DNA of 64,000 bases from Prauserella halophila (GTDB lineage: Bacteria; Actinomycetota; Actinomycetes; Mycobacteriales; Pseudonocardiaceae), in the NCBI RefSeq assembly GCF_024171895.1, contig NZ_JAMTCQ010000010.1:434001-498000 (forward strand), written 5' to 3'. Under the pieces are notes generated by a model. That model saw only the letters and a list, made by a program, of their open reading frames with translations. It was not told where the DNA came from and made no database searches. The position numbers were made by a program, and so were the translations under genes. Shown piece after piece: positions 1-64,000 of this stretch; the stretch's first letter is position 1, and every line of letters begins with the position of its first letter.

Positions 1-433
1 GCTGTTCGAAGTGCAGGTGCGGACCGGTCGAACCGCCCGTGTTGCCGACGCGGCCGATCCGGGTGCCCGCGTTGACCTTCTGGCCCACGCTGACGCCCTG
101 CGAGTACAGGTGCGCATACCGGGTCGTCCAGCCGCCGCCGTGGTCGATCTCGATCCACTTGCCGTAGCTGGTGCTGCCCTCATTGGCGACCCGCTTGACG
201 GTGCCCGATGCGGACGCGAGAACCGGAGTCTTCCAGATGCCGGATTTCTGGAAGTCGACGGAGTTCTCGGGACTGTGATCCCGCCACGTGGCCGCGGTCG
301 CGGTGTATCCGCACTTGAACGGCATCTTGAATGCCGGCGCCGCGGACGCCTGGCCTGCGCCGACCGACACCAGCGTGGCGGTCGCCGCGACGGCGACGGC
401 CCCGATGGCCGCCGAGATCTTACGGAACTTCAT
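1..433 (-). CDS. M23 family metallopeptidase, secreted, C-terminus beyond window
   Basis: Reading leftward from ATG 433, which follows a GAGGAG ribosome site, the frame stays open to the window edge, so the gene is partial at its 3' end. It starts with a Sec signal peptide (MKFRKISAAIGAVAVAATAT, then an AQASA-like cleavage region). Next comes a lysostaphin-type M23 fold with GHGGGWTTRYAHL-like and TGPHLHFEQ segments, the latter carrying the HxH zinc ligands right at the edge. Such enzymes are exported zinc endopeptidases that cut peptidoglycan cross-links; some are inactive LytM activators, but the His ligands visible here are intact. The next gene is also a cell-wall peptidase in the same direction, which suggests an envelope-remodelling neighbourhood. 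Confidence 0.88.
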   Translation of the reverse strand, partial: MKFRKISAAIGAVAVAATATLVSVGAGQASAAPAFKMPFKCGYTATAATWRDHSPENSVDFQKSGIWKTPVLASASGTVKRVANEGSTSYGKWIEIDHGGGWTTRYAHLYSQGVSVGQKVNAGTRIGRVGNTGGSTGPHLHFEQ

Positions 434-609
434 GACTCTCCTCGCTTCAACAGGTTGATGAGACGTGAATCGGTGACGACGGGATTGAACGAGCAGGTGT
501 GGTTCCGGTCGTCCGGACCCGTGGGAGGGTCTCGCCGGTTCCCGCGTTCAGAAATCGAAATCGATGCGCACTCCGCGTGCGGCCGCTGCGTTCGGCGCGG
601 CCTGCGTGA

Positions 610-1530
610 TCATTGCGTCCGTTGGTATCCCTCCCAGGTGCGGATCGGCTCGACCTTGGGCCCGTAGTCGGGCAAGTCGTTGGCGAGTCCGTTCTTGCCG
701 AGGTAGTAGTCGCCGGTCTGTGCGCGGGCGGTTTCGGACTGGTCCGGGTCGCCGAGCGCAACGGCGTGGATGTGCGGACCCCAGTTGCCCTGCGCGGGCG
801 AGCGGTACCAGGCGGCGAATCCGACCTCGCGCATCGCGCGCACGACCTCGGTGCGCTTCTGCCTGCTCATCCCGTCGACGTACAGATCGACCGCGCCGCC
901 GCCGTCATGGGTGCCGGCCGAGGTCGGGTCGCCGCCCGGGTTGTACGACCCCTGCTCGACGTCGAACGTCACGCCGGTCAGCCGTTGCGATTCGAGCAGC
1001 ATCTCCTTGGTGCGCTTGTTGAACGTCGCGCCGTCCAGCGTCACGCGCGTGCCGGGGCGCACGATGTGGGTGACGTCGAAGGCGTGGTCGCCGAGCGCCG
1101 TCAGGGAACGGTGACCGGGGATGCCGTTGGCGGCGAGGCCTTCGTAGCCGAGCGAACGCTGGAACGCGGAGTAGGCGCCGAGGGTGGCGGTGCCGTAGTG
1201 GCCGTCGACGTATCGCCGCTCGAGGACGCCGCGTTCGGCGAGCTCGAGCTCGACCTTCTTGACGTGCTCGGCCGCCCCGCCGGTGAGGGTCTGGTCCGGT
1301 CGCTGCGGGTCGATCTGCGCGGCCTCGAGGACCGCTGCCATGTTCACCTTCGGCAGCTCCGCGGGTCCGGCTGCGGCGGCACCGCCTGCCGCAGCCGCGC
1401 CGCCGCCTCCGGCCGTGAGACCGGGGTTGCCGGCGGCCGCGTACACCGGCAGGACGGCCAGCACCGCCGCCGCGGCGAGGCCGGTCACCGACGTCGGCAC
1501 CAGTCTCGTGGTGCGGCGCTTCGCTTTCAT
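610..1530 (-). CDS. Secreted PG-binding plus M15-like D,D-carboxypeptidase
   Basis: The protein has about 306 residues. Residues 1-33 form a signal peptide (MKAKRRTTRLVPTSV, then an Ala-rich stretch ending AAAG), followed by an Ala/Gly linker. Residues 75-145 resemble a peptidoglycan-binding domain (YGTATLGAYSAFQRSLGY). The C-terminal half has M15-type zinc motifs, HDGGGAVDL and NWGPHIH. The family trims stem peptides of peptidoglycan. An in-frame start lies 18 codons upstream, but ATG 1530 has the better GAGGAAG ribosome site and begins directly with the signal n-region. It probably acts outside the membrane together with the M23 enzyme downstream. Substrate specificity cannot be read from the sequence. 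Confidence 0.85.
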   Translation of the reverse strand: MKAKRRTTRLVPTSVTGLAAAAVLAVLPVYAAAGNPGLTAGGGGAAAAGGAAAAGPAELPKVNMAAVLEAAQIDPQRPDQTLTGGAAEHVKKVELELAERGVLERRYVDGHYGTATLGAYSAFQRSLGYEGLAANGIPGHRSLTALGDHAFDVTHIVRPGTRVTLDGATFNKRTKEMLLESQRLTGVTFDVEQGSYNPGGDPTSAGTHDGGGAVDLYVDGMSRQKRTEVVRAMREVGFAAWYRSPAQGNWGPHIHAVALGDPDQSETARAQTGDYYLGKNGLANDLPDYGPKVEPIRTWEGYQRTQ

Positions 1531-1841
1531 CGCTTCCTCTTCCAGCTGTGGTGTGTTCTTGCTGGAACGAAGAGTGGCGAACACGACCCGTGTCCGGAAC
1601 GCGTTCGGCGATCCTCCTGACGCCGTATGACACCGGTTGACAGTTCCGGGATCCGCCCGTTTCCGTGCAAAATAGCTGGTCAGGACCGTATGGCAGCCGG
1701 GGTCGGTAGGAGGTCGAGCGCCGCATCGTGTGACGCTCCGGGCGCCCGCCGAAGTCCGGGACGTGATTTTTGACAGATCGGCAACCGCTGCGGGGTAGCC
1801 GGCGTCACACTCGCAGACGCTCGAGAAGGAGGACCTGAGCC

Positions 1842-2870
1842 GTGTCCGATGCCGAAGGTGAGCAGAGGTCGCCTGCGCTCGAGGAGTTCATGGCGGAGCT
1901 GAAGCGACTCAGACAGCAGGCGGGGAATCCGTCGTTTCGCAAGATGGCCGAGCTCTCGGGTGCGGTGTCGCACGCGACGCTCCATCTGACCGTGACCGGG
2001 CGCCGATTGCAGCCGTGGGAGACGGTGCGCGAGTTCGTGCGTGCCTGCGGCGGCGACGAAGCGGAGTGGTGTGCGCGGTACCGCCGCACCAGCGCCGTGC
2101 TGTCGGGGGAACTGCCGGAACCGGCAGAGCGCGCGGGCCGTGCCGACGGCACCCGAACCGATGACTCGGCGGAGTCGGCGGACGCTGCGGGCACGGCGGC
2201 GTCCCCGGGAGCATCCTCGGAAGCCGCGTCGGACGGAACCGGCCTCCCCGTCGACACGGCCGAGCTGGACGAGAACTCGGGCGCCGGTGTTGCGGTCGGC
2301 GACTCGTCGGCAGGTCGCCGATTCTCGCGGCGCTGGCTCGCGGTGCCGGTGGCGGTCCTCGCGGTGGTCGCGGTGGTGGCCGGGCTGTGGATGTTCGGCG
2401 GTGACGACGGGCGTGCCGAGGCGGGCGACCAGCAGGGCGGCAGCGGCGACACCAGCAGCTCACCCGAGCCGGAGGCGCTGACGGAACCGGTGCACGAGGG
2501 CGATGCCAGCAAACTGTCCCGTGACCTCGGCATCCAGGACGGTGCGGTCGTCGCGCCGAGGCAACAGTTCACGCGCACGTTCGAACTGCACAACGTCGGC
2601 ACGGTGGAGTGGAAGGGCCGCTACTTGCAGCGGATGGATCACGAGCAGGGCCCGCGCCACTGCACCGCCCCGAGACGCGTCCGGATCGCGGACACACCCC
2701 CTGGCGAGAAGGTGACGGTGCCGGTGACCGCGCGCGCGGCGAGTGAGCCCACGAACTGCAAGGTGCACTGGAAGATGGTCGATCACACCGGGAGGCAGCT
2801 GCTGCCGGAGTACCGGCCTGCGTACTTCCTCGTCCACGTCCGCGCCGGCTCGTCGGGTCCGAGCGACTAG
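1842..2870 (+). CDS. HTH - transmembrane - NBR1-type Ig domain protein
   Basis: This 342-residue protein has three parts. Residues 8-80 resemble the actinobacterial helix-turn-helix/XRE-like domain (SFRKMAELSGAVSHATLHL, then a tryptophan-rich end). An acidic Ser/Ala/Glu linker follows to about residue 160. One membrane helix lies at about 163-187 (WLAVPVAVLAVVAVVAGLWM). The external C-terminal 120 residues resemble the NBR1-like Ig fold (FTRTFELHNVGTVEWKGRYL, then CKVHWKMVDHTG). The start is GTG 1842 behind AGAAGGAGG. The layout looks like a one-component transmembrane sensor or anti-sigma-like protein with a cytoplasmic DNA-binding-like domain, but no target is known. The family call is good; the function is inference. 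Confidence 0.75.
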   Translation: MSDAEGEQRSPALEEFMAELKRLRQQAGNPSFRKMAELSGAVSHATLHLTVTGRRLQPWETVREFVRACGGDEAEWCARYRRTSAVLSGELPEPAERAGRADGTRTDDSAESADAAGTAASPGASSEAASDGTGLPVDTAELDENSGAGVAVGDSSAGRRFSRRWLAVPVAVLAVVAVVAGLWMFGGDDGRAEAGDQQGGSGDTSSSPEPEALTEPVHEGDASKLSRDLGIQDGAVVAPRQQFTRTFELHNVGTVEWKGRYLQRMDHEQGPRHCTAPRRVRIADTPPGEKVTVPVTARAASEPTNCKVHWKMVDHTGRQLLPEYRPAYFLVHVRAGSSGPSD

Positions 2871-2985
2871 GAGGTAACGAGCGCATCGCCGACGTGCGTG
2901 GCCTCGCCGTCCGGTAGGGCGGTGCGCGGCCGTCGGCGGGTACCGGCGTGCCGTGCCGCGCGGACGTGGCCCGCCTTCCGGTGGG

Positions 2986-3600
2986 TCACTGCCGGAACAG
3001 CGCGGCCGCCTCGTCGAGCTTCGCGACGTGTTCTTGCCATGCCGCACGCTGCTCGTACGGGAGGTTCGAGGCCGATCGGGTGTAGCCGACCGCGCCGTCG
3101 AGTTGCTCGCGAAGGATGTCGGCGTGTCCCGCGTGCCGCTGCGCGTCGGCGATGACGTGCACGGCGATCTGGTGCAGCGTCACCGGATTGCGATGTGCAG
3201 GCCAGTGAGGGACGTGACCGAGCGTGTCGAGGTTCGCGTCGCCGAGTACGGCGTCGGTGTTGGCCCAGGCAGTGCGATACAGCGCGAAAATGTCCTCGCG
3301 GGATTCGCCGGGTTGTGCCCACATGTCGACGAGGGGGTCGGCGTCCACCTCGTCGAGCCATGCGGGAGCGCCGCGCGGGGTGCGGCCGAACGTCTCGCCG
3401 AAGTAGCCGAACTCGACTCCTGCGGCGTGTTTCACCAGGCCGAGCAGGTTCGTACCGGTCGGCGTGAGAGGTCTGCGGGCGTCGTACTCGCCGACACCGT
3501 CGAGTTTCCACAGCAGCGCGTCGCGTGCCTGCTGCAGGTATCGCAGCAGGGTTCCGGTCTGCGTGCCGGGATCGCCGGTTTCCGGTGCTCGATCGTTCAC
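2986..3600 (-). CDS. DinB family protein (mycothiol-dependent type)
   Basis: About 204 residues. The four-helix DinB/DUF664 fold is recognisable from TGTNLLGLVKHAAGVEFGYF (first metal His), the DxxLGHVPHW segment and QIAVHVIADAQRHAGHADIL (HxxxH ligands). In actinobacteria these proteins are thiol-S-transferase-like enzymes that often use mycothiol; the substrate is unknown. Adjacent GTG codons at 3603 and 3600 are both possible starts, with a weak ribosome site, and the conserved fold begins shortly after. A second DinB protein lies at 27723. Confidence 0.8.
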   Translation of the reverse strand: MNDRAPETGDPGTQTGTLLRYLQQARDALLWKLDGVGEYDARRPLTPTGTNLLGLVKHAAGVEFGYFGETFGRTPRGAPAWLDEVDADPLVDMWAQPGESREDIFALYRTAWANTDAVLGDANLDTLGHVPHWPAHRNPVTLHQIAVHVIADAQRHAGHADILREQLDGAVGYTRSASNLPYEQRAAWQEHVAKLDEAAALFRQ

Positions 3601-3788
3601 CACGGTGAGCCTAAGCCGTTCGGGAAACGTGATCGACACAGCCGTCCGGTCGAAGGGCCGGGCGGTGTTCTCGGGCTCGGCTCGCCGGTGGTGCCTGGCC
3701 GCGAGAGCGATTCGTCCGCGAGGTTTCCGCTCGAGAGATGCGGGAACGTCTATGCGTGCCCTGATGGATCCCGAAGGAAGGAGCGGCC

Positions 3789-4040
3789 ATGGCCGCCTGT
3801 GAGGTCTGCGGCAACGACTACGAGCTGACGTTCGAGATTCGTACCCAGGATGGCGGCGTGCACGTTTTCGATTCGTTCGAATGCGCGATTCACCGGTTGG
3901 CGCCCGTGTGTGAACACTGCGGCTGCCGGGTGATCGGCCACGGGGCGTCGGTCGACGGCCGGTTCTTCTGCTGCGCGCACTGTGCCCGCACGGCCACCGG
4001 TATCGGAGCCGAGCTGCAGGACGCCGTCGGCACCGCATAG
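3789..4040 (+). CDS. Small Cys-rich metallothionein-like zinc protein
   Basis: This 83-residue protein carries CEVCGNDY near the N-terminus, then a FDSFECAIHRLAPVCEHCGC block and a FFCCAHCAR block, giving ten cysteines and several histidines. This matches the bacterial proteins annotated as prokaryotic metallothionein, which bind zinc. An AAGGAG site lies seven bases before ATG 3789. It stands alone; the preceding gene is convergent and the next gene is about 290 bp away. The role (zinc buffering or stress) is inferred from the family. Confidence 0.75.
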   Translation: MAACEVCGNDYELTFEIRTQDGGVHVFDSFECAIHRLAPVCEHCGCRVIGHGASVDGRFFCCAHCARTATGIGAELQDAVGTA

Positions 4041-4327
4041 GCATTCGTCGATACCGCCTCCTGCCGCACCGGCCGCCGGTTCGGCGGTATTGTCCCCGCT
4101 GTCGGTACTGTCGGTACTGTCGGTTCCGGAAAACTCGGGGAGGTCTGTGACCGGCCGGAATAGTGGCACCGGCCGGCCTGCGACGTGCCGGCCTGCCCGA
4201 CGTGACAGCGGCGCGCGAAACGCCGCGCGAGCCGCCGTGACAGCGGCGCGCGAACACTGTCGCCCAGTGGTGCGATCCCGTACCGTCGTGCCCGATTCGT
4301 GACTCCGGCGAGCGACGAGGAGGTCGC
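4041..4327. repeat. Gene-free gap with short direct repeats
   Basis: No credible gene is seen here. Around 4100-4125 the 9-mer TGTCGGTAC is repeated in tandem. The segment CGTGACAGCGGCGCGCGAA occurs twice, near 4200 and 4236. A strong GAGGAGG ribosome site for the next gene closes the gap. Confidence 0.5.
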
Positions 4328-4843
4328 GTGGACGTCGGTCGACCGGGGTTGACCTGGGGCCTGAAACGCAGCTTCGTGGCGTACGTGTCCCGGCTCAGGG
4401 ACGGTGGCTGCGGCGCCAAGGACGGCGGGTCCGTCGTCGACGGCAGCTTCTTCCATTTCGAACCCGCCGTCGGCGAGGGCGCGGCCGGGGCCTCGGGCAC
4501 CGGTTCCGCTGCGCACGCAGCGGGGGACGTGCTCCGTTTCCAGGGCGACGTGCGGCTCGTCGGTCATGCCGGGTTGCTGTTCGTGATGCTGAAGGACCCG
4601 TGGGTCGAGTTCACTCCCGACGGTGCCGTGCTCACGGTCGTCGACGTCGAGCACTGGCCGGACACCTCCGTGCGCATGCCGCTCGCCACGCTCGAGCCCG
4701 CGGACCCGGTCGCCGATCAGGGGCTTCGCGTGTGGTCCGGGGTTCCCGCACGGCTCACCGAGCAGGGTGTCGAGCTGTTCGACGAGCAGTACGCGGCCGG
4801 CCTGCCGCTCGACCCCGTCACCTTCGCCGTACCTGTGGAATGA
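4328..4843 (+). CDS. HtaA-domain protein (haem-binding family)
   Basis: 171 residues comprising one HtaA domain. The N-terminus LTWGLKRSFVAYV carries the Trp and the Tyr expected as haem ligand. DVLRFQGDVRLVGHAGLLFV carries the conserved GHxG histidine near residue 79, and a Thr/Val-rich beta segment follows. In Corynebacterium, HtaA proteins are surface haem receptors. This one has no signal peptide or sorting signal, so it may be cytoplasmic or the domain may have another role. GTG 4328 follows GAGGAGG directly. No haem transporter genes are adjacent. Confidence 0.75.
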   Translation: MDVGRPGLTWGLKRSFVAYVSRLRDGGCGAKDGGSVVDGSFFHFEPAVGEGAAGASGTGSAAHAAGDVLRFQGDVRLVGHAGLLFVMLKDPWVEFTPDGAVLTVVDVEHWPDTSVRMPLATLEPADPVADQGLRVWSGVPARLTEQGVELFDEQYAAGLPLDPVTFAVPVE

Positions 4844-4964
4844 ACCGCCCGTGACCTGCGCCGACACCCCCATCCGCCGAGCGTCCTCTCGCCGAACGAA
4901 TCACAAGCTGCACCCGTTGCGCTGCGGGTCGTGGTTGAATTTCGGGTGGAATCACGGAGAAAGG

Positions 4965-5327
4965 GTGGACGTGGCGAAGCTGGGTGAACTGGAGCGCGCG
5001 GTGATGGAAGTGCTCTGGGCGCGGGCCGAACCCGCCACCGTACGTTCGGTCCACGACGAGCTGGTCGACCGCGGTCTGGCGTACACGACCGTCATGACCG
5101 TGCTGACCCGGCTCGCGGCGAAGGGCGTCGTGCGCAGGAAGCGGTCGGGGCGGGCGTGGCTGTACGCGCCGGAGGCGAGCCGGGAGGAGTACGTCGCGGA
5201 ACTGATGCTCGAAGCGCTGGAGATGACCGGCGACCGTGATTCCGCGCTGGTGCGGTTCGCCCAGTCGGTCACCACCGACGAGGCCGATGCGCTGCGGAAG
5301 GCACTGGAGCGGGGCGAATCACCGTGA
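4965..5327 (+). CDS. BlaI/MecI/CopY family repressor
   Basis: About 120 residues. A winged helix is visible (LGELERAVMEVLW, then VRSVHDELVDRGLAYTTVMTVLTRL), followed by the KGVVRRKRSGRAWLYAP wing and a C-terminal dimerisation region where such repressors are cleaved. GTG 4965 sits five bases after GGAG; GTG 4971 is an alternative. The stop overlaps the start of the M56 protease gene (GTGA), the usual BlaI/BlaR-like arrangement. Candidate operators lie at 6375 and 7844. No beta-lactamase gene is nearby, so the inducing signal is unknown. Confidence 0.88.
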   Translation: MDVAKLGELERAVMEVLWARAEPATVRSVHDELVDRGLAYTTVMTVLTRLAAKGVVRRKRSGRAWLYAPEASREEYVAELMLEALEMTGDRDSALVRFAQSVTTDEADALRKALERGESP

Positions 5328-6229
5328 CACTCGCCGTGCATCACCTCGTAGCGGGCACGGCGGCCGTGCTCGTGTCGCTCTGGCTGCTGCGCGGACGTTG
5401 GACCCATTCGCATCCACGTGCCGCGCTGGTGCTGTGGCAGCTCAGCTCGCTGGCGCTGATCGTGTCGGCGGTCGGCGCGCTGCTGTCGTTCGGTCTCGAA
5501 CCGTTCGGGCGCGGGCTCTTGCCCGCACTCGTCGATCTGCCGTGGCGGTTCCGGGAGCTGGACGTCTGGCATCTCGGCGCGGTCGGCCTCGGTCTGGCCG
5601 TCGGCGGCTGGCTCGTGGTGAATCAGCTGCTCTGTCTGGTCAGTACGGCCCGCGCGCGGGCACGGCACCGGCTGCTGTTGCAGCTCGTCGCGACGCAGGA
5701 CGGCGAGGCCCAGGGCAGGGATGCGCTCGTGGTCGACCATCCCGCCGCCGTGGCGTACTGCCTGCCCGGCCGTACCCCGCACATCGTCGTGAGCGCGGGT
5801 GCGCAGCGGCTGCTCACCGATGACGAACTCGACGCCGTCCTCGCTCACGAGCGCGCGCACGCGCGCGAACGGCACCACCTCGTCGTCGCGCCGTTCCAGG
5901 CGTTGCGGCGGTTGCTGCCGGCCAGCACGCTGCTGACCAGGGTGTGTTCGACGATCGAGCTGCTCGTCGAGATGTGTGCCGACGATCGCGCTGCACGGTC
6001 GCGGGGCCGGGAGGCGTTGGCGAGTGCGCTGGAGCGGTTCCGCGCCAACGGCAGCGGTGGCGGAACGCCTGCGGGTGCGCTCGCGGCGGCCGATGCGCTG
6101 GTGCTGGCCCGGATCCGCAGGCTGCGCAACCCCGACGGCGGCAGGTTGCCGCTTGCGTGGCCGCTGGCGTGTGCGGTGGCCGTCGCGGCGCTGGCGACAT
6201 CGGTGTCGCTGTTCGCGGTCCCGCTGTAA
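5324..6229 (+). CDS. M56 family membrane zinc peptidase (BlaR1-like)
   Basis: 301 residues with four or five membrane helices (near 10-30, 37-60, 90-110 and 275-298). The gluzincin motif HERAH is at about residues 175-179 (DAVLAHERAHARERHHL), and a second acidic ligand lies in LVEMCADDRAA. There is no external penicillin-binding domain, so this is the short actinobacterial form. It is translationally coupled to the BlaI-type repressor and by family logic cleaves or controls it after a membrane signal. Nothing indicates the ligand. Confidence 0.87.
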   Translation: MTLAVHHLVAGTAAVLVSLWLLRGRWTHSHPRAALVLWQLSSLALIVSAVGALLSFGLEPFGRGLLPALVDLPWRFRELDVWHLGAVGLGLAVGGWLVVNQLLCLVSTARARARHRLLLQLVATQDGEAQGRDALVVDHPAAVAYCLPGRTPHIVVSAGAQRLLTDDELDAVLAHERAHARERHHLVVAPFQALRRLLPASTLLTRVCSTIELLVEMCADDRAARSRGREALASALERFRANGSGGGTPAGALAAADALVLARIRRLRNPDGGRLPLAWPLACAVAVAALATSVSLFAVPL

Positions 6230-6374
6230 GCGAGGTCGAGTTCCCCCAAAGGCACCTTCGCACTCGCCTCGCGCTCGCCCCCTCGCACTCGGCCCCCGCG
6301 TGGTCGCCCACCTACTCGTGGCCGCCACCTACTCGTGCCTGCTCACACTCGTTCTCTCGTACCCGCAGCCGCGT

Positions 6375-6391
6375 TGCTACGAGATGTAGTA
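6375..6391. promoter_or_regulatory. BlaI-like operator 1
   Basis: TGCTAC-GAGAT-GTAGTA is an inverted repeat with one mismatched position. It resembles the TACTAC/GTAGTA half-sites of BlaI-family operators and ends 10 bp before the next gene's ATG. It has the same 5-bp spacing as the second site at 7844. Confidence 0.6.
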
Positions 6392-6401
6392 GATTCCGCG
6401 C

Positions 6402-6752
6402 ATGGACATCGTCTACAACCTCCTCGTCGTGCTCCACCTGCTCGGCATGGCGTATCTCGTGAGCGGCATCGTCGTGCGGTGGGTCGGCCACGCCGAGCAG
6501 GCGGGCAAGATCATGCTGTGGGGCGCGAGTGCCCAGGTCGTCACGGGTCTGGCGCTCGCCGGAATCGTGTCGGCAGGCCTCGTCGGCGGCGAGGCCAACC
6601 ACATGAAGATCGGCGTCAAGCTGGGCGTCGCCGTCGTGGTGCTCGTGCTGGCGCACATCCTGTGGCGCCGCCCCGACACCGGCAAGAACGTCTTCTACGG
6701 CCTCACCGCCGCGACGCTGGTCAACATCGTGATCGCCGCGATGTGGGTGTGA
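6402..6752 (+). CDS. Small four-helix membrane protein
   Basis: 116 residues made of four hydrophobic helices separated by short loops (VVLHLLGMAYLVSGIVVRWV, then about 30-50, 66-85 and 95-114). A GGEANHMKIGVKLG loop sits before helix three. I do not recognise a catalytic motif; related sequences are usually conserved hypothetical membrane proteins. The BlaI-like operator immediately upstream suggests control by the neighbouring repressor. There is no clear ribosome site, so transcription may start very close to the ATG. Confidence 0.75.
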   Translation: MDIVYNLLVVLHLLGMAYLVSGIVVRWVGHAEQAGKIMLWGASAQVVTGLALAGIVSAGLVGGEANHMKIGVKLGVAVVVLVLAHILWRRPDTGKNVFYGLTAATLVNIVIAAMWV

Positions 6753-6964
6753 ACGACCAGCCGCGTCGCCAGGGTTCCGGTATGTCCCGTGATCACCGCA
6801 GGCGCGCCGCGCTCGTGCCGTACGGCGTGTAGTTGCTGCGCGCCGGGCCGTTCCCGGGTGGTGGGCGCATCGCGGTGGGGCGGTGCGGTCGTCGCGGCCA
6901 CGGCGGCGTTCGTGCTGTTCGGCCAGGCGGGCTGACCGTGCGCACCGTACGGTCGCGCCCTGCG

Positions 6965-7471
6965 TCAGGCGGGCCGGGTCCTGCGCAGCCAGAGCAGGCC
7001 GACGACGGGCAGCACCAGTGGGATGAACAGGTAGCCCATGCCGAAGTTTGACCACACCGTGGCGTCGGGGAATGCGGCGCGGTCGAACACGCTCAGCGCG
7101 CCGATGACCAGCACCCCCGTCATCTCGACCGAGCAGGCGGTGAGCGCGACGCGCCACCAGGTCGTTCCGGTGCGGGCGAGCGCGAACGTCGCGAGCAGGT
7201 AGACCACCGCCGCGAACGCGGACAGTGCGTACGGCACCGGTGCCTCGCCGAATCGGGTGGCGATCTGCACGGCGGCGCGGGACGTCGCCGCCACGGCGAA
7301 GATTGCGTAGACGACGATCAGGACGCGCCCCGGGCCGCTGGCGGTCGCGGGTCGTTCGGTGCTCGGGCGCCGGTGACTCGAACCCCCACGGCTCGAACCC
7401 CCACGGCTCGAGTGCTGCGGGTTCGAGTACTGCGGGTTCGAGTACTGCGGGCTCGCGGGTTCGTCAGGCAC
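6965..7471 (-). CDS. Four-helix membrane protein with repetitive N-terminus
   Basis: 168 residues. The first 35 residues are a Ser/Gln/Asn/Tyr/Arg tandem repeat (SNPQYSNPQHSS, then RGGSSRGGSS) encoded by 15-bp DNA repeats. Four membrane helices follow (near 48-70, 80-100, 108-130 and 142-162). The start overlaps the end of the upstream membrane gene by 8 bp, so the two are co-translated. The family is not recognised. The location downstream of BlaI-like site 2 suggests the same regulon. Confidence 0.65.
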   Translation of the reverse strand: MPDEPASPQYSNPQYSNPQHSSRGGSSRGGSSHRRPSTERPATASGPGRVLIVVYAIFAVAATSRAAVQIATRFGEAPVPYALSAFAAVVYLLATFALARTGTTWWRVALTACSVEMTGVLVIGALSVFDRAAFPDATVWSNFGMGYLFIPLVLPVVGLLWLRRTRPA

Positions 7472-7829
7472 TGGCCCCGCCCCATACCTCGACCATGCGC
7501 AGCAACAGCACCGGGACGGTCAGACACAGGACACCGAGGATCGCGGTGCTCGACCGCGTGCGTTCGGCGAGTGCCCACACGGTTCCCAGCGGCAGCACGA
7601 GCAACGAGCCGAACAGATAGGCCAGGAACGTGAGCATGCTGCCCGGCTCGCCACCACCGATCAGCATGACCACCGAGATCACGACCTGCACGGCGAGCAG
7701 TGCCTCGAGCACGCCAACGCCTACGAGCAGCGGTTTCTCCGGTTCGCGGTGCAGCACGACGAGGACGAACGCCCATACCGCGATTCCCGCCGCGCAGGCG
7801 GATACCGCGATCGCATAGCCAGTGATCAC
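7464..7829 (-). CDS. Small four-helix membrane protein
   Basis: 121 residues with helices at about 3-25, 38-60, 65-90 and 98-116, including VVISVVMLIGGGEPGSMLTF. GTG 7829 follows a GGAGG site. The BlaI-like palindrome lies 15 bp upstream of the start, where it could block the promoter. It overlaps the next membrane gene. No motif reveals its biochemistry. Confidence 0.7.
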   Translation of the reverse strand: MITGYAIAVSACAAGIAVWAFVLVVLHREPEKPLLVGVGVLEALLAVQVVISVVMLIGGGEPGSMLTFLAYLFGSLLVLPLGTVWALAERTRSSTAILGVLCLTVPVLLLRMVEVWGGASA

Positions 7830-7843
7830 CGGACCTCCACGAT

Positions 7844-7860
7844 TACTACCGCTCGTAGTC
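7844..7860. promoter_or_regulatory. BlaI-like operator 2
   Basis: TACTAC-CGCTC-GTAGTC is an inverted repeat with one mismatch and the same 5-bp spacer length as the site at 6375. It lies upstream of the minus-strand membrane gene pair and in the long gap before the desaturase gene. Confidence 0.6.
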
Positions 7861-8233
7861 TACGACCCGGATGCCGCCGACCGGTCCGCGGCCGGTGTTC
7901 GTCTCCGGTCCGGTGACGGCCGGCCGAGTCGGCCGCGCGGGTACGGGTACCGCGACGCCGGACCGGCGGGTTCGGCGTCGCGGGATGCCGGTGCGAGGCC
8001 ATGGTCAGTGGCCGGTTCCTGCGGTAGCGTCGGTGGCAGACGGCCGGGCAGTTGCCAACACGACCCCGATAGATCGGAGCCCCAGTCCGCCGCTTCCCGC
8101 GGCCGTGCCGAACCCGCACGGGGCGCTCCCTGCACATCCGACCGCGGATGCCGCGACCGCCGGACCCGGCATCTCACCGGGTGCCCGAGCGAGGTCGCAG
8201 GCCCCTGCGGGCCGTAACCAACACGAGGTGTCC
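7861..8233. other. Gene-free stretch upstream of desaturase
   Basis: Apart from the operator at its left end and the ACGAGGTG ribosome site at its right end, I see no coding signal or strong hairpin here. It probably carries the desaturase promoter and a long 5' leader. Confidence 0.4.
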
Positions 8234-9187
8234 ATGTCCCCCGTCTCCACTGACGCGGAAACTCACGAATCAGCCGGGTCGCGGCGGCCGAAGCCGGTCA
8301 CGTCCGGTCGGACCTCCCTGCCGGAACACGTCACCGTGAAGGTGTTCGTCCTGCTGCCGCTGGTGGCGATCGCCGCAGCGGTGCCGTTCGCGTGGGGGTG
8401 GGGCCTGAGCTGGATCGACATCGCGATCGGTGCCGCGTTCTTCGTCGTCAGCGGTCTCGGAGTGACGGCGGGATACCACCGGCTGTTCACACACGGTTCG
8501 TACAAGGCGGCCCGGCCGCTGCGCATCGCAATGGCGATCGCGGGCAGCATGTCGGCGCAGGGCCAGGTGACGACGTGGGTGGCGGACCACCGCAGGCACC
8601 ACGCGTTCTCCGACCGCGCGGGTGACCCGCATTCACCGTGGCGGTACGGCACGTCACCCGCCGCGCTGGCGAAGGGCTTCTGGCACGCGCACATGGGCTG
8701 GCTGTTCGACCGCGAGGTCACGAACGTCGAGCGGTTCGCCCCCGACCTCGCGGGTGACCGGGACATCCGCACCGTCGACCGCCTCTTCCCGGTCTGGGTG
8801 CTCGCGAGCTTCCTGCTGCCGGCCCTGCTCGGCGGGCTCATCACGTGGTCGGTGTGGGGCGGCGTGACGGCCTTCTTCTGGGCCGGTCTCGTCCGGATCG
8901 GGCTGCTGCACCACGTGACGTGGTCGGTGAACTCGATCTGCCACATGATCGGCGAACGTCCGTTCAGCAGCAGGGACAAGGCGGCGAACTTCTGGCCGCT
9001 CGCGGTCTTCTCGTTCGGTGAGGCATGGCACAACCTGCACCATGCTGACCCGACCTGTGCCCGCCACGGCGTGCTGCGTGGTCAGCTCGACATCTCGGCC
9101 AGGCTGATCTGGATCTTCGAGAAGCTCGGCTGGGCGACGAAGGTCCGCTGGCCGACCCCGACCCGTCTCACCAGGTTGGCTCGCTAG
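8234..9187 (+). CDS. Membrane acyl-CoA/acyl-lipid desaturase
   Basis: 317 residues with three histidine boxes in desaturase order: HRLFTH at about 82, HRRHH at about 119 and HNLHH at about 266. Hydrophobic hairpins lie near 38-75 and 190-225. Such di-iron enzymes insert a cis double bond (delta-9 type) into fatty acyl chains for membrane fluidity or mycolate-type lipids. ATG 8234 follows ACGAGGTG. It is monocistronic. The His-box spacing is complete, so it should be active; regiospecificity cannot be read. Confidence 0.88.
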   Translation: MSPVSTDAETHESAGSRRPKPVTSGRTSLPEHVTVKVFVLLPLVAIAAAVPFAWGWGLSWIDIAIGAAFFVVSGLGVTAGYHRLFTHGSYKAARPLRIAMAIAGSMSAQGQVTTWVADHRRHHAFSDRAGDPHSPWRYGTSPAALAKGFWHAHMGWLFDREVTNVERFAPDLAGDRDIRTVDRLFPVWVLASFLLPALLGGLITWSVWGGVTAFFWAGLVRIGLLHHVTWSVNSICHMIGERPFSSRDKAANFWPLAVFSFGEAWHNLHHADPTCARHGVLRGQLDISARLIWIFEKLGWATKVRWPTPTRLTRLAR

Positions 9188-9384
9188 CGGCCCACCCGTT
9201 CGCTGGTCACCGGGCGTCGCCGCCTCGGTCGGGCGGCTCCTCGTTTCGGGTGGCAGGGGCTCGGCGCACCCGTTGCTCGTGATACGACATCTTCACGATC
9301 TTCGTCTGTTGCACCGGTCCGTGGCCTGCAGGAGGGGCGGCTCGGCTACGGTCGTGCGCGGCAGGCGAACTGGGTGGAGGGACA

Positions 9385-10797
9385 ATGACGAGCACCGTGA
9401 CGCGTCACGGTCCGGACGGGCAGGAGCAGGTGCCCGGACCGGAACCCGCGGGTGAGCCGCGCGGGGGACGCTCCGGGTTCGCATGGCTGGTGCGGCTGCC
9501 GAGTGCGGCGGTGCACGGCCTGCGTCGTTCGGCGGCGACGTCGCCGGGCAGATTGACGCTGATCAGTGTCGGGCTTGCCCTGCTCGCGCTGCTGGTCGGC
9601 ACGGTCGCCAGCGCCGAACTCAGTGAGCGCAAGGCCACGATCGACGGTCTCGTCGACCATCGCGAGCCGTTGACAGCGGCCGCGCAGGAGGTCTACCGCT
9701 CGCTGTCGGACGCCGACGCCACCGCGGCGGGCACACTGCTCAACGCCGACTCCGAAGGCGTCGCGTTGCGGGATCGCTACGACCTCGACGTCGCCCGCGC
9801 CGGGGCTGCACTCGCGAAGGCGGCCGGCGATTCGGCCGGCAACCCCGAGGCCGTGGAGCAGGTCGACGTGCTGTCGCGGCAGTTGCCGGTCTACACCGGG
9901 CTGGTCGAGACGGCGCGGACGAACAGCCGCCAGGGCAACCCCGTCGGCGCGGCCTATCTCGCCGAGGCCTCGGAGCTCATGCGGTCGGAGATCCTGCCTG
10001 CCGCGAAGACGCTGTACGAGATCGACGTCGAGCGCCTCGCGGAGGAGCAGGACGACGCGATGTCCGTGCCGTGGCTGACCGGCCTGCTGGCGCTGGCGTT
10101 GCTGGCGGCGCTGATCGCCACGCAGGTGTGTCTCAAGCGCAAGACGAACCGGGTGTTCAACGTCGGCCTGGTCGTGGCGACGATCGCGGTCGGGCTGGCG
10201 GTGCTGTGGTCGGCGGTGGCCGTGACGGTCCAGAGCGTGCTCGTCGGCAGCGGTCAGTCCTCGGGCTCGGAACAGACCGACGTCATGGTGCAGGCCCGGA
10301 TCGCGGCGCTGCAGGCTCGTACCGACGAGACGCTGACGCTGCTGGCCCGCGGCAACGGCACCGCGTACGAGGAGGAGTACCAGGCTTCCATCCGGCAGCT
10401 GTCCGGCGCGAACGGCGAGGGCGGGTTGCTCGGTGAGGCGAGGGAAGGCACCGAGGGCCTGCCGGCCGCCGACCACGTCGATGCGGCCGTTCGCAGCGCA
10501 GGGGCGTGGCGCGACGTCCACGGGCAGGTGCGCAACCTCGACAACGGCGGCCGCTACGGGGACGCGGTCGAACTGGCCATCCAGACCGAGGGCGACGAGG
10601 GCGCGACGGCTGCGTTCACGCGCCTCGACGGCGACCTGGCCAGGGGGATCGCCGACAGCAGGCAGTTGTTCCTCGGCGACACGACGAATGCTTCGCGTGC
10701 GTTGACGCTGCTCTCACCGGGGTTCGCGGTGTTGTCGCTGGTGGCGATGCTGGGCTCGATCCTCGGTATCCGTGAACGTCTTCGGGAGTACCGCTGA
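9385..10797 (+). CDS. glnX: GlnX-like membrane sensor of the PknG pathway
   Basis: 470 residues. A cytoplasmic Pro/Gly-rich N-terminus is followed by a helix at about 55-77, an extracytoplasmic helical domain (about 78-225), a hairpin of two helices (about 230-284), a second extracytoplasmic helical domain (about 290-435) and a last helix (about 440-462). The immediate downstream genes are glnH and pknG, the order known in mycobacteria. There GlnX is thought to relay amino-acid binding by GlnH across the membrane to PknG. ATG 9385 has a GGAGGG site. The stop overlaps the glnH start (TGATG), so the genes are coupled. Confidence 0.85.
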   Translation: MTSTVTRHGPDGQEQVPGPEPAGEPRGGRSGFAWLVRLPSAAVHGLRRSAATSPGRLTLISVGLALLALLVGTVASAELSERKATIDGLVDHREPLTAAAQEVYRSLSDADATAAGTLLNADSEGVALRDRYDLDVARAGAALAKAAGDSAGNPEAVEQVDVLSRQLPVYTGLVETARTNSRQGNPVGAAYLAEASELMRSEILPAAKTLYEIDVERLAEEQDDAMSVPWLTGLLALALLAALIATQVCLKRKTNRVFNVGLVVATIAVGLAVLWSAVAVTVQSVLVGSGQSSGSEQTDVMVQARIAALQARTDETLTLLARGNGTAYEEEYQASIRQLSGANGEGGLLGEAREGTEGLPAADHVDAAVRSAGAWRDVHGQVRNLDNGGRYGDAVELAIQTEGDEGATAAFTRLDGDLARGIADSRQLFLGDTTNASRALTLLSPGFAVLSLVAMLGSILGIRERLREYR

Positions 10798-11759
10798 TGA
10801 AACGCTGGACATGGCTCGCCGGGGTGCTGGTGGCGACGTTGGTGGCCGGATGCGGGTCGGCGGGAACGCCCGTGGATCCCGCCCCGGTCGGATCGGTGCA
10901 GCGGCCGATGCCCGGCGGCACCGATGTGTCCGGGAAGATCGAGCAGGGCGGTTCGGAGGCACCGGACTGCAACCCGCGCGAGAGCTTGCGGCCGAACGAT
11001 TCGATCCCCGCCGGTTCCACAATGGACGACATCAGGAAACGCGGCTACCTCATCGCGGGAGTGGATCAGAGTACGAATCTGTGGGGCTTCCGCAATCCGC
11101 AGACCGGTGAGCTCGAAGGGTTCGACATCGATGTCGTGAAGGAGATCGCCCACGACATCTTCGGCGATTACGACCCGAACACGATCCGCTTCAAGGCGAT
11201 CAACTCCTCCGAGCGCGAGAGCGTGCTCGTCAACGGCGATGTGGACGTGGTCGTGCGCACCTATTCGGTGACCTGCCAGCGGCTGCAGAAGGTCGCGTTC
11301 TCGTCGGTGTACTTCGAGGCGGCGCAGCGGGTGCTGGTGACCGAGAAGTCCGGGATCGAGGACATTTCGCAGTTGGGCGGCAAAAAGGTGTGCGCCGCGG
11401 GCAGTTCGACGTCGGTGGGCAGGCTCGCCGAGGCCGACCCGAAGCCGGAGCCCGTGGTGACCAACAACTGGACGGACTGTCTCGTGCTGTTGCAGCAGGG
11501 CCAGGTCTCGGGTGTGTCGACCGACGACACGATCCTCGCGGGCATGACCGAGGAGGACCCGTCGACGCGCGTGGTCGGGCCGCCGCTGTCCGAGGAGCTG
11601 TACGGCGTCGGCGTCCCGAAGGGGAACAAGGACATGGTCCGGTTCGTGAACGCGACGCTCGAGGACTTCCGGCAGGACATGTGGCGCGACCGGTTCCGGC
11701 ACTGGGGGCTGCAACGGGTGCTCGGCAACCTGAAACCGCCGAAGCCGCAGTACCGGTGA
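10797..11759 (+). CDS. glnH: GlnH amino-acid-binding lipoprotein
   Basis: 320 residues. It has a lipoprotein signal peptide with lipobox LVAGC at about residue 19 and a periplasmic-binding-protein type-3 fold (GYLIAGVDQSTNLWGFRNPQ, FDIDVVKEIAHDIFGD, CQRLQKVAFS, GKKVCAAGSSTS). The mycobacterial homologue binds Asp/Glu and signals to protein kinase G through GlnX rather than feeding an ABC permease. No permease or ATPase gene is here either, which fits the signalling role. Confidence 0.88.
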   Translation: MKRWTWLAGVLVATLVAGCGSAGTPVDPAPVGSVQRPMPGGTDVSGKIEQGGSEAPDCNPRESLRPNDSIPAGSTMDDIRKRGYLIAGVDQSTNLWGFRNPQTGELEGFDIDVVKEIAHDIFGDYDPNTIRFKAINSSERESVLVNGDVDVVVRTYSVTCQRLQKVAFSSVYFEAAQRVLVTEKSGIEDISQLGGKKVCAAGSSTSVGRLAEADPKPEPVVTNNWTDCLVLLQQGQVSGVSTDDTILAGMTEEDPSTRVVGPPLSEELYGVGVPKGNKDMVRFVNATLEDFRQDMWRDRFRHWGLQRVLGNLKPPKPQYR

Positions 11760-11781
11760 CCGCGAACCGAGGAGGCAACCT

Positions 11782-14460
11782 GTGACCGACGAGCCACGTC
11801 ACCCTCGCCACGCGGCGCCGAACGAGGACGACGAGCAGCACACGCAGTACGTTGCCCCGGCGTGGCCGAACGGCGGAACGCCCCGGCATGCCGCTCCGGA
11901 CAACGCCGGCCAGCAACCACCCGGCCAGCAACCGCCGGGTCAGCAACCGCCGGGTCAGCAGGCACCGCAGCAGCCGTCGCAGGTACCGCCGGGCCGGCAG
12001 TCACCGCAGTCACCGCAGGCACCGCAGTCACCGCAGGCACCGCAGGAAGCGCAGGCAGCGGAGCCGCCGGGCGGGCCGCCCGAGCCGATGTCGACGAGTG
12101 TGCTCGACCACGCTCCGGGCACCGAGCTCGTCATGCCACCCCTGCCGCCGTCCGAATCGGACAGTCCGAGCGACGGTATGGGCCCGCCCAGTGGGTACAC
12201 GAGTGGCCCCGGCAGCGCTCCGGGCAGCGCGCCCGGAAGCGGCCCGGGCAGTGGCCCCGGGAGCGGCCCCGGGAGTGGCCCGGGTAGCGGCCCCGGGAGC
12301 GGTGCGGGAAGTGGTACCGGCAGTGGCCCGTGGACGGGGTCCGGTGCGGGTACTGCCGGCGGTGCGTTCTCGCGGACGTCGCGGCGGACGTCGAGACGTA
12401 CGGCGGCCCGCGGCGGTCTCGGCGCGGGCATGGTCGAAGTGCCGCCGGTGCCCTATCGCGACCCGGCCGAGGCGGTGCTGTCCGACCCGGTCGTGTCGGA
12501 GTCGAAGCGTTTCTGCAGCAGCTGCAACGCGAAGGTCGGCCGTGGCTCGGACGGTGACGCGGGAGATCCGCAGGGCACGTGCACCAAGTGCGGCACACCG
12601 TTCTCGTTCGTGCCGAAGCTGCAGCCGGGAGATCTCGTCGGCGGGCAGTACGAGGTGCTGGGCGCGCTCGCCTACGGCGGGCTCGGCTGGATCTATCTCG
12701 CGCGTGACCTCAACGTCGACGGCCGCTGGGTCGTCCTCAAAGGACTGATCAATACCGGCGATGCGACGGCGATGGCCGCCGCCGTGAACGAGAAGCGGTT
12801 CCTCGCCGAGGTCGAGCATCCGCACATCGTCAAGATCTACAACTTCGTGCAGCACCCCGATCCGGAAACGGGCGGGGCCGTCGACTACATCGTGATGGAG
12901 TACATCGGCGGGCAGTCGTTGCGTCAGCTCGCGCTCGACCACCATCGGGAGAGCGGGCGCGCCGAACCGCTGCCGATCGGGCAGGTCATCGCGTACGGGT
13001 TGGAAATCCTGCCCGCGCTGGGATATCTGCACAACCAGGGCCTGTTGTACTGCGATCTCAAGCCGGACAACGTGATCCAGACCGGAGATCAGCTCAAGCT
13101 GATCGATCTGGGTGCCGTGCGGCGGATGGACGACTACAACAGTCCGCTGTTCTTCACGAGCGGCTACAGCGCACCGGAGTTGGCGAGCGATGGTGCGTCC
13201 GTCGCGTCGGACCTGTTCACGGTCGGCCGTACGCTCGCCGTACTGAGCTTCGAATTCACCGGCTACACCACGAAGTTCAAGACGACACTGCCGAGCCAGG
13301 ACGACGTTCCGCTGTTCAAGTTGTTCGGTTCGTACTATCGGTTCCTGCGACGCGCGACCAATGCGGATCCGGCGCGCCGGTTCACCTCCGCCGAGGAGAT
13401 GGCCGACCAGCTTACGGGCGTGCTGCGCGAGATCATGGCACTGGGAACGGGGAAACAGCGTCCGGGGCAGTCCACTGTGTTCGGTCCGGAGACGAACACG
13501 TTCGGCGTCGACATGGTGGTGCCCGAGCGTGGGCAGGACGTGCCGCTGCCCGATCCGGTCGAAGTGGTGTCGGGACTTCCCGTGCCGCAGGTCGACACTG
13601 ACGACGCAGGCGCGGGTGTCCTCGCCGCGACGCTGGGTGCGGATCCGCGGGCGGCGATCGAGGCGCTGGCCGGCGCGCCGCGGGAGTCGATCGAGGTGCG
13701 GCTGCGGGTGGTGCGCGCACGGATCGAGCTGGGCGAGTTGGCCGAGGCCAACCGGCAGTTGCAGGCGGCGCAGTACCTGGCGATCAAGGCCGGGTTCCCG
13801 CACGACTGGCGGATCGACTGGTATCGCGGGCTGATCGAGCTCGCGGGCGGGCGTGCGCGGGTGGCGCACGTCGCGTTCGACACGGTCTACGACGAGCTGC
13901 CGGGTGAAACGGCGCCGAAGCTGGCGATGGCGTTCAGCGCGGAGGCGACCGGCGAGTACTTCGGCGCGTCGCGGCTGTACGAGCTGGTGTGGCGCACCGA
14001 CCGGTCGTACGTGAGCGCCGCGTTCGGGTTGGCGCGGGTGTACCTGGCGCAGGGGGCGCGGGCGAGCGCGATCGAGGTGCTCGAATCGGTGCCGGCGACG
14101 TCGACGCACCACGTGTCCGCGCAGCTGGCGGCGATCAAGGTGAAGATCACGCCGCTCGAGGGCAGGCCGGTGACGGAGGCCGACCTCGTGGACGCGAGCG
14201 TGCGATTCGAGCGGCTGCACCTGGACGCCGAGCGGCGGACGCGGCTCGCGATCGAGGTGTTGTCGGCAGCGCTGGCGTGGGTCGGCTCCAACGAGGCGTC
14301 CGACAGTGCCCGGGTGGTGGGGTGCGCGCTGCGCGACCGCGACGTGCGATTCGGCCTCGAGCAGCACTACCGATCGCTGGCCCGGTTGGTGTCGACGACC
14401 GCCGAGCGCATCGAGCTCGTCGACCAGGCGAACACCCTGCGGCCCCGCACCCTGACGTGA
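11782..14460 (+). CDS. pknG: Serine/threonine protein kinase PknG
   Basis: 892 residues, about 140 longer than the mycobacterial protein. Residues 1-230 are low complexity: repeated QQPPG and PQS blocks, then a Gly-Ser-Pro repeat. A rubredoxin-like zinc/iron centre follows (FCSSCNAKVG at about 243 and CTKCG at about 266). The kinase domain has a glycine loop (ALAYGGLGWIYLA), the Lys of VVLKGL near 319 and YCDLKPDNV near 423, with LIDLGAVR replacing the usual DFG. The rest, from about 600, is a TPR-type helical domain. PknG phosphorylates GarA/OdhI-type FHA regulators of the TCA cycle. GTG 11782 follows GAGGAGG. Confidence 0.93.
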   Translation: MTDEPRHPRHAAPNEDDEQHTQYVAPAWPNGGTPRHAAPDNAGQQPPGQQPPGQQPPGQQAPQQPSQVPPGRQSPQSPQAPQSPQAPQEAQAAEPPGGPPEPMSTSVLDHAPGTELVMPPLPPSESDSPSDGMGPPSGYTSGPGSAPGSAPGSGPGSGPGSGPGSGPGSGPGSGAGSGTGSGPWTGSGAGTAGGAFSRTSRRTSRRTAARGGLGAGMVEVPPVPYRDPAEAVLSDPVVSESKRFCSSCNAKVGRGSDGDAGDPQGTCTKCGTPFSFVPKLQPGDLVGGQYEVLGALAYGGLGWIYLARDLNVDGRWVVLKGLINTGDATAMAAAVNEKRFLAEVEHPHIVKIYNFVQHPDPETGGAVDYIVMEYIGGQSLRQLALDHHRESGRAEPLPIGQVIAYGLEILPALGYLHNQGLLYCDLKPDNVIQTGDQLKLIDLGAVRRMDDYNSPLFFTSGYSAPELASDGASVASDLFTVGRTLAVLSFEFTGYTTKFKTTLPSQDDVPLFKLFGSYYRFLRRATNADPARRFTSAEEMADQLTGVLREIMALGTGKQRPGQSTVFGPETNTFGVDMVVPERGQDVPLPDPVEVVSGLPVPQVDTDDAGAGVLAATLGADPRAAIEALAGAPRESIEVRLRVVRARIELGELAEANRQLQAAQYLAIKAGFPHDWRIDWYRGLIELAGGRARVAHVAFDTVYDELPGETAPKLAMAFSAEATGEYFGASRLYELVWRTDRSYVSAAFGLARVYLAQGARASAIEVLESVPATSTHHVSAQLAAIKVKITPLEGRPVTEADLVDASVRFERLHLDAERRTRLAIEVLSAALAWVGSNEASDSARVVGCALRDRDVRFGLEQHYRSLARLVSTTAERIELVDQANTLRPRTLT
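11911..12345 (+). repeat. Repetitive 5' region of pknG
   Basis: Two in-frame tandem tracts are present. A 15-bp-type CAGCAACCGCCGGGT repeat spans about 11911-11965, with CCGCAGTCACCGCAGGCA units to about 12055. A 12-bp-type GGCAGTGGCCCC/GGGAGCGGCCCC repeat spans about 12208-12340. They encode disordered Gln/Pro and Gly/Ser tails and are likely length-variable between strains. Confidence 0.75.
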
Positions 14461-14505
14461 CAAGGTATGACGGCCGCGGGGCGTGATCAGGCCGCGGGTT
14501 GTTGA

Positions 14506-14532
14506 GCGCCCCGAAAGTGCCCTTCGGGGCGC
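14506..14532. terminator. Hairpin between convergent pknG and thioesterase
   Basis: GCGCCCCGAA and TTCGGGGCGC form a perfect 10-bp stem with loop AGTGCCC. There is no T-tract. It is probably a bidirectional terminator; the same GAAxGTGCCCTTC core recurs in hairpins at 52973 and 53098. Confidence 0.65.
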
Positions 14533-14571
14533 ATCGTCACCGCAGCCACGACCACGCCACCGCCGCGGACA

Positions 14572-15165
14572 TCAGGGGTTGACGTCCCAGCCCCTGTCCT
14601 CGGTGGCCACGGCCTCGGCTGCGTTGGTCTCGCGGAACTTGTCGAGCGCGTCGGGGTCGCTGTGCGTGGTGAAGTGTTCGACCCCGACGGTGACGAACAG
14701 TGCCCTGGCGCGCAGCGCGACCGGACCGTCGGCGGCGTCGAGGCGACCTTCGGCGCTGACGTACGTCTTCCGGCCGGAACCGCCGTCGAGCTTGGCCGCG
14801 ATGTGCAGCGTCGAGCCGACGGGTACGGGCGCGACGAAGTCGGTCTCCAGTCGGGCGGTCACGGCCGGCCTGCGCAGCAGATTGCCGACCGCCGACCCGA
14901 GGGCCTCGTCGAACGCGCACGCCAGCAGCCCGCCGTGGGCCAGGCCGGGAGCGCCCTGGTGATCCTTCTGCACGGTGAACGTCGACACGACGGACATGTC
15001 GTCGGCGACCGTGGACTGCAGGTGCAGGCCCGATTCGACCTCGTGGCCGCACCCGAAGCACTCGGCGTAGTGCTCGGCGAGCTGCGTGCCGGGGGCGGGT
15101 GCGTCGGCGTGCGGGCCGACCGGCTCGGCGTCGGCGGGCGGCCAGCTGTCGGTGCGTGAACTCAT
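14572..15165 (-). CDS. PaaI/hotdog-fold thioesterase
   Basis: 197 residues. The hotdog segment has CFGCGHEVESGLHLQ, then GLAHGGLLACAFDEALGSA with the conserved HGG and acidic residue of acyl-CoA thioesterases, then VTARLETDFVAPVPVGSTL. The family hydrolyses small or aromatic acyl-CoA thioesters. ATG 15165 begins a short charged N-terminal tail. It is convergent with pknG and monocistronic. The substrate is unknown. Confidence 0.82.
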   Translation of the reverse strand: MSSRTDSWPPADAEPVGPHADAPAPGTQLAEHYAECFGCGHEVESGLHLQSTVADDMSVVSTFTVQKDHQGAPGLAHGGLLACAFDEALGSAVGNLLRRPAVTARLETDFVAPVPVGSTLHIAAKLDGGSGRKTYVSAEGRLDAADGPVALRARALFVTVGVEHFTTHSDPDALDKFRETNAAEAVATEDRGWDVNP

Positions 15166-15315
15166 CGGGTCAAGCTATCCGGCCGCTCGGCCGTGGCCTC
15201 GCCTGCGGCCCCGATCTGTGGTGAATGCCGCGGCTGGTTGCCGGCTGGCACGACTGTTCCGGTCGGAGCGGCCGGTCGGGTCGACTCGGCCTCACTCTTG
15301 GGGAGCGCAATCATC

Positions 15316-15488
15316 GTGACGAGGGCAGCACGGCACGTCGTGGCAGCGGTTTGCGCTCTGGGCCTCACCGCTTGCGGTGGCACGTGCAGCTGCGGGTGCG
15401 CACCGCCGACGTCGACAGCGGTCGTGAGCACTACTGCGAGGTCGCAGCCGAGACCGTTCAGGCCGCGCTGTCGAAGCTCGGGTGGTGA
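15316..15488 (+). pseudogene. Possible small lipoprotein with a one-base frameshift
   Basis: From GTG 15316 one frame reads a lipoprotein-like signal (VVAAVCALGLTACGG). It then turns into implausible Cys/Pro/Arg text. Exactly there the next frame becomes gene-like with strong GC3 bias (HVQLRVRTADVDSG, then CEVAAETVQAALSKLGW) and stops at 15488. One missing base near 15378 would join the two into a protein of about 58 residues. Either this is a damaged gene or a sequence error, or the resemblance is accidental. Confidence 0.3.
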
Positions 15489-15521
15489 GGCGGGCACCGG
15501 ACCGGGTTACGACGCCGGACG

Positions 15522-16724
15522 TCAGTCCTGGAGCGCGGACATGGACGTCCACTCGGACCAGGAGTACGACCAGTCGTGGTAGTTGCCGTCCCGCGGGCCG
15601 AGGGGCACGCTGCTGCCGCGCACCTCGAACGGGTCGCCGGTCTGCGCCAGGTTGTAGTACTCGAGGGCGTCCGCCGGGGCCAGGTTGACGCACCCGTGGC
15701 TGACGTTCGTGTGGCCCTGACTGCCCACCGACCACGGGGCCGCGTGGGTGAACTCGCCGTTGTTGGAGATCCGCACGGCCCATTCGACCCGGAAGTCCTC
15801 GTAGTCGTATTGGGGATTGGTCATGTAGTACTCGGAGTGCTTGGTCATCACGACGTGGGTGCCGTTGCGGGTGACGCGCCCGGGGTCGGAGTCGAGTCCG
15901 AAGCTCGCCGGGTAGTCGGCGGTCTGGTTGCCGTCGACGAACACCTTCATCCGGTGCGTCTGCGTGTTGGCGCGCACGAGCTGCCTGCGGCCGATCGTGA
16001 ACGTCGAGGACAGGTCGCTCTCGGCGTAGGCGCCGTCGCCCAGCGCGAGGCCGTACAGGTCGCCGTGGACCGACACCTCCGTGCCGGGCTCCCAGTACTC
16101 CTTGGGGCGCCAGTGCACGGCCGTGTCGAGTTCGAGCCACGCCCACGAACCCTCGGTGGCGTTGGACGGCTCGACCGACAGCGCTCGTTCGACCGCCGCC
16201 TTGTTCTCGACGGGTTCGTCGAACGTGATCGAGATCGGCATGGCGACGCCGTAGGTTCCGCCGTCGCCGACGTTCAGGCTGGCGCCGTGGATCGCGGCCG
16301 GCTTCACGGTGTGGAACGAGCCGGTGACCGGGGTTTCCTTGCCGTCGGCGTTCGTCGCGGTGCCCTTCCAGCGGTAGACCTTGTCGTAGCCGAGCCGTTC
16401 GGTGGTCGTCCACGATCGCTCGTTCGCGGCGAGTTCGCCGTCGACCGGCTCGCCCATGCCGTTGGCGAGCGTGACCTCGCTGAGTCTGCCGTGCTCGACG
16501 GTCACCGACACCTCGTCGCGCGGTTCGACGTCCGTGGCACCGTCACCGGGCCGGAGGCTGACCTCGGCCGCGGGTGCGGGCTCGGGCTCAGCGCCCTGTG
16601 CGCCTGCGCTGCCCTGCCGGGGTGCGGTCCCGGTGCAGGCCGTCAGCCAGAGCAACGCCGTCAGCGCCAGTGCAACGACCTGCGCGGATCTGCGACCGGG
16701 CCCGGTCGGTTGTCTCCCCGTCAC
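15522..16724 (-). CDS. L,D-transpeptidase lipoprotein, LdtMt2-like
   Basis: 400 residues. The lipoprotein signal ends LLWLTAC at about residue 30. Two Ig-like domains follow (about 50-145 and 146-245), then a YkuD catalytic domain with HTNVSHGCVNL, whose nucleophilic Cys is at about 345, and a C-terminal Trp-rich segment (YHDWSYSWSEW). This is the layout of the mycobacterial LdtMt2 family, which makes 3-3 peptidoglycan cross-links and is sensitive to carbapenems. GTG 16724 lies ten bases after AAGGGGG. All key residues are present. Confidence 0.92.
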   Translation of the reverse strand: MTGRQPTGPGRRSAQVVALALTALLWLTACTGTAPRQGSAGAQGAEPEPAPAAEVSLRPGDGATDVEPRDEVSVTVEHGRLSEVTLANGMGEPVDGELAANERSWTTTERLGYDKVYRWKGTATNADGKETPVTGSFHTVKPAAIHGASLNVGDGGTYGVAMPISITFDEPVENKAAVERALSVEPSNATEGSWAWLELDTAVHWRPKEYWEPGTEVSVHGDLYGLALGDGAYAESDLSSTFTIGRRQLVRANTQTHRMKVFVDGNQTADYPASFGLDSDPGRVTRNGTHVVMTKHSEYYMTNPQYDYEDFRVEWAVRISNNGEFTHAAPWSVGSQGHTNVSHGCVNLAPADALEYYNLAQTGDPFEVRGSSVPLGPRDGNYHDWSYSWSEWTSMSALQD

Positions 16725-17141
16725 GCCGATTCGCCCCCTTCGAAGTCCCCGGCGGATGCGGCCGCGACCGCGTCTTCGCCACGAATTCGAGAATAGTGAT
16801 GGTAATCACATCTCGCTGGTTGGTTCGAACGTTCCGATCGCCGCCGGCCGTGACCATGCGGCTACCCAGGTGACATGGCCGCTATGGAGGAGGCCGAAAC
16901 CTGTTCGGGGGTCGATCGGCCCGGTCGGACCAATCCGGATGCGGGGCTGTCCAAAAGACGGAGGAGGGGTAGGCTGCGAAGTGGCCGTTGTTTTGCGTGT
17001 TCGTGGCTTCACACTCGCGGAACTTCTAACGCGGGGCGTGAGGCGGACATGCGCTCTTTCGTAGAACCTCGTTGGAACCGTCCGGATCGGCCGGGACCTC
17101 ACTGCGGTGGGGTCCAGCTCAACAGCAACGAGGAGTAAACG
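16725..17141. other. cspA promoter and long leader region
   Basis: No convincing gene is present. The region separates the divergent L,D-transpeptidase and cold-shock genes, so both promoters must lie here. A GAGGAG site at about 17130 precedes the cspA GTG. A long leader is common for cold-shock mRNAs, but I see no diagnostic structure. Confidence 0.4.
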
Positions 17142-17345
17142 GTGGCGCAAGGCACTGTGAAGTGGTTCAACGCCGAAAAGGGCTTCGGCTTCATTGCCCA
17201 GGACGGCGGAGAGGGCGACGTGTTCGTCCACTACTCGGAGATCGAGGGCCGCGGCTTCCGCACCCTCGAGGAGAACCAGCGAGTGGAGTTCGAGGTCGGC
17301 CAGGGTCAGAAGGGCCCTCAGGCTCAGAAGGTCCGCGCTCTCTGA
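17142..17345 (+). CDS. cspA: Cold-shock protein CspA family
   Basis: 67 residues, the full length of a cold-shock domain. It carries [13 protein letters not shown] (RNP1) and DVFVHYSEI (RNP2), then [16 protein letters not shown]. It is a single-stranded nucleic-acid chaperone that melts mRNA secondary structure, either on cold shock or constitutively. GTG 17142 lies seven bases after GAGGAG. A perfect 18-bp hairpin follows at 17381. Confidence 0.95.
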
Positions 17346-17380
17346 GGGCGTGCGTCACCTACTGACTTTCACTGACTGAC

Positions 17381-17419
17381 AAGTGAGCCCCCGGCGACAT
17401 CGTCGCCGGGGGCTCACTT
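17381..17419. terminator. Strong bidirectional hairpin after cspA
   Basis: A perfect 18-bp stem (AAGTGAGCCCCCGGCGAC at 17381-17398 and its complement at 17402-17419) encloses a 3-base loop. It lies between cspA and a convergent gene and ends in A/T-rich bases on both strands. Confidence 0.88.
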
Positions 17420-17434
17420 GCGTTTCGGGGCCGG

Positions 17435-18160
17435 TCAGCGGCCTGGTGCGTCCCAGCCGGAGCGGTCGAAGAAGTGCTCGTCGGTGCGGGCCTCCGGTTC
17501 GATGCGGCCGGGCCCCGACGCGTGGCGCGGTCCCCCGGGTGCGGCGGCGAGCGGCGGAACCGCGCGACCGTGCGGATCGGTGTCCTCGCCGGGCCGCGGA
17601 ACGTCCTCGCCGGGCCGCGGAACGTCCTCGCCCGGGGCTGCAGCCGGAGGTTCGGCGTACGGAGCCGCCCGGACCCCGGCGTCCTGGTGCTCGTCCTGGA
17701 ACATGCTGCCCCGGTACTCGGACTCCCGGTGCTCGGACTCCCGGTACCCGGCTTCCGGTTGCGCCGCCTCGGCGCCGGCCGGGTCCGCGGACGGTACGGA
17801 CTCCGCTTCCCAAGCGAGACGCTCGAGTACCCATTCCAGCGCGAGCGCCTGCGGCGAGGTGCCACGGGCCTCGGCGAGCTCACTGAGTTCCTCGCCTGCG
17901 GCGTGGGTCATGCGCAGCTGGTAGACCTGCGCTTCGCCGAACTTCCTGCCGGAGCCGGTGCTCTCGACGTCGTTGTCCGGGGCGAGGGCCTTCAGGTAGC
18001 TGGAGAGCTCCTGGTCCTCGCCGCCGTGGTCGTCGGTGTCGTCGCGGCCTGCCGGTGCGGCGGCGCGCGGCGTGGCGTTGTCCGCGTCGTCCCGGCGTCT
18101 GGAGCCGGATTTGCCGCGGCCGGACAGCCGTCCGAATGAAGGTTTAGGCACGGCGGCCAC
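17435..18160 (-). CDS. Conserved hypothetical protein, disordered flanks
   Basis: 241 residues. A basic N-terminus (PKPSFGRLSGRGKSGSRRR) leads to a central helical block, FGEAQVYQLRMTHAAGEELSELA followed by ALALEWVLERLAWEAE, with the look of a small ribbon-helix-helix or helical binding module. The C-terminal 110 residues are acidic and repetitive, including tandem RPGEDVP units encoded by a 21-bp DNA repeat near 17578-17630. I do not recognise the family. The start is GTG 18160; another GTG three codons later is possible. Confidence 0.55.
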   Translation of the reverse strand: MAAVPKPSFGRLSGRGKSGSRRRDDADNATPRAAAPAGRDDTDDHGGEDQELSSYLKALAPDNDVESTGSGRKFGEAQVYQLRMTHAAGEELSELAEARGTSPQALALEWVLERLAWEAESVPSADPAGAEAAQPEAGYRESEHRESEYRGSMFQDEHQDAGVRAAPYAEPPAAAPGEDVPRPGEDVPRPGEDTDPHGRAVPPLAAAPGGPRHASGPGRIEPEARTDEHFFDRSGWDAPGR

Positions 18161-18994
18161 GATAACGGTTGTGTTTCACCGACGTGCACGCGACATGGCT
18201 TCCGACACGTCGCGTGACGGACTGCCATCGTCAGCTTGTCGTCGTCGAGTATGTCGATAGGCCGTTCGTGTGGGCACAACCGAGCCGCGTTGTGGATTCT
18301 TGCACGGATCGTGATTTCCGATGCCGTGCGGATTGCGGACTGCGCCGACCGGAGAATGCTGCCGCCGACCGGAGAATGCTGCCGAGGTGCAGTGCGGGGC
18401 CGGGACGCCGGTGGCGAACGAGCGACTGAAACGGCCGTGACCACCGCTGCGATCCGGATGCGCGGAAGGTGCTGCAGAAATGGAGGGTGCTGCAGAAATG
18501 GAGAAGCCCCCGCGCCAGGGGGAGGAACGCGGGGGCCGGAGGGGATCTCCACAGGCGCTGACCGGGGGTGCGTCAGCACGTCGATTGTTACACGATCCGG
18601 CCGCGAGTGGCGAGACTTGTGGATGAAAATAAGGCCACGAGTCGGTACTGGCGGATCGCCATCGGTTTGTACTCCGCCGTGTCTACCGCGAATAGGTTGA
18701 CATTCTTCCGGAGACGGCACGCTGTGTCCGCGAGATCTTTCGTCGGCAGGCACGACGTACGGAAATTGCGCGACACGGACCGTTCCGGGTCGTCGCACGC
18801 TCCTGGCGGGGCCCGGTGCGACCGACGAGCCGAGTTCGCTGCGTGGCCGGGAGTTCACTCTGCGGGGGGCTGGGGTTGTGATCGCCGCGTGGCTAGCCTC
18901 GGCGCCGAGGCCGGTACTCGACCACCCCTCGATCCGGCGGAAGCCCGTGACGCGGGGGACCGTCTGCGATCCGGCGCAGCCCCTTGGAGGAGCA
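18161..18994. other. 834-bp gene-free stretch with small duplications
   Basis: No reading frame here has convincing codon bias. GCCGACCGGAGAATGCTGCC is duplicated in tandem around 18340-18380, and GGTGCTGCAGAAATGGAG is duplicated around 18470-18505. Right after lies a hairpin (GCCCCCGCG at about 18507 with CGCGGGGGC at about 18529) that could be a terminator or attenuator. Lower GC around 18600-18720 suggests promoter sequence. An undetected small RNA or leader is possible. Confidence 0.4.
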
Positions 18995-19243
18995 ATGAGC
19001 GGATCTGTGGAAGTGCGGCAGTTTCTCCTTCGGCAAGAGGGAGGAGGGCAGGTTTCCGATGTCGGCGGGCTTCCGGGGCAGCGTTCGGGACAGGCGGAGG
19101 CGCCGCGGGTGTCCGACGATCAGGTGCGCAGGGCGCGAATCGCAGTGGCCTCCGGTGCGCTCGACGTCGAGGACTGCGCGGAGCTGCTCGGCATGCTCGG
19201 CCTGACACCCGATGACGACGGCAACGTGCCGGCCCAGCGTTAG
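18995..19243 (+). CDS. Small conserved actinobacterial protein
   Basis: 82 residues. ATG 18995 follows a strong GGAGGAG site, which decides this start over the longer upstream frame. The C-terminal 40 residues (VSDDQVRRARIAVASGALDVEDCAELLGMLGLTP split over two helices) look like the small helical proteins common in actinobacteria, with the recurring DCxxLLxMLGL ending. The function is unknown. A 13-bp hairpin at 19300 probably ends the transcript. Confidence 0.65.
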   Translation: MSGSVEVRQFLLRQEGGGQVSDVGGLPGQRSGQAEAPRVSDDQVRRARIAVASGALDVEDCAELLGMLGLTPDDDGNVPAQR

Positions 19244-19299
19244 CGGTATCGCTCGCAGGTCCGTAGGCCGCTGGTCGCAGGCTCCCGCCGCCTCGTCGT

Positions 19300-19329
19300 C
19301 CGATTCGACCCGGTGACGGGTCGAATCGG
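19300..19329. terminator. 13-bp perfect hairpin
   Basis: CCGATTCGACCCG and its exact complement enclose a GTGA loop. It lies 57 bases downstream of the small gene. There is no T-tract, which is usual in high-GC terminators. Confidence 0.65.
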
Positions 19330-19362
19330 CCGTGGCGGCTGTGGCACGTGGTGAGCGTGTGC

Positions 19363-19397
19363 GTCCAGGTGCACACCCCCTGGTCGTGCACCTGGAC
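19363..19397. repeat. 12-bp inverted repeat GTCCAGGTGCAC
   Basis: GTCCAGGTGCAC at 19363-19374 and GTGCACCTGGAC at 19386-19397 are perfect complements separated by 11 bases. It follows the hairpin at 19300. It could be a second terminator or a protein-binding site. Confidence 0.55.
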
Positions 19398-19824
19398 AGC
19401 ACTTCGTCACGCTAATTGCCGGCAACGGTGCAGGGCAACGCGGTTGCGCCGGGTTCGCCCGTGCTGTCACCGGGTTGGCAGCTCCCGGTGGGGCGTCGTT
19501 AACCCGGCGGCGGTGGTGGACGCCTCGACGTCACGGATCCGGGCGCTGTGTGGCCGGGCCGGGTGTCGTCCGGGCGCTGCGTCATCCGGCGTGATCCAGG
19601 TCATCCGGAGTGATCCAGGTCGTCCCGCTGATCGAGTGGGCCTCGGGTGTCGGCGGGTTCGGCGGGCGCCGGCGGCGAACTCCACCGGTGCGGAAGTTTT
19701 CGCAGGTCAGGGCAAAACTGGCCCCCGGTGTTTCGGCAGTCGGGCAGGTGTCGTAAAGTAGTCATCGCTCCCGGGGAGACGACCTGGAGAGCGTGGTCGG
19801 GTCGGTTATCCGAAACCGGGCCGG
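19398..19824. other. Gene-free stretch upstream of the tRNA cluster
   Basis: No coding frame is convincing. TCATCCGG followed by GTGATCCAGGTC occurs twice in tandem near 19580-19620. A possible tRNA promoter is TTTCGG at 19731 with TAAAGT at 19754 (17-bp spacing), about 65 bp before tRNA-Glu. Confidence 0.4.
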
Positions 19825-19897
19825 GCTCCCATCGTCCAGCGGCCTAGGACTCCGCCCTTTCAAGGCGGCGACGCGGGTTCGAATCCCGTTGGGAGTA
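19825..19897 (+). tRNA. tRNA-Glu (UUC)
   Basis: A 73-base cloverleaf. Acceptor GCTCCCA pairs with TGGGAGT (one G-T pair), discriminator A. The anticodon loop CTTTCAA gives UUC, and the T-arm carries GGTTCGAATCC. CCA is not encoded. Confidence 0.95.
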
Positions 19898-19986
19898 CGC
19901 AGTACACTGCACGTGAGACGTGCAGCTGACAACAGAATGCCGGCTCGGGTGACGGTCATCGGAACCCGACAGTCGGAACACAGCAA

Positions 19987-20060
19987 GGCCCTGTGGCGCA
20001 GTTGGTCAGCGCGCCGCCCTGTCACGGCGGAGGTCGCGGGTTCAAGTCCCGTCAGGGTCG
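19987..20060 (+). tRNA. tRNA-Asp (GUC)
   Basis: A 74-base cloverleaf. Acceptor GGCCCTG pairs with CAGGGTC, discriminator G. The anticodon loop CTGTCAC gives GUC and the T-loop is GTTCAAG. CCA is not encoded. It is probably co-transcribed with tRNA-Glu 90 bases upstream. Confidence 0.95.
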
Positions 20061-20065
20061 CATCG

Positions 20066-20101
20066 AAGGAGCGGGTTCGTCATGAGACGGACCCGCTCCT
20101 T
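20066..20101 (+). terminator. Terminator after tRNA-Asp
   Basis: A 16-bp stem (AAGGAGCGGGTTCGTC with GACGGACCCGCTCCTT, one G-T pair) has loop ATGA and is followed by TTC. Confidence 0.88.
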
Positions 20102-20132
20102 TCGCATCGACGGGAGTTCTCGACGCCGGGTG

Positions 20133-20185
20133 GTCTCGGCGCTGAGCGGTTTCGGCGCTGGGCGGTTTCGGCGCTGGGCGGTTTC
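20133..20185 (+). repeat. 16-bp tandem repeat between tRNA genes
   Basis: About three and a half copies of TTTCGGCGCTGGGCGG, the first diverged (TCTCGGCGCTGAGCGG). No gene is present. Confidence 0.75.
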
Positions 20186-20247
20186 GACAGTGGTGGTCGT
20201 GCCGCTCCGCAACTGTCGCTGCCCTGCGCGACCGGACCCGCCGCACG

Positions 20248-20283
20248 CGCTGTTGTACACATGCGCTACTGTGTACAACAGCG
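20248..20283. promoter_or_regulatory. Perfect 14-bp inverted repeat before tRNA-Phe
   Basis: CGCTGTTGTACACA at 20248-20261 and its exact complement at 20270-20283 flank TGCGCTAC. It ends 3 bases before the mature tRNA-Phe and therefore overlaps the promoter or 5' leader. It may be an operator, a processing hairpin or part of the promoter itself. Confidence 0.65.
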
Positions 20284-20286
20284 AAC

Positions 20287-20360
20287 GGCCAGGTAGCTCA
20301 GTTGGTACGAGCGTCCGCCTGAAAAGCGGAAGGTCGCCGGTTCGACCCCGGCCCTGGCCA
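20287..20360 (+). tRNA. tRNA-Phe (GAA)
   Basis: A 74-base cloverleaf. Acceptor GGCCAGG pairs with CCTGGCC, discriminator A. The anticodon loop CTGAAAA gives GAA and the T-loop is GTTCGAC. CCA is not encoded. Confidence 0.95.
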
Positions 20361-20374
20361 CGTAGCTGACGAGC

Positions 20375-20413
20375 GAAAACGGTCCTTGCGAGACTCTCGC
20401 AGGGACCGTTTTC
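20375..20413 (+). terminator. Terminator after tRNA-Phe
   Basis: GAAAACGGTCCTTGCGAG and the nearly complementary CTCGCAGGGACCGTTTTC (one G-T pair) form a long hairpin ending in TTTTC. Confidence 0.88.
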
Positions 20414-20660
20414 GTATCAGGGCCACTGTCGTATCAGGGCCGTTTTCGTGTCGGGTGCTCAGTTCGGGTCCCAGTCGCCCTTCCATGAGCAACCGCCCGG
20501 CGACGACTCCGTCGCGTTCGGCGACTCATCGTCCCTTGTCCGGCGGCTCGTGGTCACCCGGCGATGGCCATGTCGCGGGACGAGACATGTGTAACGTACT
20601 AGATTCGCTGCTCATCGCCTATCTTCACCGGGGAGACCGAGGAGAGAGGGAGCCCGCCTG

Positions 20661-21455
20661 GTGAGTACCGGCATCGACCATCCGCGCAGCTACTACGAGC
20701 GCATCGACGAGCGGCGGTACAAGCCGACTTTGCACACGAGCGGCGCGTGGAACCCGGACGAACAGCATTTCAGCCCTCTCGGGGGACTCATCACCCACGC
20801 CATCGAACGCGACCGCGACGAACGCGGCAGCGCGCTCGCGGTCTCCCGCATCAGCTTCGACATCCTCGGCACACTCGCCCTCGACGAATGCGACATCCGG
20901 GTCGAGGTGATCCGTCCGGGGCGGACGATCGAGCTGGTCGAGGCCGTGGCCGACCTCGGCGGCCGTACCGCGGTACGCGCGCGGGCATGGCTGCTGACCC
21001 CGGGCGACACCGCGTCCGTCGCGGGTGGTGAGGACGCGCCGCTCACCCCACCGGACGATCTCGAACCGTGGGGGATGTCGGAGCTGTGGTCCGGTGGGTA
21101 CATCGCCTCCCTAGACGCCCGCCCGGTCTCGTCGCCGGAACCGGGCCGCGGCACGGTTTGGCTCGCGCACACCCTGGATCTCGTCGCCGGTGAATCCGCG
21201 GGACCGTTCGCCTCGTTCGTCACGCACGTCGACGCGGCCAATGGCATCGCCGTGCGCAGGCCACCGACGGAGTGGATGTTCCCGAACGTCGACCTGACCG
21301 TCCACCTGCACCGGACCCCGGAGCCGGGCTGGACCGGCCTCGACACCACCGTCACGTTCGGCCCCGAGGGGCGCGGCATCACGAGCACCGCCCTGCACGA
21401 CCTCCGCGGTCACGTCGGCCACGCCCAGCAGATCCTCACCGTCCGCCCCCTGTAA
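20661..21455 (+). CDS. Acyl-CoA thioesterase-like protein (TesB-type double hotdog)
   Basis: 264 residues. The N-terminal half has FSPLGGLITHAIERDRDERG and VSRISFDILGTLALDECDIRVEVIRPGRTIELVEA, typical of TesB/DUF4442-like double-hotdog thioesterases. The second half repeats the hotdog pattern and ends LTVRPL. These hydrolyse acyl-CoA thioesters. GTG 20661 follows a GAGAGAGGGAG purine tract. It is monocistronic. The substrate is not evident. Confidence 0.75.
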   Translation: MSTGIDHPRSYYERIDERRYKPTLHTSGAWNPDEQHFSPLGGLITHAIERDRDERGSALAVSRISFDILGTLALDECDIRVEVIRPGRTIELVEAVADLGGRTAVRARAWLLTPGDTASVAGGEDAPLTPPDDLEPWGMSELWSGGYIASLDARPVSSPEPGRGTVWLAHTLDLVAGESAGPFASFVTHVDAANGIAVRRPPTEWMFPNVDLTVHLHRTPEPGWTGLDTTVTFGPEGRGITSTALHDLRGHVGHAQQILTVRPL

Positions 21456-21556
21456 CGGCCGTTTCGAACGGCGGGTGCAACCCGCGGGCACGCTCACCTC
21501 GTCCTGGCAGCGAGTCCGCGCGACACGGCGCGGGTCGACATCGCGAGGGGGCTGCG

Positions 21557-22237
21557 ATGACAACTGCCGGGAACACCCGCGCGGGCAACGTGCCGAGAAC
21601 GGTGGGCCTGACGACGGCCGCCGTGCTGAGCGGAGCTCTGGCGGCACCGGGCGTATCGATGGCCGACGGGGACCGCGACGTGCCGGACTCGGCGTCCGTG
21701 CAGGCCGATATCGACGGCGACGGTGGCCCTGAGCTGATCACCGTGCGCGACCGCGGCGACGACCGTGTCGTGTCCGCACGCTTCGCCGACCATTCCTATG
21801 TGGAATCGGCGTTCCCCGCGGACGTGCCCGGACGGCTGCAGCTCGATCCGCGCGTGGCCGACCTGGGCAGGGACGGTGCCGACGACGTCGTCGTCACCAT
21901 CGCGACCGGAGCCAACACGCGGACCCTCGCCGCGTTCACGTACCTCCCCGAACAGGGGCTCGTGCGTGTGACCGGCACCGACGGGGTGCCGTTCGCCTTC
22001 CACGACGGTGGTGGTGCGACGTCGGCGGCGTCGTATACCTGCCACGAACCGGTCACCGGCGGCGCGACCTTCACGACCGTGCGCGCCGAACGGACCGAAA
22101 CCGGACTCGACGGCGTGCGCACCCGCTACGCGGTCCGGCGCGACACGGTCCTCCTGCACGGACGGACCGAGTTCCACGGTGCCGCCGAGAACGCGCCCGT
22201 GGTGCAGGCCGACCCGGCCGGCTGCGCTCCTGCCTGA
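21557..22237 (+). CDS. Secreted FG-GAP/VCBS-like protein
   Basis: 226 residues. It has a signal peptide (VPRTVGLTTAAVLSGALAAP, cleavage near VSMA) and then two FG-GAP-like motifs, VQADIDGDGGPELITVRD and RVADLGRDGADDVVVTI. These calcium-binding beta-propeller-type repeats are found in surface and secreted proteins. The C-terminus has a conserved Cys pair. GAGGGGG precedes ATG 21557. No enzyme domain is visible, so it may be a surface-binding or structural protein. Confidence 0.65.
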   Translation: MTTAGNTRAGNVPRTVGLTTAAVLSGALAAPGVSMADGDRDVPDSASVQADIDGDGGPELITVRDRGDDRVVSARFADHSYVESAFPADVPGRLQLDPRVADLGRDGADDVVVTIATGANTRTLAAFTYLPEQGLVRVTGTDGVPFAFHDGGGATSAASYTCHEPVTGGATFTTVRAERTETGLDGVRTRYAVRRDTVLLHGRTEFHGAAENAPVVQADPAGCAPA

Positions 22238-22266
22238 GGCGGGCGGCGAACACCGGGCCGGCCTGC

Positions 22267-22311
22267 GCGGACGACGGCGCCGCGGACGACGGCGCCGCGG
22301 ACGACGGCCGC
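22267..22311 (+). repeat. 15-bp tandem repeat GCGGACGACGGCGCC
   Basis: Two exact copies and one partial copy lie in the gap between the FG-GAP-like gene and the pirin gene. Confidence 0.7.
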
Positions 22312-22502
22312 AGGCGGGGCCGGTCAGCCGACGGCGGTGACGGTGCCGCGGGCGTCGGACAGCTCGACCGCGCGTGCCGTTCCGGCCGCCGCGGTCGGTC
22401 GACGTGCGCGATGTCCCGTGGCAGCGCGTCGGGCATGGTGAACGGTGACGCTCGCGTGGACCTGGCGGCGCGCGTGGATCCGACGAGCACCTGGAGGCGG
22501 GA

Positions 22503-23465
22503 ATGAGCAATCTCGAGGCCACACCCGAGGAGCTGACCTGTACGTCGGCACCGAACGACCGCGGGCGCGTGCTCGAACCGCGCAGCGTGCCTCTCGGCGG
22601 TCCGCGGGCGATGGCGGTGCGCCGCACGTTGCCGCAGCGGGCGCAGTCGTTCATCGGTGCGTGGTGTTTCGTCGACCACTACGGCCCCGACGACGTGTCG
22701 GCGACCGGCGGTATGCGCGTCGCAGGTCATCCGCACACCGGGCTGCAGACGGTGTCGTGGCTGTTCCGCGGCGAGATCGAGCACCGCGACACGACCGGCG
22801 TTCACGCGTATGTGCGCCCCGGCGAGCTCAACCTCATGACGGCGGGCGCCGGGATCGCGCACTCCGAGTTCTCCACCGCCGACACCGACGTGCTGCACGG
22901 CGTGCAGCTGTGGCTCGCGTTGCCCGAAGCCGAGCGGTTCACCCGGCCGGGGTTCCAGCACTACGCGCCGCCCGCGGTCGACGTCGACGGCGCGCAGCTG
23001 CTCGTTTTCCTCGGCTCACTCGCAGGGCAGGTCTCGCCGGTACGGACGTTCACGCCGCTGCTCGGAGCCGAGCTCACCCTGCCTGCCGGGCGGGAGCTGC
23101 AGCTGGACGTCGATCCGACGTTCGAACACGGCGTGCTGGTCGACCGGGGATCGGTCGACACAGCCGGGGTGACCGCCGAGGCGGGCATGCTCGTCCACCA
23201 GCCCGCGGGGCCCGGCACCCTGACGTTGCGCGCCGAGTCCGACACGCGCGTGCTGCTGCTCGGCGGCGAACCACTCGACGAGCAGATCGTCATGTGGTGG
23301 AACTTCGTCGGCCGTTCACACGACGAGATCGCCGAGTACCGGCGCGAATGGGAGCACGAGCGCACGTCGCGCACGCCGGGCCGGTTCGGCCGCATGCCGG
23401 AGGAATGGGAACAGACCATCCCCGCCCCCGAACTGCCGAACGTCCGCCTGCGCCCGCGCAGCTAG
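22503..23465 (+). CDS. Pirin family bicupin protein
   Basis: 320 residues with the two-cupin pirin layout. The N-terminal cupin has GGMRVAGHPHTGLQTVSWLF (metal His pair), GEIEHRD and LMTAGAGIAHSEFS. A C-terminal pirin_C domain covers about 180-280. The C-terminus continues through VMWWNFVGRSHDEI, the usual family signature. Pirins are metal-dependent oxidoreductases (some are quercetin dioxygenases) or regulators. ATG 22503 follows GGCGGGA. Confidence 0.88.
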   Translation: MSNLEATPEELTCTSAPNDRGRVLEPRSVPLGGPRAMAVRRTLPQRAQSFIGAWCFVDHYGPDDVSATGGMRVAGHPHTGLQTVSWLFRGEIEHRDTTGVHAYVRPGELNLMTAGAGIAHSEFSTADTDVLHGVQLWLALPEAERFTRPGFQHYAPPAVDVDGAQLLVFLGSLAGQVSPVRTFTPLLGAELTLPAGRELQLDVDPTFEHGVLVDRGSVDTAGVTAEAGMLVHQPAGPGTLTLRAESDTRVLLLGGEPLDEQIVMWWNFVGRSHDEIAEYRREWEHERTSRTPGRFGRMPEEWEQTIPAPELPNVRLRPRS

Positions 23466-23480
23466 CTCCCCGCCCTCGAC

Positions 23481-23610
23481 GCCGTGTTGCAGGTTCCGGG
23501 GATCGTGTTGCGCTTTCCGGGGCCCGTGTTGCAAGTTCGGGTCCGCCCCGCGTGTTCTGCACTCAGCCCCGCGTGTCCTGCATTCGGCACCGCGTGTTCT
23601 GCACCTGGGC
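23481..23610 (+). repeat. 21-nt intergenic repeat array, locus A
   Basis: Six head-to-tail units lie between convergent pirin and GatB/YqeY genes. The first three are GTGTTGC units, the third carrying extra bases. The last three are variants GTGTTCTGCACTCAG, GTGTCCTGCATTCGG and GTGTTCTGCACCTGG. All but one are 21 bases long. Related arrays are at 24151, 28716, 34700, 57989 and 61771. Confidence 0.85.
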
Positions 23611-23652
23611 GTTGCCCGGAGCCTGCGGACGCGGGCGCCGGTCCACGCCATC

Positions 23653-23690
23653 GTGCGGGTACGGGTACGGGTACGGGTACGGGTGCGGGT
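23653..23690 (+). repeat. Hexanucleotide repeat (GGGTAC)n
   Basis: About six GGGTAC/GGGTGC hexamers follow locus A, just before the 3' end of the GatB/YqeY gene. The gap is non-coding. Confidence 0.8.
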
Positions 23691-23736
23691 CGTTCGTGCG
23701 ACCGGGCCTCGCCCACCAGCCGATTCGGACGTAGGT

Positions 23737-24105
23737 TCAGCCGTCCACGAACCGGGCCAGCACGGACGCCTCGTACCGGACGGCTTCGGCTGCGTCGTGT
23801 TGCCCGAGCCGGTCGTAATCGGCCGCGTTCGCCCTGCGTTCGTCGACAGCCGAGCGCACGATGCCGGTCACGTCCTCGCCCGTCAGCTCCCGGCGTGCGA
23901 CGTCGGCCGTGCCGACCCCGGCCACGGCTCCCGCGACGTTGTCCGAACCCGCATCGGGAGCGGTTTCGGCCTGCACGGCTTCGGCGTTGTCGATGGCGCC
24001 GAGAGCCGAACGCAACGCTGACGTCGCTCCCTTGTCCTTCGTCTTCATGGCATCTTTCAACGCCGTCCGCATGGCGGCGCGCAGCTCGGTCACCTGTTCC
24101 GTCAC
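23737..24105 (-). CDS. GatB/YqeY domain protein
   Basis: About 122 residues. The family is recognised from VTELRAAMRTALKDAMKTKD, ALRSALGAIDNAEAV and the C-terminal helical bundle (GIVRSAVDERRANAADYDRL and AVRYEASVLARFV). YqeY proteins resemble the tRNA-binding tail of the GatB amidotransferase; the function is unclear. GTG 24105 is chosen at the start of homology with no clear ribosome site. An upstream TACGTT may be a -10 element, suggesting a leaderless transcript. Confidence 0.82.
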   Translation of the reverse strand: MTEQVTELRAAMRTALKDAMKTKDKGATSALRSALGAIDNAEAVQAETAPDAGSDNVAGAVAGVGTADVARRELTGEDVTGIVRSAVDERRANAADYDRLGQHDAAEAVRYEASVLARFVDG

Positions 24106-24150
24106 CGGCGTAACGTAGCAACGCCGCGCCGGTACACGCTTCCCGTTTTC

Positions 24151-24195
24151 GCCGCAACACGGCCCCCGGAATCCGCAACACGGCCTCCGGATCCG
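24151..24195 (-). repeat. 21-nt intergenic repeat array, locus B
   Basis: Two or so units in minus orientation. The reverse strand reads GCCGTGTTGCGGATTCCGGG followed by another GCCGTGTTGCGG. The array lies upstream of the GatB/YqeY start, in the divergent gap before the GNAT gene. Confidence 0.8.
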
Positions 24196-24445
24196 GTCGT
24201 TCTTGCGGTCGACGAGATCGAACCAGCCGTCGGAGTCCGTGCAGTCGACGTCGTCGCGAGTTCCCTCGCCGCCGTCGGCCACCGCGGGCTGATCGTGCGG
24301 CCGCCCGTGCGCGTGTGTCAAGGTTGGACAGTGGAGGCCGATGCCACCACTCGGCCACGATTTTCCGTCGTGCGAGGGAGAATCGGCCGACATCGGGAGC
24401 GGCCGGTCACCGCTCGCGCAGCGCTCCCCAAGCGAGGTGATCTCG

Positions 24446-25090
24446 ATGCTGACCGTTCGTACCTATCGCAGTGGTGATCGGCCCGCCTTGCGGGAGTTGT
24501 TCGCCTATGCCGGCAACGGATCGCCCACGGAATCGCTGTGGGGCGATCCCGAATCGGAGGCCGCCGTCTACCTCGACCCGTATCTCGACGCCGTGCCGGG
24601 GTCGGTGTGGTTGGCCGAACGCGACGATCGGCTGGTCGGATACCTCGTCGGCTGCCCGTCCCCCGAGCTGCTGGCCGGTGAGGACGCGAGGCTGGCGGCC
24701 GCGATCCGGCAGCACCGGCTGCTGAAGAATCCCGCTGCGCGGCGGTTCCTCGTCCGCAGCGTGCGTGACCTGGCCGTGGCCAAGCTACGCAGGCGCGGGA
24801 CGGCAGGCGAGCTCCACGACGAGCGGTGGCCCGCTCACCTGCACCTCAACGTCGCCGAGACCGCGCGCGGCAGCGGAGCGGCGGAAGGGATGGTGCGGAA
24901 CTTCCTGTCCCAGTTGAAACAACAGGGCGTCGCGGGCTGTCACCTGCAGACGGTGCAGGAAAACGAACGCGCCGTGCGGTTCTTCACGCGCATGGGGTTC
25001 ACGCCGCACGGCGAGGTCGTGCCGGTGCCGGGCGTTCGTCACCACGGCAGGCCGGTGCACCAGCTCACCATGGTGCGCTCCACGGAGTGA
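24446..25090 (+). CDS. GNAT family N-acetyltransferase
   Basis: 214 residues. The C-terminal half has the GNAT core: WPAHLHLNVAETARGSGAAEGMV (acetyl-CoA pyrophosphate loop R-x-x-G-x-G/A) and LQTVQENERAVRFFTRMGF. The N-terminal half is a family-specific region with VWLAERDDRLVGYLVG. ATG 24446 follows GCGAGGTGAT. It transfers acetyl from acetyl-CoA to an unknown amine. The architecture resembles hexosaminidase-associated GNATs, but no substrate is evident. Confidence 0.82.
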   Translation: MLTVRTYRSGDRPALRELFAYAGNGSPTESLWGDPESEAAVYLDPYLDAVPGSVWLAERDDRLVGYLVGCPSPELLAGEDARLAAAIRQHRLLKNPAARRFLVRSVRDLAVAKLRRRGTAGELHDERWPAHLHLNVAETARGSGAAEGMVRNFLSQLKQQGVAGCHLQTVQENERAVRFFTRMGFTPHGEVVPVPGVRHHGRPVHQLTMVRSTE

Positions 25091-25191
25091 ACGCCGGGCC
25101 GAGCGCGCAGGCCCCGCGGCGGTTCGGCAATCCCGCGGTGGCTCGGCAGTCCCGCGGCGGACCGGCGGGACCGCGTGCCGGCTCCGCCGGG

Positions 25192-25650
25192 TCAGAGTGA
25201 GACCTGCAGCAGGCGCGGTGACACGGCGAATCCCCGGCGTTCGTAGGCCGGGACCGCGCGCCGGCTCGAATGCACCGTGACCCATTCGAGCCCCAGCTCC
25301 CCGGCCCGGGTCAGTACCGCCTCGACGAGCCGATCGCCGTAACCGGCCGACCGATGTTCCGGTGTCACGTAGACACACTGCAGATCGCCCACCACCCGGT
25401 CGGTCGCGTGCGGTGACGGCACCCGCGCCTGCAGCGCCAGCCACGCCATGCCGATGATCTCGTCACCTCGCAGGACGACCAGCGGATGATGCTCCTCGGA
25501 GTGGGTTCGCGCCCACGAGACGAAGGTGTCGACGAACTCGCCGCGCGTCGTGGCGGGTTCGTCCCCGCGGTCGATCACCCAGCGCCAGCGCATGCCGGCC
25601 AGCAACGGCAGTTCGTCGTCTCGTGCGGCGCGGATCGTCATCTCGTCCAT
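25192..25650 (-). CDS. GNAT family N-acetyltransferase
   Basis: About 152 residues. The start at ATG 25650 (MDEMTIRAARDDELPLLAGM) opens the acetyltransferase fold; the longer upstream extension is not gene-like. VYVTPEHRSAGYGDRLVEAVL is the acetyl-CoA loop, and WVTVHSSRRAVPAYERRGF is the C-terminal signature. It is convergent with the upstream GNAT. The substrate is unknown. Confidence 0.82.
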   Translation of the reverse strand: MDEMTIRAARDDELPLLAGMRWRWVIDRGDEPATTRGEFVDTFVSWARTHSEEHHPLVVLRGDEIIGMAWLALQARVPSPHATDRVVGDLQCVYVTPEHRSAGYGDRLVEAVLTRAGELGLEWVTVHSSRRAVPAYERRGFAVSPRLLQVSL

Positions 25651-25737
25651 GCTGCGCATTCTCGCCGCACCGGAATTGTCGGACGTCGCGAGTAGCGTCA
25701 CGGGCGACCATCGACGGGAGCGGAGGAGGGGGCCGTC

Positions 25738-25772
25738 ATGGGAAGGGGCTGTCATGGGAAGGGGCTGTCATG
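25738..25772 (+). repeat. Duplicated ribosome-site/ATG cassette
   Basis: ATGGGAAGGGGCTGTC is repeated in tandem, giving ATGs at 25738, 25754 and 25770 in three different frames, each but the first preceded by GGAAGGGG. Only 25770 opens the SDR frame. Confidence 0.8.
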
Positions 25773-26783
25773 CCGGACGGTGACGTGGGCGGCGGCGGTG
25801 ACGTGGGCTGTGACGTGGGCTGTGACGTGGAGGGTGACGCTGACGTGTCCGGCGACGAGAGCGGTGACGTGAGCGGGCGCCGGAGCCTGGACGGCAAGGT
25901 CGCGCTCGTGGCCGGGGCGACGCGTGGTGCGGGCCGTGGGATCGCCGCGGCCCTGGGTGAGGCGGGCGCGACGGTGATCTGCACGGGCCGCAGCTCGCGC
26001 GCAGGCAACGCGGCGTCGGACTACGACCGTTCCGAGACGATCGAGGAGACCGCCGAGCTGGTCACGTCGCTGGGCGGCACGGGTGTACCCGTCCGGGTGG
26101 ATCACCTCGAACACGACGAGGTGCGCGCGCTCGCCGACCGGGTCCGTGGCGAATTCGGCCACCTCGACGTGCTGGTCAACGACATCTGGGGCGGCGAGCA
26201 GCTCAAGGGCGGCCCCGCCGAGTGGAACACCCCGATCTGGCAGCACGACCTCGACGTCGGCCTGCGCATCGTGCGGCTCGCCGTCGAGACGCACCTGGTG
26301 ACGTCGCATTTCCTGCTGCCGCTGCTCGTCGAACAACCCGGCGGGCTGCTCGTGGAGGTCACCGACGGCACCACGGAGATCAACGCGTCGTCCTACCGGA
26401 TCTCGGTGTTCTACGACCTCGCGAAGGCGTCCGTGAACCGGCTGGCCTTCTCCCAGGGACACGAACTCGCACCGCACGGGGCGAGCGCCGTCGCAGTCAC
26501 GCCGGGCTGGCTGCGCTCGGAGATGATGCTGGAGCACTTCGGCGTCACCGAGGACACCTGGCGCGACGCGCTCGACCCCGGACGCGCCGACGGTCCGGTG
26601 GCCCCGGAGGACTTCGCGACGTCGGAGACGCCGCGATTCGTCGGGCGCGGCATCGCCGCACTCGCCGCGGATCCCGAGCGCGCGGGGTGGAACCAGCGTT
26701 CCGTCACGGCGGGCGACCTGGCACGCGCCTACGGCGTCACCGACGTCGACGGAACGTGCCCCGACTCCTGGGCGCGGTGGTGA
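25770..26783 (+). CDS. SDR family oxidoreductase with repetitive N-terminal tail
   Basis: About 337 residues. The first 36 are a repetitive acidic Asp/Val/Gly tail (CDVGCDVEGD). The Rossmann SDR fold begins at LDGKVALVAGATRGAGRGIA (TGxxxGxG type). It has the NDIWGG motif in place of NNAG, and SSYRISVFYDLAKASVN as catalytic Ser-Tyr-x-x-x-Lys context. Such proteins use NAD(P)H on alcohols or ketones. ATG 25770 is the only in-frame member of the triplicated start region. The substrate is unknown. Confidence 0.85.
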   Translation: MPDGDVGGGGDVGCDVGCDVEGDADVSGDESGDVSGRRSLDGKVALVAGATRGAGRGIAAALGEAGATVICTGRSSRAGNAASDYDRSETIEETAELVTSLGGTGVPVRVDHLEHDEVRALADRVRGEFGHLDVLVNDIWGGEQLKGGPAEWNTPIWQHDLDVGLRIVRLAVETHLVTSHFLLPLLVEQPGGLLVEVTDGTTEINASSYRISVFYDLAKASVNRLAFSQGHELAPHGASAVAVTPGWLRSEMMLEHFGVTEDTWRDALDPGRADGPVAPEDFATSETPRFVGRGIAALAADPERAGWNQRSVTAGDLARAYGVTDVDGTCPDSWARW

Positions 26784-26807
26784 CGGGCGCGGTGGTGACG
26801 GGCGCGG

Positions 26808-27599
26808 TCACGGCGGCAGAAACCGGTTCGCCAGGCCGGGCGCCAGCCAGGGCTTGCGGCCGTAGGCCAGCACCTTCCCGGTGAGTGTTGCGCGCGTCGG
26901 GTTGCCGCGGCCGTAGACCAGCAGCAGCCACGTGGCCGGGTCGGCCGAGATGCGTACGTGTGGACGGCCACTCTCCCCGATGGTCAGGGCACCGTCACGG
27001 AAGGCGTAGATCTGCATGGGACCGCCGCGCAGCCGCACGTGGTAGGTCGCCGTGTGGCCAGCAGCCGCGTCGTGATCGACCCAGCCCGGCATGATCTGGT
27101 GCATTCCGGTCAGCACCATCGGCACGTACTCGGGGTCGATCGGCCACCGCCTGCCGAGAGCGGTCGCGATGTCGTGGCCGTGCACGAGGAACTCGCCGAG
27201 CAGCGTGCCGAGCGAACGGTCGACGCGGATCTCCTGGTCGCCGTCGAACATCATCCGTGCGTCCGGGCCGAGCTCGTCGATCGTGGCGAGGAAGCCGTCG
27301 AGGTCGGCGCGCAGCAGGCCGGCGAGGTTGCCGAGGTCGCCGGTGGGCAGCGAGGCGACCTGCTCGGCGTTGAACGCGGGCAGCTCGGCCGCTTGCGACG
27401 GCCACGAGCCCTGGCCACGGGCGAGATCGCGGTAGCGCCGTGGTTCCATCGCGACGTGGCCGAAGACATCGGCGATCGTCCACGGCGGGGTCGCGGGCAC
27501 CGGGGTCGCCGGGTCGAGGGCCGACAGTGCGAGGTCGATGAACTGTTGCGCAGCGGTGCGGGCCGCCTCGGCCGTGGGCTCCACAGTCGGTTCGAGCAT
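26808..27599 (-). CDS. MDMPI_N plus SCP2-like protein
   Basis: About 263 residues. The N-terminal maleylpyruvate-isomerase/mycothiol domain spans about 8-170, with DVFGHVAMEPRRY (metal His) and LGEFLVHGHDIATALGR (HGxD). A C-terminal SCP2 sterol-carrier-like domain has VRISADPATWLLLVYGRGNP and LTGKVLAYGRKPWLAP. The enzyme class uses mycothiol as cofactor; the substrate is unknown. ATG 27599 is chosen because the fold starts soon after; ATG 27647 is the alternative. Confidence 0.8.
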   Translation of the reverse strand: MLEPTVEPTAEAARTAAQQFIDLALSALDPATPVPATPPWTIADVFGHVAMEPRRYRDLARGQGSWPSQAAELPAFNAEQVASLPTGDLGNLAGLLRADLDGFLATIDELGPDARMMFDGDQEIRVDRSLGTLLGEFLVHGHDIATALGRRWPIDPEYVPMVLTGMHQIMPGWVDHDAAAGHTATYHVRLRGGPMQIYAFRDGALTIGESGRPHVRISADPATWLLLVYGRGNPTRATLTGKVLAYGRKPWLAPGLANRFLPP

Positions 27600-27722
27600 G
27601 GCTGCGGGTACTCCCGATTCCGGTGGACACGACGTCGTGAACTGCATCGGACAGTATCGGACACGCAGCTGCCCGGGCCAGGATCGCCGATCACACCGAA
27701 CAGGGACGAGGAGCCAATTTTT

Positions 27723-28262
27723 ATGTCCGATGTAGACGAACAGGGCAGGACCGAACCGCCGCTCGGGGGTGGTGAGGAGGACCAGCTGCTCGGCTTTCTC
27801 GACTACCAGCGGCAGACGCTCGAGTGGAAGTGTTCGCGGCTGCAGGCAGACGCGCTGCGGGCGACGACCGCGGCCTCCGCCATGACACTGGGCGGACTGC
27901 TCAAGCACATGGCGTTCGTCGAGAATCACTGGTTCGCACGCAGTCTCCACGGGTTGCCGGCCGAACCGCCGTGGGATGCGGTGGACTGGAGCCGGGACCC
28001 GGACTGGGACTGGCGCACCGCCGCGGACGAGACACCGGAGCAGCTGTTCGCACTGTGGAAGAACACCGTGGACACCTCACGCAGGCTGACCGCGGAGGCG
28101 CTCGCCGACGGCGGGTTCGACCGGCTCGCCGACTCGTCCTGGCCGGACGGTAGCGCGCCGAACCTGCGGTGGATCACGCTGCACATGATCGAGGAGTACG
28201 CCAGGCACAACGGCCACGCCGACCTGCTGCGCGAGTCCATCGACGGCGAGACCGGCGAATGA
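27723..28262 (+). CDS. DinB family protein (DUF664)
   Basis: 179 residues. The four-helix DinB fold is visible: LLGFLDYQRQTLEWKCSRL, MTLGGLLKHMAFVENHWFA (first His ligand) and ITLHMIEEYARHNGHADLL (HxxxH ligands). GAGGAG lies ten bases before ATG 27723. Its stop overlaps the following VOC gene (ATGA), so the two are co-expressed, perhaps both in detoxification by thiol chemistry. The substrate is unknown. Confidence 0.83.
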   Translation: MSDVDEQGRTEPPLGGGEEDQLLGFLDYQRQTLEWKCSRLQADALRATTAASAMTLGGLLKHMAFVENHWFARSLHGLPAEPPWDAVDWSRDPDWDWRTAADETPEQLFALWKNTVDTSRRLTAEALADGGFDRLADSSWPDGSAPNLRWITLHMIEEYARHNGHADLLRESIDGETGE

Positions 28263-28657
28263 CGCGCACGGGCGCACTGCACCACCTGGAACTGTGGGTC
28301 GGCGACCTCGCCGCGGCCGAACGCGAGTGGGGTTGGCTGCTCGGCGAGCTCGGGTACGTGTGTTCCGACCGCTGGCGGGACGGCCAGAGCTGGCGGCACG
28401 AGGCGAGCGGGTACGTCGTGCTGGAAGCGGGGTCCGATCGGTCGGGGGAGCACGACCGGCTGCGAGCGGGTATGAACCATGTCGCGTTCTGGGCAGGTGG
28501 GCGCGCCGACGTGGACCGCCTCGCCGCCGAGGCGTCCGCCCGCGGCTGGCGGCTGCTGTTCGCAGACCGGCACCCGCACGCGGGTGGGCCCGATCACTAC
28601 GCCGCGTTCCTCGAGAACGGAGAGGGCTTCGAAGTCGAGCTCGTCGCCGAGCGGTGA
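28259..28657 (+). CDS. VOC/glyoxalase superfamily protein
   Basis: 132 residues. The paired beta-alpha-beta modules of VOC proteins are visible: LHHLELWVGDLAAAEREWGW with metal His, MNHVAFWAGGRADVDRLAAE, and a C-terminal HYAAFLENGEGFEVELVA carrying the Glu ligand. It is a metal-dependent lyase, dioxygenase or resistance fold. It is translationally coupled to the DinB gene. Confidence 0.83.
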   Translation: MTRTGALHHLELWVGDLAAAEREWGWLLGELGYVCSDRWRDGQSWRHEASGYVVLEAGSDRSGEHDRLRAGMNHVAFWAGGRADVDRLAAEASARGWRLLFADRHPHAGGPDHYAAFLENGEGFEVELVAER

Positions 28658-28715
28658 GCCGCAACCCGGGCCCGTCACGCACAGCGCTTCGCCGACCGCC
28701 GCCTGCGAAGGGCCG

Positions 28716-28761
28716 CCCCGGAACCCGCAACACGGGCCCCGGAACCCGCAACACGGTCGGC
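28716..28761 (-). repeat. 21-nt intergenic repeat array, locus C
   Basis: Two exact 21-nt units in minus orientation; the reverse strand core is GTGTTGCGGGTTCCGGGG. The array lies downstream of the VOC gene and upstream of the 6C-like RNA. Confidence 0.85.
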
Positions 28762-28796
28762 ATCTCACCCGGATGGGTGAGTTTCGCGTGGGTGCG

Positions 28797-28905
28797 TCAT
28801 CGGAGGGCGCGGGGCCGCTCTTCCCTGGTGCGCACCCTCCCTCCCCCAGAGGGCGCGCCGGCGCCGGCCCTTGGACCCCCAGCAAGGGCCGGCGCCCCTT
28901 TTTTT
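28797..28905 (+). ncRNA. 6C-like small RNA
   Basis: Two adjacent hairpins have C-rich loops. The first is 28830-28858 (stem GCGCACCCTC with GAGGGCGCGC, one mismatch, loop CCTCCCCCA). The second is a perfect 14-bp stem at 28860-28873/28883-28896 with loop GACCCCCAG, followed by seven T. Twin C-rich loops ending in a terminator are the hallmark of the actinobacterial 6C sRNA, which pairs with G-rich mRNA targets. The 5' end is approximate. It lies upstream of nhaA and has no overlapping gene. Confidence 0.7.
28860..28905 (+). terminator. Intrinsic terminator with T7 tract
   Basis: GGCGCCGGCCCTTG with CAAGGGCCGGCGCC, loop GACCCCCAG, then CC and seven T. It is the only textbook T-tract terminator of this strength in the window. 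Confidence 0.9.
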
Positions 28906-28966
28906 GCCCGAGTGCGGGTCCGGGGCGGCGGTCGGTGTCCGGCCTCGGGGCGGCGGGTGTCGGCGC

Positions 28967-29092
28967 GGTGCTCCGGCTTGCGGAGGTGCTTCGGCTTGCG
29001 GAGGTGCTTCGGCTTGCGGAGATGCGCCGGCTTGCGGAGATGCATGGGATTCCTGAGGTGCACGGGATCACGGAGGTACATGTCACAGTGAG
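28967..29092 (+). repeat. 18-bp tandem repeat upstream of nhaA
   Basis: Seven 18-bp units. The first four are nearly identical (GGTGCTTCGGCTTGCGGA); the last three are decayed towards nhaA. Both strands are open through the repeat (HLRKPK or VLRLAE hexapeptides), but there is no ribosome site or family match, so I treat it as non-coding. Confidence 0.75.
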
Positions 29093-29195
29093 TCACTGAA
29101 TGGCGAAAGCAGCCGCGAATGGCCCTGGAAACACCTGGTCACCGTGTCAACCCGACGTTGCTCGCACTCGGCCGAGCTGGCGTGAAGGGGCTAGT

Positions 29196-29285
29196 CTTCT
29201 TGTGCGCGGCCACTATCCTGGCGGCCAGGTGTGCCGGGAAGTCTGGTCGGCAATGGTCTTGACCGCTGCCTTCCCTGGAGTGTGA
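29196..29285 (+). promoter_or_regulatory. Structured nhaA leader with pseudoknot, possible riboswitch
   Basis: Stem GCCAG (29224-29228) pairs with CTGGT (29243-29247). Its loop contains TGCCG (29232-29236), which pairs with the CGGCA immediately downstream (29248-29252), an H-type pseudoknot. A GGTC-TT-GACC hairpin and the GGAG ribosome site (29277-29280) follow. Alkali-cation riboswitches upstream of nhaA genes are known in other bacteria, so a Li+/Na+-type sensor is a reasonable guess. I cannot confirm the class. Confidence 0.5.
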
Positions 29286-30602
29286 ATGTCGCAATCGTCT
29301 TCCCACGACTACGACACGTTCGGTCGCGGATCGTGGTCGGAGACCCGCCGAATCGGTGACATCCTGCGCAAGGAGACCGTCGGTGGCGCGCTACTGATCA
29401 TCGGTGCCGTGGTCGCTCTGCTGTGGGCAAACTCGCCCTGGTCAGAGGCGTATCAGTCCATGGTGTCGTACAAGATCGGCCCCGAATCGCTGCACCTGGA
29501 TCTGACGATCTCCCACTGGGCCGCCGACGGCCTGCTGGCCATCTTCTTCTTCGTCGTCGGACTCGAGCTCAAACGCGAGTTCGTCGCGGGTGACCTGCGG
29601 GACATCCGTAAGGCGATCGTTCCCGTCGTCGCCGCGATCGGCGGTGTCGTCGCGCCTGCCCTGATCTACGTCGCCTTCAACTTCGGCGGCGCCATGCAGG
29701 GCTGGGCCATCCCGACGGCCACCGACATCGCGTTCGCCGTGGCCATCCTCGCGGTCGCCGGGCCGTTCCTGCCCGCCGCGCTGCGCATGTTCCTGCTGAC
29801 GCTCGCGGTGGTCGACGACCTCATCGCGATCCTGATCATCGCGGTCTTCTTCACCGACGACCTGGCGATCGTCCCGCTGCTGCTGGCGCTCGTCCCGCTG
29901 GGCATCTTCACCTTCCTGGTGCAGAAACGGGTGCGCTCCTGGTATCTGCTGCTGCCGCTCGCCGTCGTGACCTGGGCGCTCGTGCACGCCTCCGGTGTCC
30001 ACGCGACCATTGCGGGTGTCGCGCTCGGCATGGTCGTGCCGGTGATGCGCAGCGAGCGGGCCGGCGGCCCGGATGCGGGCCCCGGTCTCGCCGAGTACTT
30101 CGAACACCGCTTCCGCCCGCTGTCGGCCGGCGTGGCGGTGCCGATCTTCGCCTTCATGGCGGCAGGCGTTCCGATCGGGGGCCTGTCCGGCCTGGTCGAA
30201 GCCTGGCAGGAGCCGGTCTCGCTCGGCGTCATGACCGGCCTCGTGCTCGGTAAGACCATCGGCATCGTGGGCGGTGCGTGGCTCGCCACGAAACTCACCG
30301 GCGGCCGGATGGCCGAAGGGCTCAATTGGGTCGACGGCATCGGGCTCGCCTTGCTCGGCGGCATCGGCTTCACGGTGAGTCTGCTCATCGGCGAACTCGC
30401 CTTCGGGGTCGGCACGCCGGAGGACGACCACGTCCGGATCGCGATCCTCTCCGGTTCGATCCTCGCAGCCGTGCTGGGCACGATCGTGCTCCGGGCACGC
30501 AACCGCGTGTACAAGCGGCTGCACGAGCTCGAGAACCGTGACGACGACGGTGACGGCGTCCCGGACATCTATCAGGCCAAGTCCGACGACTCCTCGAAGT
30601 GA
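29286..30602 (+). CDS. nhaA: Na+/H+ antiporter NhaA
   Basis: 438 residues with about twelve membrane helices. Hallmarks: [31 protein letters not shown] and [19 protein letters not shown] with the paired Asp that bind Na+/Li+ and protons. The C-terminal tail is charged, ending with an EF-hand-like DDDGDGVPD. It exchanges Na+ or Li+ for H+ at alkaline pH. ATG 29286 follows GGAG. The leader has a candidate riboswitch. Confidence 0.95.
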
Positions 30603-30645
30603 CACCGCCGCGGCCCCGGGGAAGCGCGCTGCGCTCTCCGGGGCC

Positions 30646-30797
30646 GCGCTGTGTTGGCCGCGCTGTGCTGGCCGCGCCGAGTTGACCGCGCTGTGTTGGC
30701 CGCGCTGTGCTGGCCGCACCGAGTTGGCCGCGCTGTGTTGGCCGCGCTGTGCTGGCCGCGCCGAGTTGACCGCGTCGAGTTGGCCGCGCTGGGTTCC
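30646..30797 (+). repeat. 14-bp tandem repeat with 42-bp higher-order unit
   Basis: Eleven 14-bp units follow nhaA. The cycle GCGCTGTGTTGGCC, GCGCTGTGCTGGCC, GCGCCGAGTTGACC is repeated three times as a 42-bp block, then a diverged copy. It lies between convergent genes with no coding evidence. Confidence 0.9.
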
Positions 30798-30814
30798 GAA
30801 CCGGGTCCGGGCCG

Positions 30815-31633
30815 TCACATGGCCCTGAGTGCGGGCAGCAGCTGCTGTTCTTCGTGGTCCAGGTGCCGTTCGAGCTCGTCGGCGAGCCGCTCGACCTCGG
30901 CACGCGCCGTATCCCGCGACTCGTCCTGTACGGCGGTTCGGATCGCTGCGGTGAGGTCGGCGACGGTGTCGTGTTCACTGCGTAACCGTGCGAGGGCGTC
31001 GGCCAGCTCCGGGTGCTTGGCGCCGATGGCTTCGAACAGGCCCATGTCCTCGCCGACGTGGTGATTGTGCAGTCCCTGGCACAGCGTCATGCAGTTGATG
31101 CGCAGCTGCGCTCCCAGCGTCGGCCCCGAACCGGCCAGTTCCTTCCTGACCAGCTCGAGCTCGCGCCGGAAGTTGTCGTGGATGCCCACCAGCATGTCCG
31201 CGAGGGAACCGCCGCCCGGCGGCCCGTCGGCGATCGGTGACAGCGCGACCACCGGCAGGACTCGTGAGGTCTTGCGCTGGTAGTCGCCGAAGCCCGGTTC
31301 GGCCTCGACGACGCGGGCGAACACCGTGTCGCGTTCTTCGCCCTCGAGCGTCTCGGCGTGGGCGTCGTAGGTGAATGCTCCGTCCTCGACGGTCACGCGC
31401 GGGTCCGCTTCGATGTTGTGGAACCAGTCGGGATGCCGGTCGGAGCCCGCGGCCGACGCGATCACGAGCACGCGCTCGCCGTCGGGGAAATAACCCAGCG
31501 GAGTGGTGTGCCGCAGGCCGCTCTGCGCGCCGGTGGTGGTGAGAAGCAACAGCCTGGCGTCGGCGAACATGCCGCCGACACGGCCGCCCGCGGCCCGGAA
31601 CTCGTCGATGACCGGTCTGTTGAAATCGTTCAT
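30815..31633 (-). CDS. Deazaflavin-dependent nitroreductase fused to hemerythrin domain
   Basis: 272 residues. The N-terminal 130 are the F420/DDN-type split-barrel: RPVIDEFRAAGGRVGGMF, LLLLTTTGAQSGLRHTTPLGY and WFHNIEADPRVTVE. The C-terminal 120 are an HHE hemerythrin-like bundle with iron-ligand pattern GIHDNFRRELE, LCQGLHNHHVGEDMGLFEAI and LERHLDHEEQQLLPAL. The fusion suggests a reductase linked to an oxygen- or NO-binding di-iron centre. ATG 31633 is chosen from the start of homology; the longer frame upstream is not gene-like. Confidence 0.88.
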   Translation of the reverse strand: MNDFNRPVIDEFRAAGGRVGGMFADARLLLLTTTGAQSGLRHTTPLGYFPDGERVLVIASAAGSDRHPDWFHNIEADPRVTVEDGAFTYDAHAETLEGEERDTVFARVVEAEPGFGDYQRKTSRVLPVVALSPIADGPPGGGSLADMLVGIHDNFRRELELVRKELAGSGPTLGAQLRINCMTLCQGLHNHHVGEDMGLFEAIGAKHPELADALARLRSEHDTVADLTAAIRTAVQDESRDTARAEVERLADELERHLDHEEQQLLPALRAM

Positions 31634-31838
31634 GTACACACTGCTTTCGGAGTGAGGGCCTGAGGATTCGAACCGTCGAAAAGCAGTGCGTAGTGGCGGG
31701 CCCCGCGCTCGTGAGCAGCTCCGGGCCCACCGCGCGATCACGCGGTGGCCGGGAACCTCTCTCGTGCGTGGCCACACCTGGCCGACCCGGCAGTCACGGC
31801 GCCGACGCTAACGGACGCACTGCGTGGCGTGCAACGTC

Positions 31839-31882
31839 TCGTGTGGGAGCGGCACAGGCCTCGCGCGGGAGCGGCACAGGTC
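31839..31882 (+). repeat. 22-bp direct repeat pair upstream of lutA
   Basis: Two abutting 22-bp units share GGGAGCGGCACAGG and differ at three or four positions. They sit just upstream of TAGAGT (31884), a likely -10 element about 70 bp before the lutA start, so they may be a regulator site. Confidence 0.6.
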
Positions 31883-31954
31883 GTAGAGTCGGGGTGTGCT
31901 GACGGGTGACGCAACGCGGGCTCCGGTGTCCATTGAGGACGAGGCGGTCCCGGG

Positions 31955-32686
31955 GTGAGCGGGCCGCGCGTCGCACTGTTTCCTACGTGCCTCACCGATA
32001 CGGTCTATCCCGAGACCGCCAAGGCCGTGGTGCGCCTGCTCGAACGACTCGGCTGCGACGTCGACTTCCCGTTGGACCAGACGTGCTGCGGGCAGATGCA
32101 TTTCAACACCGGGTACGCCGAGCACGCGCGGCCGATGGCGCGTGCCTACGCCGACGTGTTCGACAGCTATGACCACGTCGTGGCGCCCTCCGGCTCGTGC
32201 GCGGGCATGGTGCGGGAGAACCATCCGAACCTGTGCGCCGCGTCGCCCGCGGCCACGCGCACGTACGAGCTGAGCGAGTTCCTGGTGGACGTGCTCGGCG
32301 TCGTCGACGTGGGCGCGCACTTCCCGCACCGGGTCACCTATCACCCGACGTGCCATTCGCTGCGCATGCTGGGTGTCGGCGACAAACCCCTGCGCCTGCT
32401 GCGAGCCGTTTCCGGGTTGGAGCTCGTCGCGCTGCCGCAGGCGGAGCAGTGCTGCGGCTTCGGCGGCACGTTCGCGTTGAAGAACGCCGAGACCTCCACC
32501 GCCATGCTCGCGGACAAGATGCGGTGCGTGCAGGACACCGGTGCGCAGGTCGTGACCGCGGGCGACAACTCGTGCCTGATGCAGATCGGCGGCGGCCTGT
32601 CCCGGATGCGCGCGGGTGTCCGCACCGTGCACCTGGCCGAGATTCTGGCGAGCACACAGGAGGAGCCGTGGGTCGCAACCCCGTGA
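31955..32686 (+). CDS. lutA: LutA/YkgE-type (Fe-S)-binding lactate oxidation subunit
   Basis: 243 residues with two CCG-type domains: DFPLDQTCCGQMHFN with VAPSGSCAGMV, and VTYHPTCHSLRMLG with LPQAEQCCGFGGTFALKN and TAGDNSCLMQIGGG. These cysteine-rich motifs bind an iron-sulfur centre in the LutABC L-lactate oxidase complex, which turns lactate into pyruvate. It is the first gene of a tightly overlapping lutABC operon. GTG 31955 has no strong ribosome site. Confidence 0.92.
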   Translation: MSGPRVALFPTCLTDTVYPETAKAVVRLLERLGCDVDFPLDQTCCGQMHFNTGYAEHARPMARAYADVFDSYDHVVAPSGSCAGMVRENHPNLCAASPAATRTYELSEFLVDVLGVVDVGAHFPHRVTYHPTCHSLRMLGVGDKPLRLLRAVSGLELVALPQAEQCCGFGGTFALKNAETSTAMLADKMRCVQDTGAQVVTAGDNSCLMQIGGGLSRMRAGVRTVHLAEILASTQEEPWVATP

Positions 32687-34089
32687 CGTGGCTTGGCAGC
32701 CCGACTTTTCCCGACGCCGCGCGCGATGCCCTCGGCGACACGCAACTGCGCGGCAACCTCCGCAAGGCCACCACCACGATCCGCGGCAAGCGCGAGTCGG
32801 CGGTGGCCGAACTCGGCGACTGGGAGGAACTGCGCAGAGCAGGCGAGTCCGTCAAGGACGACGTGCTGGCGAACCTCGACACCTATCTGGAACGCCTCGA
32901 AGCGGCCGTCACCGACCGCGGCGGCGTGGTGCACTGGGCGCGCGATGCCGAGGAGGCGAACCGCATCGTCCTCGACCTGGTGCAGGCCGAGGACACCGAC
33001 GAGGTCGTCAAGGTCAAGTCGATGGCCACGGCCGAGATCGGGCTCAACGAGGCGCTCGCCGACGGCGGGGTGAACGCGATCGAGACCGACCTCGCCGAGG
33101 TGATCGTCCAACTGGGAGACGACCGGCCTTCGCACATCCTCGTGCCGGCGATCCACCGCAACCGCGCTGAGATCAAGGAGATCTTCGCGCAGATGCCCGA
33201 ACCGCCGACCTCCGACGATCCCCACGCGCTCGCCGAGGCGGCCCGCAAATACCTGCGGCGCAAGTTCCTGTCGGCGAAGGTCGCGATCTCCGGGGCCAAC
33301 TTCGGCGTCGCCGACACCGGTTCGATCGTCGTGGTGGAGTCCGAGGGCAACGGCCGGATGTGCCTGACCCTCCCGGAAACCCTGATCACCGTGATGGGCG
33401 TCGAGAAGGTACTGCCACGCTGGCAGGACCTCGAGGTGTTCCTCCAGCTGTTGCCCCGATCGTCCACAGCGGAACGGATGAACCCGTACACGTCGACCTG
33501 GTCGGGGGTGACTCCCGGCGACGGGCCGCAGAAGTTCCACCTGGTGCTGCTGGACAACGGCCGGACGTCGACGCTCGCCGACGAGGTCGGCAGGCAGGCG
33601 CTGCGGTGCATCCGGTGCTCGGCGTGCCTGAACGTCTGCCCGGTGTACGAACGCACGGGAGGTCAGGCGTACGGGTCCGTGTATCCAGGGCCGATCGGTG
33701 CGATCCTCGCGCCGCAACTGGCAGGGGACCTCCACGACGAGCAGGCCGCGTCACTGCCGTACGCGTCGTCGCTGTGCGGTGCGTGCTACGAGGTCTGTCC
33801 GGTTCGGATCAACATCCCCGAGGTGCTGACACATTTGCGCGCGGAAGTGGTGGAGGCGAAGGGAAAGCGAACACCCGAGGCGATGGCGATGTCTGCGGCC
33901 GCATGGGTGTTCGGTGATCGCAGGCGGTACGAGGCGGCGCAGAAGGCCGGCTCGCTCACCCGATTCCTGGCGCGCGACGGAACGCTGTCGTCCCTGCCGT
34001 GGCCGGGTTCGAAGTGGACGGACACCCGGGACGCGCCGGTGGTGCCGAAGGAATCTTTCCGGGCGTGGTGGAGGCGCAACCGTGGTTAG
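32668..34089 (+). CDS. lutB: LutB iron-sulfur subunit of lactate oxidation complex
   Basis: 473 residues. The LUD domain covers about 60-300. It is followed by two 4Fe-4S motifs, RCIRCSACLNVCPVY at about 310 and CGACYEVCPVRINIP at about 371, and a C-terminal DUF3390-like tail. It overlaps lutA by 19 bp; GTG 32668 follows AGGAGGAG. It passes electrons from lactate within LutABC. Confidence 0.93.
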   Translation: MGRNPVTWLGSPTFPDAARDALGDTQLRGNLRKATTTIRGKRESAVAELGDWEELRRAGESVKDDVLANLDTYLERLEAAVTDRGGVVHWARDAEEANRIVLDLVQAEDTDEVVKVKSMATAEIGLNEALADGGVNAIETDLAEVIVQLGDDRPSHILVPAIHRNRAEIKEIFAQMPEPPTSDDPHALAEAARKYLRRKFLSAKVAISGANFGVADTGSIVVVESEGNGRMCLTLPETLITVMGVEKVLPRWQDLEVFLQLLPRSSTAERMNPYTSTWSGVTPGDGPQKFHLVLLDNGRTSTLADEVGRQALRCIRCSACLNVCPVYERTGGQAYGSVYPGPIGAILAPQLAGDLHDEQAASLPYASSLCGACYEVCPVRINIPEVLTHLRAEVVEAKGKRTPEAMAMSAAAWVFGDRRRYEAAQKAGSLTRFLARDGTLSSLPWPGSKWTDTRDAPVVPKESFRAWWRRNRG

Positions 34090-34684
34090 CGCGCGCGACG
34101 AGATCCTCGGACGGATTCGCGCAGTCGATCGCCCGGCGCCGTCGCCGGTGTCACGCGATTACGAACGGACCCGCCACGCCGGTGACCCCGTCGAGCTGCT
34201 GGCCGAACGCATCACGGATTACCAGGCCACGGTGTACCGGACGGCTGCGCGGGAACTGCCGTACCGGATCGCCGAGCGGCTCGACGGCCGCGGGCGGATC
34301 GTCGTGCCGCCGGACGTCCCGCGAGAGTGGTGCGTTCCCGAAGTGCCGTGGCTGGCCGACGCACCGCCACTCACTGTGGCCGAATTGGACAGTGCCGACG
34401 GAGTGCTCAGCGGGTGTGCGATCGCGATCGCCGAGACCGGCACCATCGTGCTCGACGCGGGTCGCGGCCAGGGCAGGCGGGCGCTCACGCTCGTGCCCGA
34501 CCACCACCTGTGCATCGTGCACGCGGACCAGATCGTGGTGAGCGTGCCGGAGGCGATCGAACGGCTGGACCCCACGGCTCCGCTGACGTTCATCAGCGGG
34601 CCGTCCGCGACCAGCGACATCGAACTCGACCGCGTCGAAGGTGTCCACGGCCCCCGCACCCTGGAAGTCCTGCTGGTCACCTGA
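34082..34684 (+). CDS. lutC: LutC lactate oxidation subunit
   Basis: 200 residues, one LUD/DUF162 domain: LLAERITDYQATVYR, DSADGVLSGCAIAIAETGTIVLDAG, ALTLVPDHHLCIVHADQIV and the C-terminal GVHGPRTLEVLLV. It overlaps lutB by 8 bp. It completes the complex. Confidence 0.92.
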   Translation: MVSARDEILGRIRAVDRPAPSPVSRDYERTRHAGDPVELLAERITDYQATVYRTAARELPYRIAERLDGRGRIVVPPDVPREWCVPEVPWLADAPPLTVAELDSADGVLSGCAIAIAETGTIVLDAGRGQGRRALTLVPDHHLCIVHADQIVVSVPEAIERLDPTAPLTFISGPSATSDIELDRVEGVHGPRTLEVLLVT

Positions 34685-34699
34685 CCCGCCCGCCCAACG

Positions 34700-34783
34700 C
34701 GCGTGTCCTGCACCCAGGACGCCGTGTTGCGGATTCCGGGGCGCGTGTTGCAGTTCGCGGGGCCCGTGTTGCGGGTTCCGGGA
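34700..34783 (+). repeat. 21-nt intergenic repeat array, locus D
   Basis: Four exact 21-nt units lie between convergent lutC and a deazaflavin gene. The first is a hairpin-type unit (GTGTCCTGCACCCAGGAC); then come three GTGTTGC units. A decayed fifth unit follows. Confidence 0.88.
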
Positions 34784-34859
34784 CGGTGCTGCGGTTCAGA
34801 GGGTCGTCCGTAGCCGGGTGGCGGTGGCGGCCGGGTCGGCGCAGTCGCCGATCGACGAG

Positions 34860-35318
34860 TCAGCCGCCGCGCCCGGACGAGATGCGGAACACCGGGACGC
34901 CCGGGGCGGCTGCGAGCAGGTCGTCGTCCGACGACCTCGCGTCGATCCCGTCGAAGAACGCGCCGACCTCCCATCCCCATCGCTCGAGGTAGGCGCGGAC
35001 GACCGGCGGCTTGTCGTCGTCGCCGAGCTCGACCGCCTCGAACCACTCGACCCTCCGTCCGACGCGCAGCGTGCCCTCTCCCGCCGAGCGCAGGTTCCGC
35101 ACCCACTGGGTGTGCCCGCGGGCGGCCACGAGGTAGCGCACACCGTCGATGACCAGCAGGTTCACCGGAACCGACCGCCATTCCCCGGTCTTCCGTCCGC
35201 GTACCGACAGCACCCTGCTTCCCCACAGGCTGATGCCCAGCCGGGTCAGGCGTGCCACGACGGCGTTGAACGCCACTGTCGACCGGGCGGGCTCCAGGTA
35301 ACGCACGTTCTCGGTCAC
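34860..35318 (-). CDS. Nitroreductase/deazaflavin-dependent oxidoreductase
   Basis: 152 residues, a small split-barrel of the DDN/F420 family: LGISLWGSRVLSVRGRKTGE, VPVNLLVIDGVRYLVAARGH and TQWVRNLRSAGEGTLRVGR. Such proteins use F420 (or a flavin) to reduce or isomerise small substrates. GTG 35318 follows GAGGAGGGG. It is divergent from a TetR gene with two matching palindromes between them, which suggests direct repression. Confidence 0.87.
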   Translation of the reverse strand: MTENVRYLEPARSTVAFNAVVARLTRLGISLWGSRVLSVRGRKTGEWRSVPVNLLVIDGVRYLVAARGHTQWVRNLRSAGEGTLRVGRRVEWFEAVELGDDDKPPVVRAYLERWGWEVGAFFDGIDARSSDDDLLAAAPGVPVFRISSGRGG

Positions 35319-35348
35319 AACCCCTCCTCGAGATCAGCTGTCTAATTT

Positions 35349-35363
35349 GAGAGCACTGCTCTC
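35349..35363. promoter_or_regulatory. TetR operator candidate 1
   Basis: GAGAGCACTGCTCTC is a 7-bp inverted repeat around a central C. It matches the second site in the pattern AGAKCACTGMTCT. Confidence 0.7.
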
Positions 35364-35397
35364 CCGTTTAGAGTCCCCGTCTTGACCTCAAAAATCA

Positions 35398-35410
35398 AGA
35401 TCACTGATCT
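35398..35410. promoter_or_regulatory. TetR operator candidate 2
   Basis: AGATCACTGATCT is a 6-bp inverted repeat around C, 48 bp centre-to-centre from the first. It shares the CACTG core. Both lie between divergent start codons. Confidence 0.7.
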
Positions 35411-35450
35411 CGATGTGGTGCAGCGATCACACAGGTGCGATAATCACGCC

Positions 35451-36140
35451 ATGCCCGCCCACCACACCGCCCGGGAACGCGCCCGCGCCGAGCTGACGGC
35501 CGAGATCAAGGAGGAGGCCCGCAAGCAGCTCGCCGACAAGGGTGCGAACGGCCTCTCCCTGCGGGCGGTCGCACGGGAACTCGGGATGGTCTCGTCCGCG
35601 CTCTACCGCTACTTTCCGAGTCGGGACGACCTGCTCACCGCGCTCATCGTGGACGCGTACGACGCGCTCGGCGATACCCTCGACGCAGCGGCGGCATCCG
35701 GTGACGGCCCCGCCGATCGCTGGCGCGCGGCCGCATTCGCGCTGCGCACGTGGGTGAGCAGTCATCCGCACGAGTACGCACTGCTCTACGGAACACCGGT
35801 GCCGGGGTATCGCGCTCCGCAGGACACCGTCGCGCCCGCAGGTCGCATCCCTGGCTGCTTCCTGCGGATCGTGCACGATGCCTGGCAGTCGGCAGGCATG
35901 CGCGCCGGTGGGGCCGAACCCGGCGAGCCGCTGCGAACCCAGGCGCGCACGATCACGGCGGCGCTCGACCTGACCGGTCTGCCCGAGGAGGTCGTGCTGC
36001 AGGCCGTCGATGCGTGGACCCAGCTGTTCGGCACGGTGGCGCTGGAGTTCACCGGCCAGTTCGCCAACACCCTCGACCCGGCGGACTCGTACTTCGCACG
36101 CGCCGTCGACGTGCAGCTGCGCACCGCCGGGCTCGACTGA
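35451..36140 (+). CDS. TetR/AcrR family regulator
   Basis: 229 residues. The N-terminal HTH has AEIKEEARKQLADKGANGLSL, LRAVARELGMVSSALYRYF and SRDDLLTALIV. A helical ligand-binding domain with a TetR_C-like end (WTQLFGTVALEFTGQF) follows. ATG 35451 starts with MPAHHTARERARAEL. It most likely represses itself and the divergent deazaflavin gene through the twin palindromes. The ligand is unknown. Confidence 0.9.
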   Translation: MPAHHTARERARAELTAEIKEEARKQLADKGANGLSLRAVARELGMVSSALYRYFPSRDDLLTALIVDAYDALGDTLDAAAASGDGPADRWRAAAFALRTWVSSHPHEYALLYGTPVPGYRAPQDTVAPAGRIPGCFLRIVHDAWQSAGMRAGGAEPGEPLRTQARTITAALDLTGLPEEVVLQAVDAWTQLFGTVALEFTGQFANTLDPADSYFARAVDVQLRTAGLD

Positions 36141-36220
36141 CCGGAGGCCCGGCACGGCGGCTCAACGCCGCGATCACGGCGGGTGCGGTAAGGGTTGTCG
36201 AGTGATTGCCCGAGATTCGG

Positions 36221-36865
36221 TCAGTACGGCAGTCCCTCTGCCGCGGTGTGCAGTGCGGTGCGCAGGCAGGCTGTGAGTTCTTCGTTTCCGGCGCTGTTGT
36301 CGGTGGCGTAGCGCTGGGCGAAGTCCTCGGCCGCAGCACGTAGAGCTCCGTTCAGGGTCGCCGCGTGGACCTTGATACGCAGGTTGTCGGAGCTCAGGCC
36401 GGAGCGGTCGGCGAGGAGTCGGCAGAGGACCGGAAGCGCGTCGTCGTGTGCCTGCAGCCACACCACCCGCAGGGCCGGCTCGGTGTGGGTCATGCGGATC
36501 AGGTTGAGCACAGCGGGTTCGGCCTGGGGCAGCGTGGCGCTTTCGCAGGAGTTGACGAAGAAACCCAGCAGGCCGACGTTCGGCGGCCAGTCGCGCAGTT
36601 GTTCGGTGGCTGCCTCCAGGCCTGCGGCCAGTAGTGGGCGTACGCAGCTCTCCTTGGTGGGGAAGTGTCGCCACAGTGTGCGAGTGGAGATGCCCGCCGC
36701 ACGGGCGATCTGCTCGCCCTTGGTGGTGGCAATGCCCTGCGCGGTGAACAGGTCGACCGCGTGCCGCGCGATCTCCAGTCGTAGAGCGGCTTTCCGCCGG
36801 TTGTTGAGCGAGGGCCTGGCGGTCGGCTCGTCGTTCGCATTGCCAGATGTCGCGTTGCCCACCAC
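36221..36865 (-). CDS. TetR/AcrR family regulator
   Basis: 214 residues. The HTH is RRKAALRLEIARHAVDLFTA, ATTKGEQIARAAGISTRTLW and RHFPTKESCV. A C-terminal all-helical domain follows. GTG 36865 lies ten bases after AGGAGC. It is divergent from the lipase gene; an imperfect palindrome at 36917 is a candidate operator. It may sense a steroid or lipid, given the neighbouring lipase and cholesterol oxidase, but this is inference. Confidence 0.88.
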   Translation of the reverse strand: MVGNATSGNANDEPTARPSLNNRRKAALRLEIARHAVDLFTAQGIATTKGEQIARAAGISTRTLWRHFPTKESCVRPLLAAGLEAATEQLRDWPPNVGLLGFFVNSCESATLPQAEPAVLNLIRMTHTEPALRVVWLQAHDDALPVLCRLLADRSGLSSDNLRIKVHAATLNGALRAAAEDFAQRYATDNSAGNEELTACLRTALHTAAEGLPY

Positions 36866-37187
36866 TGTTCACTGCTCCTGTGTCGCCGGTCGTCCGAGTA
36901 TAGGGGCCGGCCCTGGTGACACATGATGTCATCTTGGCACTGAGTGACGTCCACGTTATGCTCCCGGGGTGACTCGCCAGTAACCGAGGTCATAGCAGGA
37001 GTTGACGACGCGTCGCCGGGCATGCGGCCACGAACCGTGCGCCGACCGACGCGACCGGCCTGTGGAAGCGCGCATCGCCGCCGCTTCCACACGAGCAGGC
37101 CGGGCGCCGCACGGGTCGCGGTGACCGACAGCGAACCCGATCGGCTTGCGCAGTTCGTCCCATCCAATGACGCAGGGAGTGATCCGC
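36866..37187. promoter_or_regulatory. Divergent TetR/lipase control region
   Basis: 322 bp without a gene. TGACA-CATGA-TGTCA at 36917-36931 is a 5-bp-arm palindrome located where a TetR dimer would control both divergent genes. Nothing else stands out. Confidence 0.5.
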
Positions 37188-38579
37188 ATGCCCCGATCCC
37201 GCCTCCGGCGGCACCCGTCATCCGCCGCCTCCGCCCCGCCTGCGCGCGGTCGCCTGCGCGTACGCGGCCTGATCGCCGCGAGCGCCGCCGCGAGCGCCGC
37301 CGCGCTGCTGCTCGCCGGTATCCAGGCACCGCCGGCATCGGCGGACGCCCGTTCGCCCGAGGCGGAGAGCTCGAACTTCTACGATCCACCCGCGAAGCTC
37401 CCGGAAACCGACGGCGCCCTGGTGCGCACCGAGCCGCTGCCGCTTGCGGCGAGTCTGCCCAGCATCGACGGGCAGCGGCTGCCCGGTACGGCCACCCGCC
37501 TGATGTACAAGACCACCGACTCCACCGGCGAGCCCGCGGCCGTCACGGGCGCCTACATCGACCCCGCGGCGTCGTGGCGCGGCGAAGGACCGCGTCCGCT
37601 GGTGGCCGTGGCGCCCGGGACCATGGGCCAGGGAGACGGGTGCTCGGCCTCGAAGGGGCTGGAGCACCCGATCCAACTCAACGGTGACTCGGTGTCGGTC
37701 GGCTACGAGGACATCGCGATCTACCGGCTGCTGGCCGCCGGGGCAGGCGTGGTCGTCACCGATTACATCGGGCTCGGCACGACCGACCGGCCGCACACCT
37801 ACGTCAATCGGGTCGACAGCGGGCACGCCCTGCTCGACGCCGTCCGCGCGGCGCGTGCGCTGCCCGGCGCGTCGATCACCCCCGAGTCGCGCGTCGGTCT
37901 CTACGGCTACAGCCAGGGCGGTGGTGCCGGCGCCTCGGCTGTCGAACTGCAGCCCACCTACGCCCCGGACGTCGCACTGGCCGGCGCCTACGTCGGCGCA
38001 CCGCCCGCCGACCTCACCAAGGTCATCGGTGGCATCGACGGCAGCGCCCTGGCGGGTGCACTCGGCTGGACGCTGAACGGGTTCCTGCATACGTACCCGG
38101 ATCTGCGGCCCATCGCCGATGAGTACCTCAACGACGCGGGCAGATCCGCGCTCGAGGATCTGGCCACGAAGTGCGTCGGTGGCGGGATCCTCGGCCACGC
38201 CTTCACCCGCAGCAGCGACTGGACGACCACGGGCCAGTCCCTCGGGGAGATCGTGCAAGCGGAACCGCGCTTGCAGGAAGTACTGGACGAGCAGCGCATC
38301 GGCACCGAGAAGCCCGCCACCGCGGTGCGCGTCACGTCCGGGGTGCAGGACGATCTCGTCGCGCACGCACAGACCAGGCAGCTCGCCGCCGACTGGTGTG
38401 CCCAGGGCGCCGAGCTCACCTACGCGCCCGTCCGCCTTCCGAACCTCGGCGACGGACTGCTGCTCAACCACTTGGCCCCGCTGCTGCTCGACCAGGGCAA
38501 GGCGGTGTCGTGGCTGAAGGATCGCCTCACGGGCGAGCCGGCGAGCTCGAACTGCGACTCGCTGCCCGAACAACCCTGA
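37188..38579 (+). CDS. Secreted lipase/esterase (secretory lipase family)
   Basis: 463 residues. An arginine-rich signal peptide (MPRSRLRRHPSS, then LLLAGIQAPPASADA) is followed by an alpha/beta-hydrolase domain. Motifs: VVVTDYIGLGTT and the nucleophile elbow GYSQGG near residue 244, with His and Asp late in the sequence. Such LIP-family enzymes hydrolyse triacylglycerols or sterol esters. ATG 37188 follows AGGGAG. A cholesterol oxidase follows 95 bp downstream, so together they may use sterol esters. Confidence 0.85.
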   Translation: MPRSRLRRHPSSAASAPPARGRLRVRGLIAASAAASAAALLLAGIQAPPASADARSPEAESSNFYDPPAKLPETDGALVRTEPLPLAASLPSIDGQRLPGTATRLMYKTTDSTGEPAAVTGAYIDPAASWRGEGPRPLVAVAPGTMGQGDGCSASKGLEHPIQLNGDSVSVGYEDIAIYRLLAAGAGVVVTDYIGLGTTDRPHTYVNRVDSGHALLDAVRAARALPGASITPESRVGLYGYSQGGGAGASAVELQPTYAPDVALAGAYVGAPPADLTKVIGGIDGSALAGALGWTLNGFLHTYPDLRPIADEYLNDAGRSALEDLATKCVGGGILGHAFTRSSDWTTTGQSLGEIVQAEPRLQEVLDEQRIGTEKPATAVRVTSGVQDDLVAHAQTRQLAADWCAQGAELTYAPVRLPNLGDGLLLNHLAPLLLDQGKAVSWLKDRLTGEPASSNCDSLPEQP

Positions 38580-38673
38580 CGCTCTCCCGCCGCCACGTGC
38601 CGGGCGCGCGGACGACCGGCTGTCCGTGTCCGCGCGCCCGGACCCGCTCACCATCACGAGGAGTCAGCCCCAC

Positions 38674-40263
38674 ATGACCACCACCACGAGACGGAGCGTG
38701 CTTGCAGGAGCCGCCGGCATCACGGCGGCGAGCATGCTCGGCTCCGGAATCGCCTCGGCGCGGGTCCGGTTCACCCGAGAGGAACACCGCGCCGTCGTCA
38801 TCGGTTCCGGATTCGGCGGCGGTGTTGCCGCGCTGCGCCTGGCCCAGGCCGGCGTCCCGGTCACCGTGCTCGAACGCGGACGCCGCTGGCCGACCGGTCC
38901 CGACGCCGAAACCTTTCCCCGCGTGTCCAACCTGGACAAACGAGCGCTCTGGTACGGCACCGTCCCGGACGCCGCCAGGCCCCTGGCGACGCTGCTCGGC
39001 GCCCCGCTGAACTTCGAACCCTACGTCGGGCTGCTGGAACCGGTGCTGGGCGAGAACATCCTGAGCATCTGCGCCGCCGGCGTCGGCGGGGGATCGCTCG
39101 TCTACCAGGGCATGACGCTGCAACCGTCGGAAGCGGTGTTCAACACATGGTTGCCCGAACGGCTCGACTACGGCCGGATGAACGAGATCCACTATCCGCG
39201 GGTCGCACGGATGCTCCGGACGGCGACCGCCCCCGACGAGCTGATCGCCTCGCCGAACTACTACGCCGCGAGGGTGTTCGGTGAGCGGGTGAGCCGGGCG
39301 GGCTACGACCTCGAGAAGGTCCCGATGCCGATCGACTGGGACTACGCACTGGCCGAGCTCCGCGGTGACATGAAGCCCTCCTACACCAACGGGGATTGCG
39401 CGTTCGGGGTGAACAACGGTGGCAAGAACTCGGTCGACGTCACCTACCTCGCGGCGGCCGAGCGGACCGGCAAGGCCACCGTCGCCACCCATCACAACGT
39501 CACCGGCGTCGCCCGTACGCGGGATGGCCGGTGGGAGGTACACGTCGACCGGACCGATGACAACGGCCGTGTGCTCGAGCAGAAGCTGCTCACCACCAAC
39601 GCGCTGATCATGGCGGCGGGCAGCACGGGCACCAGCAAGCTGCTGGTGCGCGCCCGGGAAACCGGTGCGATCCCCGGTCTGCCCGACGGCCTCGGCGGGG
39701 AGTGGGGCACCAACGGCGACCGCATCTACGCCTGGACCGACCTCGAGGAGAACCTGGGCGCGGTCCAGGGCGGACCCGTGGTCTACGGCAGCAAGGAGTG
39801 GAACGACCCGGCTACGGCGAACACCGTCATCCAGGCTTCGGTGCCACCCCTGGGGATCAACACCAGAACGACCATGCTGGTCGGGTTCGGGGTGAGTGCC
39901 GACCGCGGGCACTTCGCGTACGACTCGCACACCGACTCGGTGTCCCTGCACTTTCCCCGGGAGGGTGACGCCACCAGCTACCGGCACATCCATCGGCGGG
40001 TCTCGGAGGTCGCGACCGGTCTCGGCGTGCTCACCGACACCAATGAGCTGGTCAACAGCACCTGGCACCCACTCGGTGGGGCAGCGATGGGCTCGGTGTG
40101 CGATCTGGACGGCAGAGTGCACGACCAGCCGGGCCTGTACGTGCTCGACGGCGCCTTGATCCCCGGTACGACCGGAGCCTGCAACCCGTCGATGACGATC
40201 GCCGCGGTCGCCGAGCGCGCGATGGACAACATCGCCGCCCAGGACGTCCAGCAGGTCATTTGA
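38674..40263 (+). CDS. Cholesterol oxidase-like GMC oxidoreductase, Tat-exported
   Basis: 529 residues. A twin-arginine leader (TTTTRRSVLAGAAGITAASM) is followed by the FAD-binding motif VVIGSGFGGGVAALRLAQAG and the VGGGSLVYQGMTLQPSEAVF segment of GMC cholesterol oxidases. The C-terminal NSTWHPLGGAAMGSVCDLDG carries the catalytic His. It oxidises cholesterol to cholest-4-en-3-one. ATG 38674 follows GAGGAG and lies in the lipase transcription direction. Confidence 0.9.
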   Translation: MTTTTRRSVLAGAAGITAASMLGSGIASARVRFTREEHRAVVIGSGFGGGVAALRLAQAGVPVTVLERGRRWPTGPDAETFPRVSNLDKRALWYGTVPDAARPLATLLGAPLNFEPYVGLLEPVLGENILSICAAGVGGGSLVYQGMTLQPSEAVFNTWLPERLDYGRMNEIHYPRVARMLRTATAPDELIASPNYYAARVFGERVSRAGYDLEKVPMPIDWDYALAELRGDMKPSYTNGDCAFGVNNGGKNSVDVTYLAAAERTGKATVATHHNVTGVARTRDGRWEVHVDRTDDNGRVLEQKLLTTNALIMAAGSTGTSKLLVRARETGAIPGLPDGLGGEWGTNGDRIYAWTDLEENLGAVQGGPVVYGSKEWNDPATANTVIQASVPPLGINTRTTMLVGFGVSADRGHFAYDSHTDSVSLHFPREGDATSYRHIHRRVSEVATGLGVLTDTNELVNSTWHPLGGAAMGSVCDLDGRVHDQPGLYVLDGALIPGTTGACNPSMTIAAVAERAMDNIAAQDVQQVI

Positions 40264-40314
40264 CGCGACCGGTGACCTAGGAACGCGGAGCCGGGACCAC
40301 CACGTCGCCTCCGG

Positions 40315-41781
40315 TCACGTCTTGCCGTGCTTCGAGCGCACGCCGTCCTCGATGCGCTTGCCGACCGTCGGGTCGATGTTCTTCCAGTACTCGAACGCCC
40401 GCTCCAGCACGGGTTCGGTGACGCCCTTGAGCAGGTGCCCGACGACGTTGTCGACCAGCCGGTCGCGGGCGCCTTCGTCCATGACCTCCCGCACGAGCGT
40501 GCCGGGCTGGGTCCAGTCGTCGTCGGCGGGGTGGGACACGTAGGCGGCGCGGGTGATGTCGCCGTCGGCCTGCCAGGTCGGCGGGCTGTGGGTCTCGCTG
40601 TCGGCCGCGGGGCCGCCCTTCGAATTCGGCGCGTAGACGGGATCGTTCGTCTTCCGGTACGCCATCACCCCGTCCTTCGAGTACGACTCGAGCGCTGCGA
40701 CCGGGGCGTTCACCGGCAGTTGCTGGTAGTTGACGCCGATGCGGGCGCGGTGGGCATCGGCGTACGAGAACAGCCTGCCCAGCAACATCCGGTCCGGGCT
40801 GGGACCGATTCCGGGTACGAGGTTGTTCGGCTGGAACGCGGCCTGTTCGATCTCCGCGTGGTTGTCGGTCGGGTTGCGGTCCAACGTCATGCGGCCGACC
40901 TCGATCAGCGGGTAGTCGCTGTGGGGCCACACCTTCGTCAGGTCGAACGGGTTGAACCGGTACGTTTTCGCGTCCTCGTACGGCATCACCTGCACGTACA
41001 GTGTCCAACTCGGATAGTCGCCCGCTGCGATGTGCTCGAACAGATCACGCGTGTGGTAATCCGTGTCGACGGCGGCCATCTGGTCGGCCTCGTGCTGGGT
41101 GAAGCACTCGATTCCCTGGTCGGTCTTGAAGTGGTACTTGACCCAGAACTCCTGGCCCTTGTCGTTGATCCACATGTACGTGTGGGACGTGTAGCCGTTC
41201 ATGTGCCGCCAGGAACGCGGAATGCCGCGGTCGCCCATCAGCCACGTCACCTGGTGCGCCGACTCGGGCGAGAGCGTCCAGAAGTCCCACTGCATGTCGT
41301 GGTCGCGCAGGTTGTTGTCCGCACGGCGTTTCTGCGAGCGGATGAAGTGCTGGAACTTCATCGGGTCCTTGATGAAGAAGACCGGTGTGTTGTTGCCGAC
41401 CATGTCGTAGTTGCCCTGCGAGGTGTAGAACTTCAGAGCGAAACCGCGCGGGTCCCGCCACGTGTCGGGGCTGCCCCGTTCTCCCGCGACCGTCGAGAAG
41501 CGCGCGACCATCTCCGTCTTCGCGCCCGGCTGGAACAGCGCGGCCTTCGTGTACCGGCTGACGTCGCCGGTCACCTCGAAGCGCCCGAACGCGCCGCTGC
41601 CCTTGGCGTGCGGCTGCCGTTCCGGGATGCGTTCGCGATTGAACTGGGCCATCTGCTCGATGAGGTACGCGTCCTGCAGCAGGATCGGCCCGCCTGCGCC
41701 GACCGTGAGCGAGTGTTCGTCGCTTTCGACGGGGATGCCGGCGTCGGTGGTGGTGGCGGGACGGTTGGTGGGTGCGGCCAT
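40315..41781 (-). CDS. katA: Monofunctional haem catalase
   Basis: 488 residues, clade-3 size. The active-site His lies in [16 protein letters not shown] and [16 protein letters not shown] carries the Asn. The haem-ligand Tyr is in [20 protein letters not shown]. It decomposes hydrogen peroxide. ATG 41781 follows GAGGAGGAA. It lies directly downstream of a Fur-type regulator, the classic catR-catA arrangement, so it is probably peroxide-induced. Confidence 0.95.
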
Positions 41782-41876
41782 GTCGTTCGGTTCCTCCTCG
41801 TTGCGGCATCCGCGTGGTGGCGTGTCGGTTGTGAATCCGTGGGCGTGTCCCGGCGGGCGGTGCCGCCGTCGCCGGG

Positions 41877-42359
41877 TCAGCCGCCGTGGGGAACGGGAGT
41901 CTGCTCGGCCGGGGCGGACTCGGCCTGCCGTTGCTGTCGGCACGCAGGGCACAGGCCCCAGAACATGACCTCGGCCCCGGAAACGTCGAAGCCGCGGTGA
42001 TCACTCGGGGTGAGACAGGGCGCCGGGCCGGTGGCGCAGTCGACGTCTTCCGTCCGCCCGCATGACTGGCAGACGAGGTGGTGATGGTTGTCGTGCACAC
42101 GCCGTTCGTAGCGGGCCGCGTGACCGGCAGGCTGTATCGAACGCACCAGGCCGGTTTCCTCGCAGGCGCGCAGTACGTCGTAGATGGCCTGGCGTGACAC
42201 CGACGCGGGTTGCCCGCGGACGCCGGCCCAGACGGCGTCCGCGGTCGAGTGCGGGTGGTGTTCGAGCCAGGTCAGGACGCGTCGGCGTGGGCCGGTGACG
42301 CGCAGCCCGACCGAGCGCAGCAGTGCGGCGACGTCCGGGGGTGAACCTGCATCCATCAC
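41877..42359 (-). CDS. Fur family repressor of catalase (CatR/FurA-like)
   Basis: 160 residues. Winged helix: [20 protein letters not shown] and [19 protein letters not shown]. Metal sites: [13 protein letters not shown] and WGLCPACR. It is a peroxide-sensing Fur-type protein controlling the next gene, katA, 95 bp downstream. GTG 42359 or ATG 42356 starts it; the ribosome site is weak. Which metal it uses cannot be read. Confidence 0.9.
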
Positions 42360-42438
42360 TTGCGGGACTACCCGAACTGGATGCGGTCAAACTCCCTTCG
42401 CGCGGCGGGCGAGGCGCGCCGCGCCTGCGGCGGAGAGG

Positions 42439-42705
42439 TTATTCGCCGAGGAGCTGGGGTGCTTCGGAGCGGACGAGGTCCTCGAGTTCGGCCATGCCGG
42501 GGTTCACCAGCGAGCGCTCGCCGACGTACACGGTCGGCACGGTCTCGTTGCCGTCGGCGGCTGCGCGCACGCGCTCGACCGCGCCCTGCTCTTCCCAGAT
42601 GTTGATCTTTCGGACCGGCAGGTCGGTCTTGTCGAGCTGCGTCTCGAGCATCATGCAGAACGGGCAGCCGGGTCGCCAGTAGAACTCGATCTCGTCAATT
42701 GCCAC
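42439..42705 (-). CDS. Mycoredoxin / glutaredoxin-like protein
   Basis: 88 residues, one glutaredoxin fold: IEFYWRPGCPFCMMLETQL with CxxC, KINIWEEQGAVERVRAAADG and TVPTVYVGERSLVNPG. Mycoredoxins use mycothiol to reduce mixed disulfides. GTG 42705 is the start. Upstream of the catalase operon, it fits an oxidative-stress cluster. Confidence 0.9.
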   Translation of the reverse strand: MAIDEIEFYWRPGCPFCMMLETQLDKTDLPVRKINIWEEQGAVERVRAAADGNETVPTVYVGERSLVNPGMAELEDLVRSEAPQLLGE

Positions 42706-42763
42706 GACTCCGACCGTACGTCGCCACTACGAAGAATCGGCGGGTGATGTGACGCAGCTTGAC

Positions 42764-42812
42764 ATGCAACCGTACAGCTGCCTAACCTGGAAAGGCAGCC
42801 GGACGGTTGCAT
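42764..42812. promoter_or_regulatory. Nested inverted repeats upstream of ArsR-AHSA1 gene
   Basis: The outer arms ATGCAACCGT and ACGGTTGCAT are perfect 10-bp complements. The inner arms GCTGCCT and AGGCAGC (7 bp) lie within, separated from the outer arms by 3 bases each side, with a 9-base loop. It ends 17 bp before the start codon, a strong candidate operator or hairpin leader. Confidence 0.72.
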
Positions 42813-42828
42813 ATTGGAACGGGAGCGG

Positions 42829-43635
42829 ATGGACGAGGTCTTCAAGGCGCTGGCCGACCCCGGTCGACGCCGGCTGCTGGACAGTCTCAACGCCCGCAAC
42901 GGGCAGGCGTTGCGGGAACTGTGCGCGGAGCTGGACATGACGCGCCAGTCGGTGAGCAAGCACCTGGCCGTGCTGGAGGAGGCGAATCTCGTGACCACGA
43001 TTCGCCGGGGCAGGGAGAAGCTGCACTACCTCAATGCCGCGCCGATCCACGCGATCTCGGACCGCTGGATCCACACCTACGACCGCAGGCGGGTCGAAGC
43101 GCTCGCCGACCTCAAACAGGCATTGGAGCAGACGTCGATGGGCGAGCCCGCGTTCGTGTACACGACGTACATCAGGACCACGCCGGAGAAGCTGTGGCAG
43201 GCGCTGACCGACCCGGCGTTCACACGCCGCTACTGGGGCGTGGAGTTCGAGACCGACTGGCGGCCCGGGTCGCCGATGGTGTGGAAGGAGGGCGGCAGCC
43301 GCACCGAGGATCCGGCTCAGCAGGTCGTCGAGGCCGAGCCGTACCGCAGGCTGTCGTACACGTGGCACACGCCCACCCCGGAGTGGGCGACCTCGGTGGG
43401 CATCGGTGAGGAGCTGCGCGCCGAGCTGGCCACCGAGTCGCGTTCGACCGTGACGTTCGAGATCGAGAGCCGCGGCGATCCGGACGGGCGCGGTGAGAAG
43501 GTGCGGCTCACCGTCACCCACGACGGGTTCCCCGACGGCAGCACCATGCGGCAGATGGTCTCCCAGGGCTGGCCCGAACTCGTGGCCGAGCTCAAGACCG
43601 TCCTCGAAACCGGGGCCGCCGTGCCCGCGACGTGA
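42829..43635 (+). CDS. ArsR-type HTH fused to AHSA1/SRPBCC domain
   Basis: 268 residues. The winged helix has DEVFKALADPGRRRLLDSLN and LCAELDMTRQSVSKHLAVLE. Residues 110-265 are an AHSA1-like START/SRPBCC domain (TYIRTTPEKLWQALTDPAF, RRYWGVEFETDWRPGSPM). The fusion is common in actinobacteria and probably senses a small ligand. ATG 42829 follows GGGAG; TTG 42814 is an alternative. The nested palindrome upstream suggests autoregulation. Confidence 0.9.
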   Translation: MDEVFKALADPGRRRLLDSLNARNGQALRELCAELDMTRQSVSKHLAVLEEANLVTTIRRGREKLHYLNAAPIHAISDRWIHTYDRRRVEALADLKQALEQTSMGEPAFVYTTYIRTTPEKLWQALTDPAFTRRYWGVEFETDWRPGSPMVWKEGGSRTEDPAQQVVEAEPYRRLSYTWHTPTPEWATSVGIGEELRAELATESRSTVTFEIESRGDPDGRGEKVRLTVTHDGFPDGSTMRQMVSQGWPELVAELKTVLETGAAVPAT

Positions 43636-43653
43636 GCGCGCCGCGAACCGTGT

Positions 43654-43685
43654 CCTCCGCCGGATCGGCGCCGATCCGGCGGAGG
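43654..43685. terminator. 15-bp perfect hairpin
   Basis: CCTCCGCCGGATCGG and CCGATCCGGCGGAGG with a 2-base loop, 18 bp after the ArsR-AHSA1 gene. A short 13-bp GGCCGAGGAACGT tandem repeat follows to about 43752. Confidence 0.8.
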
Positions 43686-43785
43686 TTGCGGCCCGCGGTG
43701 ACCGAGGAACGTCGGCCGGGGAACGTGGCCGAGGAACGTGGCCGAGGAACTTCGCGGAAGAGTGCGAGTGCGGCACGCTGAACGC

Positions 43786-44946
43786 ATGGACGACGCGGCG
43801 CGGACCGGTACGGACGCAGACGGGGACGCGGCACTGGACGCCGTCGCGGCCGAGTTGTACGCACTCGACCGTGGGGAGTTCACGCAGGCGCGCAACGAGC
43901 GGGCACGGTCGGCTGCCGATCGCGACCTCGCGGCGCGGATCCGCAAACTGCGCAAACCCACCGTCGCGGCGGCGCGGGTGAACCGGTTCGCGCGCCGGCA
44001 CCCCGACCGGGTACGCGAACTCCGCTCGCTCGGCGACGAGCTGCGTTCCGCGCACGCCGAGTTCGACGGTGATCGCATCCGCGAGCTGTCGCAGCGGCGG
44101 CGGGAACTGGTCGGCGAGCTGTCCGAACTGGAGGCCGCCGGTGTCGGCGGGGCGGTCTCGCCAGAGGTGCACGACACGTTCGACGCCGCCGTGACCGACG
44201 TCGATGCGGGCGAGGCGGTCGCCCGCGGCTGCCTCGTGTCCGCACTGCAGCCCGGCGATGTGTTCGCGGGTGGCCTGTCTGCTCCCGGGTCGGAGCCCGG
44301 GGCGGGCGGCCGCGGCGGTGCCGGTCCGGCTCCGGGGGACCGGCGCGGGGACGGACAGAGCGAGAACCGGACCGGCGAAAGCGGGCAACTCGGTGGCGGG
44401 CAACCCGGTGGCGGGCGAGCGGCGGCCACCGCGACCTCCGGTGAGGCTGCCCGGCGCGCGCAGGCGGAACGGCAGGACCGGGAACACCGCGGCAAGAAGC
44501 AGCAGCGCCGCGAGCGCAACCGTCGGGGGCAGGATCGTCACGAACAGGAGCGCCACGAGCAGGAACGCCACGAGCGGGACCAGCTGGAACACGAAAGCCG
44601 CGAACAGGACCGGCTGGAACAGGAACACAGGGAACGGGAGCGCCTGGAACAGGAACGCCGTGAACAGGAGCGGCTGGAGCAGGAACGCAGGGAACGGGAG
44701 CAACGGCTGCGGGAGCAGCGGGATCGGCGCAGGAAACGCAACGCCGAGCTGGCCGAGGCTCGGGCGGCGCGAGGGGACGCCGTGACCGAACTCCGCGAGG
44801 CCGAGGCTGCCGAAGCAGAGGCGCGCCGCCGCACCACCGCGGCACGCAAGGCCTTCGACACCGCCGACCGTCGCGTGAGCGAGGCCGAGGCCGCCCTGGC
44901 CGAGGTCACCGACCCGCAGCCCGACCCGCAGCCCGACCCGCAGTGA
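43786..44946 (+). CDS. Charged coiled-coil protein of unknown function
   Basis: 386 residues. The N-terminal 130 are helical (LDAVAAELYALDRGEFTQAR, ARVNRFARRHPDRVRELRSL, LSQRRRELVGELSELEAA). A Gly-rich linker follows, then a 65-residue Arg/Glu/Gln coiled-coil repeat (ERHEQERHER, LEQERREQER) encoded by imperfect tandem DNA at 44530-44720. The C-terminal helix ends with PDPQPDPQPDPQ. I recognise no family. The start is ATG 43786 without a clear ribosome site. The next gene begins at or soon after its stop. Confidence 0.6.
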   Translation: MDDAARTGTDADGDAALDAVAAELYALDRGEFTQARNERARSAADRDLAARIRKLRKPTVAAARVNRFARRHPDRVRELRSLGDELRSAHAEFDGDRIRELSQRRRELVGELSELEAAGVGGAVSPEVHDTFDAAVTDVDAGEAVARGCLVSALQPGDVFAGGLSAPGSEPGAGGRGGAGPAPGDRRGDGQSENRTGESGQLGGGQPGGGRAAATATSGEAARRAQAERQDREHRGKKQQRRERNRRGQDRHEQERHEQERHERDQLEHESREQDRLEQEHRERERLEQERREQERLEQERREREQRLREQRDRRRKRNAELAEARAARGDAVTELREAEAAEAEARRRTTAARKAFDTADRRVSEAEAALAEVTDPQPDPQPDPQ

Positions 44947-45038
44947 GCCGTCCGGCGACCCGCCGAGCCCCAGTGGTCCGAAGTGGACCAACGGCGAGTC
45001 CTGCAACCGAATCGGCCGTGGCGCGCGTCTACGTGGGT

Positions 45039-45428
45039 ATGCGGTGGATGTGGCTGCCCGGGCTGCTCGCACTCGGCGCTCTGGGCGGGTGCGGTTCGGG
45101 CGTACAGGAGTGCACGGCCATCGGCTCGCCTCCCGGGATCGGCGTCAGCGGGCCGGGAGCGAGCGAGATGGTGCTCGAGTGGTGCCGGGACGGAACCTGC
45201 CGGGAGCACGCCGTGACCCGCTGGTCGGCCGATCCGCAGCACGGGTTCGCCGACATCCCGGAGCTACCGGCGGAACCCGTTCGCGTCACGCTCACCGCCG
45301 ACGGGCAACGGCTGGATCCGGTGACCGTGGTTCCGGAGCCGACGTATCCCAACGGTGAGGACTGCCCGGCCGGCGGACCGGCCGCGTCGGTCACGGTCGA
45401 CCGGCACGGCAACGTACGACCCGGGTGA
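45039..45428 (+). CDS. Small lipoprotein
   Basis: 129 residues. The lipoprotein signal WMWLPGLLALGALGGC has its lipobox Cys at about 19. The rest is a beta-rich domain with conserved Cys (VQECTAIGSPPGIGVS, LEWCRDGTCREHAVTRW and GEDCPAGGPAASV). The longer frame from GTG 44943 overlaps the previous stop, but ATG 45039 gives a proper signal peptide. The function is unknown. Confidence 0.6.
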   Translation: MRWMWLPGLLALGALGGCGSGVQECTAIGSPPGIGVSGPGASEMVLEWCRDGTCREHAVTRWSADPQHGFADIPELPAEPVRVTLTADGQRLDPVTVVPEPTYPNGEDCPAGGPAASVTVDRHGNVRPG

Positions 45429-45511
45429 GGTGCCCGTGCGGTGCGGCCGGTCCGACCCCCGGCACCGGACCGGCCGCACAGCAGGGCCACCGACCCCGTC
45501 CCCGGGGCCGG

Positions 45512-47158
45512 TCAGCCGATGTCGCGCCTGCGCAGCGCCGTCACGCCCACCGCGACGAGGACCGTGGCGGCTGCCGTCAGCCACAGCAGCGGGGTCGCGG
45601 TGAACTCGGCGTGCGGCAGCTGCGGCACGTGCGTGAACGGCGAGACGTTCAGCACGGCCTGGGGCAGTTCGAGGATCGGGCCGAACATGGAGATCAGCAC
45701 GAACGCCGCTGCCACTCCCCACGCCGCCACCGTGGCGCGTGGCACGAGGCCGAACAGCAGCACCGCGGCGCCCGCCACCACCCACATCGCGGGCAGCTGC
45801 GCCAGCGTCGCGCCGAACACGCGCGGCCACTCGCCGCCGACGTCGCCGGAGCTCAACCCGTAGCCGACGCCGAGCAGTGCAGCGCACACGGCGAGTACCG
45901 CGGCGGTGCCGGCCAGCACGAACAGCAGGTGCCCGCCGAGCCAGCGCAGCCGTCCGACACCGGTCGTGAGGAGAGGTTCGACGCGCAGCGCGGTCTCCTC
46001 GTAGCGCATCCGCAGCGTCGCCTGCACCGCGTACAGCGAGCCGATCATGGCGACCATGCCGGTGATCGAGCTCAGGAACGCGTCCTCAATGCCGCGGGCG
46101 CCGCCCATCTGCTGCAGCATCCGCTTCATCTCGGCGCTGTCGCCCACGATGTCGCCGACGCCGGACGCGAGCGAGCCGAACAGCAGGCCCATCACGGCGA
46201 ATCCGACCATCCAGCCGAGTAGTGCGCCGCGGTGCAGCCGCCACGACAGCGCCAGCGACGTCCGCAGCCCGGGCTTGGCCGCCGCGCGTCCCGGCCTGCC
46301 CGGGATGAGGCTCATGCCGACGTCGCGTCGCGGCAGCAGGGTGTAGGCCACCGCACCCAGTGCGAGCGCCGTCGCGGCGGGCAGGGCCAGCACCCACCAC
46401 TCGTCGGCGGCGAATGCGCGCACCCGGTGCATCCAGCCCACCGGCGAGAGCCACGAGAGCCATTCGGCCTCCGCGGTGTCGCCCGCGGCGCGCAGCAGGA
46501 ACAGCACGCCGAACGTCGAGCCCGCCAGCGTGTTGGCCGTGCGCGAGTACTCCGCGAGCTGGGCGGTCACGGCCGCGACGCCGGTGAACACCAGGCCGCA
46601 CAGCGCCACGGCCGCACCGAAGGCCACCGAACCCGTGGTGTCCGCGCCGACGCCCGTGATCATCGCGGCCAGCAGTGCGCCGGTCGTCACGCTGAACAGG
46701 CCTGCCGTGACCACGGCAGCGGTCAGCGGTGCGTAGCGGCCGAGCACCGCCGACGACAGCAGCTCCTGCCGTCCGGTGTCCTCCTCCTGACGGGTGTGCC
46801 GGGTGACGGTGAACGCCGCGATCAGCGACGTCAGCAGCGCCGCGATCGTGCCGAACCGCCAGGCCGTGAACCCGCCCGCCGTCTCGAGGTCGTAGGCGGG
46901 GCCGAACATGACCGCGAACGACGGGTTGGCCGCCACGCTGGCCGTGAGTCCGGCGCGTTCGGCCGGGTCCGGGTACAGCGCCTCGTACGCACTCGCTCCC
47001 GACGCGGCGAGGAACGCGATCACCAGCGCCCACACGGGCAGCACGATCCGGTCGCGCCGCAGCGCCAGGCGGATCAGCTGCCCCGTGCCCGCGAGCGCAC
47101 CGGCCGCGCGCGACGGCGTCTCGTGCGTGGCGACGACGTGGGTGACGTTCGCGGTCAT
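45512..47158 (-). CDS. ABC transporter permease (two-part exporter type)
   Basis: 548 residues with about twelve membrane helices in two halves joined by [20 protein letters not shown]. Large external loops are absent. It forms an exporter with the ATPase gene just upstream, overlapped by 4 bp (ATGA). Similar actinobacterial pairs are annotated as antibiotic or multidrug exporters. The substrate is unknown. Confidence 0.85.
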
Positions 47159-48123
47159 GGCGCCGTCCTCGCCTTCTCTGTGCGTTCGGTCTCGGGCGGT
47201 TCGTCGGTGTAGTGCCGCAGGAACAGCTCCTCGAGGGTCGGCGGAGTGCTCGTCAGGCTGCGCACCCCGATGTCGGTGAGCCGCCGCAACGCCTCGTCCA
47301 GCGCGTCGGTGTCCACGTCGAAGTGCACCGTGTTGTCGTCGACGCGCAGGTCGTGGACGTGGGAAAGATTCGCCAGGCCGTTCGGGTGGCCCGCGAGCTC
47401 GGCCGAGATGGACGTCCGCGTGAGGTGGCGCAGATCGTCGAGGGTGCCGGTCTCCATCGTGCGGCCCGCGCGGATGATGCTCACGCGGTCGCACAGTGCC
47501 TCCACCTCGGCGAGGATGTGGCTGGACAGCAGTACCGTCCTGCCCTCGCCGCGCACCTCCCGGATCGTCTCCTGGAACGCGGCCTCCATCAGCGGGTCGA
47601 GGCCGGACGTCGGCTCGTCGAGGATCAGCAGCTCGACGTCCGAGGCCAGCGCGGCCACGAGCGCGACCTTCTGCCGGTTGCCCTTGGAGTAGGTGCGCCC
47701 CTTCTTGGTCGGGTCCAGCTCGAACCGCTCGATCAGCTCGGCGCGCCTGCGCTTGTCCAGGCCGCCGCGGAGCCTGCCGAGCAGGTCGATGACCTCGCCG
47801 CCCGAGAGGTTGGGCCACAGGCTCACGTCGCCGGGCACGTAGGCGAGTCGCCGGTGCAGCGTGGCCGCCTGCCGCCACGGATCGCCGTCGAGAAGCCGCA
47901 CGTCGCCGCTGTCGGCGCGCAGCAGGCCGAGCAGCACGCGGATGGTGGTCGACTTCCCGGAGCCGTTGGGGCCGAGGAAACCGTGGACCTCACCGGTCGT
48001 GACGTGCAGATCGAGACCGTCGAGGGCCGTGGTCCGGCCGAACGTCTTGTGGAGCCCGGCGACGCTGATCGCCTCGTGGGCGGTCGCGCCGTGGGTGGTG
48101 GTGTTCACGGCGTTGTGTGTCAT
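47155..48123 (-). CDS. ABC transporter ATP-binding protein
   Basis: 322 residues. Walker A is [20 protein letters not shown], the signature is degenerate ([16 protein letters not shown]), and Walker B is [16 protein letters not shown]-terminal DrrA-like extension follows. ATG 48123 is 4 bp upstream-coupled to the permease. The divergent GbsR/MarR-like gene and a palindrome between them suggest regulated export. Confidence 0.92.
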
Positions 48124-48143
48124 GCGCTTGAAGGTACACTTAT

Positions 48144-48159
48144 TTCACAAAGTTGTGAA
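48144..48159. promoter_or_regulatory. Inverted repeat TTCACAA-AG-TTGTGAA
   Basis: Perfect 7-bp arms with a 2-base spacer lie in an unusually A/T-rich divergent promoter, 20 bp from the ABC ATPase start. It is a likely operator for the divergent regulator. Confidence 0.75.
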
Positions 48160-48238
48160 TACTCGAAAATTCATGATCACTGTGAACGTGGAACGCGCGC
48201 CGTGTGGTTCCGTGATCGACGTGAGGGAGGATGTGCCC

Positions 48239-48877
48239 GTGGTCGAGAAGTCAGCCGGACAGCAGGACGCCGACAATCGCGACGCCGGTGCCCGCGACGC
48301 CGGTGCCCGTGACGAGGCCGGCGCTCCCGGTGAGGCTGATGCCTTCGGTGAAGCGGACGCCTCCGGTACGGCTGACGTCCCCGGTGAGGCGGGCAGCCGC
48401 GACGAGGCGGGCAGCCGCGATGAGGCGGCGGTCGCCAAGTACGTCGAAAGCCTCGGGCTCACGCTGAACAACATGGGCCTCCCGCGCATGCCCGCGCGCG
48501 TGTTCGCGGCGCTGACGACGGCGGACAGCGGGGAGATGACCGCGGCAGAGGTCGCGGAGGCGCTGTCGGTCAGTCCGGCCGCCGTCTCCGGCGCGGTCAA
48601 GTACCTGGAACAGACCGGGCTCATCGCCAAGGAGCGGGCACCGGGTGCGCGCCGTGACCACTACCGCGTGTTCGACGACTTCTGGTTCGCCTCGATGCTC
48701 AAGCGCGAACGCATGCTCGAGATGTGGCGCGACGCGACGCTCGAAGGCGTGCAGGCCGTGGGGCCCGACACACCGGCGGGGGCGCGCCTGACCCGCATGG
48801 CCGACTTCCTCGACTACCTGGTCGCCGAGCTCCCGAAGCTGTTCGCGCGCTGGGAGTCGATGAACGCGGACCGGTGA
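48239..48877 (+). CDS. GbsR/MarR-type regulator with repetitive N-terminal tail
   Basis: About 212 residues. Residues 1-65 are an Asp/Ala/Gly/Glu repeat region. The winged helix follows: AKYVESLGLTLNNMGLPRMP, MTAAEVAEALSVSPAAVSGA and LIAKERAPGARRDHYRVFD. The C-terminal helices dimerise. The start is GTG 48239 (eight bases after GAGGGAGG); GTG 48233 is closer. It is divergent from the ABC exporter and probably its repressor. Confidence 0.87.
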   Translation: MVEKSAGQQDADNRDAGARDAGARDEAGAPGEADAFGEADASGTADVPGEAGSRDEAGSRDEAAVAKYVESLGLTLNNMGLPRMPARVFAALTTADSGEMTAAEVAEALSVSPAAVSGAVKYLEQTGLIAKERAPGARRDHYRVFDDFWFASMLKRERMLEMWRDATLEGVQAVGPDTPAGARLTRMADFLDYLVAELPKLFARWESMNADR

Positions 48878-49363
48878 CTCGCCGACCGGGATCCGCCGGC
48901 AGCTGTCTGGCCGGCGACTCGTCGGCGGACACCCCCTGGCCGGTGACCCCCGGTGGGCGGGTGGCCCGGTGAGTTCGTGAAATCCGGTCGCCGCTCGACG
49001 GAACCGCCGGGCGGCACAGTCGGTCGGAGTCAATGTCCCCCGAAAGGGGAGTCCCCGAACGGGATACGGCTGGCCGGCTGTCAGTGACACGCAGTGGGGG
49101 TGTCGGCCATCCGTCCGCCGTGGGGACGGGTTCGGGTGCCGCCGTGGGCGGGGTCCGCACCACCGAGCGCCGCGGAGCGGCTGTGGCTCGCAAGGAGCGC
49201 GGCCACACCGCTTCGCGGGTGCCATCGCACCGCGCCCCGGCTGCCCTGTGACCCGACTGCCGCACCCCGGTTGTGCGCAACGGCGGCGACGTCCGCGACT
49301 TGTGATCATGTCGCCACGGCCCGGCGCTACTCGGGAGGGGTGGCGCTGGGTCAAGATGGAGGC
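48878..49363. other. Gene-free stretch before the FUSC exporter
   Basis: About 480 bp. No frame looks coding apart from the in-frame extension of the FUSC gene. Weak hairpin sequence GTCCCCCGAAAGGGGAGTCC lies near 49032. No other signal is seen. Confidence 0.35.
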
Positions 49364-51322
49364 GTGAGTCCGCCCCAAGCCGACCTGCCCGCGCCGCGCT
49401 GGCTTTCACACCTGTTGCGGACCAACCCGGCGCCGGTTCCGTGGAGCGGCGCCGTGCGCGCTGCCGTGGCGTTCTCGGCGCCGATCGCCGTCGGATACCT
49501 GCTCGGTGCGCCCGCGATCGGCGCGCTGGTGTCGGCGGGTGTGCTGCCGGTCGTCACCGGCGACGTCGCCGGTCCGTACCGGTACCGCGCGACCCGGCTC
49601 GGCGGCACCGTGCTCGCCGCGATCGCCGGGTTCGGGATCGGCCTCGTCTCGGGTGCCGACCCGTGGCTGTCACATCCGACCGTCGTAGCCGTCGCAGCCG
49701 TGTCGGCTCTGATCAGCGCGGGCGGCAACAACGCGTCGTTCGCCGCGCTGCAGCTGCTCGTGTTCGTGACGCTCGGCACGGGCCAGGCCGCGGCCGGTAC
49801 AGACGTCGGTGTCGCCTTTCTGTGCATCGTCACCGGCGGCACCTGGGGACTGCTCGTCGCGCTCTCCGGCTGGCCGGTACACGGGACGTCGCCGGAGCGC
49901 AAAGCCGTCGCGCAGGTGTTCATCGAGCTGGCGGCCATGCACTCGGCACCCGACGACGCGACGTCGCTCACCGCGCGTGCCCAGCTCACGACCGCGATGA
50001 ACACCGCCTACGACCGGCTGCTCACCGCGCGGTCGTGGCTGTCGGGCCGGGACGCGACGTATCGCAGGCTGCTCAACGTGCTGTCGGCGGCGACGCCTGC
50101 CGTCGAGGCATCCGTCGCGATGGTCAACGCGGGCCAGCGCGCTCCGAGGAACGTCGTCGCACACTTCACCGACCTCGCCACGGCCGTGCTCGCCGACCTG
50201 CCGCTGCCGGCACCGCCGGAGCCGCGGTCGCAGGCCGGGGTCAGTGACGAGCCCGCCGATTCGCCGGCGGCGGCGCTGTACTACGCGCTCACGAACATCG
50301 GCGCCGATCGGGAACGCCGCCGCCGCGAACGCGTGCGGTGGCGGGCGAAGCTGGGTGAATGGCTGGACTCGCTCACGTCGGGTCCGCTCACGTGGCTCGC
50401 CACGGCCAGGCTGACGCTCTGTGTCGCGCTCGCCGAGCTCGCACGTCTGGTCGTGCCGCTGGACAACTCCTACTGGATCACGCTCACGGTCGGGCTCGTG
50501 CTCAAGCCGGACTTCGGGTCGGTGTTCGGCCGGGCGGTGCTGCGCGGCGTCGGCACGATCGTCGGCGTGGGCATCGGTGCCGCGCTCCTCGGCTTCGGTG
50601 CCAACTCCCACGGCGTCGTGCTGGCGCTGCTCGTCGCGGTGATGGGTGCGGGCGTGGCCATCGGCAAGGTCCGCAACTACGGCATCCTCAGCGCGTTCGT
50701 GACGCCGCTGATCATCCTGCAGATGGACCTCACGATGGGCGGTGACTGGGGCGTCGTGTTCGCCCGGCTCGCCGACACCGTCCTGGGTTGCGTGATCGTG
50801 CTCGTCTTCGGCTATGTGCTGTGGCCGGGCAGCAGGCGCCCGCGTGTGGGCGGGCGGCTGGCGGACGTCGCCGACACCGTCGCCCAGTACGTCGAGGTCA
50901 GCCTCGGGCCGCCCGACGCCGACCGGATGGAGCGGTCGCGTTGCAGGCGGCGTGCCTATCGCGGGCTGTCCGACCTGCGCACCGCGTTCCAGCAACTTGT
51001 CGTGGAGCCCTCACCCGCGGGCAGGCAGGCCGCCGTGTGGTGGCCCGCGATCGTGGCGCTCGAGCAGGTCACCGATGCCGCCACGGCCGTGGTCGTGACG
51101 ATCTCGCACGGCACCGAGCGGCCCGCCGAGTCCGATGTCCGCCTCGTGACCGCCGCGCTCGCCGAGCTGGCGGGCGCCGTCAGGCAGGCGCGCGAGCCGG
51201 GTGACGTCGAGCTGCCCGAGAGTGACCAGCTCGCGGGGGTTACCGAACAGCTGGCGGCTGCGCTCGCCGCCGTCCGTGGGCCGGATCCGACGCGCTCGCG
51301 GTTCCGGTTCCGGCGCCGGTGA
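49364..51322 (+). CDS. FUSC family exporter-like membrane protein
   Basis: About 652 residues. Two groups of six helices are separated by a cytoplasmic region of about 230 residues. Hallmarks are a first block ending at about 165 (VTGGTWGLLVALSGWPVHG) and a second with YWITLTVGLVLKPDFGSVFG, VGIGAALLGFGANSH and VMGAGVAIGKVRNYGILSAF. The layout matches fusaric-acid-resistance/aromatic-acid exporters. GTG 49364 or GTG 49340 may start it; both have a very close purine tract. The substrate is unknown. Confidence 0.83.
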   Translation: MSPPQADLPAPRWLSHLLRTNPAPVPWSGAVRAAVAFSAPIAVGYLLGAPAIGALVSAGVLPVVTGDVAGPYRYRATRLGGTVLAAIAGFGIGLVSGADPWLSHPTVVAVAAVSALISAGGNNASFAALQLLVFVTLGTGQAAAGTDVGVAFLCIVTGGTWGLLVALSGWPVHGTSPERKAVAQVFIELAAMHSAPDDATSLTARAQLTTAMNTAYDRLLTARSWLSGRDATYRRLLNVLSAATPAVEASVAMVNAGQRAPRNVVAHFTDLATAVLADLPLPAPPEPRSQAGVSDEPADSPAAALYYALTNIGADRERRRRERVRWRAKLGEWLDSLTSGPLTWLATARLTLCVALAELARLVVPLDNSYWITLTVGLVLKPDFGSVFGRAVLRGVGTIVGVGIGAALLGFGANSHGVVLALLVAVMGAGVAIGKVRNYGILSAFVTPLIILQMDLTMGGDWGVVFARLADTVLGCVIVLVFGYVLWPGSRRPRVGGRLADVADTVAQYVEVSLGPPDADRMERSRCRRRAYRGLSDLRTAFQQLVVEPSPAGRQAAVWWPAIVALEQVTDAATAVVVTISHGTERPAESDVRLVTAALAELAGAVRQAREPGDVELPESDQLAGVTEQLAAALAAVRGPDPTRSRFRFRRR

Positions 51323-51490
51323 CGGTGACGGCGGCCTGCGATGACACCGGCGATGGCCCGGTGATGTCGGCTGGGGATGACGCCGGAATGTCGGCCGGTG
51401 ACGTGGCCGGGGATGACACCGTCGGGTCTTTACTCGCCGATACTCCCGCGAACGTTTGCGCTCGGCCGTCAATGCTGGTGGATTGGGGAC

Positions 51491-51754
51491 ATGGGAATCA
51501 ACTTCGATGACATCAAGAAGAAGGCTCAGGATGCGCTGAGCAAGAACAGCGGCAAGGTCGAGCAGGGCTTGGACAAGGCGAGCGGCTTTGCCAAGTCCAA
51601 GTTCGGCGACAAGGCCGACAAGATCGACAACGTGACGCAGAAGGCGAAGGACACGCTGCACAAGCAGACCGGTGAGCAGGGCGATCAAGGCGGCGACCAG
51701 GATGGTGGCCAGGGTGGCCAGCGGCCGGGGCCGTCGGGTCCGACCGGGCAGTGA
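51491..51754 (+). CDS. MT0933-type antitoxin-like small protein
   Basis: 87 residues, helical and highly charged: INFDDIKKKAQDALSKNSGK, then GLDKASGFAKSKFGDKADKI, and a disordered Gly/Gln/Asp tail. It matches the Rv0909/MT0933 family, annotated as antitoxin. ATG 51491 follows GGGGA. No toxin gene is adjacent, so the role here may differ. Confidence 0.75.
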   Translation: MGINFDDIKKKAQDALSKNSGKVEQGLDKASGFAKSKFGDKADKIDNVTQKAKDTLHKQTGEQGDQGGDQDGGQGGQRPGPSGPTGQ

Positions 51755-51915
51755 CCGTGCCGTCGCCGGGCCGCCGCTGAACGAGGTTCGACCGGCCCGG
51801 TGAGTGTCACGAGACGGGAATCGGGTCGACTCGGGCAGGTTCGGCGGGGACGGCCGGTTCGGCCGGCGAATATCGCGAGATCGGAACCGGACCGGTTCGG
51901 CCGGTTCGGCCGGGT

Positions 51916-52923
51916 TCAGGCGACTTCGCCGGTGAGCACGTCCCCGTCGAGCGAGGTGAACCAGCCGCCGCGCTCGCCCAGTGACAGCAGTGCGTCGAGG
52001 GAATCGGGTGCGCGCAGATCCAGTGTGACCGGCGTGCGCGGGGCCCCCTGCTGCTCCGTGAGGGCCGCGAGCGCGTCGTGACCGGCGTCGATCGTCGCGG
52101 CGAGACCGCCCGTCGAGGCCAGCGAACCCCGCGCGGCGCCGAGCAGGCCCAGCGCCTCGTCGAGCACGGGAAGCAGTGCGGCGCGGTTGCCTTCGGTCAT
52201 GGCGCGCACCAGTTCCGGGCGGGTGCCTGCGACGCGGGTGCCGTCCCGCAGCGACCCCGCCGCGAGTGCCGCGGCCAGCGGGCCGCCGCCTCCGGCGACG
52301 TTCGCCAGCACGGCCGCGAGAAGGTGCGGCAGATGTGACGTCCTGGCGACCGTGCCGTCGTGCGCGAGCGCGGGCAGCGCGATGACGCGTGCGCCCGCGT
52401 CGAACGCCAGCGCGGCGGACTCCCGCCACGCCGTGAGGTCCGTGCCCGGCTCGTCGTCACCCGCGGATTCCTCTGCGCACACGACCCAGGTGGCGCCGTC
52501 GAACAGCGTCGCGGTCGCGGCCTTCCAGCCGGATTCGGCGGTGCCCGCCATCGGATGCCCGCCCGCGTAGCGTGCGTCCGGCGCGATCCGGGCGACGGCG
52601 TCGCGGACCGGCGCCTTGACGCTCGTAACGTCGGTGAGCAGGCAGTTCGGTGCGTGCGTGGCGACCGCGCGGAGGACGTCGTCGATCGCGGTCAGTGGTA
52701 CGGCGAGCACGACAAGGGCGTCGGCGTCGGCTGCGCGTGCCAGGGCGCCTGCGACGTCGGCGGTCGCGTCGAACCCGTCGGCGACGGCGGCCTCGACGTC
52801 CGAGCCGGAGTCGGAGGCTCCCCACGAGCTGCGCCCGGCGAGGGCGGCCGCCCGCAGCACCGACCCGCCGATGAGTCCCAGCCCGATCACGCACACGTCA
52901 CGCACGGTGGGAGATCCTGACAC
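51916..52923 (-). CDS. tyrA: Prephenate dehydrogenase
   Basis: 335 residues. The NAD(P) fold starts VCVIGLGLIGGSVLRAAALA. DVTSVKAPVRDAVARIAPDA and AGGHPMAGTAESGWKAAT carry the conserved His, and the helical C-terminal domain follows (RTSHLPHLLAAVLANVAGG). It oxidises prephenate (or arogenate) for tyrosine synthesis. GTG 52923 is the start; GTG 52905 is an alternative. Confidence 0.92.
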   Translation of the reverse strand: MSGSPTVRDVCVIGLGLIGGSVLRAAALAGRSSWGASDSGSDVEAAVADGFDATADVAGALARAADADALVVLAVPLTAIDDVLRAVATHAPNCLLTDVTSVKAPVRDAVARIAPDARYAGGHPMAGTAESGWKAATATLFDGATWVVCAEESAGDDEPGTDLTAWRESAALAFDAGARVIALPALAHDGTVARTSHLPHLLAAVLANVAGGGGPLAAALAAGSLRDGTRVAGTRPELVRAMTEGNRAALLPVLDEALGLLGAARGSLASTGGLAATIDAGHDALAALTEQQGAPRTPVTLDLRAPDSLDALLSLGERGGWFTSLDGDVLTGEVA

Positions 52924-52972
52924 ACGTCCGTGGCTCCCCGCCCGCCCCTCACCGAACGTCGACTGCCCCCAG

Positions 52973-52999
52973 GTGCCCCCAAGGGCACCTTGGGGGCAC
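52973..52999. terminator. GGTGCCC-family hairpin 1
   Basis: GTGCCCCCAAGG and CCTTGGGGGCAC form a perfect 12-bp stem with loop GCA, upstream of tyrA and downstream of the amidohydrolase gene. Confidence 0.75.
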
Positions 53000-53097
53000 T
53001 CAACGCCCCTATTCTTCCCTTGATCATAGCGCTGCCGGAACGCTGTTCAACTACCGTCGGTGACAGGGGAGTTGGAGCGCGCGAGGGGAACTTTTGG

Positions 53098-53140
53098 GGC
53101 GTTCAATGCCCCGAAGGTGCCCTTGGGGGCATTGAACGCC
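53098..53140. terminator. GGTGCCC-family hairpin 2
   Basis: GGCGTTCAATGCCCC at 53098-53112 and its exact complement at 53126-53140 form a 15-bp stem; the loop GAAGGTGCCCTTG repeats the core seen at 14506. It lies in the tyrA-amidohydrolase gap. Confidence 0.8.
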
Positions 53141-53212
53141 ACGCCACGCCACGCCGGGCCGGCGGCAACCGGCCGCCGGCCGCCGGGGTCACGCGACCTG
53201 GCCGCCGACCAC

Positions 53213-54442
53213 TCAGCGCAACGCCGACAGGGCGTAGGCGGCGTGCATCGCGACGCCGTGGGTCATGGCGTCCTCGTGGTGGTTGACACGGTTCGAGTGG
53301 TTGGCCGGCGCCTCGGCGGGATCGACGTCCGGAGGGCAGCCGCCGAGTAGCGCGAACGCGCCGGGGACGCGCTGCAGCACGTATGAGAAGTCCTCGCCGC
53401 CCATGATCGGGTCCGGCAGCGCGATCGCGTTGTCCGGCCCGAGAACGGCCGACGCGAGATCCAGCACCCGCGCTGCCTCGTCTGGGTCGTTGGCCGTGAC
53501 CGGGTAGCCAGGCGTGAGGTCCACCTGCACGCGGCAGCCGTACGCGGCGGCGATCCCCTCGCACACCTTCTCCACCTCGGCGCGCATCGTGGCCCGCGCA
53601 CTGTCGGACAGCGTGCGCATCGTGCCCTCGACGAACGCGGTCTCCGGGATGATGTTCGTGGTCGTGCCAGCCTCGAGGTGCGTCACCGACAGCACAGCGG
53701 GTTCGGTCGCGGCGAACCGGCGGCTCGACATCGTGTGCAGCGCGCCGACCAGCGCCGCGGCCGCCGGGATCGGATCGATCGCCGCCGCCGGCATCGAGCC
53801 GTGTCCGCCCTTGCCGAGGACCCGCACGTGGAAGTCGTCGACCGCGGCCATCAGCGGACCTGGGCGGGTGTACACCTGGCCGCTCGGCAGCGTCGGGTAG
53901 ATGTGCACGCCGAACGCCCGCTCGACGCGCTGCCCCGCCGCGTCCAGCACGCCTTCGTGGATCATGTGCCGCGCGCCGTGCTGGCCTTCCTCGCCGGGCT
54001 GGAACATGAACACGACCGAGCCCGCGAGCTCGTCGACGTGCCGGGACAGCAGCCGCGCCGCGGAGACGAGCATCGCCACGTGCGTGTCGTGCCCGCAGGC
54101 GTGCATGACGCCGTCGACCTCGGACGGGAAGTCGAGGCCGGACTCCTCTTGCAGCGGCAGGGCGTCCATGTCCGCGCGCAGCAGCACCGAGGGCCCGGGT
54201 TCGGCGCCGCGGAGCACGGCGGTGACCGACGTCGACGTCTTCCCCGTGGTGATCTCCAGCGGAAGGCCGTCGAGCGCGTCGAGGATCTGCTGCTGCGTGT
54301 TCGGCAGTTGGAGGCCGATTTCGGGGTGAGCGTGCAGCCGCCTGCGCAGCGCGACGGTGTCCGGCTGCAGTTGCCGTGCCTCGTCGAGCAGCCGCGGGAG
54401 CACCAGGTCGGGAAGGGTGGGGAGCTGTTCGGGTCCGGTCAT
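53213..54442 (-). CDS. M20 family amidohydrolase
   Basis: 409 residues. Zinc sites: LLRADMDALP, VMHACGHDTHVAML with metal Cys/His, FMFQPGEEGQHGARHM and the C-terminal MGGEDFSYVLQRVPGAF. The inserted dimerisation domain covers about 190-305. It probably hydrolyses N-acyl amino acids (hippurate, indole-acetyl-amino-acid or similar). ATG 54442 starts MTGPEQLPTLPDL. It is divergent from the tadA pair. Confidence 0.9.
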   Translation of the reverse strand: MTGPEQLPTLPDLVLPRLLDEARQLQPDTVALRRRLHAHPEIGLQLPNTQQQILDALDGLPLEITTGKTSTSVTAVLRGAEPGPSVLLRADMDALPLQEESGLDFPSEVDGVMHACGHDTHVAMLVSAARLLSRHVDELAGSVVFMFQPGEEGQHGARHMIHEGVLDAAGQRVERAFGVHIYPTLPSGQVYTRPGPLMAAVDDFHVRVLGKGGHGSMPAAAIDPIPAAAALVGALHTMSSRRFAATEPAVLSVTHLEAGTTTNIIPETAFVEGTMRTLSDSARATMRAEVEKVCEGIAAAYGCRVQVDLTPGYPVTANDPDEAARVLDLASAVLGPDNAIALPDPIMGGEDFSYVLQRVPGAFALLGGCPPDVDPAEAPANHSNRVNHHEDAMTHGVAMHAAYALSALR

Positions 54443-54559
54443 GCGGTCGATCCTGGCACGAGTCGCCGCGGGCCCGTGGGCGTCGGTTCGGATCGGCCGC
54501 GGACGAGACAGGCACCTTTCGAGCCGTCATCGAAGGTTACACGGGTATACGGTAGGCCC

Positions 54560-55042
54560 ATGCCGGTGGAGGAGTCGATCACGGGATTCGCAGTGGCCGT
54601 CGTGCGCGAGGACGGTCGGTGGCAGTGCAGCGCGTTGGACCAGGCCGCACTGGCCGAACTCGACGCCGCCATCACCGAACTGCGCAAGCTGCGTTCGACG
54701 GGGGCGGTGTTCGGGCTGTTGGCGGTGGACGACGAGTTCTTCGTGGTCGTCCGGCCCACGCCGAGCGGTGCTCAGCTGATGGTGTCGGACGCGGCCGCGG
54801 CGCTGGACTACGACATCGCCGCCGACGTGCTGGACCTGTTGCGTGCCGAACCGCCCGACGAGGACGACGACACGATCTGGCCCGAAGGTGACCTCGAGGT
54901 GCTGGCGGATCTGGGCATGCCGGCACCCGAGCTCGAGGTGATCGCGGGCGAGGCGGATCTGTACCCGGACGAGCAGCTGGGCATGATCGCGCAGCGCTGC
55001 GGGTTCGGCGACGAGTTCAACAAGGCCCTCGACGAGCTGTGA
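54560..55042 (+). CDS. tRNA adenosine deaminase-associated protein
   Basis: 160 residues. The family is recognised from ITGFAVAVVREDGRWQCSAL, VVVRPTPSGAQLMVSDAAAA and LGMIAQRCGFGDEFNKALDE. It always sits directly before tadA and overlaps it by 4 bp here. The function is inferred from location. TATACGG lies about 12 bp before ATG 54560, consistent with leaderless transcription. Confidence 0.88.
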   Translation: MPVEESITGFAVAVVREDGRWQCSALDQAALAELDAAITELRKLRSTGAVFGLLAVDDEFFVVVRPTPSGAQLMVSDAAAALDYDIAADVLDLLRAEPPDEDDDTIWPEGDLEVLADLGMPAPELEVIAGEADLYPDEQLGMIAQRCGFGDEFNKALDEL

Positions 55043-55563
55043 ACCCGTCGCACGCCGACGAGTCCGCGGTGCGCGAGGCGCTGCGGCGGGCAGGCGAGGG
55101 CTTCGCGGGGCGGGGCTCCGGGGCTGCCGACAGGGTCGTCGGCGGTGCTGCACCGGACGCGGACGTGCCGATCGGGGCGGCCGTGTTCGACGCCGACGGC
55201 CGGCTGCTCGCAGGCGCCCGCAACGCGCGCGAGGCGCTGGGCGATCCGACGGCGCACGCCGAGGTGCTGGCGCTGCGGGCGGCGGCGGCCGAACACGGTG
55301 ACGGCTGGCGGCTCACCGGCTGCACCCTGGCGGTGACGGTCGAGCCGTGCACGATGTGCGCGGGCGCGCTCGTGCTCGCGCGGGTCGATCGGGTGGTGTT
55401 CGGCGCGTGGGAACCGCGGACCGGTGCGGCCGGCTCGCTGTGGGACGTCGTGCGCGACCGGAGGTTGAACCACCGGCCCGAAGTGGTCGGCGGGGTGCTC
55501 GAAGCCGAGTGCGCGGCGCTGCTCGATGTGTTCTTCGCAGCGCAGCGCGGCGACGCCGGGTGA
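55039..55563 (+). CDS. tadA: tRNA-specific adenosine deaminase TadA
   Basis: 174 residues. Zinc-deaminase signature: DPTAHAEVLALR (His and catalytic Glu) and VTVEPCTMCAGALVLARVD (PCxxC). It converts A34 to inosine in tRNA-Arg(ACG). GTG 55039 overlaps the previous stop. The C-terminus ends in NHRPEVVGGVLEAECAALLD, typical of TadA. A tRNA-Ser gene follows 72 bp downstream. Confidence 0.93.
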   Translation: MNPSHADESAVREALRRAGEGFAGRGSGAADRVVGGAAPDADVPIGAAVFDADGRLLAGARNAREALGDPTAHAEVLALRAAAAEHGDGWRLTGCTLAVTVEPCTMCAGALVLARVDRVVFGAWEPRTGAAGSLWDVVRDRRLNHRPEVVGGVLEAECAALLDVFFAAQRGDAG

Positions 55564-55635
55564 TCGTCCCCGCGGGGATCCGCCAGACCCACCCCCCGTG
55601 TAATCGCCGGTGGTCCGTCTCGTAACCTATTTAGC

Positions 55636-55720
55636 GGTAGCGTGTCCGAGCGGCCTAAGGAGCGCGACTCGAAATCGCGTGAGGTGAGAGCCTCCGTGGG
55701 TTCGAATCCCACCGCTACCG
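55636..55720 (+). tRNA. tRNA-Ser (CGA)
   Basis: An 85-base tRNA with a long variable arm. Acceptor GGTAGCG pairs with CGCTACC, discriminator G. The anticodon loop CTCGAAA gives CGA and the T-loop is GTTCGAA. CCA is not encoded. Confidence 0.95.
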
Positions 55721-55744
55721 CCGTTGATCTCTCCGGAGATCCGG

Positions 55745-55781
55745 AACGGGGCAGGAACTCCGCGTGAGTTCCTGCCCCGTT
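55745..55781 (+). terminator. Terminator after tRNA-Ser
   Basis: AACGGGGCAGGAACTC and its exact complement enclose CGCGT and end in TTTT. Confidence 0.92.
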
Positions 55782-55921
55782 TTGCGTTTGCCCCGGCGCG
55801 GTTCACGTGTGCCTCCGCCGGTTCCGGTGATGACCGAGGGCGCTCGCGCGGATGAATAACCGACGAACGGACCCCTCCGCGTCGGGCATTGTCCTTTCGG
55901 GGATAACCCGAATGGGTAAAG

Positions 55922-57910
55922 ATGCGTGCCGTGACCGCACTCACCAGACGCGCGACGCGGGTCGTCTCGGCACTCTCCGCGACAGCGGTGGCCGGTTCGC
56001 TCGCGCTCGCCACCCCAGCGAACGCAGCCACCCCAGCGAACGCAGCGCCCCCAGCGAACGCAGCGCCCCCAGCGAATGCAGCACCCCCGGAGACGCGGGC
56101 CCCGGAGGCACAGACCGCAGAGACCGCCGACAGTGCCCGCATCCACGATGTCCAGGGCACCGGGCGGCTCTCCCCGATGGACGGCGAGACCGTCACCGTG
56201 CCCGGAATCGTGACCGCGAAGCGCCAGTTCGGCAGTGTCCGCGGTTTCTGGGTACAGGATCCGCAGCCCGACGACGACCCGCGCACCAGCGAGGCGTTGT
56301 TCGTCTACAACGGCAACGAGACGCCGGACGTGACCGCAGGCGACGAAGTGTCGCTCACCGGTGAGGTCAGTGAATACCGGCCGCGAGGGCAGGACTCGGC
56401 GTACCAGTCGTCGACGCAGCTGATCGATGCGGAGTGGACGGTCGCTTCGTCCGGCAACGAGCTGCCCGAGGCGGTCGCGCTGGACCCCGACGCCGTGCCG
56501 GAGGCGCTCGCGCCGGAGGAGGGCAATCTCGACGAGTTCGAACTCCGGCCCGACAAGTACGCACTGGACTTCTGGGAGGCCCACGAGGGTGAGCGCGTCT
56601 CCGTCGCCGACGCCCCGCTGGTCAGCCGCAGCACCGACTACAACGAGCTGTACGTGACGACCAAGCCGGGGCAGAACCGCACGCCGCGCGGCGGGGTCTT
56701 CTACGGCGGCTACGACGAACCCAACACCGGGTTGCTGAAGATCGAGTCGCTGCTCCCGTTCTCCGAGCACCCGTTCCCGACGGCCGACGTCGGCGACACG
56801 CTCACCGGCACCACCGCGGGTCCGCTCGAGTACGACCAGTACGGCGGCTACACGATGCAGGCCACCGAGCTGGGCGAGGTCGAGAGCGGCGGCCTCGAAC
56901 GCGAGACGACGCGCACGCAGAAGCCGAGCGAGCTGTCGGTCGCGACGTACAACGTCGAGAACCTGTCCGCCGTCGACGAGCAGGCGAAGTTCGACGACCT
57001 CGCCGAGGGGGTCGTGAAGCACCTGCGGTCGCCGGACGTCGTGACGTTGGAGGAGATCCAGGACAACAACGGCGCCGACGGCAACGGCGACGGGGTCGTG
57101 GCGGCCGACAAGACGCTCGACAGGTTCGTCGAGGCGATCGAGGCCGCGGGCGGTCCGGCCTACGAGTACCGGCAGATCGACCCACAGGACCGCACCGACG
57201 GCGGCCAGCCGGGCGGCAACATCCGCGTGGGATTCCTTTTCGACCCCGAGCGGGTGTCGTTCGTGGACCGTGAGGGCGGCGACGCGACGACGGCCGTCGA
57301 GGTGGAGAAGACGCGGCGCGGCACGGCGAAGCTCTCGGCGTCGCCGGGCCGGATCGACCCGCAGCACGAGGCGTGGGACGACAGCCGCAAACCGCTCGCC
57401 GGGGAGTTCGAGTTCCGCGGGCGCACGGTGTTCGTCGTGGCCAACCACTTCGCGTCGAAGGGCGGCGACGAGCCGACCCACGGCCGGTTCCAGCCGCCGA
57501 CGCGCTCGTCCGAGGAGCAGCGCCACAAGCAGGCTGAGGTTCTGCGGGGCTTCGTCGACGAACTCCAGGACGTGCAACCGAACGCCAACGTGGTCGTCGC
57601 CGGGGACCTGAACGACTACCAGTTCTCGGACACGCTGGCGAAGCTCACCGACGGCGGCGCGCTCACCTCGCTGATCGACACGCTGCCCGCCAGCGAGCAG
57701 TACAGCTACGTCTACGAGGGCAACTCGCAGGTGCTCGACCACATGCTCGTGTCCGACTCGCTGCGCCGGGTCGACTACGACGTGGTGCGCATCAACTCCG
57801 AGTTCGCCGAGCAGGCCAGCGACCACGACCCGCAGATCGTGCGCTTCAAGCCGTCAGCCGGGCACGCGCTCGACTTCTGGGACTGGTTCTGGTGGCCTTT
57901 CGATAGGTAG
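55922..57910 (+). CDS. Secreted ExeM/NucH-type endonuclease
   Basis: 662 residues. A signal peptide ends TPANA and is followed by a repeated ANAAPP tail (about 35-55). The OB-like NucH N-terminal domain spans about 70-190, and the endonuclease/exonuclease/phosphatase catalytic domain about 330-650, with SVATYNVENLS, LEEIQDNNGAD, FVVANHFASKGGDE, VVVAGDLNDYQFSD and ASDHDPQIV. It degrades extracellular DNA. ATG 55922 follows GGTAAAG. Its C-terminus (WDWFWWPFDR) is aromatic. Confidence 0.9.
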   Translation: MRAVTALTRRATRVVSALSATAVAGSLALATPANAATPANAAPPANAAPPANAAPPETRAPEAQTAETADSARIHDVQGTGRLSPMDGETVTVPGIVTAKRQFGSVRGFWVQDPQPDDDPRTSEALFVYNGNETPDVTAGDEVSLTGEVSEYRPRGQDSAYQSSTQLIDAEWTVASSGNELPEAVALDPDAVPEALAPEEGNLDEFELRPDKYALDFWEAHEGERVSVADAPLVSRSTDYNELYVTTKPGQNRTPRGGVFYGGYDEPNTGLLKIESLLPFSEHPFPTADVGDTLTGTTAGPLEYDQYGGYTMQATELGEVESGGLERETTRTQKPSELSVATYNVENLSAVDEQAKFDDLAEGVVKHLRSPDVVTLEEIQDNNGADGNGDGVVAADKTLDRFVEAIEAAGGPAYEYRQIDPQDRTDGGQPGGNIRVGFLFDPERVSFVDREGGDATTAVEVEKTRRGTAKLSASPGRIDPQHEAWDDSRKPLAGEFEFRGRTVFVVANHFASKGGDEPTHGRFQPPTRSSEEQRHKQAEVLRGFVDELQDVQPNANVVVAGDLNDYQFSDTLAKLTDGGALTSLIDTLPASEQYSYVYEGNSQVLDHMLVSDSLRRVDYDVVRINSEFAEQASDHDPQIVRFKPSAGHALDFWDWFWWPFDR

Positions 57911-57988
57911 GCGTTCGTCGGCGCTCCCTGCGCCGAAAGGCTTGCGACACGGCCGGCCGTCCTTCGCGGACGGCCGGCCGTCCGCGTG

Positions 57989-58030
57989 GCCGTGTTGCGG
58001 ATTCCGGGGCCCGTGTTGCGGATCCCGGGG
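57989..58030 (+). repeat. 21-nt intergenic repeat array, locus E
   Basis: Two exact units (GTGTTGCGGATTCCGGGG and GTGTTGCGGATCCCGGGG cores) lie between convergent nuclease and response-regulator genes. Confidence 0.88.
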
Positions 58031-58035
58031 ACCAC

Positions 58036-58638
58036 TCAGATCCATCCCTCTTGCCACGCGTGGTGCGCGGCCGCGTACCGGGTCGGGACGTCCAGCTTCG
58101 TCATGGCCGACGAGAGATAGTTGCGCACCGTCCCGGGAGCGAGGTGTACGTGGTCGGCGATCGCCTGCACCGAGTCGCCGCCGCGCGCGGCTCGCAGCAC
58201 GTCGAGTTCACGAGCCGACAGCGGGCAGCTGTCCTCCGTCAGCGCGGAAGCCGCGATCTCGGGGTCGACGTAGCGGTGCCCGGCGGCCACTCCGCGCAGG
58301 ATCTCGGCGAGCCGGGCCGCGGGCGTGGTCTTGGGGACGAAGCCACTCACCCCGCTCGCGAGCGCGCGGCGCAGCACCCCGGGGCGCGCGTGCCGGGTGA
58401 CGAGCACGATCTGCAGGCCGAGCTCACGGCGAATCTCCTCGGCAGCGACCAGTCCGTCGGCCGGGGGCATCTCCAGATCGAGCACGGCGATGTCGGGGTG
58501 GTGCTCGCGGGCCTGGGCGACCGCGTCGCTGCCGGTGGCCGCCTCGGCGACCACCTGCAGGTCGTCCTCGAGATCGAGCAGGGTGGCGAGGGCGCTGCGG
58601 ACGAGCACCTCGTCGTCGGCCAGCAGCAGGCGAACCAT
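58036..58638 (-). CDS. LuxR-type response regulator (DesR-like)
   Basis: 200 residues. Receiver: MVRLLLADDEVLVRSALATL with acidic pocket, phospho-Asp in DIAVLDLEMPPADG and the Lys near VPKTT. The LuxR HTH is LSARELDVLRAARGG and VRNYLSSAMTKLDVPTRYAA. It is the partner of the adjacent histidine kinase (2-bp gap). It probably controls the divergent ABC exporter. Confidence 0.92.
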   Translation of the reverse strand: MVRLLLADDEVLVRSALATLLDLEDDLQVVAEAATGSDAVAQAREHHPDIAVLDLEMPPADGLVAAEEIRRELGLQIVLVTRHARPGVLRRALASGVSGFVPKTTPAARLAEILRGVAAGHRYVDPEIAASALTEDSCPLSARELDVLRAARGGDSVQAIADHVHLAPGTVRNYLSSAMTKLDVPTRYAAAHHAWQEGWI

Positions 58639-58640
58639 GC

Positions 58641-59924
58641 TCACCCGCCTTCGGTCGTCGGTAGTCGCGCCGTCACGGTGAACCACTCCCCGTCCTGGCG
58701 CCACTCCACGGTGCCGCCGAGGGCGTCGAACCGGCCGGCGAGGCCGGTCAGACCGGTGCCCGTCGCCGAATCCGTTGCCGAGTCCGCCGTCGAGTCCGTC
58801 GCGGCGGAGCCGTCGTTGCGGATGCGCAACACCGCCCAGCCTGCGTCGACGTCCAGTGCGAGGCGGGCGTGTGCGGCGTGACTGTGCCGCAGGACGTTGG
58901 TGGTGGCCTCGCGGGTGACGAGGGCCAGCAGCTTGCGCTGGGCTTCCGGGATGGCGGCGACGGCGTGCTCGGTGCGTCCGTCGAGGCGCCCGTCGATTCC
59001 GGCGGCGGCGAGCACTCCGGTGGCGTTGGCCAGTTCGGCGTCGAGCGAGGCGTGCCGGTATCCCTGCACCACCGCCCGAGTGTCCCGCAGGGCGGTGCGG
59101 GCGTGTTCCTGCACCTCGCGCATCTGTTCGCCCGCCGCGGCGGGGTCGAGCTCGGCCAGCCGCTGGCCGAGCTCGCTCTTCAGCGCGATGACCTGCAGGT
59201 GGTGTCCCTGGATGTCGTGCAGATCGGAGGCGAAGCGTAGCCGCTCGTCGGCGACCGCGAGCTCGCCTTCCAGGCGGCGGGCGTGCTCCAGGCGTTCGAC
59301 CGCGTCGCAGGCCCACAACCCGTAGATCAGGAATCCGCCGATCGCGGCGATCAGCAGAGCGCTCGCCGCGATTCCCACGAGATCCGGCGGTCCGGCGGTC
59401 GCGGTCTGTGCCGCTGCGGCCGCTCCCGCCGTGACCAGCACCGCACCGGCCACGACCGTGGTGCGGTGGCGCCGGGCGACAGTGACGGCGAGGCCGCCGG
59501 TGACCAGGCCGGGCACGATCGCCCATTCCGCGTCGTCGCTGAGCCACTGGGCCGCGAGCGTCACGGCGAGTCCACCGGTCACCGCGAGTCCGATCAGCGC
59601 CACCGGAAGGCCGTCGTCGCCGTCGGCCGAACCGTCCGCGGTGGGAAACCGCCGCTGCAGCAGACGTCCTGCGCCCAGTGAACCGGCCGCCGCCGCCACG
59701 GCAGTGCCGACGGTCAACGGTCCCCACGGCTCGGTGGCGAGGATCGCGACGACGACGAAGGCGCCTGCCGCGTAGACCAGCCCGACCAGCGCCCACCAGT
59801 TGTGCCGGCGCAACCGGTCCGCTCCTGCGGCTCTCAGCCCGGCCGAGGAGTCGTCCGCGGCCGGGCCCGGCCCGGCGGGCTCCGCCGACGTGGCCCGTAC
59901 GGGTGCGCGGTCCATGACGGTCAT
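58641..59924 (-). CDS. DesK-like sensor histidine kinase
   Basis: 427 residues. Six or so membrane helices at about 45-220 are followed by the dimerisation box DLHDIQGHHLQVIALKSELG with the phospho-His (about 259) and the ATPase region with EATTNVLRHSHAAHARLALD and GTGLTGLAGRFDALGG. The sensor is membrane-embedded (DesK type), suggesting it reads bilayer state or a lipophilic ligand. ATG 59924 or 59915 starts it. Confidence 0.92.
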   Translation of the reverse strand: MTVMDRAPVRATSAEPAGPGPAADDSSAGLRAAGADRLRRHNWWALVGLVYAAGAFVVVAILATEPWGPLTVGTAVAAAAGSLGAGRLLQRRFPTADGSADGDDGLPVALIGLAVTGGLAVTLAAQWLSDDAEWAIVPGLVTGGLAVTVARRHRTTVVAGAVLVTAGAAAAAQTATAGPPDLVGIAASALLIAAIGGFLIYGLWACDAVERLEHARRLEGELAVADERLRFASDLHDIQGHHLQVIALKSELGQRLAELDPAAAGEQMREVQEHARTALRDTRAVVQGYRHASLDAELANATGVLAAAGIDGRLDGRTEHAVAAIPEAQRKLLALVTREATTNVLRHSHAAHARLALDVDAGWAVLRIRNDGSAATDSTADSATDSATGTGLTGLAGRFDALGGTVEWRQDGEWFTVTARLPTTEGG

Positions 59925-60046
59925 CGTCCCGCAGCCGGGCCGCTCCCACCAATGACATCCGTCATCGGCGGGCGTGCGGAGTGCACCGGAACGGCTGTGG
60001 TTTCGGCACTGTCGGTTCGCGCCGCGCGAACCGCACGCTGGTTCGC

Positions 60047-61000
60047 ATGGACACCACCGAGGCCCCTGCAGTCCACGTACGTGGACTGCGCTGCACCTAC
60101 GGCGAACACGAGGCCGTGCGCGGCGTCGATCTCGACGCACCTCGCGGGGAGCTGCTCGCGGTGCTGGGCACCAACGGGGCGGGCAAGACGACGACACTCG
60201 AGGCGATGCAGGGCCGCCGCAGGCCCGCAGGCGGCCGCGTGCGGATCCTCGGCCTCGACCCGGTTCGGCAGCGCCGCGCCCTGGCCGCGCGGATCGGCGT
60301 CATGTTGCAGGACAGTGCGCTGCCCGCCGAGCTGACGCCCGCCGAGTTCCTCGCTCTCTGGAGCCGCCTGAAACGGGACCGGCCCACTCCCGGGTCGATG
60401 CGCGAGCAGCTCACCGCCGTCGGTCTCGCGCACCGCCGGAACGTGCGCATCGGGCGGCTGTCGGGCGGGGAGCGCCGCCGGCTCGACCTCGCTGTCGCGC
60501 TGACCGGCGCCCCCGAGCTCCTGTTCCTCGACGAGCCCACGTCCGGCTTGGACCCCGAGTCACGTGCCGCGACCTGGGAGCTGATCCGGGGCCTCCTCCG
60601 GACCGGTTCCACCATCGTGCTCACCACGCATCACCTGGAAGAGGCCGAGGCGCTGGCGGATCGGCTGCTGATCCTCCACGAGGGCACCGTGGCCGTCGCG
60701 GGCACCTTGTCCGAGATCGTCACCGCGCGCCGCGCCACGATCCGTTACGAGCTCGTCGGGGCCGGGCCCGCCGTTCCGGAGTCCGAACTCGTCGGCAGGG
60801 CCTCGGTCACGCCGGAGCGAGGGGTGCGGCTCGTCGAGATCCGCACCCCGGACCTCACCCGGGACCTCGGCACGTTGTTGCGCTGGGCCGAGACGCAGCG
60901 GTCCCAGCTTCATCGGCTGCACAGCAGCGAAGCAACGCTCGCCGAGATCTTCCACGAGATCAGCACCACGCACGTTTCGGAGGAGGCCACGACATCATGA
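60047..61000 (+). CDS. ABC transporter ATP-binding protein
   Basis: 317 residues. Walker A LGTNGAGKTTTLEAM, signature RLSGGERRRLDLAVAL, Walker [16 protein letters not shown] and H-loop TTHHLEEAEAL. A DrrA-like C-terminal domain follows. ATG 60047 is in a divergent promoter shared with the DesKR-like pair. Its stop overlaps the permease start. Confidence 0.93.
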   Translation: MDTTEAPAVHVRGLRCTYGEHEAVRGVDLDAPRGELLAVLGTNGAGKTTTLEAMQGRRRPAGGRVRILGLDPVRQRRALAARIGVMLQDSALPAELTPAEFLALWSRLKRDRPTPGSMREQLTAVGLAHRRNVRIGRLSGGERRRLDLAVALTGAPELLFLDEPTSGLDPESRAATWELIRGLLRTGSTIVLTTHHLEEAEALADRLLILHEGTVAVAGTLSEIVTARRATIRYELVGAGPAVPESELVGRASVTPERGVRLVEIRTPDLTRDLGTLLRWAETQRSQLHRLHSSEATLAEIFHEISTTHVSEEATTS

Positions 61001-61722
61001 ACGCGACCTTCGCGCTTGCCCGCGCCGAGCTGACCCTGCTCCTGCGAAACCGCACCGCGGCGACGAACGCCCTGCTGCTGCCGCTGGCCCTCGGAGCACT
61101 GTTCATCGTCAAGCCCCCGCCGACCGGACTCACCGGAACCGCCGCGTCGATGCTGCTGCTCGCCCTGGTCTGCCTCACCGTCGCGAGCACCGCGACGACC
61201 ACGCTGGTCGCCCGGCGCCAGCAGCACCTCCTGCAGCGGTGGCGGACCGCTCCGATCGCGCCACCGGCGGTGCTGGTGTCCACACTCGGTCCCGTCGGCG
61301 TGCTGTTCGTGGGCCAAGCGGCGATGCTGCTGACCGTCCTGGCCTACGCCACGAGCTCGGTACCGGCCCACCCTGTGCTCCTGGTGCTGGCCGTCGTGCT
61401 CGCCGGGGTGCTGGGCTGCGCAGTGGCGTTCGTGACGGCCGCGTTCACCCGTACCGTCGAGGCCACCAACTTCACCCTGCTGCCCGTCCTCGTGGCCCTG
61501 GCAGGAGGGGGCGTGTGGGCCACCGCGGCTGCCGGAGAGGTCACCTGGGCGATGCGGGCGACCGGCGGCGGCGCCGTGGCCGAACTCGTCCATCTCGGCT
61601 GGGACGGGAGCGAGACCCGAGCCCTGACGGCTGCCGCACCCAGCGTGCTCGTCCTCCTCGCCCTGATCGTCGGAACCACAACGCTGGCGCGCCGCTACTT
61701 CCGCTGGGAGCCGCGCAACTAG
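60997..61722 (+). CDS. ABC-2 type permease
   Basis: 241 residues with six helices (near 25-40, 48-68, 88-110, 120-145, 158-175 and 208-228) typical of DrrB-like ABC-2 permeases. ATGA couples it to the ATPase gene. The substrate is unknown; control by the adjacent DesKR-like system suggests lipids or a membrane-active compound. Confidence 0.85.
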   Translation: MNATFALARAELTLLLRNRTAATNALLLPLALGALFIVKPPPTGLTGTAASMLLLALVCLTVASTATTTLVARRQQHLLQRWRTAPIAPPAVLVSTLGPVGVLFVGQAAMLLTVLAYATSSVPAHPVLLVLAVVLAGVLGCAVAFVTAAFTRTVEATNFTLLPVLVALAGGGVWATAAAGEVTWAMRATGGGAVAELVHLGWDGSETRALTAAAPSVLVLLALIVGTTTLARRYFRWEPRN

Positions 61723-61770
61723 GTTCCGACGGGTGAGCGGTCCGCCGGGTGAGCGCTCGGCGGCAACCGT

Positions 61771-61917
61771 GCCGTGTTGCGGATCCCGGGGCCCGTGTTG
61801 CGTTCTCCGGGGCCCGTGTTGCGGATTCCGGGGATCGTGTTGCGCTTTCCGGAGGCCGTGTCGTGGTTTCCGGGGCGCGTGTTCTGCATTCAGCACGCCG
61901 TGTCCTGCGCTCAGGAC
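61771..61917 (+). repeat. 21-nt intergenic repeat array, locus F
   Basis: Seven clean 21-nt units (an eighth is decayed). The first four have GTGTTGC cores; unit 5 is diverged (GTGTCGTGGTTTCCGGGG). The last two are GTGTTCTGCATTCAGCAC and GTGTCCTGCGCTCAGGAC. It is the longest array, between the ABC permease and the convergent dihydrofolate-reductase-like gene. Confidence 0.9.
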
Positions 61918-62067
61918 GCTGCGTTGCACCCACCCGTCGCCCAGCCGCCACCCCTCACGGACGCGCCGGCGCGCGGCTGTGTTCGATGGGGCCGTATTGC
62001 GGTCGACGGGCGTGGCTCGATCGGTCGAGCGGGGGAGTATTGCCGGACGATCGAGCGTGAGACGTCC
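61918..62067. other. Gap between repeat array and DHFR-like gene
   Basis: No gene-like frame or clear hairpin. Together with the repeat array it forms the convergent gap at the 3' end of both flanking genes. Confidence 0.35.
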
Positions 62068-62639
62068 TTACGCATGGTTCCGGTGCCGCTCTGCCGGGCC
62101 GATCCGGTAGCGGGTGTGGAGCATCGCGGGGCTGTCGAGGGTGCGGGTCAGTTCGAGCTCGACGTGTTCGGTGGACAGGTCGTCGAAGAGCCGGCGGCCC
62201 TGCCCGAGCAACACGGGCATGATCTGCAGCGACGTCTCGTCGAGTTCCCCGGCGTCGAGCAATGCGCGGGCGGCGGACGCGCCGTGCAGCATGACGTCCC
62301 GGTCGCCTGCGGCCTGCCTGGCCTGCTCGGCGGCTTCGGGGACGTCGGTGACGTAGTGGGCGTGCCCGGGTGCGGGCTGCTCGGGCACGGACCGGGTGAG
62401 CACGAAAATGGGGACGCCGTCGTGGTGGTCGCCGTTCCACCGGTCTGCGTGATCGAAGGTGCGCCTGCCGGTGAGGACCGCGCCGGTGGCGTTCGCTTCG
62501 GCCAGGATGCGGCTGCCGACCTCGTCGGTGGAACGAGCGGTGCTCGGATCGCCGTCGTCGAGTCTTCGGCCGGGCCCGTCTCCGGTCCCGCGATGAAGCC
62601 GTCGAGGGACATCCACATGTAGAGCACGATCCTGCCCAT
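62068..62639 (-). pseudogene. Dihydrofolate reductase/RibD-like gene with a -1 frameshift
   Basis: ATG 62639, behind AGGAAAGGGA, opens MGRIVLYMWMSLDGFIAGP, the usual start of small DHFR/RibD-C proteins. The frame then degrades. The neighbouring frame continues the protein from TGDGPGRRLDDGDPSTARS through SRILAEANATGAVLTGRRTF to the natural stop at 62068. Total length is 572 bases, one short of a multiple of three, and a G missing near 62580 (CCGGAGAC) would restore it. It is either an inactivated gene or an assembly error. Confidence 0.82.
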
Positions 62640-62801
62640 TGCCGTTCCCTTTCCTGGGATCACCTGTTGTCTTCGCAGCGAAAGGCGCAGCCATGCATCC
62701 ATGTGCAGTGTGACGCAATCGCGCGGCCCGACAGCGCAGGTTTGCGCGTCGAGATCGGCCGGTGATCGTGCTTTGTGTGCGTGCGGGCATATCCTTGCGC
62801 C

Positions 62802-63692
62802 ATGGATTCGGCGGAACAGGGCCCGGGTGATCTGGTCCTCGGGCTGCCGTCACCCCTGGTCGAGTTGGGTGACGATCGCCTGCGCGAGCAAGGTGTCACG
62901 GTGTATCTCAAGCGGGATGATCTGATCCATCCCGAGGTTCCGGGGAACAAGTGGCGGAAGCTCAAGTACAACCTGGCGGCGGTCAAAGACCAAGGCCACA
63001 AACGCTTGTTGACGTTCGGCGGAGCTTATTCGAACCACATTCGCGCGACAGCTGCTGCCGGACACTACGTCGGACTCGAAACGGTTGGCGTGGTTCGGGG
63101 TGAGGAGCACTTACCGCTCAACGAGTCGTTGGCGTATGCCGCACGTCGAGGGATGGCGCTGACATACTTGGATCGCGCTGCGTACCGGCGAAAAACGGAG
63201 CAGGACGTTCTGGAGGCGTTGGTCGCCGAATTCGGCCCGTGCTACGTGGTGCCGGAAGGTGGCAGCAATGGCCTTGGGGTTCGTGGTTGCGCTGAGTTGC
63301 CCAGCGAGATCGGCATCGATTTCGACGTGGTTTGTTGTGCGACAGGCAGTGGTGGGACGGTCGCGGGGATCGCCTCCGGGCTCAACGGAAACTCGCGTGC
63401 GCTGGGATTCGCTGTCTTGAAAGGCGGACAATTTCTCCACGAAGAGGTGCGGAGGCTTCAGCGAGACGCAACCGGTGGAGAAACGGCGAACTGGGCGCTT
63501 GACTACGACTTCCACTTCGGCGGATACGCGAAGCGGAAGCCCGAGCTGGATGACTTCATCGAGGACTTCGAAGCGCGCCATGGGATCACCCTGGATTGGG
63601 TGTATGAGGCCAAGATGATGTACGGCCTGTTCCATCGCATCGGTTCCGGCGATTTCGCGCGAGGGACGACCCTTGTGGCGGTCTTGAGCTGA
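62802..63692 (+). CDS. D-cysteine desulfhydrase / ACC-deaminase family PLP enzyme
   Basis: 296 residues. The PLP-binding Lys lies in HPEVPGNKWRKLKYNL at about 51, and the phosphate-binding segment CCATGSGGTVAGIASGLNG at about 183. GGAYSNHIRATAAAGHYVGL is the family signature. It releases ammonia from D-cysteine or 1-aminocyclopropane-1-carboxylate-like substrates. Third codon positions are less GC-rich than neighbours, which may mean recent transfer. CATATC about 12 bp before ATG 62802 suggests leaderless transcription. Confidence 0.88.
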   Translation: MDSAEQGPGDLVLGLPSPLVELGDDRLREQGVTVYLKRDDLIHPEVPGNKWRKLKYNLAAVKDQGHKRLLTFGGAYSNHIRATAAAGHYVGLETVGVVRGEEHLPLNESLAYAARRGMALTYLDRAAYRRKTEQDVLEALVAEFGPCYVVPEGGSNGLGVRGCAELPSEIGIDFDVVCCATGSGGTVAGIASGLNGNSRALGFAVLKGGQFLHEEVRRLQRDATGGETANWALDYDFHFGGYAKRKPELDDFIEDFEARHGITLDWVYEAKMMYGLFHRIGSGDFARGTTLVAVLS

Positions 63693-63696
63693 CCGC

Positions 63697-64000
63697 TCAA
63701 ACCTTCTCATGGTAGGCCCGCTGCGCGGTCTTGGAGATCGAGGTCTCACACAGGGTGAGTTCCCATTGCCCGCTGTTGATGGTGAAGTCGCGCCCGAAAC
63801 CGAGCCACATGCCGGTCATTCGGCGGCCCGAAGGGTCGATGACCATTTGCAGTGTTCCGTGGAACGTAGCGCCCTTGTAGTAGCCGTTCGGTGACGTGTT
63901 CTCACGCCACGTTCCCGTGGCAACGGATTTGTCGACGGCGAGTTCGATGCGTAGTCGCGATCCGATCGTGTGCGGCAAACCTTGGCCGACGAGTCGGGCG
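63697..64000 (-). CDS. Partial gene, C-terminal domain of an HTH-regulator-like protein
   Basis: The frame is open to the window edge (the first residues seen are ARLVGQGLPHTIGSR), so the N-terminus is outside. The visible part, GTWRENTSPNGYYKGATFHG, QMVIDPSGRRMTGMWLGFGR and FTINSGQWELTLCE, matches the beta-rich tail that follows the HTH in many actinobacterial regulators. The HTH itself would lie beyond the window. The partial status and lower GC3 agree with the preceding gene. Confidence 0.55.
   Translation of the reverse strand, partial: ARLVGQGLPHTIGSRLRIELAVDKSVATGTWRENTSPNGYYKGATFHGTLQMVIDPSGRRMTGMWLGFGRDFTINSGQWELTLCETSISKTAQRAYHEKV

Follow-up and report, generated by a model that had tools for sequence, protein, structure and literature searches.

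Phased 21-bp repeat arrays behind genes of Prauserella: candidate protein-binding rows in the place of hairpin terminators

Arrays of a 21-bp unit, arranged head to tail, recur between genes across the genome of Prauserella halophila, commonly just behind a stop codon and most often between convergent genes, and our reading, held tentatively and with a probability of about 0.4, is that they are rows of putative protein-binding sites at gene 3' ends, acting in place of hairpin terminators. According to this proposal, a sequence-specific site recurring every 21 bp, precisely two turns of the helix, would set copies of one protein side by side along one face of the DNA, and such a row, standing behind a stop codon, mostly in a convergent gap, would block or release the RNA polymerase leaving the gene and would keep transcripts out of the opposing gene, the job of a hairpin terminator elsewhere in the genome. 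The position of the arrays, their orientation bias, rigid spacing, conserved scaffold and inheritance in place, as well as their occupation of the hairpin's place, were all observed in the genomes compared. A phase kept rigidly at 21 bp is what proteins lined up along DNA would naturally require, whereas single-stranded RNA gives no reason to expect it; taken with the position, the sense bias and the missing hairpins, it suggests phased binding arrays. We infer from this binding by a protein, with DNA rather than RNA as its target, and an end of transcription at the arrays; transcript insulation may be an alternative or an added role of the putative binding rows, and our best reading is that these end or insulate transcripts.

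The Arrays of the Window

The family was noticed in a stretch of 64,000 nucleotides of P. halophila (the window), for which the earlier note had described six arrays of about 23 units in total, all outside genes and four of them between convergent genes. This description stands: the six arrays are present, offset by no more than a few bases (Table 1), the units counted by eye are 6 + 2 + 2 + 4 + 2 + 7, all six arrays lie outside genes as called here, and those starting at 23483, 34702, 57991 and 61773 are in convergent settings according to our own gene caller, the array at 28714 being flanked by co-directional and that at 24152 by divergent genes. An exception to the gene calls is that 24152–24195 falls within a longer possible start of a YqeY-like gene (ORF 23737–24393). 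An 18-mer core, with up to 3 mismatches, gives 14 matches in the window versus 0.08 expected in shuffles. The units are contiguous at 21 bp, with no unique spacers, in agreement with the earlier view that this is not a CRISPR.

Table 1. The six repeat arrays of the window (positions in the window; A and B, unit types).
Position	Strand	Units	Setting
23483..23613	+	3 A-type, then 3 B-type	convergent gap, 17 nt past the stop of a Pirin gene
24152..24195	-	about 2 A, one intact, with parts of others	divergent gap
28714..28755	-	2 A	behind a glyoxalase-like gene, antisense to that gene
34702..34785	+	B-A-A-A	convergent gap, LUD-domain / F420H2-quinone-reductase-like genes
57991..58032	+	2 A	convergent gap, preceded by a hairpin with a 14-bp stem
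61773..61919	+	5 A and 2 B	convergent gap, 50 nt past the stop of an ABC-2 transporter gene

The divergent array looks like an orphaned 3' end when compared with Prauserella aidingensis (G004), where its counterpart is found 11 nt past the stop of a gene for an AMP-binding enzyme that is not at the corresponding place in the window; the exception is explained by this position of the P. aidingensis array. The counterpart of the 28714 array in the same species has 7 units in the same place, and at the 34702 locus an array is also present in G003, G004, G005 and G006, all of the same genus. Two further repeats were seen in the window, nearly six copies of the hexamer CGGGTA directly after the first array (23656–23690) and, in a different gap (30642–30795), 11 copies of an unrelated 14-bp / 42-bp tandem repeat, GGCCGCGCTGTGTT. 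Searched against Rfam at the gathering score, the window has no family on the arrays and only three tRNAs.

Position Relative to Genes

Genes were called by our own codon-usage script rather than by a standard caller, so that start codons and some of the small genes are uncertain. In 1.264 Mb of the window's own genome (G000), 55 of 56 arrays avoid the called genes, and a scan of the reversed sequence gives 1 array; the stretches of contigs C1 and C2 were picked after the positions of the matches had been seen, and array densities are therefore not to be extrapolated. With 0.8 Mb of a second species (G006) added, 2.06 Mb altogether, 74 of 75 arrays are outside genes and one is inside, and intragenic placement as common as intergenic, the contrary outcome named by the earlier note, is not seen. 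The gaps holding the 74 arrays are convergent in 42 cases, tandem in 26 and divergent in 6. Within 40 nt, 41 arrays have a stop codon in the sense orientation and 17 one in the antisense orientation (p = 0.002), while a start codon is this close to a single array. Convergent arrays are closer to the sense stop in 29 of 42 cases (p = 0.02), and the tandem arrays divide into 16 sense and 10 antisense.

For the window's own genome, arrays were also compared with random placement in gaps, using a stricter definition of the unit, under which 46 arrays were placed versus 56. Twenty-four of these 46 are in convergent gaps, whereas random placement, over 2000 trials, gives 6.9 and at most 16; likewise, 26 have a sense stop no more than 60 nt away, versus 4.0 expected (maximum 11). 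Taken by itself, the side chosen does not reach significance in this genome (16 of 24 convergent arrays nearer to the sense stop; tandem arrays 10 sense, 8 antisense), and sense orientation is preferred without being obligatory. In a second genus (g4), in pieces chosen around known matches, 14 of 23 arrays begin no more than 60 nt from a sense stop, and called genes contain 2. Overall, the enrichment at convergent 3' ends that the earlier note had proposed to look for is found (24/46 in the own genome, 42/74 in two genomes), and its suggestion of a termination or DNA-structuring signal is plausible for a family that is intergenic genome-wide and enriched at such ends. Phased tandem sites behind genes are also what is seen in a protein-roadblock terminator array.

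Arrays in the Place of Hairpins

In convergent gaps of 60–600 nt, hairpins of -25 kcal/mol or better were counted outside the array. Such a hairpin is found in 11 of 42 array gaps, versus 204 of 284 draws from array-free gaps of the leftover length and, when the same mask is laid on full-length array-free gaps, in 106 of 336; the leftover DNA is often in short pieces, which lowers the chance of a hairpin and may explain part of the difference. At a cut-off of -20, the respective numbers are 25/42, 248/284 and 179/336. An earlier comparison (22/38 versus 146/154) is superseded by this better-controlled one. The masked and the leftover-length controls together indicate that the array sits in the hairpin's place and not beside a hairpin, so that arrays seem to stand where a hairpin terminator would otherwise be.

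One locus, at 57991, presents both elements in various combinations. Hairpin and array are present together in G000, G003 (with a degenerate array) and G006; in G004 the hairpin is short of one arm, with a smaller stem of -22.7 and the array kept, and in G005 the whole hairpin is lost and the array kept, while G002 has a hairpin without an array, and G001 has no array and a weaker fold (-22.2). Evidence on the other side comes from four paired orthologous convergent gaps with an array in only one of the two species: a hairpin reaching -25 kcal/mol is present in the array-free partner in one of the four.

Unit Anatomy, Spacing, and RNA-Level Readings

Two flavors of the unit, built on one scaffold, are found in Prauserella: A, CGTGTTGYGNNYYCCRGRGNY, and B, CGTGTYCTGCRYTC plus 7 positions (for example, at 23551–23613 and 61878–61919). 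A units were picked by the first half, which keeps the second half clear of selection bias; in the 86 distinct ones, no constraint is seen at positions 10, 11 and 20, only pyrimidines stand at 12 and 13, purines prevail at 16 and 18, and 17 is invariably G; a position-weight matrix built by free iteration drifted and was not used. A general 10.5-bp motif of two blocks was considered and dropped, since two conserved blocks are present in A only and are missing from B and the second genus, leaving no general 10.5-bp argument. Most arrays are of 2–6 units (86 of 91 in the 2.06 Mb), the largest having 10, and orientation is uniform in 52 of 56 clusters, units of both orientations being found in 4, which differs from the alternating orientation of REP/BIME elements. 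Likewise, the A consensus is not palindromic, although some B units are partly so.

The spacing is rigid. Distances below 30 bp from one A core to the next are 21 in 128 of 131 cases and 20 in the other three, and period-20 pairs number 1–7 per carrier genome of the genus, versus 177–342 at period 21. Neighboring units form 239 pairs at 21, with 1008 substitutions between them, and other spacings (17–25) are found in 6 pairs, although the unit finder may overlook units with an inner indel; in 127 orthologous array-free gaps, taken as a control, 787 indels accompany 3014 substitutions (3.8 substitutions per indel). Either a slip by one base is selected against, or the units arise by a process that yields substitutions without slips, and birth by tandem duplication could be a partial source of the rigid spacing.

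That the arrays might be RNA-processing signals, as had been suggested, finds no support from structure, as the RNA of the arrays folds no better than column-permuted arrays (mean z -0.01). An A unit is able to pair with its neighbor through G-U pairs, and in 50 of 51 A arrays the sense RNA is more stable than the antisense. Two-unit RNA hairpins were rejected as a conserved principle, column-permuted arrays folding equally well, and, with folding at the null and consensus units without a T run, the arrays do not resemble intrinsic terminators. Coding of heptapeptides was also rejected: the variable positions ignore codon third positions in every frame, the distance to the stop codon is without a clear frame (24, 14, 13), and 74 of 75 arrays are outside genes.

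The next best reading for the C-rich B units, and an unlikely one in our judgment, is termination at the level of RNA, with B units, C-rich in the sense strand, as a loading site for Rho and the G-rich A units as a pause zone. It would fit the base counts of the consensus units (8 C and 5 G in B, 10 C and 5 G in the second genus, 9 G and 6 C in A), the order of units, B preceding A in 20 of 25 mixed arrays, the lower folding of the sense RNA of B (-0.35 kcal/mol per nt, 9 arrays) than of A (-0.45, 51 arrays), and the sense bias of the arrays. However, loading on RNA should tolerate a change of spacing by one base, at odds with 6 off-spacings against 1008 substitutions, and arrays of A only, which are G-rich, are common. 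Equally to be doubted is a role of the arrays in topology or nucleoid structure, by which they would bind gyrase or a nucleoid protein at the supercoils that build up between convergent genes and leave termination unaffected, in the manner of BIME-2, an element that binds gyrase according to a passage of PMC2817692. Convergent enrichment and phasing of the DNA type agree with such a role, but it predicts neither the sense bias, nor a distance of a few nucleotides from the stop codon, nor the replacement of hairpins.

Distribution among Genomes

Throughout the window's own genome (5.05 Mb, 16 contigs), 214 matches are found at up to 2 mismatches, and none with the reversed pattern, so that the family is not limited to the window, another contrary outcome that the earlier note had named. 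The matches to A are uneven in two of the contigs: 1 of 10 loci (up to 1 mismatch) is in the first 800 kb of C1, and all ten A-type loci of C3 are in its last 130 kb, dnaA being at C3:46104. An exact scan of named genomes, which may exclude records near the window's own genome, gave 19 stretches, all from Prauserella (rugosa, isguenensis, alba and aidingensis). Among 60 genomes, with the own genome included, 93–316 matches are found in 5 of the 6 other members of the genus, 1 in the sixth (G001), and 0–3 in each of the 53 genomes outside the genus.

A looser scaffold pattern, of two neighboring units, CGTGTYSYGNNYTC twice at 21 bp, was scanned for in 150 genomes of the family, and such pairs were found in 14, the reversed controls giving 0 throughout. 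Six of the 7 genomes of the genus have 177–342 pairs each. All 4 genomes drawn from the second genus have them as well (83, 26, 8 and 75), the 83 matches of G009 lying between 0.23 and 5.39 Mb on its single contig of 5.55 Mb, while in a further genus (g15) they are present in 1 of 4 genomes (6 pairs), and three further genomes have a single match. The unit of the second genus has diverged, to CGTGTCCTGCRYTC followed by a variable seven, with the first half similar to that of Prauserella. No scaffold pairs are found in G001, a 91% complete genome of the same genus, where the family either was lost or arose after the split; a genome without array pairs indicates that the system is dispensable. 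A wider version of our proposal, in which a share of the genes would end by protein roadblock, chromosome-wide, polar to transcription and through one dedicated putative protein, with the 21-bp phase kept and the recognition sequence evolving between genera, is somewhat more doubtful than the proposal itself.

Inheritance and Rearrangement

Where gene order is conserved between G000 and G006, 17 distinct gaps hold an array in at least one species, and 11 of them do so in both (18 of 24 when shared gaps are counted from each side), versus 10 of 475 array-free conserved gaps with an array in the other species (3/149, 3/88, 4/152 and 0/86), units with up to 3 mismatches being accepted in the other species and up to 2 for the array-free baseline. 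All 11 shared arrays have the same orientation, and their unit numbers are mostly different. The array at 61773 differs from its counterpart in G004 at 4 of 147 positions, without a gap, its flanks differing at 13 of 140 positions plus 26 gap columns downstream and at 4 of 47 upstream.

These comparisons bear on the possibility, quite improbable to us, that the arrays are functionless tandem repeats, expanding through slippage and gene conversion and tolerated nowhere but in 3' gaps. Turnover of unit number between species would be expected of such repeats, as would identical neighbors (22 of 239 pairs) and a genus member, G001, without the family; on the other hand, conservation is uneven along the unit, with pyrimidine-only positions, indels are in shortage, the scaffold is common to a second genus, and at one locus the array has changed less than its flanks.

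Some rearrangements are found next to arrays. G005 and G006 lack a 3.7-kb block (58036–61760) at the corresponding site, where an array marks the junction; the block, which is array-flanked and 97% identical between G000 and G004, encodes a response regulator, a histidine kinase and an ABC transporter. In G004, a segment of about 144 bp near 28775 lies inverted, with opposed arrays on either side (window 28775–28914; L145 18612–18755; 144 columns, 87%, opposite strand); it holds a long G+C-rich hairpin, followed in the window by a T7 run, is without an Rfam match, and may represent either a terminator or a gene for a small RNA. A plasmid origin was rejected, as the array at 61771–61917 is without a match in the plasmid collection. 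The proposal that the arrays are hot spots of recombination or mobile modules bounding gene gain and loss, to which the missing block, the inversion and the excess of synteny breaks at array gaps seen from G000 (12/23 versus 99/336, p = 0.03) would lend themselves, is highly improbable, as the excess is not reproduced from G006 (12/25 versus 147/385, p = 0.4), leaving the link with synteny breaks weak, and most arrays in conserved gaps stay put. The mobile element considered by the earlier note is likewise disfavored by inheritance in place and in the same orientation (11/17 gaps) and by the distribution of the REP-type transposase family, IS200/IS605-like Y1_Tnp (PF01797), which is present in 4 of 11 genomes (G002, G006, G078 and G130) and absent from five clear carriers of the arrays (G000, G003, G004, G005 and G009).

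Comparison with Known Systems

Among the literature matches listed, no description of the array family was found, and the six unit strings are absent, save for one unrelated paper. As with REP/BIME elements, which a passage of PMC2817692 links to gyrase binding and Rho-dependent termination, intergenic copies are many, but the arrays are head-to-tail and not imperfect palindromes in alternation, they have no GTAG head, and five clear carriers lack the respective transposase family. The mycobacterial MIRU-VNTRs are likewise actinobacterial tandem intergenic repeats of variable unit number, while the arrays stand at 3' ends and keep a rigid phase, with units of 21 bp that are shorter than those of the MIRUs. 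The iterons of plasmid origins consist of direct repeats, about 20 bp long and arranged head to tail, that a protein binds cooperatively, and the arrays are likewise direct repeats of about this length, but many and dispersed at gene ends rather than at a single origin. With intrinsic terminators the arrays share the place and, by replacement, probably the job, differing in having no strong conserved hairpin.

If our reading is true, termination by DNA-bound proteins becomes testable as a normal, genome-wide way of ending bacterial genes, and the array sequence may serve as recognition bait for finding the putative cognate protein; annotators, meanwhile, should beware of spurious heptapeptide ORFs over the arrays. 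In eukaryotes, the Sal-box arrays bound by TTF-I are tandem terminator sites, and we know of no chromosome-wide use of such protein-roadblock sites in bacteria. For the Prauserella arrays, in contrast, the cognate protein is putative. As with TTF-I and with Reb1, whose roadblock termination is the subject of a title cited in PMC10310618, the sites are found just behind the gene, and a polymerase stopped by bound protein is the putative working model for the arrays.
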